This document shows, one piece after another, positions 1-64,000 of a stretch of DNA of 64,000 nucleotides (position 1 is its first letter; each line of letters begins with the position of its first letter). The notes below the pieces were generated by a model. That model was given only the letters and a program-made list of their open reading frames with translations, made no database searches and was not told where the DNA came from. The position numbers were made by a program, and so were the translations under genes. Source of the stretch: Deltaproteobacteria bacterium. GTDB taxonomy: Bacteria > Myxococcota_A > UBA9160 > UBA4427. The DNA is taken from assembly GCA_002691205.1 (NCBI GenBank), contig NZHD01000029.1, forward strand, positions 1 through 64,000. Direction: 5' to 3'.

Positions 1-1785
1 ACCCCTTGGAAAAAAATACTCGACTGGAAGCCCCCCTTCGCAAAATGGTTCGTCGGCGCCAAAACAAACGTCAGCTACAACTGCCTTGACCGACATCTCG
101 AAGGTGAAAACGCCTGGCGACGAAACAAAGCGGCCATTATCTGGGAAGGCGAACCCGGAGATTCACGAGTCATCACCTACGCAGAGCTCCACCGTGAAGT
201 TTGCCGCTTCGCCAACGTTCTCAAAGAAAAAGGAGTCAAGAAAAAGGACCGAGTCGTCCTTTACATGCCCATGGTCCCCGAAGCCGCCGTGGCCATGTTG
301 GCCTGTACACGAATTGGAGCCACGCACAGCATTGTCTTCGGTGGCTTCTCCGCTGAGGCTTTGCGGGACCGAATTCTAGACGCGGGCGCAAAAATGGTCA
401 TCACGGCCGACGGTGGATATCGAAAAGGCGAAGCATTCGGACTCAAGACTCATGTGGACCAGGCGTTAAAGAAGAAGAATCCGGTGGAGACTGTCATCGT
501 GGTTCAGAGAACGGGTCAGAAAGTGACCATGAAACGAAAGCGAGACTGCTGGTACCATGAGGAACTGGCGCAAGCGAGTTCCGATTGCCCTCCTGCGAAG
601 CTCGATTCCGAACACCCTCTTTTCATCCTCTACACAAGCGGAACCACTGGAAAACCCAAGGGCATCCTCCACACCACAGGCGGCTATTTGACCCATGTGG
701 CCACCACCACAAAAGCTATTTTCGACATCAAAGATACGGATGTCTACTGGTGCACGGCCGATGTCGGCTGGATTACAGGCCACTCCTATGTGGTGTATGG
801 ACCCCTCGCCGCAGGCGCCACAACCGTCATGTACGAAGGGACCCCCACTCATCCAGGTCCCGATCGATGGTGGCAACTGATTGAAAAGTGGGGCGTCACG
901 ATCTTCTACACCGCACCCACCGCCATTCGCACGTTCATTCGACTCGGAGACCACCTCCCTCAGGCGCACGACCTTTCCTCGCTCCGACTCCTCGGTTCAG
1001 TCGGTGAACCCATCAACCCAGAGGCCTGGATTTGGTACAACGACGTTATCGGAGGAAAGCGCTGCCCCATCGTGGATACTTGGTGGCAAACGGAAACCGG
1101 TGGAATCATGATCTCGGCCCTCCCCAGTACGGTGGCGACCAAGCCGGGTTCGGCCACATTGCCCTTTCCCGGCATCCATGCAGACATCTTGGACGAAGAG
1201 GGGAACCAAGTGAAACCGCCTAACGGTGGCCTTCTCGCGATCCGTCACCCCTGGCCAGGAATGCTTAGAGGCATCTGGGGAGACCCTAAACGATATCGAG
1301 AAACGTATTGGAGCAAATGGAAAAACACCTATTTCCCGGGCGACGGGGCTCACCGAGACCGCCAATCCTATTACTGGATCATGGGAAGAATCGATGATGT
1401 CATGAACGTCTCGGGCCACCGCATCGGCACCATGGAGGTCGAAAGCGCTCTCGTCTCCCACAAGGATGTCGCCGAGGCCGCCGTGGTCGGAAGACCCGAT
1501 CCCATTAGCGGCACTGCGGTCGTAGCCTTTGTGACCCCTCGGATTGGGGTCCGGGACGGAGCAGCCCTCGAGAAAAGCCTCAAATCTCATGTGACTCGTG
1601 AGATTGGAGCCATTGCGCGGCCGGCCGATATTCGATTGACCCAGGCCTTGCCCAAAACACGCTCGGGGAAAATCATGCGACGCCTCTTGCGGAACATTGC
1701 TTCAGGGGAGAAGCCTAAAGGCGACACGAGTACGCTTGAGGATTTCAGTGTTCTCGCCTCACTGAGCGAGGCGGACGAAAATTAG
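1..1785 (+). CDS. acs: Acetyl-CoA synthetase (AMP-forming), 5' truncated by the window edge
   Basis: Frame 1 is open from base 1 ([34 protein letters not shown]...), joining the 265..1785 ORF; motifs [44 protein letters not shown]. Confidence 0.96.
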
Positions 1786-1836
1786 CCCATATCCAAAACG
1801 GAGCCGATCTCGTTCTGCACTCGATTTGATGGAAGC

Positions 1837-2424
1837 TTAACGGCCGGAGAAATCCTCTCGCATACTCCAAGAACCGTTTGGTTTCCGCTGAACCGAAATC
1901 AACTCTCCTAGGTCTGGAACGGCATCCGGAAGGGTTTCGTGGGTGAGTGTCTCAGCGAGATGGCGAACAACACCCTTATGAGCCACGACAAGAACAGATT
2001 CAGCCGAAAGGGCCAGTAGCCGCTCAAGACCCTCTCGAATGCGCCTTTGGAAATCATCCTGAGGCTCGCCTTCTGGGAACTCAAATCCAGGCGCTCGGGC
2101 CTGCCAATCGGAATGGAGGTCTGGGTCGCATGCCTCGATCTCCTCTCGCGTGAGCCCCTCCCAGCGACCAAAATGAATTTCTTTGAACGCCGGTTCAATC
2201 TCAATCGAAGCCCGAGGAAGCAGAACCGTCGCCGTCTGCCAGGCCCTACACAAAGGGCTCGAAACCACACAATCGACTTCGAAGGGCAAAGTCCCCACGA
2301 GCCTTTCCGCCTGAACTCGACCTGCTCGGGAGAGAGCCACATCATTATTTCCATGATATCGAATACTTGAATCGCCCACCGTCTCACCGTGGCGAACCAA
2401 TATGAAGCGAGAAACGTCTGACAT
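1837..2424 (-). CDS. Histidine phosphatase family (phosphoglycerate mutase-like) protein
   Basis: LVRHGETVGDSSIRYHGNND N-terminal RHG motif; later VVAHKGVVR. Confidence 0.88.
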   Translation of the reverse strand: MSDVSRFILVRHGETVGDSSIRYHGNNDVALSRAGRVQAERLVGTLPFEVDCVVSSPLCRAWQTATVLLPRASIEIEPAFKEIHFGRWEGLTREEIEACDPDLHSDWQARAPGFEFPEGEPQDDFQRRIREGLERLLALSAESVLVVAHKGVVRHLAETLTHETLPDAVPDLGELISVQRKPNGSWSMREDFSGR

Positions 2425-2623
2425 AAGAAATGATCTCCATCTGTATCAAAAGAGCATCGAAGAGAGAGATCCAAACGTCAACGTGAGTTGTCTAAATTTT
2501 GAAGTGAACTCAAAACCGGCTGCGACTTTTCCCAGCCGTCCATCTAAACCTCTAAGCCTTGAGGATTCGACGTCAAATGAGACGAATTTTGTTAAGCTCC
2601 ACCGAACGTAAACAGGGGGTACT

Positions 2624-3970
2624 GTGAAGACAAGCTTTTGGCTTTCTATGATTGGACTGGCCATCGCGGCTGTCGCAGTCTGGTTCGTTCTACATCGATT
2701 TGAAGGCCAACCCCCGTTCGTCGAGACCCCAGACCAGATCATTCTGGGACAGAGCCCTCAATCGATTCAGATTCGCCTTCAGGATGAGGAGTCAGGCATC
2801 CGCAGCGCCAGTATCCGTCTCCTCCATGGGGCCGGCTCGGTGAGTCTGCTTGAAGAGGCTTACCCGGGCGATCTCCTCCAAGGCGGACTCAAATCAAGTA
2901 AAGACCGTACGCTTTCTTTAGACCTTGAATCATCCAGCGGATTAGCACCGGACGGACAGGCCACTCTCGTCCTCCAAATCCGAGACTGGTCTTGGAGGGA
3001 CGGATTTGCGGGCAACCGCACCGAAATCAGCATTCCCGTGCTCATTGATACCCGTCCGCCCACCATCGATATAGAGAGCGGAATCACTTATGTGAGACGA
3101 GGAGGTTCTGGAGCCGCAGTCTACCGAATTGAAGAAGCCGATACCCTTGATGGAGTCCGAGTCGGAGCTTCTTTCTTCCCAGGCTACCCACATCCATCCG
3201 GCGAACCCGGTCAGAGGGTCTCTATTTTCGCAGTGCCTGTACAAACACAAGACGCCTCGAACATCGAAGTCGTCGCCTGGGATCTAGCGGGCAATGAAGG
3301 CGTCGCGCGTTTCCCCGCCAAAATTCTTAATCGCGCGTTTCGCGAGAGCAGCATCTCCATCGATAAAAATTTCATCCAAAGAGTGGCGTTCCCTCTTGCT
3401 CAAGAAGCCGGTCTTGGCGACAGCGATCCAGCGGAAACCTTTCGGCAGGTGAATGAAAAACTTCGGTCACTCAATGAAGTTCAAATTCGGGAAAGTGTGG
3501 TGGAGTCTGGTCAATCCGCGCCTCTTTGGGAAGGTGCCTTCAAACAACTTAGAGGTTCGAAGGTCACTAGCCGCTTCGCTGAAGACCGGAGTTACACCCT
3601 CAACGGCGAGACGATCTCAAAGGCTCGCCATTATGGATTCGATCTTGCTTCCACCGCGAGGGCACCCATTACCGCCTCAGCAGCGGGCGTCGTCGCCTAT
3701 GCGAGCCCATTGGGCATCTATGGAGATTGCGTCATCATCGACCACGGCTTAGGGGTGGCTTCCCTTTATGGGCACCTCTCCAGCCTTGACGTCAAAGTGG
3801 GAGAATTCGTCGAAGCCGGACAAATTCTGGGGCGATCGGGAAGTACGGGGTTAGCCGGGGGCGACCACCTGCACTTTGCCATTCTCGTTGGTAACGAATA
3901 CGTCGACCCCCTCGAATGGTGGGATCCCAAATGGCTGCGCAGCCACATCGACGTTCGGCTCGAGAATTAA
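2624..3970 (+). CDS. M23 family metallopeptidase (LytM) with N-terminal membrane/signal segment
   Basis: GTG start; C-terminal HYGFDLAS...GIYGDCVIIDHGLGVASLYGHLSS...GRSGSTGLAGGDHLHFAILVGNEYVDPLEWW. Confidence 0.9.
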   Translation: MKTSFWLSMIGLAIAAVAVWFVLHRFEGQPPFVETPDQIILGQSPQSIQIRLQDEESGIRSASIRLLHGAGSVSLLEEAYPGDLLQGGLKSSKDRTLSLDLESSSGLAPDGQATLVLQIRDWSWRDGFAGNRTEISIPVLIDTRPPTIDIESGITYVRRGGSGAAVYRIEEADTLDGVRVGASFFPGYPHPSGEPGQRVSIFAVPVQTQDASNIEVVAWDLAGNEGVARFPAKILNRAFRESSISIDKNFIQRVAFPLAQEAGLGDSDPAETFRQVNEKLRSLNEVQIRESVVESGQSAPLWEGAFKQLRGSKVTSRFAEDRSYTLNGETISKARHYGFDLASTARAPITASAAGVVAYASPLGIYGDCVIIDHGLGVASLYGHLSSLDVKVGEFVEAGQILGRSGSTGLAGGDHLHFAILVGNEYVDPLEWWDPKWLRSHIDVRLEN

Positions 3971-4683
3971 AAACAGCGAGCGTTCCGTTAAAGGCAGATC
4001 TTTGTGGGCGGCTCATTCGGCGCTACAAACGATTTTTGGCCGACGTTGAATTGACGTCCGGGAAAATCATCACGGTCCACTGCCCCAACCCTGGATCGAT
4101 GCGAGGTACAAATCGACCCGGGTCCCTGGTGCGCTGTTCAACCAGCGACAATCCAAAGAGAAAGTTGAAGCACACCCTCGAAATGATTCGCGTGGGCCGA
4201 ATCTGGGTGGGGCTGCATACGCTTCGAGCTAATCAAATCGCAGCTCGCGCCCTTGCTCTGGGTGTGATCCCAAGTCTTGAGGGCTACTCTCACATTGAGC
4301 CTGAAGTCGTAGCGGGGGCCGGCTCGCGACTCGATTTCAGACTCACTGATCATCCAAAAGATCCTCGGCCAACGTGGGTTGAAGTGAAGAGTGTGACCAT
4401 GTCACAGGGAACCACAGGCTTGTTTCCAGATTCAGTCAGCAAAAGAGCCAAACGACATCTCGAAACACTGGCCCAGAAGGTGAGCGACGGTGATCGAGCC
4501 ATTCTGCTCTACGTTGTCCAACGTGCGGACTGCGTCACTGTAAAAGCGGCACATGAAATCGACCCGGCTTATGCCGAAGCCCTCAAGAACGCAGCTTCAT
4601 TAGGAGTTGAAATTCAAGCTGTGAGCGCGCGGGTGCGGTCCACAGAAATACGGTTGGAAAAAACTCTACCCGTCGTGGTATGA
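3931..4683 (+). CDS. sfsA: SfsA family DNA/RNA nuclease (sugar fermentation stimulation protein homologue)
   Basis: GRLIRRYKRFLADVEL...VHCPNPGSMRG...EVKSVTMSQGTTGLFPDSVSKRAKRHLETL; exact start uncertain (overlaps preceding gene). Confidence 0.92.
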   Translation: MAAQPHRRSARELKTASVPLKADLCGRLIRRYKRFLADVELTSGKIITVHCPNPGSMRGTNRPGSLVRCSTSDNPKRKLKHTLEMIRVGRIWVGLHTLRANQIAARALALGVIPSLEGYSHIEPEVVAGAGSRLDFRLTDHPKDPRPTWVEVKSVTMSQGTTGLFPDSVSKRAKRHLETLAQKVSDGDRAILLYVVQRADCVTVKAAHEIDPAYAEALKNAASLGVEIQAVSARVRSTEIRLEKTLPVVV

Positions 4684-4690
4684 ACCCTAT

Positions 4691-5845
4691 ATGCCGTCTC
4701 TTTCGGAAATCTCAGATGCGCGCGTCTCAACAGTCCGTAGACGTCTTTTGTCATGGTATGACGAGTACAGACGCGACCTCCCATGGAGAAAAACAAAAGA
4801 CCCTTTTGCCATTTGGATCTCCGAATCCATGTTGCAACAAACTCGAGTGGACACCGTTATCCCCTACTACGAACGGTTTCTCGATCGATTTCCCACTGTC
4901 GATCAACTGGCTGATGCCGAACTTGAAGACGTCTACGGTCTATGGACTGGACTCGGCTACTACTCGAGGGCCCGCAACCTACATTCGGCTGCTCAAACCA
5001 TCGTAAATGAACATGCGGGACAACTTCCCAATACGGTGAAAGACCTTCGGAAGCTCAAGGGAATCGGCCCCTATACAGCCGGCGCGGTGGCCTCAATCGC
5101 ATTCAACAAAGAGGAACCCCTGGTCGACGGAAACGTGATCCGAGTGCTCACGCGTTGGCTAGATTGGCGCGAAGACGTCAGTACGAAGCCTGTTTTAGAT
5201 ACGCTCTGGAAATGGGCTGGTCGACTCGTTAAAGGGGAGAGACCCGGCGATTTCAATCAAGCTCTCATGGAATTAGGAGCAACCGTCTGCACACCGAGAG
5301 CGCCTCGATGCTTGATCTGTCCGATCCAGCGAAGTTGTCTCGGCCGACAAGCCGGCGATCCTGAATCGATCCCTTTCAAACCTAAAAAAAAGCGTGCTCA
5401 ATCTGTACAAGGTGTGGCCGTATGGATTGAACGCAAGGGGAAAGGTTTAGCCGTGCGAAGGCCGGAAGGAGGCCTTCTGGGTGGCATGTGGGAACTGCCC
5501 GGCGGAACCCTCGAAACGAACGAGAACATTGAAGCGGGTCTCCGAAGATGTCTCCATGAGTCACTTTCACTCAAGTTGGGCCACCTAAAGGCCATGGGAC
5601 AAATCGAACACCTCTTTAGCCATCGCCGCCTCAAGCTCCATATTTTTCAAGCACACGCATTCGAGGGCCGGATTCGGCGTCATGAAATTGCCGAACACCG
5701 TTGGCTGTCTCCAGAACGCATGGCGGAACTCCCTCAGGGCGGCCCCACCCGAAAGGCTCTCGCCCTTTTGGGCAAGACCTCGCATGAAAGTCCTCGATCT
5801 CGCCTGAAATCAGAGCGCCAAAATCAGAAAAGTCTTGAGCCATGA
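4691..5845 (+). CDS. mutY: A/G-specific adenine glycosylase
   Basis: DLPWRKTKDPFAIWISESMLQQTRVDTVIPYYERF; GIGPYTAGAVASIAF; 4Fe-4S cysteines CTPRAPRCLICPIQRSC; C-terminal NUDIX-like domain. Confidence 0.95.
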   Translation: MPSLSEISDARVSTVRRRLLSWYDEYRRDLPWRKTKDPFAIWISESMLQQTRVDTVIPYYERFLDRFPTVDQLADAELEDVYGLWTGLGYYSRARNLHSAAQTIVNEHAGQLPNTVKDLRKLKGIGPYTAGAVASIAFNKEEPLVDGNVIRVLTRWLDWREDVSTKPVLDTLWKWAGRLVKGERPGDFNQALMELGATVCTPRAPRCLICPIQRSCLGRQAGDPESIPFKPKKKRAQSVQGVAVWIERKGKGLAVRRPEGGLLGGMWELPGGTLETNENIEAGLRRCLHESLSLKLGHLKAMGQIEHLFSHRRLKLHIFQAHAFEGRIRRHEIAEHRWLSPERMAELPQGGPTRKALALLGKTSHESPRSRLKSERQNQKSLEP

Positions 5846-6438
5846 CTGTTCCGCCTAAAAAAGAAAACGGGAGAACCCCATCCAAAAAATCTTCCCAAGA
5901 CAAACCGCCTAATAGCGATTCATTTGCCCACCACACCGAGAAAATGGGCGATGTCACTCCGCTTGGCCCTGATAACCGACGCAACCCATCCCAACATCGA
6001 ACTTCTTTCACACAAAAGCCCAGCTCCCAAAAGCCAAATCCAGCCCCTCTAAACTTTCCTGAAGAAGAAGAGCCACTGCTCGCTCGTCGATCCCATGTCC
6101 GACGGAATCGTTTCAAACATCTCAGAGCGGGGAAAATACGACCGCAACGAGAACTCGATTTACACGGCTCCGAACGTGGCTTGGCTAAGACACTTTTAAT
6201 CTCCAGTATCAAAGACGCCGCTCATTCAGGCGTTGAATGCATACTTGTGATTCACGGACAGGGAAGGCATTCCCAAGGAGGCGAAGCTATTTTGCGGACG
6301 GCCCTTCCGTCCTGGCTCACGAATCCCGAACTCCAAGAGTACGTCCTCGCCATCTCGCCCGCACAGCCTGAAGACGGTGGCCGAGGGGCCGTCTATATTC
6401 TTCTTGCACAAAATCAAAACCCCAATCTGATAAAATAG
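5842..6438 (+). CDS. Smr/MutS2 C-terminal domain protein
   Basis: ELDLHGSERGLAKTLL...CILVIHGQGRHSQGGEAILRTALPSWL; overlaps mutY stop. Confidence 0.85.
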   Translation: MTVPPKKENGRTPSKKSSQDKPPNSDSFAHHTEKMGDVTPLGPDNRRNPSQHRTSFTQKPSSQKPNPAPLNFPEEEEPLLARRSHVRRNRFKHLRAGKIRPQRELDLHGSERGLAKTLLISSIKDAAHSGVECILVIHGQGRHSQGGEAILRTALPSWLTNPELQEYVLAISPAQPEDGGRGAVYILLAQNQNPNLIK

Positions 6439-6485
6439 ACCCGAGCTAAAGAGTCGCCCCACCGCGAATAGAGCAGGTTCCCACG

Positions 6486-7814
6486 ATGCCGGAATCCAAT
6501 GCCCAGGAAGATGAAGCAAAGATTCAAAAAATCGCTGCGGCCGTTCAAACGGCCGGCGGGCGCGCACTCATTGTTGGAGGCTCTGTCCGTGACCAACAAC
6601 TGGGACGCCCCTCACGAGACATTGATATCGAGGTGCTTGGCCTCGACCTGAACCAACTCGAAAAGGCCCTCTCCGACCTTGGTCGAACACATCGTGTCGG
6701 ACGGGATTTTAAGGTCCTTAAACTCTCAGGACTCGAAATTGATCTCTCCGTTGCAGAGCAAACCGATCTCAGTTTTGAGGAGGCCGCCCTTCGAAGAGAC
6801 TTAACGATCAACAGTATGGGGTTGGACCCCATCACCGGAGAACTCCTCGACCCTCACTCCGGTCAATCGGATCTTAAAAAAGGGATCCTTCGCGCGACTG
6901 ACCCCAAGCGATTTGGTGAAGATCCGCTCCGAATTCTTCGCGTGGCTCGAATGGCCTCCGAATTCAAAATGACTGTGGACCACGACCTTCGTCGTCTCTG
7001 CGAAAAACAAGATTTAAAAGACGTCGCGGTTGAACGTATCTTTTCTGAACTCTCAAAACTCCTGATTGAGACCGGAGAGCCTTCGCGAGGACTCCATTTT
7101 CTTGAAGAAACGAAAGCCTTACGTTTCTTCCCCGAACTCGATGCCTTGCGAGGAGTCCCCCAAGATCCTGAGTGGCATCCAGAAGGAGACGTCTGGATTC
7201 ACACAACACTGAGTGTCGATTGCGCTGCCCAAATCGATAAAAATGAGCGTGAAGCGCCTCCCCTAATGTGGTCCGCACTTTGTCATGACCTCGGAAAATC
7301 CGAACAAACAACAGAGGTTGATGGTCGAATTCGGTCTATTGGGCACGATCGTAAAAGCGCAGAAATCAGTCAAAGGTTCCTGGAGCGATTGTGCGCGCCC
7401 AACGAACTCAACCGCCAGGTGGCCGCCCTTGTCCGTGACCACCTGGCGCCCGCTCTTTTCGTCTCAAACCCAGCGGGACCCCGAGGCTACCGACGCCTGG
7501 CACGCCGACTGGGCTCCTCCGGTGTGAATTTGCAGTTGCTTGAAAAACTCGCTCGTGCCGATCACTGGGGGCGGACCACAAACGACGCTCAAAAGCGCAT
7601 ATTCCCGGCCGGGGATCAATTCCTTGAGCAGGCCCACACTTTCTCTGTCGCACTGCAACCCATTCCGGATGCAGTGCACGGTCGGCACCTCATCGCCCAC
7701 GGCTTACAGCCTGGGAAAAAATTTGGGGAAATTCTAGACCGTTGCCGTGCCATCCAAGATGAAACAGGAGAAACGGACCCTCAGGTCATTCTCAATCAAG
7801 TCTTGCCTTCATGA
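6486..7814 (+). CDS. CCA tRNA nucleotidyltransferase / poly(A) polymerase family with HD domain
   Basis: ALIVGGSVRDQQLGRPSRDIDIEV; RRDLTINSM; FGEDPLRILRVARMASEF; HTTLSVD...ALCHDLGK. Confidence 0.92.
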   Translation: MPESNAQEDEAKIQKIAAAVQTAGGRALIVGGSVRDQQLGRPSRDIDIEVLGLDLNQLEKALSDLGRTHRVGRDFKVLKLSGLEIDLSVAEQTDLSFEEAALRRDLTINSMGLDPITGELLDPHSGQSDLKKGILRATDPKRFGEDPLRILRVARMASEFKMTVDHDLRRLCEKQDLKDVAVERIFSELSKLLIETGEPSRGLHFLEETKALRFFPELDALRGVPQDPEWHPEGDVWIHTTLSVDCAAQIDKNEREAPPLMWSALCHDLGKSEQTTEVDGRIRSIGHDRKSAEISQRFLERLCAPNELNRQVAALVRDHLAPALFVSNPAGPRGYRRLARRLGSSGVNLQLLEKLARADHWGRTTNDAQKRIFPAGDQFLEQAHTFSVALQPIPDAVHGRHLIAHGLQPGKKFGEILDRCRAIQDETGETDPQVILNQVLPS

Positions 7815-7834
7815 TCTATGAATCCATGAGTCAA

Positions 7835-8149
7835 TTACGCCCATTCTAAGCCGTAATCAATCATAATCTCGGAGCCCGGCTGAATGTTGCGGATCGCATA
7901 GAGATCGAAGCCCCAGAATTCTGCATTCGGGTCCTGTGCATGATTCAAGAACCGAAAAAGATTTTGACCTCTGACCCCCACTTCCCGTCCGGCTTCATCA
8001 GTCACCCATAAAACATGCATTCCATCTTGCTTCGTTTCTGTCCCTTCGAAAGTTCCTATATAAGCGCCTTTTCGAAAACGACACCGGGCATAGACACCCC
8101 GGCCATGGACAGGACTCCGCCTGACTTCGACTCGAAGGGGGTCAACCAT
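7835..8149 (-). CDS. SET domain-containing protein
   Basis: VRRSPVHGRGVYA...FRFLNHAQDPNAEFWGFDLYAIRNIQPGSEIMIDYGLEW; internal Met start chosen. Confidence 0.85.
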   Translation of the reverse strand: MVDPLRVEVRRSPVHGRGVYARCRFRKGAYIGTFEGTETKQDGMHVLWVTDEAGREVGVRGQNLFRFLNHAQDPNAEFWGFDLYAIRNIQPGSEIMIDYGLEWA

Positions 8150-8294
8150 GATCGAAAGAAAAGAGACCGTCAAAAAATAAATACATTTTAAAACTCCACT
8201 TCAACTATCCAGATCCAAAATAGACGGTCACGACTAAGACAACGAGACCATTCAATCTCGGCTCCCTCTGCAAATCATTCAGGCTCGTTGGACA

Positions 8295-9311
8295 TCAATC
8301 TAGGGTGCTCTCGGCGTTGGCCGGCTGAACACGAGCCAACTTCAAAACATCTTCAAAATCGCGAGGCAACGGGGACTCAGCCTGAATTTCCTCGAAGCAA
8401 ACTTTTTGCGCATGAAGCATTTGCCGCTCAGCCCCTAAAAGTCGAGGGATCGCGCCGTAACGCGTATCGCCAACAACGGGATGACCGAGATGAGCCAGGG
8501 TCGCTCGAATCTGATGAAGAAATCCCGTCAACGGGCGAACCTCAACCAGACTGGTCTCTGCCAGTCGCTCCAAGACGACGACGTGCTGATGAGTTTCACG
8601 AGCTCGGCCTCGGGCCCGGTCCGCGTCCGTGGCGACGCGCACACGAGCCGGTCGATGCCGAGACACCGAGAGCCAAAGGTCCATCTCCTCTCCGCTCAAG
8701 TCCCAGTCGGGCCGGCCTTGAACCAGAGCCAAATACACCTTTTCAACGCGATGCTCATGAAAGGCCGTCCTTAATCTCTGCCAAGGCGCCTCCTCGGTAG
8801 CGATCAAAAGAGCCCCCGAGGTGTCCACATCCAGGCGGTGGACGATACCGCTCCGAAGCCCTCCCTCTCCCACGCCATGAATGCCCGGCGAAAGGGCCGC
8901 GACGTGCGAAAGGGCCGTCCCGGGCTCGCCTTCATCCAGGGGGTGAACCGGCATCCCAGCAGGCTTGTCCAGGGCCACCCAACCTGGCCCTTTTGCCAAA
9001 ATAGCCGGGGGGGACTCCTCCGGTGAAGCCAAAACAGCTCTCTGGTCGGCCACAGCGCGAAAAGCACCGACTTCCAAGATGCCGGCCGATGGAAGAGACA
9101 TCCCTTTGTCCCCCAGAGAAAGCGCGCGGCCATCCAAACTTACGGCTCCGGATTCAAGCAGCCGGCGCACCTGAGCCCTTGAAAGCGCCAATTCAGTGGC
9201 CAAATAGAGATCCAAGCGCGAGCCAACGCCTGCCCCCCCCAGACGCAAAAGCCGAGATTTTCCAGCCTCCTGAGACTGAACTCCATCCGGCCCGCCGGGT
9301 TCTTTCTTCAC
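8295..9311 (-). CDS. RluA family pseudouridine synthase with S4 domain
   Basis: LALSRAQVRRLLESGAVSLDGR; WVALDKPAGMPVHPLD; GIVHRLDVDTSGALLIA; LTGFLHQIRATLAHLGHPVVGDTRYG. Confidence 0.92.
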   Translation of the reverse strand: MKKEPGGPDGVQSQEAGKSRLLRLGGAGVGSRLDLYLATELALSRAQVRRLLESGAVSLDGRALSLGDKGMSLPSAGILEVGAFRAVADQRAVLASPEESPPAILAKGPGWVALDKPAGMPVHPLDEGEPGTALSHVAALSPGIHGVGEGGLRSGIVHRLDVDTSGALLIATEEAPWQRLRTAFHEHRVEKVYLALVQGRPDWDLSGEEMDLWLSVSRHRPARVRVATDADRARGRARETHQHVVVLERLAETSLVEVRPLTGFLHQIRATLAHLGHPVVGDTRYGAIPRLLGAERQMLHAQKVCFEEIQAESPLPRDFEDVLKLARVQPANAESTLD

Positions 9312-9490
9312 GTGGTCTCCTCAAATTTCGTGGGAGCCCCGAGTGTAGCGGGCCCCGCTCGACAGCCGATCCGCCTCTCGGTTACCCTACCGGTTCTGTT
9401 CATGCCCCAGGCCATCTGGACGAAAAGCTGACAAAAACCGTGCGTGAACAAGGCGAAAGGCGAGAAAGTGCCCGGCCATAGGTCAAAACC

Positions 9491-11119
9491 ATGAGTCAAA
9501 AAAACACAGCCCCCAACCAAATCGCCATTATGGATACCACACTCCGAGATGGTGAACAGACACCCGACGTCTCCTACACGCCGGCCGAGAAACTTCAGCT
9601 GGCGCGCATTCTCTTGCTCGAAGCCGAGGTGGACCGAATCGAAATCGCTTCCACCCGAGTTTCAGAAGGCGAGCGTGAAGCGGCACGAAATATCACACGT
9701 TGGGCACGCAAAACGCGACTCATCCGACGTATCGAAATGCTTGGGTACTGCGACGGCAAAACATCGGTCGATTGGATCAGTGATGTGGGCGGCAAGGCCA
9801 TGAACTTGCTCGCCAAAGGTTCTGAAAAACACTGTCGAGGACAACTCGGAATCACACCCGAGGAGCACAGAGCCCGCATCGAGCAAACCATCCGTTACGC
9901 CAGTCGAAAGCGAATCACGGTGAACGTTTACCTCGAGGACTGGTCCAGTGGTGTTCGTGAATCCTTTGATTATGTATTCGCCATGGTACAAGCTCTTCGC
10001 GAGCTTCGCGTGGCCAGAATTTATCTCGCGGACACACTGGGCACGTTGGCACCCAATGACGTGACGAGATACGTGGGCCTTATGACGTCCACGTGGCCCA
10101 ATATCGATTTTGAGTATCACGGCCATAATGACTACGGACTCGCCACCGCGAACTGCCTTGCCGCGCTTGGTGCAGGTGCAAGAGGAATTCACACCAGCGT
10201 AAACAGCATGGGAGAACGTGCAGGAAACTCCTCCCTCACCGAGGTTGTCACGGCCATTCATGATCACACAGAGATGCGAACGGGTCTAAACGAAAGTCGA
10301 CTCACGGATCTCTCTCGAATCGTAGAAACCTTTAGTGGAAAAGATGTCGCAGCGAATGCCCCCATCGTAGGTCGAGATGTTTTCACACAAACGGCCGGTA
10401 TCCATGCAGATGGAGACGCCAAAGGGGGTCTCTACCACAGCCGCCTTGAGCACACGCGATTTGGGCGCGCCCGACGTTACGCCCTGGGAAAACTCTCCGG
10501 AAAAGCCTCCTTGGACCATAACCTCCAACGGCTGGGAATCGAACTTCCCACTGCTGATCGTGCGCTCGTGCTTCAACGCATCATCGAACTTGGGGATAAA
10601 AAACACGTCGTCTCACCTGAAGATCTTCCGTACATCATTGCGGACGTCTTAAAAACGCCCACAGACCAGATGATCAAGGTCAAGCAGTACCGGGTCTTGG
10701 TAGGCACCGACGAAACACCTGAAGCCTCAGTCACTTTGAGTTATTTGGGGAGAGACGAAGAAGCCGAAGCCACGGGCGACGGAGGCTATGACGCCTTCAT
10801 GAATGCATTAAAAAAAGCAGCCAAAAAGCTCGAAATCTCTGTACCGAAGCTCGATGACTTCAAGGTGCGCATTCCACCGGGAGGCCGAACCGGCGCGTTG
10901 GTCGAAACGCAAGTCACTTGGCGCAGCGGACGAGAACGCTCGTCTGCGGCGGCCTCAAGCTCAGACACGTTCACGACCATAGGCGTGGACTCGGATCAAC
11001 TTGCAGCCGCGGTCATCGCCACTGAGAAAATGCTGAATCTCGTCACGCAAAATCTTAAGCCTAATCGAAAGCGGCCCGCGAAACGAAGTTCGAAAAAATC
11101 ATCTCGAAAAACTAGCTAA
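9491..11119 (+). CDS. 2-isopropylmalate synthase / homocitrate-citramalate synthase family protein with LeuA-type regulatory domain
   Basis: IAIMDTTLRDGEQTPDVSYTPAEKLQLA; FEYHGHNDYGLATAN; C-terminal FTTIGVDSDQLAAAVIATEKMLN; substrate not decidable by eye. Confidence 0.88.
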   Translation: MSQKNTAPNQIAIMDTTLRDGEQTPDVSYTPAEKLQLARILLLEAEVDRIEIASTRVSEGEREAARNITRWARKTRLIRRIEMLGYCDGKTSVDWISDVGGKAMNLLAKGSEKHCRGQLGITPEEHRARIEQTIRYASRKRITVNVYLEDWSSGVRESFDYVFAMVQALRELRVARIYLADTLGTLAPNDVTRYVGLMTSTWPNIDFEYHGHNDYGLATANCLAALGAGARGIHTSVNSMGERAGNSSLTEVVTAIHDHTEMRTGLNESRLTDLSRIVETFSGKDVAANAPIVGRDVFTQTAGIHADGDAKGGLYHSRLEHTRFGRARRYALGKLSGKASLDHNLQRLGIELPTADRALVLQRIIELGDKKHVVSPEDLPYIIADVLKTPTDQMIKVKQYRVLVGTDETPEASVTLSYLGRDEEAEATGDGGYDAFMNALKKAAKKLEISVPKLDDFKVRIPPGGRTGALVETQVTWRSGRERSSAAASSSDTFTTIGVDSDQLAAAVIATEKMLNLVTQNLKPNRKRPAKRSSKKSSRKTS

Positions 11120-11125
11120 AACCCC

Positions 11126-12121
11126 ATGATGCACTCTGCCCGCCTTTGGACCGCCTTTACCATTAGCTTTTCGCTTATCCTCCTCCTCCTCACCGGTTGC
11201 AAAACACCTGCCAAGAAAAAGGTCGAAGCGACGTATGGACCCACGGAAAGCGTTTTAGAAGTCGTGGCTGTTCTCCGCAGGCACATCCCTGACGACACTT
11301 ACCGATTTCCGCCTGCCACCGATTTCACCGGACGAAATGTTTATCGATCAAGTTTATTGCGCATGGAAAGCATTCAGCGTATCCACGCCAATGCTTTGCG
11401 AAGTGGATACATGGATCCCGTCATCCATTTTTCTAAGGGACGATCTCTCGAACGACTCAGAGGCTATGATCTGGCCGCGCTGCAATATCGCACCGCGGAA
11501 GACCGAGATTCACCTTTAAAAGATCAAGCTAAAAAAAGTGCGCGCGTCTGCGAGCGAATCCATCATGCGGTGGGGATCGGTATTCAAAGTGTCAACCCAT
11601 TAGGCGACGACGCGAATGGCGCCGATGAGGGCCTTCATCAAACGCCAGAGGAGGTCACGCAAGCACTGGATGAGCGAGTTGCTCTGCTGTCCTTTCTGTA
11701 TGACGAAGAGGAAGACTCTCACTACCAGTACGTTATTTCCGAAGAAATCGAACATGCTGATACAGTTCGAGCCGCGTGGTTTGTGAGTCACCGATATCAA
11801 ATTCCGGATGGGCAGCTTCGAGCTCTCGCCGAACTCCAACGAGTTGTGCAGCGCCATCCCGGCAGTAAAAACAAACTAGACCATATGTTGCAACTGGCCG
11901 ACCTTTATGATGATCTCGCTCATGAATATGTGGACGCCGTTCCGCCTGCGAATCTAGACTTTGATCCTGCGCTGTTCCAAGACTTAGTTGATCCTGCTAC
12001 TCAAATCTACGAAGCCGTGGCCTCATACGATGGAACTGCTCAAAAACTTGAAGCGTCTCGCAGGCTTGAAGCCTTTCTTGCATTCACGTTAACGGTAGAC
12101 AATGACCGATTCTCTCACTGA
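11126..12121 (+). CDS. Hypothetical lipoprotein
   Basis: Signal peptide plus lipobox LLLLTGCKT; no recognised domain; good coding character, in line with 12102..14417. Confidence 0.75.
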   Translation: MMHSARLWTAFTISFSLILLLLTGCKTPAKKKVEATYGPTESVLEVVAVLRRHIPDDTYRFPPATDFTGRNVYRSSLLRMESIQRIHANALRSGYMDPVIHFSKGRSLERLRGYDLAALQYRTAEDRDSPLKDQAKKSARVCERIHHAVGIGIQSVNPLGDDANGADEGLHQTPEEVTQALDERVALLSFLYDEEEDSHYQYVISEEIEHADTVRAAWFVSHRYQIPDGQLRALAELQRVVQRHPGSKNKLDHMLQLADLYDDLAHEYVDAVPPANLDFDPALFQDLVDPATQIYEAVASYDGTAQKLEASRRLEAFLAFTLTVDNDRFSH

Positions 12122-14417
12122 ATATTACGCGCGAGCGAGACATGCCTTGCTCGCCCTATCTCTGTGCGCGGCAGCGCTCGGCCTCTCTGTAGGCTGCGCT
12201 CAACACGTGCCGCCTCCCAAGGGTGCTGTCCTCATGCCCCTCAAGCGCCCTCCGACTTGGCTGCCTGAGCCCTCGGACCAGATTGCTGCTAAAGCAGCCG
12301 CGGCGGCTCTTGCAAACAACCAAAAACTGCTCGACGAGCAGGTCAAGAAGATTTACAAAGTCCAAGACACGCACAAAGGAGAAGACCTAGAGGTTCTGAC
12401 TCAGGATCTCGCTCATTCAACCCTCAATGATCCCCGAGCCTATCGCAAAGCCAGCAAGAACCTCACAAGCGGGTACGGAACTGACCCCGCAGTGCAAGCC
12501 AGGCTCGACTTGGCTGTCAAAAATGATCCTCTCGCTCTGGCATGGCGACGCCGGTTAGACACCTGGGAAACCTACTGGGCACGCACATTCAATGCCGTCG
12601 CAAAAACGGTAGGCCAATCCGTACTTAGCGGCTTTGTCCTTGCGCCGGTTCAACTCGCCACCACTGTGGGACATTATCTCGCTTCATTTTCGAATGACGA
12701 AAAGATCTCTACGTCCGGCCGCCAAGAACTCGTCCTCCACAAGGAATACTTGGCACGACACGGCAACGCAGAGAATGCAGAAGCGGTTCAGAAGCGAATC
12801 GAAACGAACGAAAAAAGACTTGCGACCACCATGCAAAAACGAAGACTAAAAGCCGCAAAGGCCGCCACGAAAGCTCAACGACACCGTGTCGCCATTGTCG
12901 AATCCAAGCGAGCACTCGCCTGGGGTCACCATGACGACGCCGTCGAAATTAAGGAATCTTCAGAAGAAAGCCTAAGAGAGCAACTTCATATTCTCGGGCT
13001 CTCTCTCGTAGCAGCCAATCAAGAGGGGTTTAAGCATGGCGATGAATGGGATGTCACTCTAGCGACCGAACTTTTGCTCACCTCATCCCATGGCGAAGTG
13101 CTTTCAGAGGAAACCATCGAAGTCCTTCGGGAGCAGGCCTACAGCGATGGGCCTCGAAGCGGTGAATCCCTTTATATCTTTGCCATGGTACAAGAAGAGT
13201 CCGGATATCCTGACCAAAGCTGGGCCACGCTCAAACACCTTGCTCTACAAAAGCAAGGTCAGACCCCGATGGCCAGGCATGCCCACCACCTCATCAACGA
13301 CCCTTGGCAAAACCCATACGGCGCCTACCGGTCCATGCTGAGCCAGCGTACGGCCGAGAAGTGGCGCTGGAGAGTTCTCGGGGGGTACGCAAACGGAACG
13401 CGCTACCCCAACCTACCTCGCCCTGTCGCCTACACGCTCGAGGGACCTGGTATTGCCAGCACAGTCGCCACCTCACCGCTGAGAATGGTTTTTGGCAGCT
13501 TCAGTCAGGAACCCAATTTTCAGAGACCCGCAGCGCTTTTGGCATACCGCTACCTCGGCCTACATCCCAAAGGCGAACACAAGCAAGAGGTCCTTCACTG
13601 GCTTTTTGAGTACGAGGAAAAACGCAAAAACTACAACGCCGCCCTACGGCTCGCGGACTTCATCCCGAACCTCAGTTCGCACACGAGAAAGAAGCTGGCT
13701 GAAGAGGCCTCCGCACAGGCTCTTGCGGCCGCTCAACGCTCAAAGCGAATCGACCGGAGAATCCAAATCCTTCGACAAGCATCCAAAGAGTTTCCGGATA
13801 CGGAATCAGGAATGCTGGCCGGCAAACAAGTGCGAAGTGAGCTCGTACATTCTTCCCCTCAAAAAATTAGAATGACGCGGGACTTTTTGAAGCAAAACCC
13901 AAGCGTATCTGGGGACTCGGGTCTTGGGTTAAACCCCGAATTAATCAACGGCGAACTAAATGACGGCGAGCTGCACCCAAGCGGTGTCAGCATGCTCGGG
14001 GGCCGAAAAATTCAGATCAACATGGTGGCTCACGGCGCCGACGAAGACACACCCCCTCACAAAATCAAAAAACAAATCTCTCAAGAACGTCTAGCCAAAC
14101 TCGCTTCCTCTCTTGAAGAAACTACACATAGAAACCAATTAATCGATCAAGACGACTCCCTTGAAGCTGATGCTGACCGTGATCGCTTCCTAGAGCGGGC
14201 ACGAGTCGGCCTCACTGGTAAAACAGACCACCGACCAAGTGCGCAAAGCACATACGTCTACAAAAGCATGCGCGAGCGTTATGGCCTTGTCCGGGGTAGA
14301 GAGTCAATCCTTCCCTTCGATCTCGTCTTTCAAGGGAACTTTCAAGATCTAGGATTAGGCGCGTTCCCTCGCTGGCGACTGCCCGAGGAGACCCCCGACG
14401 CCTTTCTCTATAAGTAG
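12102..14417 (+). CDS. Hypothetical large lipoprotein (771 aa), possible helical repeats
   Basis: ALSLCAAALGLSVGCAQ lipobox; start overlaps preceding ORF by 20 nt; no recognised domain. Confidence 0.8.
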   Translation: MTDSLTEYYARARHALLALSLCAAALGLSVGCAQHVPPPKGAVLMPLKRPPTWLPEPSDQIAAKAAAAALANNQKLLDEQVKKIYKVQDTHKGEDLEVLTQDLAHSTLNDPRAYRKASKNLTSGYGTDPAVQARLDLAVKNDPLALAWRRRLDTWETYWARTFNAVAKTVGQSVLSGFVLAPVQLATTVGHYLASFSNDEKISTSGRQELVLHKEYLARHGNAENAEAVQKRIETNEKRLATTMQKRRLKAAKAATKAQRHRVAIVESKRALAWGHHDDAVEIKESSEESLREQLHILGLSLVAANQEGFKHGDEWDVTLATELLLTSSHGEVLSEETIEVLREQAYSDGPRSGESLYIFAMVQEESGYPDQSWATLKHLALQKQGQTPMARHAHHLINDPWQNPYGAYRSMLSQRTAEKWRWRVLGGYANGTRYPNLPRPVAYTLEGPGIASTVATSPLRMVFGSFSQEPNFQRPAALLAYRYLGLHPKGEHKQEVLHWLFEYEEKRKNYNAALRLADFIPNLSSHTRKKLAEEASAQALAAAQRSKRIDRRIQILRQASKEFPDTESGMLAGKQVRSELVHSSPQKIRMTRDFLKQNPSVSGDSGLGLNPELINGELNDGELHPSGVSMLGGRKIQINMVAHGADEDTPPHKIKKQISQERLAKLASSLEETTHRNQLIDQDDSLEADADRDRFLERARVGLTGKTDHRPSAQSTYVYKSMRERYGLVRGRESILPFDLVFQGNFQDLGLGAFPRWRLPEETPDAFLYK

Positions 14418-14460
14418 CTTAGGGTTCACTCATCATTAAACTCAAGAACGAACAATCTCA

Positions 14461-14481
14461 CCGAGGAAAGCCACACCTCGG
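14461..14481. terminator. Possible intrinsic hairpin between convergent genes
   Basis: CCGAGG-aaagccaca-CCTCGG between the 12102..14417 (+) and 14487..15791 (-) genes; no clear T-tract. Confidence 0.35.
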
Positions 14482-14486
14482 CCATC

Positions 14487-15791
14487 TCATGCATCCATTT
14501 CCCAGTCACTCCCGCTGAGAGAGCGATCAAGTAGTTCTACCGGGTGGACTACCTTTGCCTTCAACCCACGAGAGCTGACACCTGCTTGAAGCTGCATCAA
14601 GCAACCCGGGTTCCCGCTCGCGATCCACTCGGGATCAGCTGCCTCAAGATCATCCATCTTCTTTTCAAGTACAGCTTGGGCCATGGCGGGCTGCATGAGG
14701 TTGTAGGTACCCGCCGCCCCGCAGCAATGATCCGCATTCGCATGCTGAACAATCTGAAGTTCAGGAATCATCTCAAGAAGTCGCCGCGGCGCCTTCGCAA
14801 TCCCTTGAGCGTGAATTAAATGACATGGATCGTCATAGCAAACGCGAGCAGAGAAGCTTGAAAGTTCCTCGCGCCAGCCCACCTCATCAAGAAACTCAGT
14901 GACGTCTCGCGCTTTTTCCGCCAAACCACCCGAACCCTCTGGCAACCAATGATCCATTTCACGCAGAGCCGCACCGCAGCCTGCAGAGTTACTGATCCAG
15001 GCATCGAACGGCTCATGGTCCCCCGGCTCAAACGCAGATTTGTTCTGACGCGCCAGTTCTCGGGCTGAGTCAAGGTCGCCGGCATGCGCATGCAAGGCCC
15101 CACAACACACCTGTTCATCCGGGACCCAAACATCAAAACCATTCGCCGCGAGTACGCGAACGCTCGCTCGATTTACCCGTCCAAAAAGCTCAGGCATCAC
15201 GCATCCCTCGAGAAAAGCGACGCGTCCTCGGCGAGGGGCCTTCCCTGGAGTGAATGTAGGGAGACGCTCACGTTCCTTACGCCCAGCAATCCGAGGCAGC
15301 ATCCGGCTCCCCCGGGCCAACGCTTGAGGCAAAAGAGGAGCAAAAAGTCGATCGAGACCTAACCTTTGAACGCCAGCGAGGAAAGCCACCAAAAACTTTA
15401 GACGCCTCCGACGCGCCAGTACTTGACGAAGCGCCACGCCCTCTACTCTCTGAGCCAGACGATTACGAAGACCAGCCTCAGCCACAGCAGCGCGCCCCTG
15501 CTCGAGCAAAGCTCCGTACTGAACGCCGGAGGGACAAGCGGTCTCACATGCACGACACCCCAGGCAAAGATGCATCTCATCCGCGACGACATCTGAGAGC
15601 GAGATATGCCCCTCTGCGACACCCCTCAAAAGATGCACACGGCCTCGCGGAGAGCTTGTTTCTCGACCCGTCAGCCGATAAGTAGGACAGGCCGTCAAAC
15701 ACAATCCACACTGAACGCAATCCAGCGTTCCGGCATAGAGATCCGAATCCGTTGCCGGCAAGCCCCGCGAAACATTCTCTTCAGTCTGCAC
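14487..15791 (-). CDS. glcF: Glycolate oxidase iron-sulfur subunit GlcF
   Basis: CVQCGLCLTACPTYRLTGRETSSPRGR; CLGCRACETACPSGVQYG; CCG motifs (GCVMPELF, VCCGALHAHAG, HCCGAAGTYNL); GTG start. Confidence 0.93.
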   Translation of the reverse strand: MQTEENVSRGLPATDSDLYAGTLDCVQCGLCLTACPTYRLTGRETSSPRGRVHLLRGVAEGHISLSDVVADEMHLCLGCRACETACPSGVQYGALLEQGRAAVAEAGLRNRLAQRVEGVALRQVLARRRRLKFLVAFLAGVQRLGLDRLFAPLLPQALARGSRMLPRIAGRKERERLPTFTPGKAPRRGRVAFLEGCVMPELFGRVNRASVRVLAANGFDVWVPDEQVCCGALHAHAGDLDSARELARQNKSAFEPGDHEPFDAWISNSAGCGAALREMDHWLPEGSGGLAEKARDVTEFLDEVGWREELSSFSARVCYDDPCHLIHAQGIAKAPRRLLEMIPELQIVQHANADHCCGAAGTYNLMQPAMAQAVLEKKMDDLEAADPEWIASGNPGCLMQLQAGVSSRGLKAKVVHPVELLDRSLSGSDWEMDA

Positions 15792-15942
15792 TCCTGAAGC
15801 CCTCTCTCAAATAACGACTTTGTTGAACGAAAATCCACGAATGATTTTCATCTGCCCAGAGTAGGGCGTCCCGGGATCAATCTCTAGGTCCAGCGAAGTT
15901 CATACGATGAAGGCTCTGGCCAGGATGTAAATCTGAAACGCT

Positions 15943-17238
15943 TCATTTGTTGACCATCGAGGCCGAATCAAAAAAGCAGCCTCTATTAAGAATTAATTGG
16001 GGGTCAAACCTTAGTTTTAAAGCATTCATCAACGGTACTCCAGACGCCATTTCAAATTTATCGCGTGCAAAAGGAGACGCTTCGGGCATCGACTCGATCA
16101 CCCAAGTGGCCTTCGTTTGCTCAACCACTGTTTCAAGAGCGGAAAAACCAAACCCAAGACACTCGGATTCCCTTCCTTCGCGATCATCGAGGAAGCCATA
16201 GATCACAGCCGGCTCGGGATAAGCCAAAACACGAAACCCGGCGTCGCGCAGGAGGCCACACGCTTTCGGCAAGGCCGAAGGCAGCAAATGCAAGCGAACT
16301 CGAAAGCCGCGCTTCTGATCCAGTCCTTGTACTCGACCCAGGGCCTCAATCGCCTCATGGCCCACTGAATCACTTTTAGTCCTTTGTCCCAACCAATCTG
16401 TGTCGTTACGGGTAGCCGCGCGATCCCCCGAAAACTCAACCAAAAGACGCCACGATGAATTCGACCTTGTCGCTTCTCCAAAGGCCGGTTCTTCCCGCGC
16501 TAAATCCTCAGACAAGAGCGCAACTGATCGCGCAGACGAACGACGAGATGCCGCCAAAGCCAACCCATGCGGATCATCTGAGTCATTCAAGGACGACGAC
16601 CATTGAACGACGGAGTTGGGCTTGGGTTTCAGCCTTAACCAAGCGCCTTCTATCACAGCAAGAGTTCCAAAAGAACCCACATAAAGTTTAGCCATGTCAT
16701 ACCCAGTGACGTTCTTCACCACACGGGCGCCACACCGAGTTCTATCGCCGTTGGCTAAAACTGTCTCGAGTCCCAATACACTGTCGCGCACCGCCCCAAA
16801 ACCGAGCCTGCGCGGACCACACATCCCCGTGGCAAGCACTCCACCCACGGTGCCTTCATCGCCAGGAGGATCAAAAGGAAGAACCCAACCGGACTCCTCC
16901 GTGGCTTTCACCAAATCGCGAAGGGGCGTACCCGCCCGGGCCAACAAAACACCGTCTGCCGCATCACACTCATCGATTCCAGAAAGCCCGCAACAGGACA
17001 ACTGAAAGCGAGTCTCTTTAACCGCATTCAAGCCTCTTAGCTTAGTCATTCCCCCAGTCACCAACACAGACTCTTCAAAGGCAGAGAGAACCCGCATGAC
17101 CTCGGAAAGCTTCTCGCCCGAATCCGGCTCAAGTCTGTAGGGAAGAGCAGAGCCAAGAACGCTTTGGCCTGCAGGCATAGGGCTCATCGAGGCACCCAGT
17201 ACGTCCGAGAGCTTTTCCAACACAAGAGATTCAGACAA
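15943..17238 (-). CDS. glcE: Glycolate oxidase FAD-binding subunit GlcE
   Basis: FAD_binding_4-like GTVGGVLATGMCGPRRLGFGAVRDSVLGLETVLANGDRTRCGARVVKNVTGYDMAKLYVGSFGTLAVI; between glcD and glcF. Confidence 0.9.
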   Translation of the reverse strand: MSESLVLEKLSDVLGASMSPMPAGQSVLGSALPYRLEPDSGEKLSEVMRVLSAFEESVLVTGGMTKLRGLNAVKETRFQLSCCGLSGIDECDAADGVLLARAGTPLRDLVKATEESGWVLPFDPPGDEGTVGGVLATGMCGPRRLGFGAVRDSVLGLETVLANGDRTRCGARVVKNVTGYDMAKLYVGSFGTLAVIEGAWLRLKPKPNSVVQWSSSLNDSDDPHGLALAASRRSSARSVALLSEDLAREEPAFGEATRSNSSWRLLVEFSGDRAATRNDTDWLGQRTKSDSVGHEAIEALGRVQGLDQKRGFRVRLHLLPSALPKACGLLRDAGFRVLAYPEPAVIYGFLDDREGRESECLGFGFSALETVVEQTKATWVIESMPEASPFARDKFEMASGVPLMNALKLRFDPQLILNRGCFFDSASMVNK

Positions 17239-17243
17239 ACCGC

Positions 17244-18698
17244 TTACCTAATAGGCACAGCGTCATAGCCATGCGCCTTGGGGTTCGCCTCCATACAAGC
17301 CCGCGTAGTTGGAATAAGCTTGCCCGGGTTACACAAACCCTCCGGATTAAAGGCGTCACGGAGCTTCATCATCGCATCTAAATCTTTATCGCTGAAAAGA
17401 AGCCCCATGTAGTCCCGTTTCTCAATTCCCACGCCATGTTCGCCCGTCAAAACACCACCGACTTTTAAGCAGAGTTCCAACATCTCTCGCCCGGCGGCCA
17501 ACACCCGCGCTAATTCATCTTCATCACGACGATCAAAAGAGATATTGGGATGAAGATTGCCATCTCCCGCATGAAACACATTTGAAAGCTTCAAAGAGTA
17601 ACGGTCTCCAATCTCACAAATACCTTCGAGTACCTCTGGAAGATGCGCTCGGGGCACCACAGCATCGTGAACATATAAATCGGGGGCGAGTCGACCCATC
17701 GCTCCAAAGGCCCCTTTTCGAGCTCGCCAGAAAAAAGCTCTCTCTTCCGCATCGCGAGCGACTGAAACTTCGCGTGCTCCCTCCTCGATGGCTAACTCAC
17801 GAATCCGGTCCAGCTGATCCGGGAGCTCGCACTCTGCTCCATCCAACTCCGTAATTAAGACTGCCCCGGCATCCAATGGCAAGCCCGCGGCATAAACGCT
17901 GGCTTCGACAGCGGCCACCGTTCGCTGGTCTACCACTTCAAGGGCTGCGGGAACCATCCCGGCCTGAATGATCCGACCCACCAAACGGCACGCGGAAGGA
18001 ACATCATCGAAAATCACCAGGGCGGTCTCTGTCGCTTCAGGAATTTCAGTCAGACGCACCGTCATCTCGGTCACAATTCCCAGTGTCCCTTCGCTGCCCA
18101 CGAAGGCGCCCACAAGATCGTACCCAGGCGAAAACCCCGATGCGGACCCTAACCGACTCACCGAGCCGTCCGGTAAAACCAACTCGAGAGATAGAACATG
18201 ATTTGTGGTCGTTCCGTATTTTAAGGTATGCGGACCCCCTGAATTTTCGGCCACGTTTCCGCCGACGGTGCATGCCTGTTGACTTGAGGGATCGGGAGCA
18301 TAAAAAAGACCGAGATGCTCAACGGCCCGCGAAAGGTCTGCATTCACAACGCCTGGCTGAACCACTGCAAACCGATTGATCTCATCGATTTCAAGAACTT
18401 GAGCCATGCGCATACAACTAATCACCACATCGTTGTTCAGAGGATGCGCCCCCCCTGAGAGTCCGGTTCCGGCTCCGCGGGGGACAAAGCTCTTTCCCAC
18501 TGACCGACAAATACGCACAACTTCCGCAACTTCTTCTGTGCATCCAGGGAGAACCACCAGGCTGGGCTCCTGGGGATCGAGAGGCAGCCCATCGGTCGCA
18601 TAAATGAACAGCTCAGCCGGGCTTGAGAGGCAATTCTCTTGGCCTACGACCCTTTCGATCTGTCGAATCCACTTGCGCGAGTCCTTAATCGAAGTCAT
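17244..18698 (-). CDS. glcD: Glycolate oxidase FAD-linked subunit GlcD
   Basis: VPRGAGTGLSGGA; GGNVAENSGGPHTLKYGTTTNHVLSLELVLPDG; GDGNLHPNI; GGVLTGEHGVGIEKRDYM. Confidence 0.94.
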   Translation of the reverse strand: MTSIKDSRKWIRQIERVVGQENCLSSPAELFIYATDGLPLDPQEPSLVVLPGCTEEVAEVVRICRSVGKSFVPRGAGTGLSGGAHPLNNDVVISCMRMAQVLEIDEINRFAVVQPGVVNADLSRAVEHLGLFYAPDPSSQQACTVGGNVAENSGGPHTLKYGTTTNHVLSLELVLPDGSVSRLGSASGFSPGYDLVGAFVGSEGTLGIVTEMTVRLTEIPEATETALVIFDDVPSACRLVGRIIQAGMVPAALEVVDQRTVAAVEASVYAAGLPLDAGAVLITELDGAECELPDQLDRIRELAIEEGAREVSVARDAEERAFFWRARKGAFGAMGRLAPDLYVHDAVVPRAHLPEVLEGICEIGDRYSLKLSNVFHAGDGNLHPNISFDRRDEDELARVLAAGREMLELCLKVGGVLTGEHGVGIEKRDYMGLLFSDKDLDAMMKLRDAFNPEGLCNPGKLIPTTRACMEANPKAHGYDAVPIR

Positions 18699-18736
18699 TG
18701 CAGTCGCCTAGCCACCCAAAACGGTCTTTCTTCCCA

Positions 18737-19819
18737 TTAAGCAAGTCCAAGACGTTCTAAGTCATCTTCATCGAGTCCAAGGTAGTGCCCGATTTCATGC
18801 CGCACCGTAATTTGAATCTGATCGATTAATTCATCTCGCGTACGACAGTGCTTTTCCAGATTTCGCTTAAACAAAAGGACTCTATCTAAGTCGGGCACCT
18901 GTTCGGTCAAGATGGCCTCGGTCCTCGGTATGCCCATAAATAAGCCTAGGATCTGAGGAGACACTCTCTCATTTTTAACCATCTCCACCGTTGGAAAATC
19001 CTCGACGACCAACGGAACGTTTTCAATATAAGCCCGAACAGAGGCTGGGAGATTTTTAACAGCTGCGTCCACCGCTTCGGAAAAAAAGGTATCGGATACT
19101 TCTAAGGGCATGGGAAACTGGATCGGGTCTAGCGAGCATGCACGTTGAAACGAAGCTTCGGAGGCGACCCGAGCTTCGTCAGACATCATGGGCGAAACAT
19201 CAGCCTCTTCTCCGTAAGCAATTCTCTCCAACACAAGACCCAGGCTGTACGCCACATGGGATGAATCCGGATCAACCATTGAGGTTCTTTCGAGCACCCG
19301 ACGAGCCGTTCGGTACTCCCCCATTTCAAAAAGAACATGGCCCTCAAAGGCACTGTAGGTTGGGTGATCCCCCATAGCCTTAAGAGAGCGACGAATCAAA
19401 AAGACGGCCCCCTGAAGGTCATCCTGATAAAACAGCGCCTTGCTCTTGAGGTAACAAATTTCAGCCTGAAAGGTGCTGTCCAACCGTGGGAGTAGAGCGC
19501 GTCCGGCCAAAAGCTCATCACAAGCCTCAAGCGCCAACCGATACTCAGCCAGCTCCTCGATCAAAATCTCAAGCCGGTTCATGTGCGCGGAGCTGAACTT
19601 TGGATCGGCCTCAATCGCACATTCAAACTCATAGAGAGACTCGTCCACGCGACCTTCGTCCCAAAGAATCTCGCCACGGCCGTTGTGAGCTTCCGCACCC
19701 CCGGGATGAGCCTTCAGAGCTTCTTCAAGCCACGCCAAAGCCTCCTCGACTCGGCCGCTGTGGGAGGCGTCCATTGCCTGATCGAGGCAATCCCAATATC
19801 GATCTTTATCGTTTTGCAT
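18737..19819 (-). CDS. TPR-repeat protein with C-terminal minimal zincin (HExxH) metallopeptidase domain
   Basis: TPR-like EEALAWLEEALKAHPGGAEAHNGRGEILWDEGRVDESLYEFECAIEADP; C-terminal TVRHEIGHYLGLDEDDLERLGLA (PF06262-like); start Met at 19819 inferred. Confidence 0.8.
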   Translation of the reverse strand: MQNDKDRYWDCLDQAMDASHSGRVEEALAWLEEALKAHPGGAEAHNGRGEILWDEGRVDESLYEFECAIEADPKFSSAHMNRLEILIEELAEYRLALEACDELLAGRALLPRLDSTFQAEICYLKSKALFYQDDLQGAVFLIRRSLKAMGDHPTYSAFEGHVLFEMGEYRTARRVLERTSMVDPDSSHVAYSLGLVLERIAYGEEADVSPMMSDEARVASEASFQRACSLDPIQFPMPLEVSDTFFSEAVDAAVKNLPASVRAYIENVPLVVEDFPTVEMVKNERVSPQILGLFMGIPRTEAILTEQVPDLDRVLLFKRNLEKHCRTRDELIDQIQITVRHEIGHYLGLDEDDLERLGLA

Positions 19820-19926
19820 TGAATAATCCGTACATTGGCGGCCCAGCAACATAGCAAAGCAGGAAGGCCTTCCCCCGGCACGAAACAGCGCGCTAGAATT
19901 GGGTCCCGTCGGAAATCACCTGATCC

Positions 19927-20463
19927 TTGATGTCCTTAAAGATTGGAAAAAATATGCCCCGCATCCTCCTTCAGGCTTGCTTCTTTCTCTTCAGCGTTTT
20001 TCTTTTGGGATGCGCCCCAACGGTTCCGCAAGGGGCCGCGTTCAAACCTCTAGCGGCTCCAGACGCGGCGGACACGCTCGTCTATGTGTATCGGCAGGAC
20101 TCCCTACGGGGACTCAGTGCGGTGGACCTTGAACTCGATGGAGAGAATCTCGGCCCCTTGCTGAACGGCGAATACCTCGCCTTCCTCTTAGATCCAGGTT
20201 CCCACGAGCTGCGGGCCCGGATGAAGTGGCTGCAGATGATTCCCCGCTCCTGGAATAGCCTTGAATTCAAAAGTCGCCCTGGGCAAACGATCTATCTTCG
20301 AGTCTGGGGAGCCTACGAAAAGGGGGCCAAGCCTATCCCAACGGGCTTAGACATCGCCCAGCCGAGCAACGAAAACGCAAAAGTCGGCCTTTTCCTAGGA
20401 ATCCAAAAGCCTGAAATCGCCGAAACAGAACTCAAGACCATGCGAAGGGCTACCGGTCGATAG
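19927..20463 (+). CDS. DUF2846-like lipoprotein
   Basis: FLLGCAPT lipobox; LVYVYRQDSLRGLSAVDLELDGENLGPLLNGEYLAFLLDPGSHELRAR. Confidence 0.75.
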   Translation: MMSLKIGKNMPRILLQACFFLFSVFLLGCAPTVPQGAAFKPLAAPDAADTLVYVYRQDSLRGLSAVDLELDGENLGPLLNGEYLAFLLDPGSHELRARMKWLQMIPRSWNSLEFKSRPGQTIYLRVWGAYEKGAKPIPTGLDIAQPSNENAKVGLFLGIQKPEIAETELKTMRRATGR

Positions 20464-20533
20464 GGAAGCCTCCGAAGCTCACCCGAGAGCCCACGGCTCT
20501 TCAAGCGTCTAAGGCGCCAAAGGCGCGCCCACC

Positions 20534-20555
20534 GAAAAAGACCGCCTAGGCGGCC
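20534..20555 (-). terminator. Intrinsic terminator downstream of the tRNA gene
   Basis: Minus strand GGCCGCCTAGGCGGTCTTTTTC: GC-rich stem (core palindrome CCGCCTAGGCGG) followed by a T-run. Confidence 0.75.
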
Positions 20556-20576
20556 TAACGCGGGGGAGAGGGAATA

Positions 20577-20652
20577 TGGTGGGCCCTCTCGGATTTGAAC
20601 CGAGGACCATCCAGTTATGAGCCGGGTGCTCTAACCACTGAGCTAAGGGCCC
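20577..20652 (-). tRNA. tRNA with CAT anticodon, probably tRNA-Ile2 (lysidine-modified) rather than elongator Met
   Basis: Minus strand GGGCCCTTAGCTCAGTGGTTAGAGCACCCGGCTCATAACTGGATGGTCCTCGGTTCAAATCCGAGAGGGCCCACCA; 7-bp acceptor, loop CTCATAA, CCA encoded; D-arm and C4-C5-C6 acceptor resemble E. coli tRNA-Ile2. Confidence 0.93.
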
Positions 20653-20774
20653 CGGACCTCATACTACCTCATTAAGAGCGAGATCCGAGTCGCCGAATTC
20701 GAATTCTCCTCAAGCCTCCCACTGATTGCGAATCGGCCATTGTCTACGACCCCTCTTCCTGTAAGAATTCCGGT

Positions 20775-22121
20775 ATGACTGAATCTCAACCGAAAGCAAC
20801 AGTAGCGATCGTTGGAGGCGCAACAGCCGGGGCTGAAGTCGCCGCCCGGTTAGCGGAACGAGGGATCCAAGTCGTGGTCTTCGACCAAAACGCCAAACCG
20901 TTTGGAAAAATCGAAGATGGTCTTCCGCGATGGCACGAAGGTCTCCGCAACAAGGAATATGCAAATATTCAGAAGAAGCTCTCTCTTCCTCTGGTCGAGT
21001 TTGTCCCGAATACTCGCATCGGAGAAGACATCGCTTTCAGTGACCTTGTTCAAGAATGGGGCTTTACGTCAGTTGTCCTCGCCAACGGTGCCTGGCGAGA
21101 CCGTCCTCTCCCCATCGAAGGATCGGAGCGCTACATCAACAAAGGCTTGGTGTATCAAAATCCTTTTGTCATTGCTTTCAACCACCAAGACGACTCAAGT
21201 TGGTCCGGTGAGATACCGGAGATCATCGACGGAAGCATTGTCGTCGGCGGTGGACTGGCCTCCATTGATGTCGCCAAAATCGTCACTCTGACCTGCACCC
21301 AAAGAGCACTGGCTGAACGAAATATCCATGTGGATATCGTCAAACTTGAAATCAAGGGGATTCCTAAAACTCTTGCCGCCCACGATTTAAACTGGGAAGA
21401 ACTTGGACTTGAAGGATGCACTATCTACTACAGAAGACGCCTTGAAGACATGCCTCTCATTGAGATTCCAGGTGATGCCGATGAGGCTCGGGTGGAAAAG
21501 ATTCGGAAATCTCGATTGACCATGCTCAATAAAGCCAGTGAAAAATTTAAGCTGAAGGTCGAACCGCTCTCTGCTCCCGATGAATTGTTAATCGAAAATG
21601 AATCCGTCGCTGGAATTCGTTTTCGAAGAACTCAGATCGAAGGCAAGCGAGTGATTTCTACAGATGAAACCTATGAACGGCGTGGACCCGTAGTCCTCAG
21701 CTCCATCGGAAGCATTCCCGAGCCCATCGAGGGAATCTCGATGAAAGGGGAACTCATCGACTATTCAGACTGGGACTATGGACGACTTGAGGATTACCCA
21801 ACGGTTTTCTCAGTTGGAAATATTGTTACTGGAAAGGGCAACATTGTTGCCTCACGCAAACATGCCAGCAGCGTGTCTCAGCAGGCCATCGAAGTTTATC
21901 TTGGAATTGCCGATGAGGAGGAAGGCCAAGACGGCCCCCCTCTGGCGGCAGACTCCTTCACTGAAGAGTTGGCTGCCTCTGTGAGCGAACATGCTCAAGG
22001 TCAACCTCCCATCAGCGAAGCAGGATATGAATCCCTTATGAATCGTGTCACCCGGCGACAACAAGAAGTCAGCTATACCGGAAGTCTCGATTCCTGGCTT
22101 CAGGGCCTCACTGCATCCTAA
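20775..22121 (+). CDS. FAD/NAD(P)-dependent oxidoreductase (glutamate synthase small-subunit / adrenodoxin reductase-like)
   Basis: VAIVGGATAGAEVAARLAERGIQVVVFDQ; SIVVGGGLASIDVAKI; YPTVFSVGNIVTGKGNIVASRKHA. Confidence 0.8.
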   Translation: MTESQPKATVAIVGGATAGAEVAARLAERGIQVVVFDQNAKPFGKIEDGLPRWHEGLRNKEYANIQKKLSLPLVEFVPNTRIGEDIAFSDLVQEWGFTSVVLANGAWRDRPLPIEGSERYINKGLVYQNPFVIAFNHQDDSSWSGEIPEIIDGSIVVGGGLASIDVAKIVTLTCTQRALAERNIHVDIVKLEIKGIPKTLAAHDLNWEELGLEGCTIYYRRRLEDMPLIEIPGDADEARVEKIRKSRLTMLNKASEKFKLKVEPLSAPDELLIENESVAGIRFRRTQIEGKRVISTDETYERRGPVVLSSIGSIPEPIEGISMKGELIDYSDWDYGRLEDYPTVFSVGNIVTGKGNIVASRKHASSVSQQAIEVYLGIADEEEGQDGPPLAADSFTEELAASVSEHAQGQPPISEAGYESLMNRVTRRQQEVSYTGSLDSWLQGLTAS

Positions 22122-22238
22122 AGAGCTGGGGCTCGCGTAAGGCCACACGCAAGGGGAAACCTTGGCGCGCTTTCCCTCAGCGCCTCATTGCGAAGCTCTG
22201 AAAACGCTCGTCAGTCGGTGCATTGCCTTAGCGCCTGA

Positions 22239-23921
22239 CTAGCGGTCTAAAAACCCTTTCAATGCGCGGCTTCGAGAAGGGTGCCTCAATTTTCGAAGAG
22301 CCTTGGCTTCAATTTGCCGGACCCGTTCCCGGGTCACTTCAAAGCCCTGTCCCACTTCTTCTAAAGTACGGTTCGAGTCGCCTGTCAAACCAAAGCGTAA
22401 CTCCAACACGCGGGCTTCTCGAGGGGCCAAGGTCGCAAGGAGTTCCTTGGTCTGAGCCGCAAGGTTCGAATGAATGACCGCGTCCTGAGGACTCACCGCA
22501 TTGGGATCCTCGATCAAGTCGGCCAAGGAGCTGTCTTCTTCCTCTCCCACTGGCGTTTCAAGACTAATGGGCTCGCGTGCAATCTTGAGAACCGTTCTCA
22601 CTTTTTCAATCGGAATTTCTAACTTTTCAGAAAGCTCTTCTGGGTCCGGTTCACGACCTAACGCTTGGACAAGATGACGCGTGGTTCGAACTAGTTTATT
22701 AATTGTTTCGATCATGTGGACCGGAATCCGAATCGTGCGTGACTGATCCGCGATCGCTCGCGTAATGGCTTGACGGATCCACCAAGTCGCATACGTCGAG
22801 AACTTATAGCCCCGTTGATACTCAAACTTATCAACGGCCTTCATCAAACCAATGTTGCCTTCCTGAATCAAGTCGAGGAACTGCAAACCACGATTTGTGT
22901 ATTTCTTAGCAATGGAGACCACAAGACGAAGGTTCGCTTCAATCATCTCGCTCTTCGCCTTCTGAGTCACGACTTCTAATCGACTCGAAGTCTCCAGAGC
23001 CTGGGCGACTTCATCCGCAGACATCCGCAAATCTGATTCCAAAGCGGTGCGCAATTTCTGAATTTCGATCAGTTCTAAGCGAACAGACTCGATGGCAACC
23101 TTATCACCCCCCAGATCTTCAAGACACTTTTTGCCCTGACTGCTCTGCTTCTGAGCGCGCTCCGCAGCTTTGAAAAACTCTTTTTCCTCCATCTCATATT
23201 CGGCACACAAGGAATGGCTTCTATCCTTCATGATCAAGAAGGACTCATGGGCTTCTTCAAGGCATTTCTTGATCTCTTGAACCCGCCTGCTTGAAAAGCG
23301 AGCCGTCCTCAAAGCCAAAACACATTCTCGAGCCTTTTCCTCAATCTCTCCGGAGAGCCGATCCCGAGTGGCCTTCTTCGATCGAGGGTTCATCAAAGAA
23401 TCTCGACGGCGAACCAACTCAGGTTCAATGCTCCGGACAACCTCGATCGCCGCTTCAAACTTCGCTTGCATTTCTTCGACGGGAGGCGCCTCGTCTCCCT
23501 CCTGTAGATCCACGGCATCTTGAAGCTGGATCTCCTCCTGATTCAACCGTATGCCCAGGTCAAGAATGGCACTCAAGCCCGAATTACTCGCCAGAATCGC
23601 AACCTCCTGAGCGATGACCCCAGACTCAATTCGCTTCGCAATTTCCACCTCTCCCTCGCGGGTTAAGAGAGAGACTTGACCCATATCACGCAAATAGACA
23701 CGGACCGGGTCACTCGAAGCAGTCGATTTTTCAGAACTGGCTTCAGTTCTAGACTTTCGAGTCGAGCGAGCTTTTCTCGCTCCTGGGCGAGAGGGCGCTC
23801 CGGCTTCGTCTAACTTGGCACCGGAGGTGTCTTCGACTTCACCAGCAGCTTTTTTTTCAGCCGCTTTCTCTGTCTTCGTTGAACCAACGATTTTAAGGGA
23901 CGTTCTTGCGTTTGAGGCCAT
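22239..23921 (-). CDS. rpoD: RNA polymerase primary sigma factor RpoD
   Basis: [106 protein letters not shown]. Confidence 0.97.
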
Positions 23922-23996
23922 GGGGGGGGGTCTCCTAGAAATTCAGCATGGAACTGAGCTCAGCAACAAAATCAGACTGGAACTTCAATTCCTCGA

Positions 23997-25799
23997 TCAG
24001 GGTGGATATTGCAGTACTTCTCGATTTTTCAATGCCTTCCGGCGTTCAATCAGTTCCTGCCTTTCGGTGAGGAGCTGCACATGGTTTGCATCGGGTTCCG
24101 ATAGTCTTCTCTTGAGTTCCTGTTCACGAACTTCCAAATCTTTCATTTGGTAACGATCCAGCAGTTGGGTAAAAACGGTTTCAGCCGGAGTTTCAGTTGA
24201 AATCACTGATTCCTCGACCATCACCTCTCTTAACATGCCCATCTGCTCGGATGAAAGACGATGCTCCATGGCATCAAAATCAATAAACCCTCTTTCATCC
24301 AAGATCCCTGCGGACACTGCGTCCACGAGTTCAAGTATGAGTGCCTTCCAAGTGCCCTCAGGTAACACACGATTAATTTCAGAAACCCGATCTTCTGTCA
24401 AAAACGTAGGGTGATGACACAAGATAGCTCCGAGCATCCTTAGATGCCTATCCTCTGGGGAATTCTGTCGTGATGGGAACTTTTCAACTGGAGAATTCCG
24501 CTGCTTTTCGGAGGCTTGCCCCCTGCGTTCCTCTCGAACCACGGCTTCCACGGCCCCTGCATCAGTCGCGGTCGCCATCGCCAGGCGACGCGTATATTCG
24601 CTTCGCTCCACCGGGTCACTGATTCTCGAAATCAACTGAGCCACATGGCGTACGGCGTCTGCTTTGTCTCCAGGGGAAGACCCCACTGATCGCATCACCC
24701 GGTGTATCACGACTTCCACCGCATCTCTTGCACCGTCCACTACTTGCCTAAGAGACTCCGCACCGTGATCCATTAAGAAATCATCGGGATCAAAACCCTT
24801 CGGCAACACCACCGCCCGTACCCGAAGGCCCGACGGGAGTAGAATCTCTAAGGCTCTTTCCATAGCTTTCTGACCAGCAGCATCCCCGTCGAAGAGCAAA
24901 CTCACTTGTTTCGTTCGACGTTTTAGATCTTGGGCATGATCAGGCGTGAGCGCCGTACCGCAAGTCGCGACAGACTCTCCTAGGTCGGCTCGGGCGAGGG
25001 CGATCGCGTCGAAATAGCCTTCGCATACAATCGCTCGACCTGCGCGACGAATTGGTTCAAGGGCGTGCGGATACCCGTAAAAAACGCGACGTTTTTGATA
25101 AACGAGACTCTCCGTCGTGTTGAGATACTTTGGCTCTTGATCAGGGAGTAAGGACCGACCACCGAAAGCAATCACTCGACCTCGAACATCTTGAATCGGA
25201 AAGGTCACTCGTCCGCGCAAACGGTCGTAATGCCCTCCAGAGGACCGAACCGACAATAGCCCCGCCGCCACTCCAAACTCAGGACGGATGTGGGCGCGCT
25301 CAAAGGCCAAAGCCAGCGTGTCCCAAGTATCGGGCGCATAGCCCAGTCCAAATCGCTCAATCGTGCCCGCATCCAGGCCTCTGCGCTGAAGGTACTCCAT
25401 CGCTGTCTTGCCAGTCGGAAGCAACAGTTGCTCGCGATAACAGCGCTGAGCCTCTTCCAAGGCTCCCAAAAGGCCTTCCGTCTCGCCTCGATCATGACGA
25501 TCTGATTCGGGGACTTCGACGCCGTTTTCAGCCGCAAGCGTACGGACCGCTTCTGGAAACGTCAGGTTCTCGTGCTTCACGAGAAAGGTGATCGCGTTGC
25601 CCCCTTCTCCACAGCCAAAGCAATGAAAAATTTGGCGATCCATGTTGACGTTAAACGAGGGCGTCTTTTCCTGGTGAAAAGGACACAAGCCTTTCCAGTT
25701 CCGCCCAGCAGGCTTCAGTTCAACGTATCGCCCGATGAGGCCGACAATGTCGGCCCGATCACGGACTTCTTGGATCGTCGCTTCCGGGATGAGACCCAA
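23997..25799 (-). CDS. dnaG: DNA primase DnaG
   Basis: LCPFHQEKTPSFNVNMDRQIFHCFGCGEGG zinc ribbon; TOPRIM VCEGYFDAIAL, LLFDGDAAGQKA. Confidence 0.97.
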   Translation of the reverse strand: MGLIPEATIQEVRDRADIVGLIGRYVELKPAGRNWKGLCPFHQEKTPSFNVNMDRQIFHCFGCGEGGNAITFLVKHENLTFPEAVRTLAAENGVEVPESDRHDRGETEGLLGALEEAQRCYREQLLLPTGKTAMEYLQRRGLDAGTIERFGLGYAPDTWDTLALAFERAHIRPEFGVAAGLLSVRSSGGHYDRLRGRVTFPIQDVRGRVIAFGGRSLLPDQEPKYLNTTESLVYQKRRVFYGYPHALEPIRRAGRAIVCEGYFDAIALARADLGESVATCGTALTPDHAQDLKRRTKQVSLLFDGDAAGQKAMERALEILLPSGLRVRAVVLPKGFDPDDFLMDHGAESLRQVVDGARDAVEVVIHRVMRSVGSSPGDKADAVRHVAQLISRISDPVERSEYTRRLAMATATDAGAVEAVVREERRGQASEKQRNSPVEKFPSRQNSPEDRHLRMLGAILCHHPTFLTEDRVSEINRVLPEGTWKALILELVDAVSAGILDERGFIDFDAMEHRLSSEQMGMLREVMVEESVISTETPAETVFTQLLDRYQMKDLEVREQELKRRLSEPDANHVQLLTERQELIERRKALKNREVLQYPP

Positions 25800-25834
25800 T
25801 TACTTCCTCATTCCGATACAGCTGCCGTCATCCG

Positions 25835-26032
25835 CTAAGGAACTTGGCGCCTGATCTTCTTGATTGCACGTTTTCGAGCGGCGGCCGCCTTCTTCTTCTT
25901 ACGAATGCTGGGCTTGTCGTAATACTCACGGCGCCGTAGCTCCGTGAGGATTCCAGCCTTTTCGCAAGCCTTCTTAAAACGGCGCAACGCTTGTTCAATG
26001 GACTCGTTATCTTTGACCTTAATGACCGACAT
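25835..26032 (-). CDS. rpsU: 30S ribosomal protein S21
   Basis: [55 protein letters not shown]; start at internal Met. Confidence 0.96.
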
Positions 26033-26369
26033 GTACCCTGTTGACTCCCAGCAATCGCTGTTTTCCTGAACGAAAAACAACTTTGAATGCGACGATGAAT
26101 TTAAAAATAGAACGAAGGTTCAAGCCTTGTTGATTTTCTAACAGCTTGCCCAACCCGCCCTTACAGCCAAACCCGACCTATCTCGACGGCCGCGTTTCTC
26201 TGCTTAATCCCTTAGATCCACTTAGATCGTATGATGCTTTTGAGTATCTCGCTCGGATCACAGACTCCTCTTTATCGATGCGAACCAAAGAGACCCTCCG
26301 TTCTTCCGTCCCCCGCCGCTCAGTACTCATGCAGAGGACTCGCTAACGTAGCGCACGCCGACAGGCGAC

Positions 26370-27200
26370 TCAAGATAATGGCAATTGAGCCTCGGCCTCG
26401 GAAGACGGAGACCTCACCCCAATCCCCTGTTCAATCAGCTCTTTTTTGACTCGGGCCACAGTGGTTTCGCCAAAATGGAAAATAGAGGCCGCTAGAGCCG
26501 CCTGCGCTCCCCCTTCCCCGGGGCCTTCGCCTAGGGCGGAGGCTAAATCCACTGCACTTCCTCCCCCGCCGGATGCGATCACGGGTACGCCCACACGGTC
26601 TGAAACAGCCCGGAGCAAGCCTAGATCATAGCCGCTCTTGGTTCCGTCCCGATCCATACTGGTGAGAAGGATCTCTCCGGCCCCAGCCAGAGACATCTGC
26701 TCCGCCCAATCCACCGCGTCAATCCCAGTGGGTCTTCGACCGCCATGCGTGTAGACCTCCCAGCTCTTTGGAGGACCCAATTCCCCGTCGGCCTTCACAC
26801 CACGAGCATCAATGGCCAAGACGAGGTTTGCACTACCGATTTTCGCGGCCGCTTCAGCGACCAAATCTGGGTTGTAAATCGCAGCCGTCATAATGGAGAC
26901 CTTATCGGCACCCGCGTTCAATAGATCACGAATATCTTGGATGGACCTCACGCCTCCACCCACCGTGAGGGGCATAAAAACCGTCTCGGCTGTTCGAGAA
27001 ACCACGTCCATCAAGATCCCCCGCTCTTCATGCGAGGCTGTGATATCGAGAAACGTAATCTCGTCCGCCTCCTGACGATCATAAACCTGCGCGACTTGAA
27101 CAGGATCTCCGCAGTCCACATGATCCACGTACTGCACACCTTTGACGACTCGGCCCTGATCTACATCTAAACAGGGAATAATTCTTTTAAAAAGTGTCAT
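26370..27200 (-). CDS. hisF: Imidazole glycerol phosphate synthase cyclase subunit HisF
   Basis: [65 protein letters not shown]. Confidence 0.97.
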
Positions 27201-27844
27201 CGACTCTGCTCCACCCAGTTGCAGTACGCATCTAACAACCGCTTTCCGGCTTGCTGACTTTTTTCTGGATGGAACTGAACCGCAAACACCGAACCCTTTG
27301 CCACCGCCGCTGTAAATTCAGAACCATACTCACAAACACCCGCCACCACGGAAGGGTCAGAAGGGACCGGACGATACGAATGCACGAAATAAAAATCATC
27401 CGACTCTGGCAGGTCGACCAACATCGGGTGGTCACCCATAAAACGAACGCGGTTCCAGCCAATATGCGGAACCAAAAGACGAGAACCGTCGTCGGCTTGC
27501 TCCTCAAACCTCTCAACACGCCCTTCAAAGTGCCCAAAACCAGGGATCGGGCCGTGTTCGTCGCCCTCTTCAAATAACACCTGCAGACCTAGGCAAAGCC
27601 CTAAGTAGGGCCTTCCGCTCGCCACAGCCCGGAGAACCGCTTCCTGAAGACCGCTCTCACGAAGATGAGTCAACGCATCTTTAAAGGCACCTGCTCCGGG
27701 AAGCACGACACCGTCCGCCCCATCAATCCTTTCTGGTGAATCACCCGGCACAACGATCAGACCGCTGCGCTCCAAGGCCTTAGCCACACTCCGAAGGTTT
27801 CCTGCACCATAGTCAACAAGCGCCACTCGAGCCTTGGAAGTCAA
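27197..27844 (-). CDS. hisH: Imidazole glycerol phosphate synthase glutaminase subunit HisH
   Basis: [50 protein letters not shown]. Confidence 0.97.
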
Positions 27845-27911
27845 AACGCAACGACCTCGGCTTCACGCTCATCAAAGCAAACTTTTGACCACAAGAGGAA
27901 AGACATTCGAA

Positions 27912-28517
27912 TTAAAGAGCCCCTTTCACAGTGGGAAGACCGCCTTCACGCGGATCGATGGCCACACCCACCCGAAGAGCCCGAGCCACCCCCTTGAAAA
28001 CTCCTTCAACCACGTGATGCGGACTACGCCCATAGACCTTTACGATGTGAAGATCGATCCCGGCATTCTGAGAAAATGCATAAAAAAAGTCCTCACTCAG
28101 GCTGGCATCAAACTCACCAATTCGGTGGTTGGTCAACTCGACGTCGTAACAGAAATAAGGTCGATTCGAAATGTCGAGAGCCACCTCAATTTTACTCTCG
28201 GCCATGGGAAGCACGAAGTGGCCAAACCGATAAATCCCCTCTGCCGACCCGAGCGCTTCACGAAAAACCTGGCCTAGAGTAATTCCCACATCCTCAACAG
28301 TGTGGTGGTCATCGATTTCAATATCGCCCTTCGCTTCAATCTCTAAATCAAAAAGGGCATGCCGTGCAAAGGACTCCAACATGTGATCGAGGAAAGGAAC
28401 CCCCGTGGAAATCTGGTACTGGCCCGAGCCATCTAGATCGAGTTGGACCCGAATCTCGGTCTCCTTGGTCTTTCTTTGAAGCGTGGCGGTCCTTCGACGC
28501 GTCAAAAGATCACTCAT
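27912..28517 (-). CDS. hisB: Imidazoleglycerol-phosphate dehydratase HisB
   Basis: TRRRTATLQRKTKETEIRVQLDLDGSGQYQISTGVPFLDHMLESFARH; DDHHTVEDVGITLGQ; Met at 28517 preferred over upstream start. Confidence 0.96.
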   Translation of the reverse strand: MSDLLTRRRTATLQRKTKETEIRVQLDLDGSGQYQISTGVPFLDHMLESFARHALFDLEIEAKGDIEIDDHHTVEDVGITLGQVFREALGSAEGIYRFGHFVLPMAESKIEVALDISNRPYFCYDVELTNHRIGEFDASLSEDFFYAFSQNAGIDLHIVKVYGRSPHHVVEGVFKGVARALRVGVAIDPREGGLPTVKGAL

Positions 28518-28536
28518 GACCCAATTCCCCCTCTTA

Positions 28537-28556
28537 AAATGCCCCTCGGGGCATTT
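28537..28556 (-). promoter_or_regulatory. Hairpin in the hisB 5' leader, mutually exclusive with a GGGC-AAAT-GCCC hairpin
   Basis: Minus strand GGGCAAATGCCCCGAGGGGCATTTT: AAATGCCC-CGAG-GGGCATTT (8 bp) overlaps the alternative GGGC-aaat-GCCC. Confidence 0.55.
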
Positions 28557-28621
28557 GCCCTCATGCCGAGTGGCTGTTCTTAAAGCTCTGCCTAGCGGAC
28601 GGCCTTGCGTGCTCCGAACGC

Positions 28622-28738
28622 TTAAATCCTGCTGGAGCGTAGCTCGATCGACGTGCACGGGGCCACACCTGCCTCGGTCTCGGCCTGTCGAATAGCCCCG
28701 GGGCTCCATTCACGCAACTTCGGAGGTCCAGATCTCAT
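28622..28738 (-). CDS. Candidate 38-aa small protein / leader peptide between prmC and hisB
   Basis: AAGGAGGAGGTCTTTT-ATG; translation MRSGPPKLREWSPGAIRQAETEAGVAPCTSIELRSSRI; strong Shine-Dalgarno. Confidence 0.4.
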   Translation of the reverse strand: MRSGPPKLREWSPGAIRQAETEAGVAPCTSIELRSSRI

Positions 28739-28890
28739 AAAAGACCTCCTCCTTAATCTGCCCTGACTTAAAAAATGCACGACGTCTAAGGCCCCTGGGC
28801 TTTTGCAAATCCAGAATCGGGAAGTCAGTCGAGACCGCCCCCTTTTCTCAAGCGTCCTCTCCGGCCGCCGCTGCTCCGAGGCGCTGGACT

Positions 28891-29787
28891 CTATTGCGGC
28901 CGGCGGCACGCCACAACTCTCTCGCGACCCGCCAAATCTTTCAAGGGTTCAACGGAATCCATCCCCTGCTCAAGAAGCCAACCCGACACCGTCTTCACTT
29001 GACCCGGGTCCATCTCCACCAAAAACCATCCGCCCGGTTTTATTCGGTGAAAAACCTGCTCTGATAAAGGCTTCAAAACGCTGTAGCCGTCTTCGCCCCC
29101 AAATAAAGCCACTTCGGGCTCGTGCCCGAGCTCCGGAGGCAGATCAAGTTGGTCTTGCCTGGCTAGGTAGGGCGGGTTAGAGACAACCAAATCAAAGCAT
29201 CTTTCGCTGACCGGCCCGAAGAGGTCCCCCTCAAGAAACTCGATGCGAGCTTCCATCTTGAGATTTTGAGCATTTTGGCGCGCCACCGATAGGGCCGCCG
29301 GAGAAAGGTCTGTGGCTGTGACTCTTGCTTCCGGTCTCTCCACCGCCAAAGAAACAGCGATGGCACCACTTCCAGTTCCGAGATCCAATACTCTATAGCC
29401 CCGATCCAGATCGGGCATCCTCACCAAGGCCCCTTCAACCAAAGTCTCTGTATCTGGGCGGGGCGTGAGAACCTCCGAACTCACCCGAAAGGAATGGGAC
29501 CAAAATTCTTTTTCACCCACCAAAATAGAGACGGGAGCACGTTCGCTGACCCGACGGCGAATCATTTCTCGGTAACGCGCCCGCTCCTCGGGCATCACCG
29601 GACGCTCAAACTCCAGGTACAGTTCAAGTCTCTTGATACCTAGGGCATACGTGAGCAAAACCTCAGCGTCTAATCGAGGGCTCTCGATTCCATGCTGCCG
29701 AAAGTGGTCCGTCGTCCAACGGAGTAGTTCAAGTACCGTCCACGTTCGAGATCGGGAGTCTTCTGGGCGACTGGAATCCTCGGTCAT
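28891..29787 (-). CDS. prmC: Peptide chain release factor N5-glutamine methyltransferase
   Basis: [42 protein letters not shown]; downstream of and overlapping prfA. Confidence 0.95.
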
Positions 29788-30872
29788 CCAGCCTCTCGGT
29801 CCGCCTCTTCTTGCGCAGCGACCTGTGATGCCACCGCGTCAAGTAATGGCGCCAACTCGCCTTCCATAATCGATTCAAGTTTATGAAGCGTCACGCCGGC
29901 GCGATGATCCGTCACTCGACTCTGAGGAAAATTGTAAGTACGGATCTTCTCGCTTCGTTCCCCGCTGCCTACCTGAGAGCGACGTTGGCTCGCTCGCTCA
30001 TCTGCAGCCCGTTGAATCTCAAAATCCAACAGCCGCGAACGAAGAACTGTCATCGCTTTAGCCTTGTTTTTGTGCTGAGATTTCTCGTCTTGACATTGAA
30101 CCACGACGCCTGTCGGTATGTGTACAATTCGAACTGCGGAATCAGTCGTGTTCACACTCTGCCCACCCGGCCCACCGGCGCGCATGACATCAATTCGGAG
30201 ATCATTCGGATGTATCTCTAAATCAACTTCTTCAGCTTCCGGCATCACGGCCACCGTCACCGTCGACGTATGGATCCGACCTTGTGCCTCCGTGGTCGGA
30301 ACCCGCTGAACTCGGTGAACACCTCGCTCGCACTTCAAGCGTGCCCAAGCTCCATCGCCAGAAACCAGAGCAATCATCTCCTTAAAGCCCCCACCCGGAG
30401 TTTCAGAAGACGAAAGAGGATCCACTTTCCAGCCGAGTTGATCAGCATACCGGCCATACATCCTAAAAAGATCAGCCGCAAAAAGAGCGGCCTCATCGCC
30501 CCCTGTCCCAGCCCTAATCTCCAAGACCACATTCTTATCATCGTTTGGGTCTTTGGGACGAAGAAGTTCAGCCAATTGCCCATCGAGCTCTTGGAGTTCC
30601 GCCTCAAGCTCAGCCACCTCAGCCCGTGCCAACTCTGCGAGCTCCGCGTCCCCTTCGTCCAAAATGCCGCGAGAGTCCTCAAGATCAACCTTGACCTGCT
30701 TGTAGCGAGCGCCTGTTTCAAGCATGGGCCGCAAAGCACCCAAGGCTTTCGCGACCTTCTGATACTGTCCCGGCTGACGAGCAAGCTCCGGATCTAGAAG
30801 CTGCGCCTCCAATTCTCGTGCTCGCTCTTCGGTTTCAGCTATGCGATCTAAATAATCCGCCATTGCGCCCAT
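29784..30872 (-). CDS. prfA: Peptide chain release factor 1
   Basis: [44 protein letters not shown] (GGQ); [13 protein letters not shown]. Confidence 0.97.
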
Positions 30873-30934
30873 CCCCTGAAGTGGCTCCTAAACTTGTGAG
30901 CAGACTCCGTCCACACACATCCGTCACGAAGCCT

Positions 30935-32461
30935 TCAGGAATTCATTGACTCTAAGAACTCTTCGTTCGTATCCGTCGCCTTAATCTTACCTAATAAGAA
31001 CTCCATCGAATCGACCGAAGACAGAGGTGCCAGCAGCTTTCGCAGAATATACATCCGGTTAAGACTGTTCTCTTGTAGGAGAAGCTCTTCGCGACGAGTC
31101 GCTGACCGATTGATATCAATCGCTGGAAAAGTCCTTCGATCAGCAAGCTTACGATCCAAAACGAGTTCACTGTTTCCTGTACCCTTAAACTCTTCAAAAA
31201 TCACTTCATCCATCCGCGAACCCGTCTCAATCAAGGCCGTACCCACAATCGTTAAACTTCCACCTTCTTCGACGTTACGGGCAGCTCCGAAGAACCGTTT
31301 TGGCTTCTGAAGGGCATTTGAATCGACCCCACCGGAGAGGATTTTTCCCGAATGTGGAACCACTGTATTATGGGCTCGAGCTAACCGGGTAATTGAATCA
31401 AGCAAAATCACTACGTCGCGACCGTGTTCGACCAGGCGCTTCGCCTTGGCGATGACCATCTCCGCCACCTGCACATGGCGCGTCGCCGGTTCATCGAACG
31501 TAGAAGAAATTACCTCGGCTTTTACCGTACGCTGCATATCGGTCACTTCTTCCGGCCGCTCATCAATCAAAAGCACGATGAGATAAACCTCGGGATGATT
31601 CTCAGCAATGGCATTCGCCATATCTTTAAGCACCATCGTCTTTCCCGCTTTAGGGGGAGATGTAATAAGTGCCCGCTGACCCATTCCTATGGGAGCCACT
31701 AAATCGATGATTCGAGGCGTCAGCCCGCCGGACTTCGACTCCAAGATGAACTTGGACTCCGGATAGAGGGGCGTTAAGTCATCAAATGGAATCTTGTCTC
31801 GGCTCTTCTTCGGTTCCTCAAAGTTAACCTTCTCGACCTTCAGAAGTGCAAAGTACCGCTCATTTTCTCTAGGTTGCCGGACCTGCCCTTCAACCGTATC
31901 TCCTTTGCGCAAATTGAAGCGGCGAATTTGAGAAGGAGATATATAGATATCGTCTGGACCCGCTTGATAGCTCTGGTCGGGCGAACGAAGAAAGCCGAAG
32001 CCATCCTGCAAAACCTCAAGGACTCCCTCTGAAAAGATTCTCACCTTTCGCTCTGTCTCGCATCTGAGGATGGCGAAAATCAAGTCGTGCTTGCGCAGAG
32101 TAGATGCATTTTCCACCTCAAGCTCAACGGCTCTCTCGGTCAGCTCCGCGATAGATTTGCGCTTAAGATCCTGGACATTGATGCGCTCTGCATTTTCGTC
32201 GTCAATAACGTTGGCTTCCTCTGCAGCCAGAGCTTCATCCGAAGGCAAATAATCTTTTTTTCCAGTCCCGGATTCAGAATGGCCACCTCCGCGCTGTCCG
32301 CCGGAGCGAGAGCGACGCGAGCGAGGACGACGACCTCTTCCGGCCCCCTGCCGCTGAGCATTTGAACCGTTGGACTTTTCCCTAGAACTGCTTTGTTCGG
32401 TACTCACAAAAATCATCTCTCTCTTGAGCCGTGAACGCTTTGAGCAAGAATGAGTACGCAA
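30935..32461 (-). CDS. rho: Transcription termination factor Rho
   Basis: [70 protein letters not shown]-terminal RG/RS-rich extension. Confidence 0.97.
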
Positions 32462-32910
32462 AGCGGTCCGTCGGTCTCAGCTGTGTTGGCTATGTCAGAT
32501 TCTGTCTTGAAGGCCAACTCAATCGGCCCTCTGCCAAATCATTCAATGAAACTAAATAGGATCGATCGGGGAATACACTTTATTTGAGAAAGGTCTACTC
32601 GTTCAGGGTAGGCACTGAATCGAAAGGTCAGTAACTTTTTACACGAGGCGCCTGAGCAAGCTCGTGACGCCCTAGAAGGCCAAAGCCTCGTTGAACATTT
32701 CAAGTACTGTGCGCTGCATGCGCGCATTTGATTTACGGATTCTATTGCGGGAGGCGTAACATGTGAAGAAAATTGGCCCGAGGCCGATTCAAAAACGGTT
32801 TCCGATCGAGAATTCGAATTTGAACCCGATCAGGCAAACGCATGTTTTTGAGAAGATGGGATGTTGGAAGGGATGATTCATTGGCAACGTAGATCTCGGA
32901 TACTCAACTG

Positions 32911-33582
32911 TCAAGCTAGATCGCAAGCCGAAATGTGATGCAGCATCCGCCCTGCACGAGAGCCCTCTCTGCGAAAAGAAGGATACTCTTGAGCGCAGCA
33001 AAAAGTGCAGCTGTCAGGGAAACGACCTATCTGAGTCGATTGAAACCCTGAGGCTTCCAGAACCTCCGTCACCAGTTTTCCAAGGTCGAGCCAAAAATGT
33101 CCCGGTCGGGAAGGCCGAGTCGAACCCTCGACCCCATGCGAGTATCGCTGGGACAGAGCCTCAATCACCGGAGCATCCACCTCATAGCAACAGGCACCGA
33201 TATGTGGACCAATAACCGCCACACGATCCTCATCCAAGGAAGCCCCGTCTAAAAGAGCCCCGACCCCTCGCTCCACAACACCCGAAGCCAACCCTCGCCA
33301 ACCTGCGTGGATAGCCACCACCGACTTCCCTTCGTTTCGAGCCGCCAACACAGGAACGCAGTCCGCCGTGACGATTCCCACATGAACGCCCGGCTCATCG
33401 CACATCACGGCGTCGGCCTGGGAAGGACGTAACTCCCCTTGCGTGTTGCACAAGGCCACATCCACCCCGTGGACCTGCTCAGGACAAGCCGCACCGGGGA
33501 ACGGAAGCACACCGAACACCGCCAGTCCGTGATCGATTCCTCGCTCTGAAAGTAAAGGATGCTTTAATGAAGGTAGACTCAA
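32911..33582 (-). CDS. YfiH/polyphenol oxidase family purine nucleoside phosphorylase
   Basis: QVHGVDVA; VTADCVPVLAA; AIHAGWRGLASGVVE; GPHIGACCYEV. Confidence 0.93.
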   Translation of the reverse strand: MSLPSLKHPLLSERGIDHGLAVFGVLPFPGAACPEQVHGVDVALCNTQGELRPSQADAVMCDEPGVHVGIVTADCVPVLAARNEGKSVVAIHAGWRGLASGVVERGVGALLDGASLDEDRVAVIGPHIGACCYEVDAPVIEALSQRYSHGVEGSTRPSRPGHFWLDLGKLVTEVLEASGFQSTQIGRFPDSCTFCCAQEYPSFRREGSRAGRMLHHISACDLA

Positions 33583-34562
33583 CGCTGGCCCTCACCAATC
33601 TCCGACCGTAAAACCTTCAACCAGTCTTGCAAATCCGGCGGGAAGGGCGCCTCAAAACGAAGAAGCTCACTTGTTCTTGGATGAGTAAAACCTAAAACAC
33701 GTGCATGGAGGGCGGGGCGACCCAATGACGGCAAACCAAGGAGACGTCCTTTGCGAGCCCGCCCGTACACCTCATCGCAATGAATCGGAAGACCCACCGA
33801 AGCAAGATGAACCCGAATCTGATGAGTCCGGCCCGTTTCAGGTCGCACTTCAAGCAGGGTTGTTGCCTTATCCGGAAATTTTTCCAAACTTCTCCAACGT
33901 GTGAGAGCGCGACGACCCGAGCGAGACCTCGTTGACATTTTTTTACGATCGCGAAGATGTCGACCGATGGGCTGGTCGACGACGCCCTCATCTGTTTGCG
34001 GCGCCCCACGAACAAAAGCATTGTAAATGCGCTCGATGGAGTGGTCATGAAATTGAACGGACAGGCCGTTGTGCGTCAGGTCATTCTTAGCCGCCACCAT
34101 CACGCCAGAGGTGCCCCGATCAAGTCGATGAACAATCCCCGGACGCAAAACGCCCCCCACGCCTGCGAGATCACCGCAATGGTGAAGCAACCCATGCACA
34201 AGCGTCCCCGTGGAGTGACCGGGGCCCGGATGGACAACCAGTCCCGCGGCTTTGTCGATAACAATCAAATCCTTGTCCTCATAAAGAACGTCTAGGTCCA
34301 TGGGCTCAGGAATCAACTCCGGCTCAACAGGCTCGGGCGGCGAGATCGATACGCGAGAGCCCTCCCGAACCTTCTGACTGGGCCTCCGCGCCGGTTCCTC
34401 ATCGATGTAAATTCGACCTTGCATAATCCAACTGGCGACCCGGGATCTCGGGATATCGAGAGCCTCGGCTAAAGCGCGATCCATGCGTTGGCCGGAATGG
34501 GACTCGCTCACGATCAAAGAGATCGGATCGGGGTTCCTGTCAGATTCTGAACCCTCCGTCAC
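33579..34562 (-). CDS. rluD: RluD-like 23S rRNA pseudouridine synthase
   Basis: S4 domain; LIVIDKAAGLVVHPGPGHSTGTLVHGLLHH; GIVHRLDRGTSGVMVAAK; PETGRTHQIRVHLASVGLPIHCDEVYG. Confidence 0.92.
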   Translation of the reverse strand: MTEGSESDRNPDPISLIVSESHSGQRMDRALAEALDIPRSRVASWIMQGRIYIDEEPARRPSQKVREGSRVSISPPEPVEPELIPEPMDLDVLYEDKDLIVIDKAAGLVVHPGPGHSTGTLVHGLLHHCGDLAGVGGVLRPGIVHRLDRGTSGVMVAAKNDLTHNGLSVQFHDHSIERIYNAFVRGAPQTDEGVVDQPIGRHLRDRKKMSTRSRSGRRALTRWRSLEKFPDKATTLLEVRPETGRTHQIRVHLASVGLPIHCDEVYGRARKGRLLGLPSLGRPALHARVLGFTHPRTSELLRFEAPFPPDLQDWLKVLRSEIGEGQR

Positions 34563-34612
34563 GAAGTCGGAGCCATCCCTGAGCGGACTTGACGGTCCAC
34601 GATCCCCAATCT

Positions 34613-35305
34613 TCAGCGCCGCCCGAGGAATCGGCCTCGACTTTGGGCAGACCGACTGGCTTCAACCCGCTCCATATACGCCGCCGCAACCCGTTCAGCA
34701 TCAAGTTCAATGGTTTTTGCATAGGCCATTACGAAGCCTCGAACGTACACACTCGCAGGCAGATCTTCAAAGTTCTCTTGCTCGATATTTCGAAGATTCG
34801 TCATGCTGATCTTCGTTACATCAGACACCTTCTGCAGATCTATATCAGATCGAATTCGGGCGCTTCGTAAGCCTGCTCCATCGACGGGCAAGAAGTCGTC
34901 AAGAGGAGAACCGGCCGCTTTTTCAAATTCATCTAAGACATCGGCCTCTTCTCTAAACTCGGTGTTCGGGTGAGCCAAAGACAAAGACTGGCCCATATCG
35001 TCCACGACTGAAGCGAAGGCATCTACATTCGCATCGATAGAAGCTTCTTCTTTTGACTCCTCTTTCTCTTGACACAAAAGGTCGTAGGCTTCTCTGGCCG
35101 AGGAGTCCGACAAGATCTGATAGGCTTCGTCAATTCTTTCAAGGATCGCTCCGGCTTCGGTCTCACCGAATACCGAATAAAGCGCCAAAGAATCGCCCTC
35201 GTAGGCACTCCGAACCACCCTGTAGCCCCGGTCGATCTCTTTACTCGAGGCGTCTCGGCTGACCTCCAGCACTTCATAATGATCTTGTTCAAGCAATTCT
35301 TTCAT
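34613..35305 (-). CDS. J-domain-like (no HPD) + RodZ-type helix-turn-helix (HTH_25) protein
   Basis: DHYEVLEVSRDASSKEIDRGYRVVRSAYEGDS...RIDEAYQILSDSSAREAYDLL; LRSARIRSDIDLQKVSDVTKISMTNLRNIEQENFEDLPASVYVRGFVMAYAKTIELD. Confidence 0.82.
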   Translation of the reverse strand: MKELLEQDHYEVLEVSRDASSKEIDRGYRVVRSAYEGDSLALYSVFGETEAGAILERIDEAYQILSDSSAREAYDLLCQEKEESKEEASIDANVDAFASVVDDMGQSLSLAHPNTEFREEADVLDEFEKAAGSPLDDFLPVDGAGLRSARIRSDIDLQKVSDVTKISMTNLRNIEQENFEDLPASVYVRGFVMAYAKTIELDAERVAAAYMERVEASRSAQSRGRFLGRR

Positions 35306-36282
35306 GATTGAACTCCAGAGGATGAGGTTTCCGTCATGGACTGCACAAGCTTATGAGCGATACGTTTTATATAGGAGGCTGCATCGGAGGACTCGCGATA
35401 GTCCACCAAAGGACGCCCCTGCATGACGGACTTGCGTACTGATTCGTCATGGTTCACGTAGCCTAAGTATTCAGCTTCAAAGCCAAAGTACTTACGACAG
35501 ACGCTCGCTACCGCAAAGCCCAGCTTGATGTCTTCTTTTCTCTCGACATCGTTGATAATGATCCTAGGTCGAAACTGGGACATGATCTCCACGAGCCGAC
35601 GACCCTCTACAGGGTCTAGACTCTCAATCTCACGCAACAAGTCCAAAGGACTGCGAATGCCCAATTCATTGCGTTGATCCACCGCTTCTCGAATTAAACT
35701 ACGCACATCTTGCCCCAACACCGCGAGCCTAAGTCGTCGATAAAAAGCGGCTCGTAAAAAAGCATACGCATTCTCCACAGAGGTGGGTTCGGGCTGGAGC
35801 ACCATCAACCCTTCGTCGGCCACGAGGAAATAATCAAGGGTCGCGGCTTGGCTCCCCGCACCCAGATCGATCAGCACGAAGTCGGTATCCAACTGGCGAA
35901 GGCCCCTTAAAAATTCGACTCGACGCAGATGTCCGGGTTGGGGCTGATCGAGATTGGCGTACGTCCCAGCAATGAGTTGTAAACCATGCTCAGGAGTTTC
36001 TAAAAGAAGCTTGCCGAGGTCGTCCTCGCGGCCCGCCACAAAATCAGCGAGGCCCACACGAGTATTTCGGACTCCGAGACATGTGTGAAGATTAGGGCCC
36101 TCCAAATCGGCATCCACTGCCACCACTCGATAACCAGCCCGAGCGAGCGTGTAGGACAAATTCGCGGCTACGAAGCTTTTCCCGACTCCTCCCTTGCCGC
36201 CTCCAATGGCGAGGATTCGTGTGCGACCTCCGAACGGAACTTCGGAACTCCGGCGTCCAGGTCGTGAGGTATCAAGCGCCAA
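35302..36282 (-). CDS. MinD/ParA/FlhG-like P-loop ATPase
   Basis: ILAIGGGKGGVGKSFVAANLSYTLARAGYRVVAVDADLEGPNLHTCLG (deviant Walker A); DFVLIDLGAGSQAATLDYFLVAD. Confidence 0.9.
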   Translation of the reverse strand: MALDTSRPGRRSSEVPFGGRTRILAIGGGKGGVGKSFVAANLSYTLARAGYRVVAVDADLEGPNLHTCLGVRNTRVGLADFVAGREDDLGKLLLETPEHGLQLIAGTYANLDQPQPGHLRRVEFLRGLRQLDTDFVLIDLGAGSQAATLDYFLVADEGLMVLQPEPTSVENAYAFLRAAFYRRLRLAVLGQDVRSLIREAVDQRNELGIRSPLDLLREIESLDPVEGRRLVEIMSQFRPRIIINDVERKEDIKLGFAVASVCRKYFGFEAEYLGYVNHDESVRKSVMQGRPLVDYRESSDAASYIKRIAHKLVQSMTETSSSGVQS

Positions 36283-36421
36283 AAAGGTCCCTCTCGTATC
36301 TTCGATTGAGCACAGCCGAACGACGGATTCACTTTATCCATGCGCCCCAGTCTCTTGAAAAGCTAGGCCCTCGGGGAGGAACAGCCTGTCTCCTATAGGC
36401 TACCGAATGGAACTCCTAGCT

Positions 36422-37843
36422 TCAACGCAGTGAATCGAGCAGGCCCTCTTGCAGATCTGTTTCATCCGCTGGCAAAACAGCGCGAAGATCGATCATCACC
36501 CGACCCTCGCGAATGCGGGGAAGAATCGGCACACTAGCCCCTCGCAAACGAGCCGCCAAATCCTCTGCGGACCGCTCACTCTGAATCGTGAGGACACAAC
36601 TGTGAATATCAAAACCGGGCAAGGAGCCCCCTCCCACCGGTACGGTCTCCTTCTTCTGCCTGACCACCGCTTCAAGACCTTGCTGATCAATTGCGTCCGT
36701 TAAGACATCCGCAAAACGCTGTGTTCGAGCCTCGTGCTCGCTGGCTGAAAGAAAAATCTGGCGAAGAACCGGGATCTCCCGCTCGGCCGAACCATCCAAC
36801 ATCCGGCTCAGTGTGAAATCCAGAGCCGCTAGCGCCATCTTGTCCAACCGGAGAGCTCTGGCGAGGGGGTTTTTTTTCATTAATTCCACAGAATCTTTCT
36901 TCCCTAGGATCAATCCGGCCTGGGGCCCTCCGAAGAGCTTATCGCCAGAAAAGCAAACCAAGTCAGGCCCTAGCTCTAGGCGGCTGGGAACAAAAGATTC
37001 GCTTGGGACCCCCAACCGCGATAGATCGAGCAAAGAACCACTTCCCAGATCCTCCATCACGGGAACGCCGTGACGCTGACCCATTCGCACAAGTTCTCCA
37101 AGCGAGACCTCGGTCACAAAACCGGTCTGCTGAAAATTGCTTCGATGCACCTTCAGGAGAAGGGCTGTCTTGGGTCCGATGGCCTGCTCGAAATCGTGTG
37201 GATGAGTCCGATTCGTGGACCCCACCTCCACCAGCTCAACACCCGCTTTCTTCATAATCTCTGGAACGCGGAATGAACCTCCGATTTCAACCAATTCGCC
37301 CCGAGAAACTAAGACCTGCCGGCCCGCCGCCAAGCTATTTAGAGCCAGGAGAACCGCCGCCGCATTGTTGTTGCACGCATAGGCGTCCTCGGCCTTGGCC
37401 AAAAGGCAAAGCTTCTCTCTGACCGAAGCCAAACGGTCCCCACGCCCCCCTGTTTCCAAGTCAAGCTCGAGGTTCGTGTATCCGAGGCCGGCGGCCGAAG
37501 CGGCTTCCACAGCACCCAGCGCAAGGGGAGCTCGGCCCAAGTTGGTGTGTAAGGTGACCCCCGTGGCATTGATCACTTTCCGGGGCCAGTCGGCCTTCAA
37601 ACGAGTGGCCGAATCCATCGCCAACTCCAGACATCGCGCCTTAATTACAGAAAGATCACCCTTCTTTGGTGCCCCGGGGGGTAGCTCGATTTCTGAACGC
37701 ACGGCCTCGATGGCCAACTGAGCGGCCGTAGCCGGGATCCAACTCGGCAAATGAGGCATATTTTCAGACAAATCAGTGGCCAATCGCGTCACCGAAGGCA
37801 GTGCCCGGCGGGGGTCGGAGTTGACGTTTTCGTTAAGATCCAT
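36422..37843 (-). CDS. selA: L-seryl-tRNA(Sec) selenium transferase
   Basis: RKVINATGVTLHTNLGRAPL; AAAVLLALNSLAAGRQVLVSRGELVEIGGSFRVPEIM; VCFSGDKLFGGPQAGLILG. Confidence 0.95.
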   Translation of the reverse strand: MDLNENVNSDPRRALPSVTRLATDLSENMPHLPSWIPATAAQLAIEAVRSEIELPPGAPKKGDLSVIKARCLELAMDSATRLKADWPRKVINATGVTLHTNLGRAPLALGAVEAASAAGLGYTNLELDLETGGRGDRLASVREKLCLLAKAEDAYACNNNAAAVLLALNSLAAGRQVLVSRGELVEIGGSFRVPEIMKKAGVELVEVGSTNRTHPHDFEQAIGPKTALLLKVHRSNFQQTGFVTEVSLGELVRMGQRHGVPVMEDLGSGSLLDLSRLGVPSESFVPSRLELGPDLVCFSGDKLFGGPQAGLILGKKDSVELMKKNPLARALRLDKMALAALDFTLSRMLDGSAEREIPVLRQIFLSASEHEARTQRFADVLTDAIDQQGLEAVVRQKKETVPVGGGSLPGFDIHSCVLTIQSERSAEDLAARLRGASVPILPRIREGRVMIDLRAVLPADETDLQEGLLDSLR

Positions 37844-38518
37844 GACTTTCCCTTAATACAGAATTACACGGAGGAGAAGGGTCTTTCGTCCGGCTAAGCA
37901 AATTGCGAGCCGGCTCACAAAATCAGGCATGTTAGAGCTGTAGCTCGACCAAGCCCTCATCATTGGCACAACCCGATGAATCGGAATCATTGGAAAATGC
38001 TGTTCAGATGGAGAGAGTGACATCCACAGTAACAGTCTTCCAGTCCCGAGAGGGGTATTGATAGGAATGATTTCCTACTGCCCTTCCTTTAAACGCCAAG
38101 ATGAAGGTGGTCACAAACCCGGAGCCGGGAAGGACTCCAGCAACAACTCAACATGCAGGAGTGAGACCAGCGAGGCGGACGACTTTGATCAGAGAATGGT
38201 GACAGTATGTCACTGAGGGGTCTTTTGAAGTTTTTGATTCCCGATCCAACGTGAAAGTAGAAACTAAATTTTTAATCACACTGTGCGAGTCGCCTTTTAT
38301 GGTTCATTCCAGAATCCAAGATCCACTTCCCATTTATGCGCAGCGGCCGACAACCGCCTCGCTTCCCCACTAGAAGAAAAAAGAGTCGGTATCGTGACCG
38401 ATATAGACTCGGATTAAAAGACCTGGAAGAACTCGCCAACGCCGGAACATAGAAACCTGATCCCCTTGTGATCCTTCACTTGGGAGAAAAGAGCCTTCTT
38501 GCTCCGTTGCGAGCAGAC

Positions 38519-40582
38519 ATGCAAAATCAAATTGTCATCAACGTCGACCCCGGCGAAACCCGGGTTGCGTTACTTGAAAACTCCAATTTTTCCGAGCTCC
38601 ACGTTGAACGAAAAGAAAGTGTCAGTGTTGTAGGAAATGTCGTGAAGGGGCGAGTCAGTCGGGTATTGCCCGGCATGCAAGCTGCCTTCGTCGACATCGG
38701 GCTTGAAAAAGCCGCTTTCCTCTATGTCGGAGATTACTTCGACAACACTGACCCCGATGCCAGCGAAGGGCCAAGAGGTCGAGGGCGTCACCAAAACCGT
38801 CGGAGCCAGCCTCCTGGAATCGACACCGTCCTGTCTGAGGGTCAAGAAATCGTCGTTCAGATCGCGAAAGCGCCCATTGGATCAAAGGGTGCGCGCATCA
38901 CCTCCAACATCTCCATTCCTGGCCGCCATCTGGTCCTTACACCTTGGTCGAAAAGAATCGGAGTTTCCCGGAGAATCGGATCGGACAAAGAAAGAAAGCG
39001 CCTGCGCGAAATCGTACATCGGCTTAAGCCTGACAATCTTGGGTTTATCATTCGAACCGCCGGAGATGGCGTTCGAGAGGCCGATCTTGAAGCGGATATC
39101 CGATACTTGGAAAGTGCTTGGAAGAATATCCAGTTACGGAATGCTGAGAGTGTCGTACCGAATGTACTCCACGCTGAACCCGACCTCCCTCTTCGTATCA
39201 TTCGAGATGCGGCTGGCCCCGAGACCAAGCGTATCTTGACCGATGAAATCGAGACACATCGTGCGCTTGAACACTTCGTTACAGAGTTCGTTGCCGAGCC
39301 TCGACCCACCGTTGAACACTACACAGGGCCGAAGCCTTTGTTCGATGAGATGAACCTTGAGGCTCAAATACACGCCAATCTGGAAAGAAAGGTGCCTCTG
39401 AAATCGGGCGGATCTCTAGTCATTGACCAGTGTGAAGCGCTGACGGCAATCGATGTGAATACGGGGGGTTTTGTTGGAAAACGAGACCTTGAAGAAACGG
39501 TCTTCAAAGCCAACCTCGAAGCGGTTAAAGAAGTCGTTCACCAACTTCGATTTAGAAACATCGGTGGCCTGATCATCATCGACCTCATCGATATGGAATC
39601 CGCAGATCATCGAGAAAAGGTTTATCGCGCACTTCGCGATGCTCTGCGAGCCGACAAGTCGAGAACCAATATTCTTAAAATCTCTGAACTTGGCCTCGTC
39701 GAGATGACCCGTAAAAGAACCCGAGAGAACCTCGTTCAGGCTCTCTGCGAGCCGTGCCCCAATTGTGAGGGACGTGGCTTTCTGCTCTCCGGTCAGACCG
39801 TCGCTCACAACATCTTGCGAGAGATCCGAAACGACCTTCCCAAAATTAGCGGGCGTAAAATTGCCATCGCGGTGAGCCCGCGGGTTGCGGAGGAACTGCT
39901 TCGGATCGAAGAAGAACCGTTGGCCAAGCTGGCCGCTGACCTGGGTCGTGAAATTGAAATTAGAGCCAGGCCAGGGCTCCACCAAGAGCAGTTCGAAGTC
40001 GAAGCTCTCGACGATGGCCCGCCGGTGGAGACAGAACTCCGCTGGTTACGCGATCCAGCCGAAATCGCAGCCGAAGAAGAAAATTTGGCCAAAACAAAGG
40101 CCGAATCAAAACAGGCCACGAAGTCACGTAGAACCCGCGGTGGGCGTCAGCGCGGCAAGGGAAATCGAGGAACGTCTGAGAAAGAGAAGGGCAGTGACTC
40201 CCCCGAAGAAAAAAAAGGGGCCGCTCCTCAAGAAAACGAGGCCGCAACGACGGACTTAGCTCCGGTCGTCCCAGAGACCGAAACCAGCCTCGAATCGCCA
40301 TCGACTCGGCCCGAAGCTCAAAAAGTGGAAGTTTTGGACGCCACTCCAGAAATCAAGGCGCCAGAGTCCAATGAGGCTTCCGATGACTCGGAGAGCACTC
40401 AAAACGCGAAAGCCCCGGAGGGCAGCACCGAGGGGCCTCCGGATCAAGATCAGGCCACGAAAATATCGACGGCCAGTGATTCGAATTCGCCAGAACTTGA
40501 GCTCGAGACGCCGAAAGCCACAGAGACAACGGCGCAAGCGCTTGACGACACTAAAGAATCGCGGATACTTCCGCGCTCCTGA
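38519..40582 (+). CDS. Ribonuclease E/G family protein with acidic low-complexity C-terminal tail
   Basis: QIVINVDPGETRVALLENSNFSELHVER...VVKGRVSRVLPGMQAAFVDIGLEKAAFLYV; ALTAIDVNTGGFVGKRDLEETVFKANLEA; CPNCEGRG. Confidence 0.95.
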   Translation: MQNQIVINVDPGETRVALLENSNFSELHVERKESVSVVGNVVKGRVSRVLPGMQAAFVDIGLEKAAFLYVGDYFDNTDPDASEGPRGRGRHQNRRSQPPGIDTVLSEGQEIVVQIAKAPIGSKGARITSNISIPGRHLVLTPWSKRIGVSRRIGSDKERKRLREIVHRLKPDNLGFIIRTAGDGVREADLEADIRYLESAWKNIQLRNAESVVPNVLHAEPDLPLRIIRDAAGPETKRILTDEIETHRALEHFVTEFVAEPRPTVEHYTGPKPLFDEMNLEAQIHANLERKVPLKSGGSLVIDQCEALTAIDVNTGGFVGKRDLEETVFKANLEAVKEVVHQLRFRNIGGLIIIDLIDMESADHREKVYRALRDALRADKSRTNILKISELGLVEMTRKRTRENLVQALCEPCPNCEGRGFLLSGQTVAHNILREIRNDLPKISGRKIAIAVSPRVAEELLRIEEEPLAKLAADLGREIEIRARPGLHQEQFEVEALDDGPPVETELRWLRDPAEIAAEEENLAKTKAESKQATKSRRTRGGRQRGKGNRGTSEKEKGSDSPEEKKGAAPQENEAATTDLAPVVPETETSLESPSTRPEAQKVEVLDATPEIKAPESNEASDDSESTQNAKAPEGSTEGPPDQDQATKISTASDSNSPELELETPKATETTAQALDDTKESRILPRS

Positions 40583-40607
40583 AGAAACAATGAGGCTTTG
40601 AATAGGT

Positions 40608-40919
40608 ATGTACGCGGTCATTAAAACAGGCGGTAAACAGGTCCGAGTTGAACCGGGTCTCCATGTGCGGGTCGAGCAGCTAGAGGGCGATCCGGGCCAT
40701 GAAATCGAACTCGGCGAGGTTTTGCTCGTGGGAGATGGCGAGGACGTCACGGTCGGCACTCCCATCGTCGATGGAGCCAGTGTGCGGGGTACCATTACCG
40801 CTCAAGCTCGGCACCCAAAGATTCGAGTCTTCAAGATGAAGCGTCGAAAGGGATACCGGCGGACACAGGGTCATCGACAGTCATACACTGAAGTTCGAGT
40901 GGACTCGATCCAAGGCTAA
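40608..40919 (+). CDS. rplU: 50S ribosomal protein L21
   Basis: MYAVIKTGGKQVRVEPG...KMKRRKGYRRTQGHRQSYTEVRVDSI. Confidence 0.97.
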   Translation: MYAVIKTGGKQVRVEPGLHVRVEQLEGDPGHEIELGEVLLVGDGEDVTVGTPIVDGASVRGTITAQARHPKIRVFKMKRRKGYRRTQGHRQSYTEVRVDSIQG

Positions 40920-40977
40920 CCTGATCTCACATTTGTAGGTGGATAAAAAGATCCACTCAAAAGAAAGTGAAAAACCA

Positions 40978-41232
40978 ATGGCACATAAAAAGGGACAGGG
41001 CAGTTCACGCAACGGACGCGACAGCAATGGTCAGCGGCGTGGCGTAAAAGTCTTTGCCGGTCAAACCGTGAACGCAGGCTCGATTCTGGTGCGTCAACTC
41101 GGAACCCGCATTCACCCAGGCAAGAACGTTGGCCTCGGAAAAGACTACACCCTTTTTGCACTGACCCCCGGCATCGTCCGATACGACAAGGCCCGCGGTC
41201 GGAAGCTCGCCCACATCGATCTCGCCGAATAG
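40978..41232 (+). CDS. rpmA: 50S ribosomal protein L27
   Basis: [62 protein letters not shown]. Confidence 0.97.
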
Positions 41233-41395
41233 AACTCGGTGAAAACAGGGGTCTCGCCAGTATGGGTGCATCGCTCATACGCGCTGTACCCTGTGCACCT
41301 TGACTCTTTCTCCACGCCTTAGCGAGTTCCAACACTCGACATTTCATTCGTGTAGATATGCTCGCCCCTAATTTGTGGGCGCAAGGAGCGAATTC

Positions 41396-42469
41396 GTGAA
41401 GAGCGCTCAAGCTTTTGTCGACGAAGCCCTGATCACGGTAGAATCGGGTGCCGGCGGAAATGGAATGGTGGGCTTCCGACGTGAAAAGTTCGTGGCGCAC
41501 GGCGGGCCCAATGGCGGAGACGGCGGACATGGCGGAAACGTCATCCTGATTGCTGATAGCAACCTCAGCACATTGCTGGAATTTCAAAGCCGACGAATTC
41601 TGACCGCAGGACGGGGACAGAACGGAGGTCCCAACGGAAGGACCGGGGCCCGGGGTGAGGACCTCGAAATCAGATTGCCCATCGGGACGATCGTACGCGA
41701 CGCCGAGGAAGACGTTGAAGCTGAACCTCTGATTGATCTTTCCAAGGACGGGCAATGCTTCACCATCGCCCGGGGCGGGAACGGCGGGTTCGGAAATCAG
41801 CGCTTTAAAACTTCGACCCGTCAAGCCCCCGATTTCGCACTCGATGGGCGACCCGGACAAACTTGTCAGCTCCGTCTTTCACTGAAGCTTCTCGCCGATG
41901 TAGGACTGGTAGGATTCCCCAATGCTGGAAAATCGACTCTCCTCACCCATATCTCCTCAGCACATCCAAAGATCGCCTCTTACCCCTTCACGACTCTGAC
42001 ACCATCGCTGGGCGTTGTTGAATTAGATCACGTTCGATTTGTCGTGGCGGACATTCCTGGGCTCATTGAAGGAGCCAGTGAGGGGGCCGGGCTCGGTCAT
42101 CAATTCCTACGCCATGTCGAGAGAACGCGAGTGATCGTTCATCTCCTTGATCTCGGTGCATTTCTACTCGAAAAGAGAGACCTGCTCGCCGACTACGACG
42201 CCATCCGACAGGAACTTGGACTTTACCGGCCGGACCTTCTTGAACGACAAGAGATCGTCGTCCTCTCAAAACTAGACTTGGTCACTGACCTCAAAGAAGT
42301 CGATGACCTTGAGGAGAAATTGAAAGCCCGTGGAATTACACCCATGCGACTCTCAGCTGCATCCCGAGTAGGTACAAGCGAACTCATCCGCACTATGCTC
42401 ACTGCTGTGGAAAACGCTCGAAAGAAAGAGGCCGAACCCGAGGACGGGCAAGAAAGAAGCGATCCATGA
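41396..42469 (+). CDS. obgE: GTPase Obg
   Basis: FVDEALITVESGAGGNGMVGFRREKFVAHGGPNGGDGGHGGNVI; VGLVGFPNAGKSTLLTHISSAHPKIASYPFTTLTP; GTG start inferred. Confidence 0.96.
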   Translation: MKSAQAFVDEALITVESGAGGNGMVGFRREKFVAHGGPNGGDGGHGGNVILIADSNLSTLLEFQSRRILTAGRGQNGGPNGRTGARGEDLEIRLPIGTIVRDAEEDVEAEPLIDLSKDGQCFTIARGGNGGFGNQRFKTSTRQAPDFALDGRPGQTCQLRLSLKLLADVGLVGFPNAGKSTLLTHISSAHPKIASYPFTTLTPSLGVVELDHVRFVVADIPGLIEGASEGAGLGHQFLRHVERTRVIVHLLDLGAFLLEKRDLLADYDAIRQELGLYRPDLLERQEIVVLSKLDLVTDLKEVDDLEEKLKARGITPMRLSAASRVGTSELIRTMLTAVENARKKEAEPEDGQERSDP

Positions 42470-43602
42470 AGTCTCAGAATGTGCGTGAATGTCAAACGAA
42501 AGCGAAGAAGATTGTCGTTAAGGTCGGCACCAGTACGCTGACCCGAGACGGTAAACCCCGTGCTCAAAAATTTGGCAAATTGGCTGAGTCCATCTCGCGG
42601 CTCCTTGAGGCTGACCGTGAAGTCGTGCTTGTTTCGTCGGGTGCCGTCGCTATGGGAAGTCAAACTCTCGGCTGGTCCGGCCCTGGAAAGTCAATCCCAG
42701 AAAAACAAGCTGCAGCCGCCATTGGACAAATTGAACTTGTCGAAGTTTACCGACGCCGTTTTGCAAAGTTCAACAAACATGTTGGGCAGGTACTCTTAAC
42801 TCGTTCGGGCCTCGAAGATCGCGAGCGCTTTCTAAACGCACGACACACACTCCAAACACTTCTTCGACTGGGAACCATTCCCATCGTAAACGAGAATGAC
42901 ACCGTGGCTACCGAGGAAATTCGATTTGGAGACAACGACAATCTCTCCTCCGCCATTGTTAACCTGGTCGGAGCTGATTTGCTTGTCATCTTGACTGACG
43001 TTGACGGCTTGTATGAACGTCGACCCGTCCCCGGTCAAAAAAAATCGAAACTGATTAGCCTCGTAGAGCATGTCACGCCTGAAATTGAAGCGGCGGCCAA
43101 GGGCTCGGCCAGCGCATTCGCGCAAGGCGGAATGATTACGAAGCTTGAAGCGGCTAAAAGTGCAGCCCGCTCCGGAGCCGCCACCGTCCTCTGCAATGGG
43201 CGCAGCGACGATATCCTTGAGCGCATTGTCGCGGGCGACGAGGTGGGCACTCTTTTTCTTCCTGGGCCAAAGATGTCCAGCCGCAAGCACTGGCTCGCGT
43301 TCACAGCCAGCACCCACGGCACTCTGGTGATCGACTCAGGCGCTGCCACGGCGTTGAGAACGACTGGCTCGAGTCTTCTGCCTAAGGGAGTGCTGTCCGT
43401 TGAGGGACAATTCGGGATCGGAGAGCCCATTGTTTGCACGAGTCAAAACGGCGAGGAGATCGCCAGAGGACTCCCCGCCTACGGGGCCGACGAAATCCGG
43501 AGGATAAAAGGGTGTCCTACGGGAGAGATCACAGGGGTGCTAGGCTATTCCAATGGAGATGAGATCATCCATCGTGACGACCTTGTCACTCTTGACCACT
43601 GA
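42466..43602 (+). CDS. proB: Glutamate 5-kinase (with PUA domain)
   Basis: [73 protein letters not shown]. Confidence 0.96.
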
Positions 43603-43635
43603 CCGAATTCGTAAATCGGATGGACGAACTCGACG

Positions 43636-44292
43636 ATGATTGGAATTTTCGGAGGGACATTTAATCCGGTTCACTTGGGCCATATGCGCGCAGCCGAAGA
43701 GGTTGTGGAAAAGCTTAATCTCGACCATATGATCTTTGTACCGAGTGCACGGCCTCCCCACAAAAGCCGCAACGAGGAGGTGGTCGCGCCTGCAGCCGAC
43801 CGCTTGTCCTGGCTAGAATCCGCTACCCAAGAAAACGTACGATTTAAAGCTGACCCCATCGAAGTCATGAGGCCGGGGCCTTCATATCTTGTGGATACGC
43901 TCGATGCCTTTCTCCTTCGATACAAGAAAAAAGATCTCGTTTTCGTAGTGGGACAAGATGCTTTTCGTGAAATGGACAGCTGGAAAGAACCTGAAAGACT
44001 TTTTTCCATGATCAACATTGCGGTTATGACGCGACCCCCCGAAGCCTCGGCGAGTCTGGAACGATGGCTCCCCAAAAAAGTACAAGGGGACTTCAGAGTT
44101 TCCGATGATGGACTTTCGGCTCAACATCTTGAAAGTGATTCCTGGATACAGCAGGTGCCTATCACGCCGCTCGATATCTCTTCGACCCGCATTCGGCGAA
44201 GAATCCGTGATGGCTCTACGATCCGGTATCTCGTCCCTGAAAGCGTCCGCGAGACGATTGAAAAGAACAACCGCTATAAAGGTCTCAAATAG
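43636..44292 (+). CDS. nadD: Nicotinate-nucleotide adenylyltransferase
   Basis: MIGIFGGTFNPVHLGHMRAAEEV; FVPSARPPHK; PLDISSTRIRRRIRDGSTIRYLVPESVRE. Confidence 0.95.
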   Translation: MIGIFGGTFNPVHLGHMRAAEEVVEKLNLDHMIFVPSARPPHKSRNEEVVAPAADRLSWLESATQENVRFKADPIEVMRPGPSYLVDTLDAFLLRYKKKDLVFVVGQDAFREMDSWKEPERLFSMINIAVMTRPPEASASLERWLPKKVQGDFRVSDDGLSAQHLESDSWIQQVPITPLDISSTRIRRRIRDGSTIRYLVPESVRETIEKNNRYKGLK

Positions 44293-44351
44293 ATTGAGAT
44301 TTTTTGATTTCCATATGTGAATCAACACCATTTGCGTCTGAAGAAGGGAAT

Positions 44352-44744
44352 ATGTTCGTGCAGGATCAGAAGTTTGAAACAACCGATTTTATGTTGAAAA
44401 CGCAGGCCGTTGTCGAATCTGCGCGTGAGCTCAAGGCAGAAAATATTTTGGCGCTGGACATGAGAAAGATCAGCTCCTTTGCAGACTCATGCGTCATCAC
44501 ATCCGGGCGATCGAATCGACATGTTCGCTCGATTGCAACCGCGATTATCAAATCTGTCGAGCAACAGGGCGAGCGCCCCATTGGAGTCGAGGGACTCGAC
44601 GAGGGACACTGGGTCTTGATTGACGCGAATGATGTGATCATTCATGTGTTCTCATCCGACTCCCGGGAGGACTTTTCACTGGAGCGTCTCTGGAGTGATG
44701 CTCCGATTATCGAACTCGCCCCCTCTGAGGCCGTGCCTGACTGA
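44352..44744 (+). CDS. rsfS: Ribosome silencing factor RsfS
   Basis: ILALDMRKISSFADSCVITSGRSNRHVRSIATAII...GVEGLDEGHWVLIDANDVIIHVFSSDSREDFSLERLWSDA. Confidence 0.94.
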   Translation: MFVQDQKFETTDFMLKTQAVVESARELKAENILALDMRKISSFADSCVITSGRSNRHVRSIATAIIKSVEQQGERPIGVEGLDEGHWVLIDANDVIIHVFSSDSREDFSLERLWSDAPIIELAPSEAVPD

Positions 44745-44816
44745 GTACTCCCGGCCTCGCTTGCGCCCTCTCTAAAATCAAGGACTCTTCTGGGCCCGAT
44801 TCGCCGGTGAGTCCAT

Positions 44817-45494
44817 ATGAGCTTCAAAGCCATTCTCGATTTTCTGATTCCGCGATGTTGCGCGGCCTGCGCAGCTCCGAGCCAGAATGCTCTCTGTCAT
44901 CCCTGTTTAATGGCTCTCCCCTGGCTCGATCCCACTCATTCGCATCGTTCTAAACACCCCGCGCTGAGTGCAACGTTTGCCCCATTGGCCTTTTCAGAGG
45001 AAGTCCGAAAATGGATCCTCAGATTTAAATACCCTGCGCCTGGAATCACAAACCTCGACTCAGAAGCGAAAGCGGTCGCTCTCTTTCTTGCCCGCACCAC
45101 GTCCGACCGAGTCGGACCGCCAGCCCCTGACTACGTTATTCCTATTCCTAGCCACCCCGGGCGCTTTCGAGAACGTGGATTTGATCCCACCTACCCCCTC
45201 GCCTCTGAAATGGCGAACCGAAAAGGAGCGCGACTTCAACCCGGCGCGATCAAACGTATTCGGTACACGGAGCCGCAGGCAGATCTCGATGCTCAGAAAC
45301 GAATCGCGAACGTTTCGGGCGCCTTTATCACCTCTCCACGGCACCTTCCCAAAGAAGGGCACATCTGGCTCGTGGACGACGTCATCACAACTGGAGCCAC
45401 TTTGGCCGAAGCCGCCCGCTGCCTCTACCGAGCGGGACTCAAGGACATTCGCGGGGTCTGCGTGGCCAGAACTGTTTATCGAAACGACTCTTGA
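44817..45494 (+). CDS. ComF family phosphoribosyltransferase-like protein
   Basis: CCAACAAPSQNALCHPC; VIPIPSHPGRFRERGFDPTYPLASEMA; HIWLVDDVITTGATLAEAARCLYRAG. Confidence 0.9.
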   Translation: MSFKAILDFLIPRCCAACAAPSQNALCHPCLMALPWLDPTHSHRSKHPALSATFAPLAFSEEVRKWILRFKYPAPGITNLDSEAKAVALFLARTTSDRVGPPAPDYVIPIPSHPGRFRERGFDPTYPLASEMANRKGARLQPGAIKRIRYTEPQADLDAQKRIANVSGAFITSPRHLPKEGHIWLVDDVITTGATLAEAARCLYRAGLKDIRGVCVARTVYRNDS

Positions 45495-45516
45495 AAATCG
45501 TCCCCTCTTAGTACAG

Positions 45517-46593
45517 CTAGCGTTCTCGACGCGACGTCACAGACTCAACGATCACCTCACGCAAACGCGCAGGATCCACGGGCTTTTTGAAGATCACGCC
45601 CTCTAACCCTTTCATTCGACTTTGCTTGATAATGTGGTCCTTGTCGTAATGGAAGGCCGTCATCATTAAAACCGGCATTTCCGGGTACTTCTCTTGAGTC
45701 TTCAAATAGAGTTGATGGCCGTCCATCTTCGGCATCACGACATCGGAGAGCATGAGATCAAAGCCCTCCACTTCCATACGTTCGAGAGCTTCATCGCCAT
45801 CATGAGCAATCTGAACACTGCACCCATCCGCTTGAAGAATTTCTCGGAGTGAGTTGCAGATGCCTCGATCGTCATCCACCACCAAAATTCTCAAACCGGC
45901 GAGCTGAGGGTCCGTGTTGGTTGGACGAGAGTCCTTACTTCGGAGGTCGACCATCCGAGCCGGTCCTACATACGTAATCGTTTCATAGGAGTCCGTTTGA
46001 ACCATCTCACCAAGTCGTCCTAAAATCTCGCTGATACGAGCGACTTCTCGACGAATCGAATCTAAGCGTTCGTCCTCAACCGAACAATCCCGCTCCCCAG
46101 CTAAACGCGAAACATCGCTCTCAAGCATCTCCAACTGATTCAGGATGACGGCCAGGGGATTGTTAATCTCATGCGAAAGTCCAATGGCCACTTCGCCTAA
46201 AACAGCCAGTTGGTCCTTGTGTAGGATTTCACGAAGATCTTTCGCATACCCAATGGTTCCAGACTCATCACCGGCATCATCAAAAAGGAGCGTTCCGGAA
46301 ATGGCCACCGGAATTTCTTCACCCGATCGGGCAAGAAAAGTGGTACTGAAACTTTCAAGAACATTCGTGCCGGATTGATTCGGATCCCTCATGGCGTTGG
46401 CGACTCGCCTCGCCTCATCCACACTGGGATAAAGTGTGCCAACAAATCCCCCCAGTACCTCGCTTGAGTCATATCCGAGACTCTTAGAAGCACCGTCGTT
46501 GTAATAGACCACTCGACCCTTCCGGTCGGTCGCCACCACGATATCCGTCGAGCGATCTGTGAGTCGCTCCAGCATCTCACGAGTCAGAGGCAT
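45517..46593 (-). CDS. PAS - HisKA (H-box) - receiver protein lacking an evident HATPase_c domain
   Basis: PAS (TDIVVATDRKGRVVYYNDGASKSLGYDSSEVLG); LGEVAIGLSHEINNPLAVILNQLEML; LRILVVDDDRGI...LMLSDVVMPKMDG...VIFKKPVD. Confidence 0.88.
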   Translation of the reverse strand: MPLTREMLERLTDRSTDIVVATDRKGRVVYYNDGASKSLGYDSSEVLGGFVGTLYPSVDEARRVANAMRDPNQSGTNVLESFSTTFLARSGEEIPVAISGTLLFDDAGDESGTIGYAKDLREILHKDQLAVLGEVAIGLSHEINNPLAVILNQLEMLESDVSRLAGERDCSVEDERLDSIRREVARISEILGRLGEMVQTDSYETITYVGPARMVDLRSKDSRPTNTDPQLAGLRILVVDDDRGICNSLREILQADGCSVQIAHDGDEALERMEVEGFDLMLSDVVMPKMDGHQLYLKTQEKYPEMPVLMMTAFHYDKDHIIKQSRMKGLEGVIFKKPVDPARLREVIVESVTSRRER

Positions 46594-46693
46594 CAGTCTT
46601 CAAGTGGCTCCCATTTAAACTCATTTTCAAAATGGGCTCTTTCTTTCAAAGGCTTGGGCCCGATTTTCGACAGTACACTCATGACCGAGGCAC

Positions 46694-47653
46694 CTACTCC
46701 AAACCTTTTTCAGCTAACCAGCGCTCTGAGTCGATGGCTGCCATGCAGCCTGTGCCCGCCGCAGTCACGGCCTGTCGGTAGGTGGGGTCAGCCACATCGC
46801 CACATGCAAAAACGCCCTCGATGGAAGTTCGCGTTGTACCCGGCAGAATATCTATATACCCATTCTCATCGAGCTTTAACTGCTCGGTAAAGAGATGCGT
46901 GTTGGGCTGATGGCCGATCGCAATAAACAAACCTTCCACCTCAAGGTCGCGCTTCTCGCCTGTCTCTCGATCCGACAAACGTACGCCTGTCACAAACTCG
47001 TCTCCAAGAACTTCGTCCACCTCGGAGTTCCAAGCAAAATCAATCTTTTCATGAGCCAGTGCACGCTCTTGCATGATCTTAGAGGCTCGCAGTTCTGCGC
47101 GACGATGGATCACCGTCACACGAGTCGCGAAGCGAGTGAGAAAGAGAGCCTCCTCCATCGCAGTATCGCCTCCACCAACGACAGCCAGAGGCTTATCCCT
47201 AAAAAGAGCCCCATCACAGGTCGCACAGGCGGAAACACCAAGGTTGGTCAACCGCTTTTCGGAATCTAGGCCCAGCCAACGAGCGGAAGCGCCCGTCGCA
47301 ATTACGAGTGCATCACCCGTAAACGTCTCTTCATCGGTTTCAACCCGAAACGGACGTGCCGAACAGTCCACCCGAACCGCATCTTCAAAAATCAGTCGGG
47401 TGCCAAACCGCTCCGCCTGCTTCTGAAGATCTTCCATCATGCCCGGACCCGTAATGCCCTCAGGATAACCCGGGTAATTCTCGACATCCGTCGTAATCAT
47501 CAATTGTCCACCAAAAGCAAAACCAGCCAGAACAATCGGCTCTAATCCCGCGCGAGCCGCGTAAATGGCGGCCGTGTAGCCCGCCGGACCACTCCCTACA
47601 ATCAAAACTCGAGTGTGATTGCTCTTTGCGTCCGAAGGTGCGTTTGGCGTCAT
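46694..47653 (-). CDS. trxB: Thioredoxin reductase
   Basis: VLIVGSGPAGYTAAIYAARAGLEP; VSACATCDGALFRDKPLAVVGGGDTAMEEALFLT; GVFACGDVADPTYRQAVTAAGTGCMAAIDSERWL. Confidence 0.96.
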   Translation of the reverse strand: MTPNAPSDAKSNHTRVLIVGSGPAGYTAAIYAARAGLEPIVLAGFAFGGQLMITTDVENYPGYPEGITGPGMMEDLQKQAERFGTRLIFEDAVRVDCSARPFRVETDEETFTGDALVIATGASARWLGLDSEKRLTNLGVSACATCDGALFRDKPLAVVGGGDTAMEEALFLTRFATRVTVIHRRAELRASKIMQERALAHEKIDFAWNSEVDEVLGDEFVTGVRLSDRETGEKRDLEVEGLFIAIGHQPNTHLFTEQLKLDENGYIDILPGTTRTSIEGVFACGDVADPTYRQAVTAAGTGCMAAIDSERWLAEKGLE

Positions 47654-47820
47654 GATCTAGCTACTCCATATCAAGGCATGAGAATACACGAATCCGTTGA
47701 TTCGAAGTCGACAAAGACTCAGAACATTGTCACAAAATCTTTGCTCGACCGTCTGCGATTCTACGGGCGGCTCGTCATGATTGCCAGACCCGAGGGTTGG
47801 TATCCGACCCTGTCTGAGCG

Positions 47821-49167
47821 TCAGTACTGAGCATATTCGATCAACCGGTCGACTGAACCCTGCCAATCCGTCCTCCATCGCTCAAGAACGGCCTCTCCCG
47901 GGCTTAAGCCCCCTTCAAGGATTTGAACCAGAGGATCGAGAAAGTTCCGTTCGTCCTTGGGCAAATCGCAACGCACTGCAATTCTCGCGAGGCCCGCTGA
48001 AGAGAGTTCGACCAACTGCTCCGCCAAAGTTCTCACATTTTGTCCGGCGATTTGTGCCGCCAGACCCCGTCTCGACACTGATTCGTGAGCGGCGGTCCGC
48101 TCTTCCAAAGAGTAAGCGGAAACCAGTGACCAAGCCGCCTCACACGCCTGAGCATCATAAAGCAGCCCTTTCCAAAGAGCGGGCAAAGCGCACGTGAGTT
48201 CCCGGGGCACCGCATCGGCCCCTCTCACTTCAATAATCTTCTTCAGGCGTACCTCGGGGAAAAGAGTCGTTAGATGCATATCCCAATCGGAGAGACGGGC
48301 CTCGTGACCTTGAAGCCCCTCCGCCATGAAAGTTCTAAAAGTGCAGCCGTTCGCAGAGATGTACTGGCCATCCCGAATCAGAAAAAAGAGAGGGACATCA
48401 AGAGCCCAATCAGCGTAACGCTCGTAACCAAAATCTGACTCGAAAACAAAGGGCAATAGACCGCAACGATCAGGGTCTGTGTCCTCCCAGATCCGAAGCC
48501 TCTTTGTAATGAACCCGTTTTCGGTTCCATAAGAGAAAGGCGAGTTGGCAAACAGTGCCGAGACCACGGGGGTGCACCCCATAGCGGTCCGCATCTTCCT
48601 CACCATATCGGCCTCGTCGCTGAAATCAAAATTAGCTTGAACCGTGGCACTCAAATGCATCATCTCAAGACCCAGTGCGCCCCGGGTAGGAAGATAATCT
48701 CGCATGATCTGATAACGATGTTTCGGCATCACAGGAACATCCACGACCGAGTGAAGAGGGTCGACACCCAGGGAAAGCCAAATGATCCCAAAGTCACGCG
48801 AAATCTCTTTCACCATATCGACGTGTGAATTGAACTCCCTGCAGGTCTCCCGAATCGTGGCCAAGGGAGCTCCAGAGAGTTCAAACTGACCCCCTGGCTC
48901 AAGGGTGATGCTCGCCCCGTCCTGCAAGAGACCAATAATATTCTCGCCCTCATAGATCGGGTCCCAGCCGTGTTGCGTAGAAATACGCTTGAGCAAAGCC
49001 GCAATGCCTCGGTCGCCCTCATAGGGAACTCGGGCGTAGCTCTCTTCATACACAGCGATTTTCTCGTGCTCGGTGCCAATCACCCAATCCGCTTGGGTCG
49101 TCTCTCCAGACACAAAGTATGAGACGCAATCCTCAAGGGACCGTACCGGGGGGCTGACTTCAACCAA
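47821..49167 (-). CDS. gshA: Glutamate-cysteine ligase (plant/proteobacterial GCS2 type)
   Basis: WVIGTEHEKIAVYEESYARVPYEGDRGIAALLKRIS; LLQDGASITLEPGGQFELSGAPLATIRETC; TTG start at 49167 after GAGGAG inferred, overlapping the upstream gene stop. Confidence 0.92.
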   Translation of the reverse strand: MVEVSPPVRSLEDCVSYFVSGETTQADWVIGTEHEKIAVYEESYARVPYEGDRGIAALLKRISTQHGWDPIYEGENIIGLLQDGASITLEPGGQFELSGAPLATIRETCREFNSHVDMVKEISRDFGIIWLSLGVDPLHSVVDVPVMPKHRYQIMRDYLPTRGALGLEMMHLSATVQANFDFSDEADMVRKMRTAMGCTPVVSALFANSPFSYGTENGFITKRLRIWEDTDPDRCGLLPFVFESDFGYERYADWALDVPLFFLIRDGQYISANGCTFRTFMAEGLQGHEARLSDWDMHLTTLFPEVRLKKIIEVRGADAVPRELTCALPALWKGLLYDAQACEAAWSLVSAYSLEERTAAHESVSRRGLAAQIAGQNVRTLAEQLVELSSAGLARIAVRCDLPKDERNFLDPLVQILEGGLSPGEAVLERWRTDWQGSVDRLIEYAQY

Positions 49168-49789
49168 TTTTGCTCTCCTCGATATCAGCTTGAGTTCCAG
49201 TGAGAGCCGCCGGTGAACCAATCGACTGCGGATACATTTCAGGATGAAGAAAACGAACAAGAGCACAGACAACAGCCTGTCGACCATACTCACTTCGAGG
49301 CAAGGCCCCAAGGCTCAGGCGCCCAATATTACCCACCGACAGTCCACTCGGACCGTCCTCAGAACTTTGACCCGATTGCTGCCAATACCGATCAAACACC
49401 CCCCCGATCGGTTCTCGTTTTTTTAAAGCAGGCTCTAGACACTCGGGGGGATAAGCAAAGCCTGAAGACAAACCCACTGATTCTCTCTTTCCATCCGTCA
49501 AAATCGCTACACCGATATTGAGCACCTCATGGCCGAGCTCAGAGAGAGGGACTAAGCCGTCCTCAATCCCTGCTGCGAGGTCGCAAGCTCCGGACGCGTA
49601 AGCGGCCCGAGCTCGATTTCGCGCACCCAAAGCGATCTCTTCGAATCCCACCGGCTGTTCAGAAACGCCGCTCTCCACGGCGCGACCCACAACCTCAAGC
49701 TCGGTCACAAAAGGGTCAAAAGCGCTTCGAACTGCTTCCAGCTTAGGCCCATTGAGGCTGCCTACATATATACGCTGCGCTTTTAACAT
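49160..49789 (-). CDS. DUF84 / inosine-xanthosine triphosphatase (YjjX-like) family protein
   Basis: IYVGSLNGPKLEAVRSAFDPF; SGVSEQPVGFEEIALGARNRARAAYASGACDLAAGIEDGL. Confidence 0.88.
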   Translation of the reverse strand: MLKAQRIYVGSLNGPKLEAVRSAFDPFVTELEVVGRAVESGVSEQPVGFEEIALGARNRARAAYASGACDLAAGIEDGLVPLSELGHEVLNIGVAILTDGKRESVGLSSGFAYPPECLEPALKKREPIGGVFDRYWQQSGQSSEDGPSGLSVGNIGRLSLGALPRSEYGRQAVVCALVRFLHPEMYPQSIGSPAALTGTQADIEESKIG

Positions 49790-49814
49790 AGACCCTCAGT
49801 CTATCCCTAAAGAA

Positions 49815-50234
49815 TCACGGCGTCGCCGCTTGATCGACAAAGGCCACGACAAAGTCCTCAAGCGCTTTTTCAATCTCGTCAGCGGAGCTGAAAGAAAAAG
49901 AACGGCATGGCCCTTCGGTTTTGCCGGCACGAAAAGGCCCAACGAAGGTCACCTCACCTCGACTCTTCACGATAAACACCGCACGGTGGCGACCTCGTTC
50001 AAGCTGAAATTGTACCGAGTGTAAATGCTTCTCATCCACCTCGACCTCGCTCAATGTCAAGGCCAACTGAGGGGCATCCTCCATCACTTGAGCGTGAAAA
50101 ACATCTAGGGCCGATGCGAGTCGGTCGTGCAGTTTATGCGCGTAACCGAAAGCACGATCCATATCGGAGGACAGGTCCCGCTCTCGCTCCGCCAGTACTT
50201 GGCCCAGTTTTTCTAAACGCTCATTCAGCGCCAC
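49815..50234 (-). CDS. Conserved-looking hypothetical protein (139 aa)
   Basis: Coherent ORF with alpha-helical N-terminus and basic/aromatic C-terminus; no recognised domain. Confidence 0.6.
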   Translation of the reverse strand: MALNERLEKLGQVLAERERDLSSDMDRAFGYAHKLHDRLASALDVFHAQVMEDAPQLALTLSEVEVDEKHLHSVQFQLERGRHRAVFIVKSRGEVTFVGPFRAGKTEGPCRSFSFSSADEIEKALEDFVVAFVDQAATP

Positions 50235-50428
50235 CCGTCACCTCCTTACATCCCAAAATCGAAGGCGCGCACATCGATTCGTTTCCTTATGCCGACTTTC
50301 ACAACCCGAGACTCACTGGAATTAAAAAGGCTTCTTCGCCTTCAAGGCGGGCCGCTCCAGCTAAGAAGTCCCGCACGAAAGGCGGGGCTCGAACGCAAGA
50401 CTCGTTAATGACCCCAAGCCGTTCCGTC

Positions 50429-51835
50429 TTATAGAGCTTCCTCGGCCGCCAGAAGATTAATAATCCCCAAATGAGACATCAGCTGATCCCTCTGTGATGA
50501 AAACGCGGTCCAATCAGTTCGGGCGATGGGGTCACCCGCCGGACTCGTGATGTCCAGTGGATTCACGTAACTCCCTTTTTTCTGGACCCGGAAACAAACA
50601 TGAGGTCCCGTGGCTAGACCTGTCTGGCCCACATATCCAATCACCTGTTTTTGGCTCACGCGGTCGCCGACCTTCAACCCTGACTCAAAGCGTGAGAGAT
50701 GAGCGTAAAAGGAAACGTATCCATTGCTGTGCTTGACTTTCACGAGATTCCCAGAGGCGCCCGCACGATCTCTATAAATCACCTCACCGGAAGCCACAGA
50801 CCAAACCGGAGTTCCTGAAGGTGCTGCGTAATCGATCCCACGATGGGGCCTCACCACCTTGAGAATCGGATGACGTCGAGCCTTGCTGAAAGACGAGCTA
50901 ATGCGGTTGAACTCAAGAGGCGCCATCAAAAAAGCACGTTCGATGGCCGTGCCGTCAGGTCTGTAATAGCCGCCGCGGGAGGACTCCTCAGGTTCAAAGA
51001 AGATCGCCGAATACTCACCGATCCCCCCTCGATAGCGAGCAGCAAGAATCCTTCCAGGCTTCACGTAGACCTCAAGTCCGTCTTCATCCGTTCGATAGAG
51101 ACGCTCAAAAAGAACCTGAAAATCATCGCCGGGTCTCACATTGCGGCTGAAGTCGATATCCCATGCAAAAATATCTGCGAAGTCATTGGCCAGTTGAGCC
51201 CTCTCGCCCAATCGAGAGATCGCTTCGTACAGCGAGGAATCCACTTGGCCTGAAATTTTGGCCAACTTGGCACGAAGTTCAGCACTCTCTGTGCTCACCG
51301 CATAACGCTCTCCGTCCCAAACCAACAGGTAACTTTTCTCTGGGCTCACCGAATAACGAAAACTCAAAACCTGACCATCGGGGTCTTGGGCCAGGCGATA
51401 GCGATGCCCTGGGCGAGCGTGTCGAAAGTTAAATACCCGCGATAGCTGAGAGGCCACCAAATGAATCTTGCTTGGGTGTATTCCTTGACTCTGAAGTGCA
51501 ATCGACAGCGACTCGCCGGAATCAAGCATCCCTTTGGTCACCACTGTGAGGGGTTGCGTCCCGTTCAATCCATTCAGCCGAAGGCCCGCGGAACGAACGG
51601 GAAGGGCGCTGCTCGCCCCCGGATCGTACCCATCAGGATGACCCGAAGCCTCCGTCGACAAGTTGGAAGCGGGGACAGAAGAAGCCTCAAGATCAGACAC
51701 CACACCCAGATTCCCAGTGCGCACCATAGGCAAAGGCAAATCGCGTCCCGTTGCGACGGAACACCAAAGCAAAACCATCGCACCGGCCCATAGGCCGAAC
51801 GAAGTATGAAGAAATGTCCTGCCGGAGGGGGGCAT
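50429..51835 (-). CDS. M23 family metallopeptidase (secreted, OapA/LysM-like N-terminal region)
   Basis: RRHPILKVVRPHRGIDYAAPSGTPVWSVASGEVIYRDRAGASGNLVKVKHSNGYVSFYAHLSRFESGLKVGDRVSQKQVIGYVGQTGLATGPHVCFRV. Confidence 0.94.
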   Translation of the reverse strand: MPPSGRTFLHTSFGLWAGAMVLLWCSVATGRDLPLPMVRTGNLGVVSDLEASSVPASNLSTEASGHPDGYDPGASSALPVRSAGLRLNGLNGTQPLTVVTKGMLDSGESLSIALQSQGIHPSKIHLVASQLSRVFNFRHARPGHRYRLAQDPDGQVLSFRYSVSPEKSYLLVWDGERYAVSTESAELRAKLAKISGQVDSSLYEAISRLGERAQLANDFADIFAWDIDFSRNVRPGDDFQVLFERLYRTDEDGLEVYVKPGRILAARYRGGIGEYSAIFFEPEESSRGGYYRPDGTAIERAFLMAPLEFNRISSSFSKARRHPILKVVRPHRGIDYAAPSGTPVWSVASGEVIYRDRAGASGNLVKVKHSNGYVSFYAHLSRFESGLKVGDRVSQKQVIGYVGQTGLATGPHVCFRVQKKGSYVNPLDITSPAGDPIARTDWTAFSSQRDQLMSHLGIINLLAAEEAL

Positions 51836-51955
51836 GACTGGGGGGTCTCCTGTTTTTATAGATGGGGCCTATAATTAGCATCTCGGACGTTCCTGTTACA
51901 TGGTGAAGTGACTTCTGGTCACAAACCCTCCAAAACCCTTCAAGAACAAGGAAAT

Positions 51956-53491
51956 GTGGTGAAAAAGACCCTTTCTACCTCAGGGAGGCTCCTCCCGGTG
52001 TTTTGGACCTGGCCCACAGCCTTCGCTGTGGGTTGCCTGATCGCTGTGCTTAGCCCCAGCCTCGCCGCACAGGCCATTTGGCCCTTTGAGGCCCCACAGA
52101 AGCCCCTCAGCACCGCCGAGAGCGCCGCTCAACTTCTCTCTGAGATGATTCAAACCCCCACCGTCAACCCACCTGGCGATGAGCGACCTCTCGCTGAATG
52201 GCTAGCCGATACTTTGACATCACGAGGCATCGAAGCCCGAGTCATCGCCACCCCGGCCTATCCGGGACAAAACCCCAATGAATCTGAAACCAAGCGAGGG
52301 GCGCTCTGGGCCCGACTCAAGGGCAACGGATCAAAACGGCCTCTGATCCTCCTCTCTCACCTCGATGTCGTGCCTGCGGACCCGACGGCGTGGGAAACCG
52401 ATCCTTTCTCAGGAGAAATTCGAGGCGGTTGGGTGTACGGACGGGGAGCCCTGGATGCCAAGGGGGTCACCGCTGTTCACGTCATGACCCTCATCGAACT
52501 AGCACGCCGAAACACATCCCTCGACCGAGATATTATTCTGCTCGCGACCCCCGATGAAGAAACCGGTGGAATCAACGGCTCGGGTTATCTCATTCATAAC
52601 CACAGCGAATTGCTTCAGGATGCCGAGTTCTTGCTCACCGAAGGAGGCGGGGTCCGCAGCGCACAGCTTGACCTAGATGGAAACCCAACCACGCCCGCAA
52701 TTTGGGGAATCACCATCACCGAAAAGAACCCCTGCTGGATCGAACTCACGACACGGGGCCAAGCAGGACACGGCTCTGTCCCTAAAAAAAATGCCGCCGT
52801 CCCCAGGCTGATTGCTGCTTTGGACCGAGTTCGTAGAATCGAAACCCCCATTGAAGTCTTGCCCCAAGTCGAATTCATGTTCCGCAGCTTTGCCACCACA
52901 GCGCCCGAGGAAGATCAAGCCGGGTTCGCTGCGCTCACAAAGTCCATCGCTGAAGACTCTTCTTTCAAAAGAAGGTTTCTGGCCGAGCCCAGCTACAACG
53001 CTCTCGTACGCAATACCATCTCAGTCACCGTCTTGGAAGGAAGTTCACGCACAAACGTAGTGCCGACTTCGGCCCGCGCAGAAATCGATGTTCGCCTTTT
53101 GCCCGGTCAACGTTGTGAAGACTTTCGCGGCGTACTCAATCGAGTGATCGCTGACCCCCAGGTCGAAACAAAAGTCCTTCTTTCTTTTCCGTCTGTCAGC
53201 TCGCCAAGCGATACAGCTCTCTTTAAAGCCATCGAACGAGTCGCCCACACACAAGATCCGACAGCCCTGATCGTACCTCGAATGATCAGTGGCTTTACCG
53301 ATGCCCATTACTTTCGAGAAAAGGGCATCGTCGCCTACGGTTTCGTTCCTCGCTGGCTAGAACCCGGCGAAGCCAGTGGCGTCCACGGAGTGAACGAACG
53401 CATTTCAATCGAGAATCTTGGTCGCGGGGTTGAAACCCTAATTCAGATCATCGATGAAATCGCAGCCCCCAGGAACCAAGAACTCGACTAA
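51956..53491 (+). CDS. M20/M25/M40 family metallopeptidase, secreted
   Basis: LILLSHLDVVPADPTAWETDPFSGEIRGGWVYGRGALDAKGVTAVHV; TPDEETGGINGSGYLI; N-terminal signal sequence; GTG start, exact start uncertain (ORF opens at 51908). Confidence 0.92.
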   Translation: MVKKTLSTSGRLLPVFWTWPTAFAVGCLIAVLSPSLAAQAIWPFEAPQKPLSTAESAAQLLSEMIQTPTVNPPGDERPLAEWLADTLTSRGIEARVIATPAYPGQNPNESETKRGALWARLKGNGSKRPLILLSHLDVVPADPTAWETDPFSGEIRGGWVYGRGALDAKGVTAVHVMTLIELARRNTSLDRDIILLATPDEETGGINGSGYLIHNHSELLQDAEFLLTEGGGVRSAQLDLDGNPTTPAIWGITITEKNPCWIELTTRGQAGHGSVPKKNAAVPRLIAALDRVRRIETPIEVLPQVEFMFRSFATTAPEEDQAGFAALTKSIAEDSSFKRRFLAEPSYNALVRNTISVTVLEGSSRTNVVPTSARAEIDVRLLPGQRCEDFRGVLNRVIADPQVETKVLLSFPSVSSPSDTALFKAIERVAHTQDPTALIVPRMISGFTDAHYFREKGIVAYGFVPRWLEPGEASGVHGVNERISIENLGRGVETLIQIIDEIAAPRNQELD

Positions 53492-53494
53492 AGG

Positions 53495-54805
53495 TTATCG
53501 AAGCTCTGTCACAGCCTGATGAACGCTCTTAAAAAGAGGCTCGATCTCTTCAAGCTCGAGGCACGAAAAAGCCACTCGAACATCGCTCGGAGTCGTCGCA
53601 ATCAAACCAATGCCATACTCATCCAAGAGATGAAGCCGCAGCTTCTCAGCGTCCACACCCTTAATCTCTAAGCACATAAAGTATCCGCTGTTGAAGGGGT
53701 AAACGGCCCAACTGTCCGAGAAATGAGGCGCGGAGGCGACTCGGTAGACCTCTTCGGCGCGTTTACGCAGAATTTCGTACTTCTCTTTCCGCTGGACTTC
53801 AATCTCCTCTGAGACGAGCGCCTTCTCAATCAACGACTGCGAAAGCTGAGAAACATTCGAGATACCAGCGCGGATCGCCCCCTTGAGTTTGGCCTCAATG
53901 ACCTCACAGACCACCTCAGCCGATTCAGGCGTACCGGGACCCAGAGTGATAAATCCACAGCGAAGGCCCCAGACAAAATACTCTTTGGTGGCCCCATCTA
54001 GTTTCACAGCAAGCAGGTTTTCGTGAAGACCGGTCAACAAACCAAACAAGGATTCCGACATACACGAACCACCGAGGTCGTAGAAAAGACCAAAATAAGC
54101 GTCGTCGACGATCACAACGAGACGAGTCCCTCGTTCTGCCTGCCTGTGCAGGGCTTCGACGATCCGCTCAGACTCTTCTCGCGTCGGCATGTAACCCGTT
54201 GGGTTGTTCGGAAAGTTCAAGACCACGACTAACTTATCGCGACCCTCAGCATTCTCGCGAAGCGCCGACTCAAAGGCATCACAATTGAAACCGGCTCCCT
54301 CATAAAAAGGAAACGTCGCGATCTCTCCGCCCAAACGAACTTCGAAATTCAAGCGGTAATTTCCCCAAAGCTTATCGGGCAGTAAAATTCGATCCCCCGG
54401 GTCCACGAAAAGATCTCCCGCCAAACCGAGACCATGCGTGATCGCCGCCGTCACTACAGGCAATCCAAAGCTTCGGTTTTCAAGGGTTGGATTTTCCGAA
54501 ATCAACTTGTCTCGCCAAGCCTCTCGTAGCTTCGGTCGACCCGCAGCGGGCGCATAGGGGTAAGCATCTTTGGGCTCAACGGACTTCAACTGCTCTTGCA
54601 CCGTCGCCAGATGCATGGGGCCACCGCCCTCCGTCGCGATTCCTATTGTGGCATTGTAGAGATGCGCCTTGGCTCCAGCTTCGGCGGACTGGGTCAAGAT
54701 GCCTTTTGGGAAGTAGATCCTACGGCCGTAAGCCGAAAGCATTTCCAAGACCTGCGGCGATGCGCTCGAAAGCTTTTCATTTAGTTTTTCAGCGAGTGGG
54801 TTCAA
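53495..54805 (-). CDS. Class I/II pyridoxal-phosphate aminotransferase
   Basis: LVVVLNFPNNPTGYMPTREESERIVEAL; VVIVDDAYFGLFYD; VKLDGATKEYFVWGLRCGFIT. Confidence 0.9.
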   Translation of the reverse strand: MNPLAEKLNEKLSSASPQVLEMLSAYGRRIYFPKGILTQSAEAGAKAHLYNATIGIATEGGGPMHLATVQEQLKSVEPKDAYPYAPAAGRPKLREAWRDKLISENPTLENRSFGLPVVTAAITHGLGLAGDLFVDPGDRILLPDKLWGNYRLNFEVRLGGEIATFPFYEGAGFNCDAFESALRENAEGRDKLVVVLNFPNNPTGYMPTREESERIVEALHRQAERGTRLVVIVDDAYFGLFYDLGGSCMSESLFGLLTGLHENLLAVKLDGATKEYFVWGLRCGFITLGPGTPESAEVVCEVIEAKLKGAIRAGISNVSQLSQSLIEKALVSEEIEVQRKEKYEILRKRAEEVYRVASAPHFSDSWAVYPFNSGYFMCLEIKGVDAEKLRLHLLDEYGIGLIATTPSDVRVAFSCLELEEIEPLFKSVHQAVTELR

Positions 54806-54869
54806 TCGAGTGCTTTCTATTTTTTGATGATGCCTGACTTTAACCGAGCCTCTTGTTGAGCCCCGGAAT

Positions 54870-55340
54870 TTACAGACGTTTGTGCATAACGTCCATCAGA
54901 TCGCCAAAACCCTGGCTTCGCCAGAAGGCTTGACCCTCATGATTTCCTTTGGCCACCTCGATTTCCACCCGGCGAGCGCCTGAGGCACGCGCCCACGAAA
55001 GCGCTTCTTCAACCAGCGCACGGCCAATTCCCGAACGCCGAAGCCCCTGACGAACACCCAGATCTGTAATTTCCGCTCGACTCGTCTCAACCATGATGGG
55101 AGGTGAATGGTCGAGGCGTACGATACAAATTCCGGGCAAGTCTCCCGCATCGTCGTAGACAAAAATCTGCGCACTGGGATCACGGAAAAGCCCCAAGATC
55201 AAATTCTTGACCTCGGAGTCCGCATTGGGTCGCATCTCAAAAACGGAATCGATGGCCTCGTGGTGATGGGTAATCGACGTCCAAAGCGCAGCTACGCGGT
55301 CGAGGTCTCGCGGTTGGGCCAAGCGAACATGCCCACTCAT
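54870..55340 (-). CDS. GNAT family N-acetyltransferase
   Basis: VRLAQPRDLDRVAALWTSI; ITDLGVRQGLRRSGIGRALVEEALSWARASGARRVEIEVAKGNHEGQAFWRSQGF; start at internal Met. Confidence 0.9.
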   Translation of the reverse strand: MSGHVRLAQPRDLDRVAALWTSITHHHEAIDSVFEMRPNADSEVKNLILGLFRDPSAQIFVYDDAGDLPGICIVRLDHSPPIMVETSRAEITDLGVRQGLRRSGIGRALVEEALSWARASGARRVEIEVAKGNHEGQAFWRSQGFGDLMDVMHKRL

Positions 55341-56110
55341 GGAGCGTCTCCTTGACCGGCACCCACATCCATTCGCGTCATCCAAAATTGCCCCTTGAAA
55401 TCTGTGCCTTTCTGATAGGTCCCGGACATCCGGTGCCCGTTCGTGTCTATTTGGTCCGTCGAGAAACGCGTTGTGGCCTCAAGAACCTCTGTGCGAGCCG
55501 ACCCCATCCTGTCGCTTCGGCTGAAAACCGGAAACCCATCACGCAAGCGTATCTCCCAGAGTTCGTGGTAACCCACCATCGAAGCCGAACCTGAGCGAAG
55601 CGCTCCGGCCGACTGCCATCCTTTCGACGGAGAGCCTCGCAAAGATTTTGAACGAGCCGAATAGGAATCGACCTTCAATCCCGCTTTAATCTCTGCGATC
55701 TGATCCGCACTCGGCGACCACACGCCCGGGGAACGAGCCCGTAACCCATCCTCCCTGGACTCATAGCGGCCTTCATTTCGTTTGAATTCCACGTGGGGAA
55801 ACAGCGTCCACCGAAAGCTCTTCCCCACGGATTCAATCTCCCAAATTTGGTCTTCCCATCGGGGTTCGGCGGGGTCGAGATCCGACTCCGGATCCAAGTG
55901 AACCAAGACGTACCATCGACCCAAAAATGGCTCTTGAGCGGACGCCGGGGCACTCTGAGCGTCCACAGGTTGCGCGGTCGAGGTGGCGGCCCAGAGCACA
56001 AGACTCATCACTCCCACAACACACAGATTCAACGTGAGACCTAAGCCCATGAGACCCACCGCGGACTCAGGGGTCCCAAGGCTCGACTTTTCCCAGCGGT
56101 AAAACGGCAA
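55337..56110 (-). CDS. Hypothetical exported protein, possibly lipocalin-like beta-barrel
   Basis: Hydrophobic N-terminal segment; EPFLGRWYVLVHLDPESDLDPAEPRWEDQIWEIE; repeated strand-like segments; 4-nt overlap with downstream GNAT start. Confidence 0.65.
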   Translation of the reverse strand: MPFYRWEKSSLGTPESAVGLMGLGLTLNLCVVGVMSLVLWAATSTAQPVDAQSAPASAQEPFLGRWYVLVHLDPESDLDPAEPRWEDQIWEIESVGKSFRWTLFPHVEFKRNEGRYESREDGLRARSPGVWSPSADQIAEIKAGLKVDSYSARSKSLRGSPSKGWQSAGALRSGSASMVGYHELWEIRLRDGFPVFSRSDRMGSARTEVLEATTRFSTDQIDTNGHRMSGTYQKGTDFKGQFWMTRMDVGAGQGDAP

Positions 56111-56271
56111 AAATTTTCCTCATTTGAGACGATCAGGGTCGTTTGACTCACTTTATCCAGAGACCGTCAGGCTAACGAGTAAAAAATGAATCTTCCATTT
56201 TTGGCCGAAAGAGCGGATAATTGGGAGATCTTCTGCCGGTCTAGTGACAAATCTTTGGACCCGAGCTGGAT

Positions 56272-56286
56272 TGGCACATGAATTGC
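56272..56286 (+). promoter_or_regulatory. Sigma-54 (-24/-12) promoter upstream of the 56357 gene
   Basis: TGGCAC-atgaa-TTGC; G(-24)-to-C(-12) spacing of 12; lies in the divergent intergenic region upstream of a sigma-54 regulator operon. Confidence 0.8.
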
Positions 56287-56323
56287 GCTTGTCTCCGGGT
56301 GTAGACTTGTGTCTACAAGCGCA
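56284..56323 (+). promoter_or_regulatory. Nested inverted repeats overlapping the -12 box and predicted transcript 5' end
   Basis: Outer TGCGCTTGT/ACAAGCGCA (9 bp), inner TGTAGAC-TTGT-GTCTACA (7 bp, tetraloop); the arms share ACA so they are mutually exclusive. Confidence 0.65.
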
Positions 56324-56356
56324 CCCCGAAAGAGAACGAAGCCACCCCCCGAAACT

Positions 56357-58387
56357 ATGCTGACCATTTGGATCGTCCACCGAGATGCCAAACACCGCGC
56401 TGCGCTGACCCGAATGGTCGGTGCGGGAGACGGAACCATTTTGGGTGGACCCATGGATCCTATCTTCCAATCCGCGACGCCCCCCAACGTCGTCTTGCTG
56501 GGTCTCTCCGGAGACTTCGAGGAAGAACTCGATTTCGTTCAACGGTTTGGAAACCACTGGCCTGAGGCGGCTTGGATTCTGCTGACTTCGCCCCAAGACC
56601 GAACGGACTCGCAACGCCTTTTCGATACATTGAAGGCCACCCACCTTTCTTATCCACCCGACCCCCTTGAGCTTCGGCGAGCGGTTCGCGTTGGGCTTCG
56701 CAAACGTCGAATCGAACCTCTTTCAAGCCGCTCCACCCGAAAAGGTCTGGGCCAAAAATTTCGGCGATGGTTTAAGAATATCGAGCTCCCCGAATTGGGG
56801 CGCAGTCTCGATCCGAGACTCTCACAAGTTTCGGTGCTCATTCGTGGCGAGCGGGGCACCGGTCGAAGTCTCCTCGCCCGATACATCCACGCTTTTGGAG
56901 GCCGGGCAAACGCTGACTTCATCACAATCCCAACCGAAGGAATTCTGTCCGCCGAAGGCCTCCTCGGCCGGATCAGCGCCATTGCCCAAACCACCCAGTC
57001 TGACTCCGCGGTCCTTTGGCTTGAAGAGGCTGACCAACTGCCCGTTCACGTTCAACGAACACTCAGAGACTGGGTCGAATTCGGCCTTCCTCCAGGATCC
57101 ACTCATTTTTTGAGCCTTCGTTGGATCGCGGGCGCCGGACCCGAAACCGACTTCGATCGAGAACCCGGACTGGATCTGCAACTCACCGAAGTTCTCTCCG
57201 CTCTTTCCATGCAAGTTCCCGCGCTTCGCGACAGACATGGGCACATCCCCGAACTCATCTCCGAGGCGGCCCAAGTCTGGTGTCAAAAACACGGCGAAAC
57301 CACTCGCCATTTCAGTCCGGAAAGTTTGGACTTGCTGTCCTCCTACCCCTGGCCAGGGAACCTGCATGAGCTTGAATCCGTGGTCGGACGGAGCCTCGCT
57401 TTTTCAGCCGCAGACCCCATGCAACCCATTCATCTCCGCTTCCCCAGCGACAGCCACTGGCTCGACCGATTGGAAGGCGAAATCGAGCCCAATCAGTCTC
57501 TACGCTCTGAGCCTGAGCCCCTTGAGACGTACGAAACTCTCTCTGAAGCCACTCTGATCGAGGAGAACGAAGCGATCATCATGGGTGAGCCCGTTCTTGA
57601 ACCGGAGACCATCACCGAAGAACCCCACACCCCGGTGGAAGAACCCCTAGCGGCCGAAGAAGTAGTTCCCGAACCCACCCTCAGCGGTTTCCGATCCACG
57701 GCGAATGAAAAGACCGAAGCCGACCCTAACGAATCAGAGCCTTCTGATTTTCGACGCTTGGTCAATGCCGTGGCCCATGAGGTCCGCAACCCCCTGGTGT
57801 CCATCCGCACATTCTCAGAGCTTTTGCCCGAGCAATACGAAGATCCGGAGTTCAGGGATCAGTTCAGCCAACTGGTCAGGCAAGATGTCAACCGAATTGA
57901 TGCCGCCGTATCTCGTCTCCAAAATATGGTTGAACTCCCAGCCATTCAGTCTGAATCTGTCGATATGGCCCATTTGCTCGACAAACTGCTCGAGGAGCAC
58001 AACGATCAGATCCGAGAGCGCCGATTACTGATCCTGAAAGAATTAGACCACCGATCGCCTCATGTGGTGGGCGACCCTCTGCTTTTGCGAGATGCCTTCA
58101 GCGGCCTCCTCACGCGGACCCTGAACCAAGTCAGTGACGGTGGAGACGTTTACATCGCCTCAAAACACAGCGACAGTCGCCTGGGCGCGAGCCCGTCTCT
58201 TCGGGTGCTCCTGCGATACGCCGTCAGCCACCCCGAAGCCCTCAATCCGAGAGCAAGTCACGAAGATTTAGACGGCATCATGGCTCAAACCATCATTCAA
58301 TCCCTCGGCGGCCGCTTCACCCTCGATACCACCGATGGCGAGGAATGCGTGATCGTCATCGACCTCCCCGCCCCCGCCACAGACTGA
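56357..58387 (+). CDS. Pseudo-receiver / degenerate sigma-54-type AAA+ / degenerate histidine kinase fusion
   Basis: Receiver-like fold without phospho-Asp (VVLLGLSGDF); GERGTGRSLLARYIHAFG (Walker A Lys to Arg), LWLEEADQLP, YPWPGNLHELESVVGRSLAFS; HisKA AHEVRNPLVSIRTFSELLP; HATPase-like C-terminus. Alternative GTG start at 56309. Confidence 0.82.
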   Translation: MLTIWIVHRDAKHRAALTRMVGAGDGTILGGPMDPIFQSATPPNVVLLGLSGDFEEELDFVQRFGNHWPEAAWILLTSPQDRTDSQRLFDTLKATHLSYPPDPLELRRAVRVGLRKRRIEPLSSRSTRKGLGQKFRRWFKNIELPELGRSLDPRLSQVSVLIRGERGTGRSLLARYIHAFGGRANADFITIPTEGILSAEGLLGRISAIAQTTQSDSAVLWLEEADQLPVHVQRTLRDWVEFGLPPGSTHFLSLRWIAGAGPETDFDREPGLDLQLTEVLSALSMQVPALRDRHGHIPELISEAAQVWCQKHGETTRHFSPESLDLLSSYPWPGNLHELESVVGRSLAFSAADPMQPIHLRFPSDSHWLDRLEGEIEPNQSLRSEPEPLETYETLSEATLIEENEAIIMGEPVLEPETITEEPHTPVEEPLAAEEVVPEPTLSGFRSTANEKTEADPNESEPSDFRRLVNAVAHEVRNPLVSIRTFSELLPEQYEDPEFRDQFSQLVRQDVNRIDAAVSRLQNMVELPAIQSESVDMAHLLDKLLEEHNDQIRERRLLILKELDHRSPHVVGDPLLLRDAFSGLLTRTLNQVSDGGDVYIASKHSDSRLGASPSLRVLLRYAVSHPEALNPRASHEDLDGIMAQTIIQSLGGRFTLDTTDGEECVIVIDLPAPATD

Positions 58388-58469
58388 AAAACGCTCAATT
58401 CCAGCCGAGCCCTTCTTTCTAACCCGGATCCCATCGGCCAAGTGGCGGCGGTCGTGATACATTCGCAGC

Positions 58470-59840
58470 ATGCCGTCCGTCCTAGTCGTCGATGACGAGC
58501 CCGCTGTCCGTGAATCGTTGCGCATGCTTCTTAAGAAGGAGTGCGACGTGGAAACGGCGGGCAGTGTGGATGCTGCCCTTGAAAAAGTGAGCGGCGCGGT
58601 CCCCGATCTTGTCTTGCTCGATGTCGTCATGCCGGGTCGCAACGGGCTGGAATTTATTCCGGAGCTCCGAAATCTCGGGATCGACTGTCCTGTGATCGTA
58701 CTCACCGCCACAAATACAGTCAGTGTCGCGGTGGAAGCCATGAAGCTCGGCGCCGCCGACTTCGTAACCAAGCCCTTCGAACTCGATGCGCTCCGGCTCA
58801 AAATTCGACAACTGCTTGAACACCAGAGCCTCGCGCAAGAAGTCGTCCGACTCCGAGATGAAGTCGCACAAAGACAACAACTCGGAAAAATGATCGGTCG
58901 CAGTTCTGTCATGCAGGAAGTGTTTCGGACCATTGAACGATTGGTGGAATCCTCGGCCACTGTTCTGATTACCGGTGAAAGTGGCACCGGCAAAGAACTG
59001 GCTGCTCGAGCGATTCACGACCTCTCCGAGCGTAACTCAGGAGCCTTTGTCCCCATCAACTGCGGTGCTATTCCCAGAGAACTCATCGAAAGTGAGCTCT
59101 TCGGCCACGAAGCCGGCGCTTTCACGGGAGCTAAAGAACGCCGAATCGGCCGCTTTCAAGCCGCTTCAGGAGGCACTCTTTTTCTCGATGAGATCGGCGA
59201 ACTGGAGCCAAGCCTCCAAGTCAAACTTCTGCGAGTACTACAAGAGCGAACCATCGAGCCCTTAGGGAGTTCAAAATCGATCCCCGTGGATGTCCGTGTT
59301 CTCGCAGCCACGAACCGCGACCTTGAAGCTGAGATCGAAACCGGCAATTTTCGGTCGGATCTTTATTACCGAATCAACGTCGTGCCCTTAAGTCTCCCAC
59401 CGCTTCGAGAAAGGCGAGAAGATGTGCGCCCCCTCGTCGCCACATTTCTAGCCCGGGTGTTTGAACGAAATAAAGGCTCGGCCTCGGAACATCCTCCTAT
59501 TTCTGATCGGGCTCTCGCCGCTCTGACCGAATATGCGTGGCCCGGAAATGTCAGAGAACTCGAAAATGCCATTGAACATGGACTCGCTATGTGTGCGGGG
59601 GATGAAATCGAAATCGAACATCTTCCCGTTTCGGTGCGACGCTCTGGACGCGCCGAGGCCCTTCGCGAAGATTGGCGAGCGGGTAAACTCGACTTCGACG
59701 AAGTTCTCGCTCGATTTGAGCGAGAACTTCTACGAGAAGCCCTTGAGCGAGAAGATGGAAATCAAACTCGAGCCTCAGCGGCTCTTGGAATTACCCGACG
59801 CGTTTTGAAGCTCAAAATGGACAAATTCGGGCTTAGCTGA
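58470..59840 (+). CDS. Sigma-54-dependent NtrC-family response regulator
   Basis: [14 protein letters not shown]...[42 protein letters not shown]; Fis-type [29 protein letters not shown]. Confidence 0.96.
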
Positions 59841-60096
59841 GCCGGTCCCGAGACAGAAACCCATCGCTTGAGCGACTTAAGAACTCTGTACGTGTTGGAA
59901 CGCCGGCACGTCGACGCGCACTTTTGGGAACACTTCAAATATCCCTGTTTTTTCAATGAGTTACACGTGTTCCTTGGAAGCACTGTTCCCGAACGTACGT
60001 GGGCCGGGCCCTTCCGGCACAGGTTGAGTTGACCAGAGGGGCAGAAAAGTCAACGAATTCAATAGATTAAAAGGACCCCTGGTCTCCGCTCCAAGC

Positions 60097-60112
60097 TGGC
60101 ACGGCCTTTGCT
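60097..60112 (+). promoter_or_regulatory. Near-perfect sigma-54 (-24/-12) promoter immediately upstream of the PilZ gene
   Basis: TGGCACG-GCCT-TTGCT matches consensus TGGCACG-N4-TTGCW exactly. Confidence 0.88.
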
Positions 60113-60124
60113 TTATCAAGCGCT

Positions 60125-60655
60125 ATGGAGACTTCAACCCTATCCCTCGAAGATCAGAATATCCCAACCCACACCCCTCTCGATGAGTGCCTTGTGGCGC
60201 CCCGATTGAGACCCCAATTCGCACCCGAAGAGGATCATGACCTCGAAGCCGACTTTCCTCCGCGCAAAGAAAAGAGAGAGCACGTTTTCCGCGTCGCGGA
60301 ATACAGCCTTTACCCGCGCAGCCGTCGAGAGCAACGTCGACTCTCGGGCTTCATTCGAAACGAGTCCAGATCCGGACTTTGCTTGGTTTCAAAACAAACG
60401 GAAGGTGTGGGGAGCTGTCTTCGAATCGGGCTTCAGGGCGTCGATGGAATTCCGACTCGGGATGTCCTGGCTCGCGTCGTTTGGGCCCAGCCTCAAACCG
60501 ACGGGAGACACTGGTTGGGGCTGACTCTTCTCGATCAGGTGCCGTCTACCCAAACCGAGGCCATTCGAACTCCTTTCAGCCGAGGGGACCAAAACGAAGC
60601 GTCTCGGCCCGAGTTTCAACCATGGCCACGCAAGCAGCTTCGGGCCGCTTGTTAA
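60125..60655 (+). CDS. PilZ domain protein (putative c-di-GMP receptor)
   Basis: YPRSRREQRRLSGFIRNESRSGLCLV carries RxxxR and [D/N]xSxxG motifs; RDVLARVVWAQPQTDGRHWLGLTL. Confidence 0.8.
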   Translation: METSTLSLEDQNIPTHTPLDECLVAPRLRPQFAPEEDHDLEADFPPRKEKREHVFRVAEYSLYPRSRREQRRLSGFIRNESRSGLCLVSKQTEGVGSCLRIGLQGVDGIPTRDVLARVVWAQPQTDGRHWLGLTLLDQVPSTQTEAIRTPFSRGDQNEASRPEFQPWPRKQLRAAC

Positions 60656-60683
60656 AAGTATCCGCGGGGGAGAGTAAGGATTC

Positions 60684-60851
60684 ATGAAGGACCCATTGGG
60701 TCAAGACCGAATCCGAATCCGTGGGGTGGGACCGGTGAATGTATCCTGGGGGGAACATCGCCGGTCTCACTCCAATTTCTCAGCCTCTCAACGCTTCAAA
60801 GCCGGCCTTCTACCCACCTGGCTTGTTCTAAGAACAAAACTTTCTCCGTGA
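60684..60851 (+). CDS. Candidate 55-aa small protein between the PilZ gene and tatB
   Basis: GGGGGAGAGTAAGGATTC-ATG; MKDPLGQDRIRIRGVGPVNVSWGEHRRSHSNFSASQRFKAGLLPTWLVLRTKLSP*; below the ORF track length cutoff. Confidence 0.4.
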   Translation: MKDPLGQDRIRIRGVGPVNVSWGEHRRSHSNFSASQRFKAGLLPTWLVLRTKLSP

Positions 60852-60898
60852 AAGAAGTCTCCCGCGCCGTAGACGAAAAAGCGGGCTAGATTCCCTCT

Positions 60899-61291
60899 AT
60901 GTTCGGCATCGGAATGTGGGAACTGATGATCATCTTCGTGGTGGCGCTTCTGATCTTCGGACCCAAGCGCTTGCCGGAGTTGGCGCGTACGCTTGGGAAG
61001 GGAATGGCGGAGTTTCGCCGGGCCTCCTATGACCTTCGAAATTCATTTAACTTTGACGCCGAACCCCCGCCCACGCCCCCTCGGCCCCCTGAGGCCGGGT
61101 CTCCAGACCCCACCTCCCTTGAGGCTGATCCGGGAAGGCCCGATCAAGTAGTGGACAGCGCGGACCCCTCGGTCAGTTCACCAGAGACCCAAAGCCCCTC
61201 TCTGGCCAAAACAGGCGCCGAGTCTCCCTCCGAAACCTCAAACCCCACCCCTCCCGATGCGACCCAGGATCAGGAAGCAAAAATAAGTTGA
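60899..61291 (+). CDS. tatB: Sec-independent protein translocase TatA/TatB family protein
   Basis: MFGIGMWELMIIFVVALLIFGPKRLPELARTLGKGMAEFRRAS; Pro/Ser-rich tail. Confidence 0.93.
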   Translation: MFGIGMWELMIIFVVALLIFGPKRLPELARTLGKGMAEFRRASYDLRNSFNFDAEPPPTPPRPPEAGSPDPTSLEADPGRPDQVVDSADPSVSSPETQSPSLAKTGAESPSETSNPTPPDATQDQEAKIS

Positions 61292-62046
61292 TCGACGAGC
61301 CCGCCCCGATCACAGATCACCTGGCCGAATTGCGTCGACGTCTCTTCCGCATTTTGCTGGCCTTAATGGTCTTCACCATTGCCGCCTTTGGGTACGCGGA
61401 AGAAGTTTTTCTTTTTCTCGTCGAGCCCGTTGTTCAGTCCGTTGAAGGAACCGGCACACACCTACAAGCTATTTCACCCACTGAAACTTTTTTTACATAT
61501 CTCAAATGCGCACTGCTCGCGGGCTTTGTTCTCTCACTCCCGGTGACCTTCTGGCAGGTCTGGGCGTTCATCGCTCCTGGCCTCTATGAAAGTGAACGAC
61601 GAACCGTCATCCCGTTCGTTCTCATATCCTCACTTCTCTTCGCCGGAGGAGCCATCTTTGGTTACACGCAGGTTTTTCCACTTGTCTTCGACTTCTTGAG
61701 TAGCTTCGACGACAGCCCCATCATCGAGCAAAACTGGACGATGTCCGCGGTCTTCTCCACCACATCGCGTCTTTTCCTTGCCTTCGGAACCGCCTTTGAA
61801 CTGCCCGTGGTCGTCTTCTTCCTCTCCGTTTCAGGCCTCGTCAGTACGCGCAAGTTGCTCTCGGGCACACCCTATGCGCTATTGGCCATCTTCGTGGTCG
61901 CGGCGGTCCTTACCCCACCAGACCCCATGAGCCAGGTTTTGTTGGCGCTGCCCATGTTCATTCTTTATGTGGTGGGCGTCGCCGTGGCCTGGGTTTTTGA
62001 ACCCAAGCGCAAGCGAAAAGAAATTCAATCGTCCCAAGACGAATAG
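61288..62046 (+). CDS. tatC: Sec-independent protein translocase TatC
   Basis: ITDHLAELRRRLFRILLALMVFTIAAFGYAEEVFLFL; WAFIAPGLYESERR; FGTAFELPVVVFFL; alternative start overlaps tatB stop. Confidence 0.95.
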   Translation: MIDEPAPITDHLAELRRRLFRILLALMVFTIAAFGYAEEVFLFLVEPVVQSVEGTGTHLQAISPTETFFTYLKCALLAGFVLSLPVTFWQVWAFIAPGLYESERRTVIPFVLISSLLFAGGAIFGYTQVFPLVFDFLSSFDDSPIIEQNWTMSAVFSTTSRLFLAFGTAFELPVVVFFLSVSGLVSTRKLLSGTPYALLAIFVVAAVLTPPDPMSQVLLALPMFILYVVGVAVAWVFEPKRKRKEIQSSQDE

Positions 62047-62492
62047 GGCCGAGTACTGAGTTCGCTGTTGCGATAACGAGGATCAAAACTCAACTCTTCC
62101 CCTAGCCAATCGGGTCGAAAAAAGTCCTGGCTCTCACTCGCTAACTCAATCTCCGCAACGACGAGACCTTGGTTCGCCCCTTCAAAAACATCCACTTCAA
62201 AAACGGAGCCCTGCTCAAGGAGGCGATACCGGGTTTTCTGAATCACGCCGTCGCCGCACAACTCCAAAAGCGATTCAGCGTCGGAACGAGGAATGGAGTA
62301 CTCAAACTCATCGCGAGAAATACCGCGTGTCGGGCCCTTGACCGTGAGCCAAGCTTCGTCTCCCGCCACCCGAATTCGGACGGTGGTGTTTTCATTCTTG
62401 GACAAGTACGCTTGGCGAATCGAAACGCCCATGCCCACCTGCTCCCAGGGGCGTCCAATCACACTGAACTTGCGTTCAATCTCCACAGGCAT
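62025..62492 (-). CDS. CYTH domain protein (adenylate cyclase/thiamine triphosphatase-like)
   Basis: MPVEIERKFSVIG (ExExK); RIRVAGDEAWLTVKGP; EVDVFEGANQGLVVAEIEL. Confidence 0.92.
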   Translation of the reverse strand: MPVEIERKFSVIGRPWEQVGMGVSIRQAYLSKNENTTVRIRVAGDEAWLTVKGPTRGISRDEFEYSIPRSDAESLLELCGDGVIQKTRYRLLEQGSVFEVDVFEGANQGLVVAEIELASESQDFFRPDWLGEELSFDPRYRNSELSTRPYSSWDD

Positions 62493-62533
62493 CACCCGTT
62501 CAGAGTCCTCTGAGTTGGGGATCTCTTCGCTGA

Positions 62534-63820
62534 CTATAGATCGGCGATATCACCAACGCGGTGCATGAGCGCTTGCTCATACTCTCTAAAATCGATGGGC
62601 ACACGGGCTACGCCGGACTCGGAGGCCGCCAAGGCCACAGCGGGTGGGACGTAAAGAAGCACACGTGGATCGAAAGGCTTTGGGATAATGTACTCAGGAC
62701 CAAAGTCAAACGACTCACCCGGGTAAGCCCTCTTCACCACGTCCGGCAGCGCTTCGCCTCGACGGGCCAGCTCGGCCAACGCATGTACGGCCGCTTTCTT
62801 CATCTCTTCATTGATTGCACTCGCACGAACGTCAAGCGCGCCGCGGAAGATAAAAGGAAACCCAAGAACGTTATTGACCTGATTCGGATAATCGGAGCGA
62901 CCCGTCGCGACAATGGCGTCTTTGCGTACGGCCTTCACTTCAGGAGGAGTGATCTCTGGGTCTGGGTTCGCCATCGCAAAAATAATCGGATTAGGCGCCA
63001 TCTTCTTCACCATCTCGGGACTCACAAGGCCCCCCATGGACAGACCCACGAATACGTCAGCGCCCTCAAGCGCATCAGACAAGGTCCGTGCCGAGGTATC
63101 AACGGCAAACTCGGTCTTGTACTCGTTCATGCCCAATTCGCGGCCCTTGTAGATCACGCCGCGGCTATCGGTCATCAAGATATTGTCGGCCGAGGCCCCC
63201 AAGTCCTTATACAACTTCATGCACGCGATGGATGCGGCCCCCGCTCCCGAGACAACAACTCGAATGTCTTCAATTTTCTTGCCTGTAATTTCAAGGGCAT
63301 TGATAAGCGCCGCCGCTGAGATAATCGCTGTCCCATGTTGATCGTCATGAAAAACAGGAATGTCTAGACTCTTCTTCAGTCTCTCCTCGATCACGAAACA
63401 CTCAGGGGCTCGAATATCTTCAAGGTTAATCCCCCCAAAAGTGGGCGCGATTAACTCGCAGGTTCGGATGATCTCTTCGGGGTCAGCGCTATCAATTTCA
63501 ATATCAAAGACGTCGATGTCGGCGAAGCGCTTAAAGAGAACGCCCTTGCCCTCCATCACAGGCTTGCCCGCTAAGGCACCAATGTTTCCAAGACCGAGCA
63601 CCGCGCTGCCGTTGGTAATCACTGCGACCAGATTGCTCTTGGCGGTGTACCGGTAGGCATCATCCGGGTTGCGTTGAATTTCAAGACAAGGGGCCGCCAC
63701 GCCCGGGGTATAAGCCAGAGAAAGATCCTCAGCCGTCACCGTGGGCTTGGTGGGAACCACCTTCAGCTTACCCGGCCGCCCTTCTCCATGATAAGCGAGC
63801 GCCTTGTCCTTAAGACTCAC
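62534..63820 (-). CDS. NAD(P)-dependent malic enzyme (MaeB-type, short form without phosphotransacetylase domain)
   Basis: [95 protein letters not shown]. Confidence 0.95.
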
Positions 63821-64000
63821 TGAAAGTTCCCCTGAAAATCCGCACTAAACGGTAGAAGGCTCCAAAAACATCGGAACTCGCTCAAAAAGAGATGAGCGAG
63901 CCGGATCCATATCCTATCAAATCAAACCATCGTTCGCCCAGGGGGATTGCGTGAGGTCACCCATTGGGGGCGTGAGCCTCAGCGGCTCAAGAGCTCCCGC

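Follow-up and report, generated by a model that had tools for sequence, protein, structure and literature searches.

A conserved fusion of degenerate receiver, AAA+ and histidine kinase modules encoded with an intact σ54 response regulator in uncultured Myxococcota

By analogy, the nearest functional precedent for the protein described here is PhyT (formerly PhyP) of Sphingomonas melonis, a histidine phosphotransferase that is thought to be kinase-derived, combines a conserved His with a degenerate ATPase domain and is encoded at the locus of its response regulator (PMC5898713). Both proteins have His and Asn in the DHp domain, a degenerate ATPase domain and a gene at the response regulator locus; PhyT, however, is membrane-anchored with a periplasmic sensor, carries an HRxxN motif, acts on PhyR and lacks the pseudo-receiver and pseudo-AAA+ domains found here (PMC5898713). 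Spo0B and ChpT are likewise described as dimeric DHp-type phosphotransferases derived from kinases (PMC3433190; PMC5898713). Pairs of the NtrB/NtrC type (CrdS/CrdA, NtrB/NtrC and ZraS/ZraR) combine, as does this locus, a HisKA-type DHp bearing the H-E/D-x-x-T/N motif with an NtrC-type σ54 regulator, but their kinases have a working CA domain, whereas the DHp studied here is joined to a dead receiver-AAA+ part and lacks an ATP site. RetS, DivL and the ChrS pseudokinase are likewise histidine kinases that have degenerated or been repurposed and are retained for regulatory binding; these act mainly on or with other kinases, while the linked partner of the fusion is a response regulator and its His is strictly kept.

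Unlike the fusion, Spo0B and ChpT stand alone, carry neither a receiver nor an AAA+ part and are not known to be linked to a σ54 regulator. The atypical enhancer-binding proteins (bEBPs) FleQ and VpsR, which are among the nearest folds to the N-terminal module in Foldseek searches, share with it the receiver-AAA+ fold and a non-standard receiver, but both still bind DNA and retain a usable AAA+ domain, whereas the fusion has no HTH, GAFTGA loop or R-fingers. The original prediction, made from the sequence by a model, was aware of no characterised family with this architecture, and no description of it was found in the open-licence papers searched. The functional kind is known (Spo0B, ChpT, PhyT); the architecture and wiring appear to be new.

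Architecture, catalytic losses and distribution of the fusion

The window, i.e., the whole 64,000-nucleotide stretch that was analyzed (contig NZHD01000029.1), carries the fusion gene and its domains as follows:
56357 (ATG) to 58387 (stop), + strand: fusion gene, 676 aa, encoding pseudo-receiver, pseudo-AAA+, linker, DHp with intact H-box and pseudo-CA
56363..56704, + strand: pseudo-receiver, residues 3-116, receiver fold with Gly49 at the phospho-Asp position and Tyr99 at the position of the KP Lys
56720..57442, + strand: pseudo-AAA+, residues 122-362, Walker A GxxGxGR, WPGN lid kept, no GAFTGA loop or R-fingers
57482..57736, + strand: disordered Glu/Pro-rich linker, residues 376-460, pLDDT below 50
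57746..57940, + strand: DHp domain, residues 464-528, H-box AHEVRNP with His474, Glu475, Asn478 and Pro479, Pfam HisKA
57953..58372, + strand: pseudo-CA domain, residues 533-672, HATPase-like fold lacking the N, G1 and G2 boxes

A GTG in the same frame at 56309 is a possible alternative start. Transcription would begin near 56298, as placed by the σ54 -12 element at 56283-56286, and would leave this GTG too short a leader, so that the ATG at 56357 is preferred.

Pfam matched HisKA (E 6.9e-10), AAA_lid_14 and part of Sigma54_activat in the fusion protein, and HisKA in 42 of the 43 orthologues scanned. Response_reg, HATPase_c and HTH_8 gave no match in the fusion or in these 43 orthologues, which agrees with the predicted absence of a C-terminal Fis HTH. 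An AlphaFold2 model built from a 43-row alignment (mean pLDDT 85) folds into a receiver (4-116), an AAA+ domain (122-360), a disordered linker (376-461), a DHp hairpin (464-525) and a CA-like domain (533-671). Foldseek matched the N-terminal half of this model to NtrC1 and NtrX and the C-terminal half to the kinase regions of ZraS and RetS; the three methods together identify a receiver plus an AAA+ fold with an NtrC-type lid. The order originally proposed (receiver, AAA+, Glu/Pro-rich linker, HisKA, HATPase-like end) is thus borne out by AlphaFold2 and Foldseek, the AAA+ fold included, and as judged from the model the domain reading is right, though sequence profiles miss two of the domains.

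All strings quoted in the original prediction (VVLLGLSG, YPPD, GERGTGRS, LDLQLTEVL, GNLHELE, AFSGLLTRTLNQ and AHEVRNPLVS) are present in the ORF. When orthologues with intact motifs were searched for as a refutation, the losses proved instead to be conserved across the order to which the window belongs: Asp is absent from the phospho-Asp position in 68/70 members (present in 2/70), the KP Lys is absent in 70/70, the Walker A Lys is replaced by Arg in 67/70 and the N-box Asn is absent in 71/71, while the GAFTGA loop is missing from all fusion orthologues. Moreover, Walker A and Walker B are separated by 45-61 residues in the fusions of the order, compared with 64 in the neighbouring regulator. 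The final two P-loop glycines are invariant within the order, and the H-box His is present in 67 of 72 members. The claim that every catalytic signature is eroded holds for the receiver, Walker A, GAFTGA and N-box, but Walker B is altered, being mostly E-D where D-E is expected, and not erased. Similarly, GNLHELE does occur at sensor II, but the replacement of Arg by His does not characterise the family, as this variable position is Arg in 26/53. Structural residues are near-invariant while the same losses recur across 79 proteins. Judged by the residues that define each class, the fusion does not qualify as a bEBP, as a receiver or as a histidine kinase, and autokinase activity is excluded on the basis of the missing N, G1 and G2 boxes. 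Three members of the order (L034, L035 and L051) have the Walker A Lys; L034 and L035 represent one genus nested within Arg-bearing relatives, where the Lys looks like a reversion.

Whole-genome searches found fusion orthologues, either full-length or cut by a contig end, in about 73 of the 80 genomes of the order and in 9 of 11 genomes of a sister family in the same class. None was found in the other 288 genomes of the phylum, where the best matches were ordinary bEBPs covering only the receiver-AAA+ part. The named ortholog-bearing records are MAGs labelled Myxococcota, Myxococcales or Deltaproteobacteria. Synteny is largely kept, also in the sister family: a short unannotated gene, a GNAT gene and an aminotransferase gene lie upstream on the opposite strand, and TatA and TatC lie downstream. 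Judged from these comparisons, the fusion is a conserved protein family and not a product of decay. The closest orthologue (62-63%), with full synteny, is in a record titled Spirochaeta sp. MED672 (L072, NZGT01000112.1), a label that is probably wrong.

An origin by duplication of the adjacent regulator is not supported, as ordinary bEBPs elsewhere in the phylum outscore it against the family profile (up to 148 bits for some, compared with about 102-132 bits for the neighbouring regulator); three of these higher-scoring bEBPs were read and are intact. Two further degenerate proteins were seen. A stand-alone 318 aa relative of the DHp/pseudo-CA half (L175:3367-4320, - strand) has no His at the H-box position and no Pfam match. 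A second degenerate bEBP (L213:1033-2478 and L214:983-2407, both + strand) has a receiver without phospho-Asp and an AAA+ domain without GAFTGA, keeps the Walker A Lys and the HTH, and adjoins an intact bEBP on the opposite strand.

Coupling of His474 and Asn478 to the neighbouring response regulator

The proposed partner of the fusion is encoded directly downstream:
58470..59840, + strand: NtrC-type σ54 response regulator (REC, AAA+, Fis HTH), intact

As predicted, this regulator is intact, with Asp, Lys, Walker A and B, GAFTGA, R-finger and sensor II preserved in essentially 57/57 pairs. The H-box, also described as intact, is recognized as HisKA by Pfam, and both His474 (59/59) and Asn478 (59/59) are present in every orthologue that has the regulator downstream and a readable H-box. 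By comparison, His is kept in 4 of 17 proteins from regulator-less genomes (3/8 in the order and 1/9 in the sister family, in which TatA-TatC follow the fusion with no regulator between). The three such members of the order that keep His (L180, L181 and L186) are readable as cases of recent regulator loss. In the whole genomes tested, the regulator was missing and not merely unlinked at a threshold of E 1e-120, which is safe within the order (orthologues score about 500 bits or more) and less conclusive for the divergent sister family; the exception is G033, where the regulator lies 15 kb away and His is kept. In another genome, the fusion and the regulator are separated by a glutathione S-transferase-like gene and by two additional receiver proteins, of which one has a GGDEF-like tail (L139:5966-9600).

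Within the order, His and the regulator are associated by Fisher's exact test (p 6e-6, with related rows). On the tree, regulator status and His each change 7 times; among 5 well-supported independent pairs, a number that cannot reach 0.05, 3.7 agree on average and none disagree, i.e., His follows the direction of the regulator or shows no difference, never the opposite. Conservation of the DHp relative to the other domains falls from 1.27 with the regulator to 1.13 without it (p 0.0004), and the drop persists when H/E/N/P are removed (p 0.003), whereas the receiver, AAA+ and CA domains show no drop in regulator-less genomes. These data suggest that the DHp serves the regulator and that the rest of the protein may serve something that remains after the regulator is lost. 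Covariation between the fusion and the regulator singled out no domain pair at an effective number of about 40, which is too few sequences.

HisKA proteins require the acidic residue next to the His for kinase activity alone, and the Thr or Asn at H+4 for phosphatase activity alone (PMC3510030). In the fusion the H+4 residue is the Asn478 found in all 59 regulator-bearing proteins, and the acid is Ala in one regulator-bearing clade, while His and Asn are invariant in such proteins. For HisKA phosphatases the His is not essential, but in phosphotransfer it cannot be bypassed (PMC12632262). Its strict conservation despite being dispensable for phosphatase activity leads us to lean towards phosphotransfer; the Asn at H+4 is required for phosphatase and not for kinase activity, which makes a pure phosphatase almost as likely. 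Phosphotransfer as in Spo0B, ChpT and PhyT is therefore only slightly favoured. The fusion has what those proteins have, a conserved His on a DHp and, as predicted from sequence and model, a CA-like domain unable to bind ATP.

σ54 promoters and downstream genes

Two putative σ54 promoters with two different upstream dyads, one set before the fusion and one after the regulator, were absent from the original prediction:
56106..56119, + strand: putative enhancer dyad A, GGCAAAAATTTTCC, consensus GGAAA-N4-TTTCC, 166 bp upstream of promoter 1
56272..56287, + strand: σ54 -24/-12 promoter 1, TGGCACATGAATTGCG, 70 bp before the fusion ATG
59985..59998, + strand: putative enhancer dyad B, GTTCCCGAACGTAC, a weak instance with 2 mismatches to the consensus GTTCC-N4-GGAAC
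60097..60112, + strand: σ54 promoter 2, TGGCACGGCCTTTGCT, the sole perfect match in the window, located 13 bp ahead of the PilZ gene
60125..60655, + strand: PilZ-domain gene (Pfam PilZ, E 3.6e-05), probable output of promoter 2

Of 78 relatives, 68 have a match to promoter 1 with at most 2 mismatches ahead of their orthologue, and these include regulator-less ones. Promoter 2 was found within 1 mismatch after the regulator stop in 40/57 rows (37/51 distinct genomes), compared with 0.6% of shuffles, and in relatives it precedes PilZ or REC-HD-GYP-PilZ. The exact pattern TGGCAC-N5-TTGC occurs only 12 times in the 4.55 Mb genome (4 in the reversed control), and two of these are at this locus. Within 2 mismatches, dyad A was found in 57/71 relatives compared with 3.8% of shuffles, and the dyad B consensus in 27/29 compared with 8%, although the exact fractions are optimistic because discovery and counting of the dyads shared part of their data and the shuffles were mononucleotide ones. 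At the opposite promoter, neither dyad occurs more than slightly above chance. Dyad A is also present in 6 of 7 regulator-less members of the order, where it stands 134-148 bp ahead of the -24 element. Genome-wide, the strict dyad A pattern was not found 100-130 bp from a -24 element, a range that does not cover the site in the window (166 bp). A σ54-like site in L198 with a 1-mismatch dyad only 29 bp upstream lies inside a repeat-protein gene and was judged to be chance.

In many relatives a REC-HD-GYP gene (in L058, a REC-HD domain protein) lies between the regulator and PilZ; this gene is not present in the window. PilZ and HD-GYP genes are absent downstream in the three regulator-less genomes whose gene order was read (L038, L071/L180 and L142). 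The simplest reading of this arrangement is a cascade in which another bEBP would activate the fusion and the regulator, and the regulator would activate genes related to c-di-GMP. Another exact core-pattern site in the same genome lies ahead of a gene for an ammonium transporter, which is a textbook σ54 target. At L201, L203 and L207 of this genome, σ54 sites lie upstream of the ammonium transporter and of two other bEBPs, and these sites are candidates for the rest of the σ54 network.

Predicted role and alternative readings

We hold it moderately likely that the fusion is a conserved triple pseudoenzyme which works as a kinase-dead histidine phosphotransferase or phosphatase for the adjacent regulator, with a non-catalytic receiver-AAA+ module, inside a σ54 cascade. 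The fusion and the regulator would be co-produced from a σ54 promoter under a different bEBP. The DHp would then dock the regulator and move phosphate on or off it via His474, with assistance from Asn478. As the CA domain has no ATP site, the fusion should be unable to autophosphorylate, and its own receiver, considered as phosphodonor, has no Asp; the phosphate would come from another receiver or kinase, or the fusion would mainly drain phosphate from the regulator. The pseudo-receiver and pseudo-AAA+ domains may together make up a module without catalytic function, for sensing or docking, that directs the DHp and has, in addition, a role independent of the regulator. The regulator would most likely go on to activate promoter 2, leading to PilZ and, in many relatives, HD-GYP output. 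Computation supplies the predicted folds, the shared losses, the intact state of the regulator, the link of His and Asn to it and the promoter and dyad motifs; the physical interaction, the direction of phosphate flow and the assignment of proteins to dyads are what we infer.

A wider version of this proposal, in which the dead receiver, AAA+ and kinase form an undescribed class-wide controller of a σ54 cascade, is doubtful. Here a first bEBP would make the pseudoenzyme and the second regulator together, the pseudoenzyme would gate the phosphate of that regulator, and the AAA+ module would act on σ54 activation more widely.

Poisoning of the adjacent regulator's AAA+ ring, with the pseudo-AAA+ domain inserted into it or capping it and the kinase half serving only as a dimeriser, is unlikely. 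An AAA+ fold with an NtrC-type lid is retained, a poison subunit would likewise lack R-fingers and GAFTGA, and hetero-ring bEBPs such as HrpR/HrpS are known. However, genomes that lack the regulator show no decrease in AAA+ conservation, whereas that of the DHp falls, and His474 and Asn478, which are irrelevant to poisoning, track the regulator. In a variant, the AAA+ domain could act on other bEBPs. The suggestion that the fusion mixes into or titrates the ring is thus less supported than its alternative, a phosphotransfer platform, which is strengthened by the loss of His474 and Asn478 only in lineages without a linked regulator. The observation that a non-catalytic fusion of the NtrC/NtrB type is conserved and paired with an intact σ54 regulator is confirmed, and the interpretation first given to it is partly supported.

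Heterodimerization with an active histidine kinase, which would phosphorylate the DHp in trans or be modulated itself in the manner of RetS-GacS or ChrS-HrrS, is likewise improbable. ChrS-HrrS heterodimers have been seen in BACTH assays (PMC9491836), and the structural match of the C-terminal half to the kinase region of RetS is consistent with such a role. Against it, the stretches read between the fusion and the regulator or downstream contain no linked kinase gene, the acid required for kinase-type phosphorylation is Ala in one regulator-bearing clade, and His tracks the regulator and not a kinase.

A reading that is compatible with the preferred phosphotransferase or phosphatase role, and in itself quite unlikely, takes the N-terminal module as a FleQ/VpsR-like sensor of c-di-GMP or another nucleotide that couples the second-messenger level to the regulator with the DHp as output. 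The proximity of the FleQ and VpsR folds and the PilZ and REC-HD-GYP genes at the same locus point this way, but Arg175, which we take to be the counterpart of the FleQ c-di-GMP residue, is variable (Arg in 64/78, otherwise H, Q, A or S). Lineage-specific decay, which would make the losses meaningless, would accord with the missing catalytic signatures and with the few genomes that have no copy of the gene, but it has a negligible probability and is already refuted by the orthologues, whose frames are open, whose losses are the same in 79 proteins with near-invariant structural residues, and whose promoter and enhancer dyad are conserved; a pseudogene or assembly artefact was rejected on the same evidence of orthologues, open frames and conserved promoter.

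The fusion represents a natural experiment on the role of pseudo-two-component proteins. Where the partner regulator is encoded the His persists, and where it is missing the His has usually gone, a pattern that provides a specific, testable functional prediction; the pseudo-receiver-AAA+ half indicates that an NtrC-like module can be under selection with hardly any catalytic residues left. The fusion defines a new protein family and, on the reading preferred here, a two-step σ54 circuit in uncultured Myxococcota.
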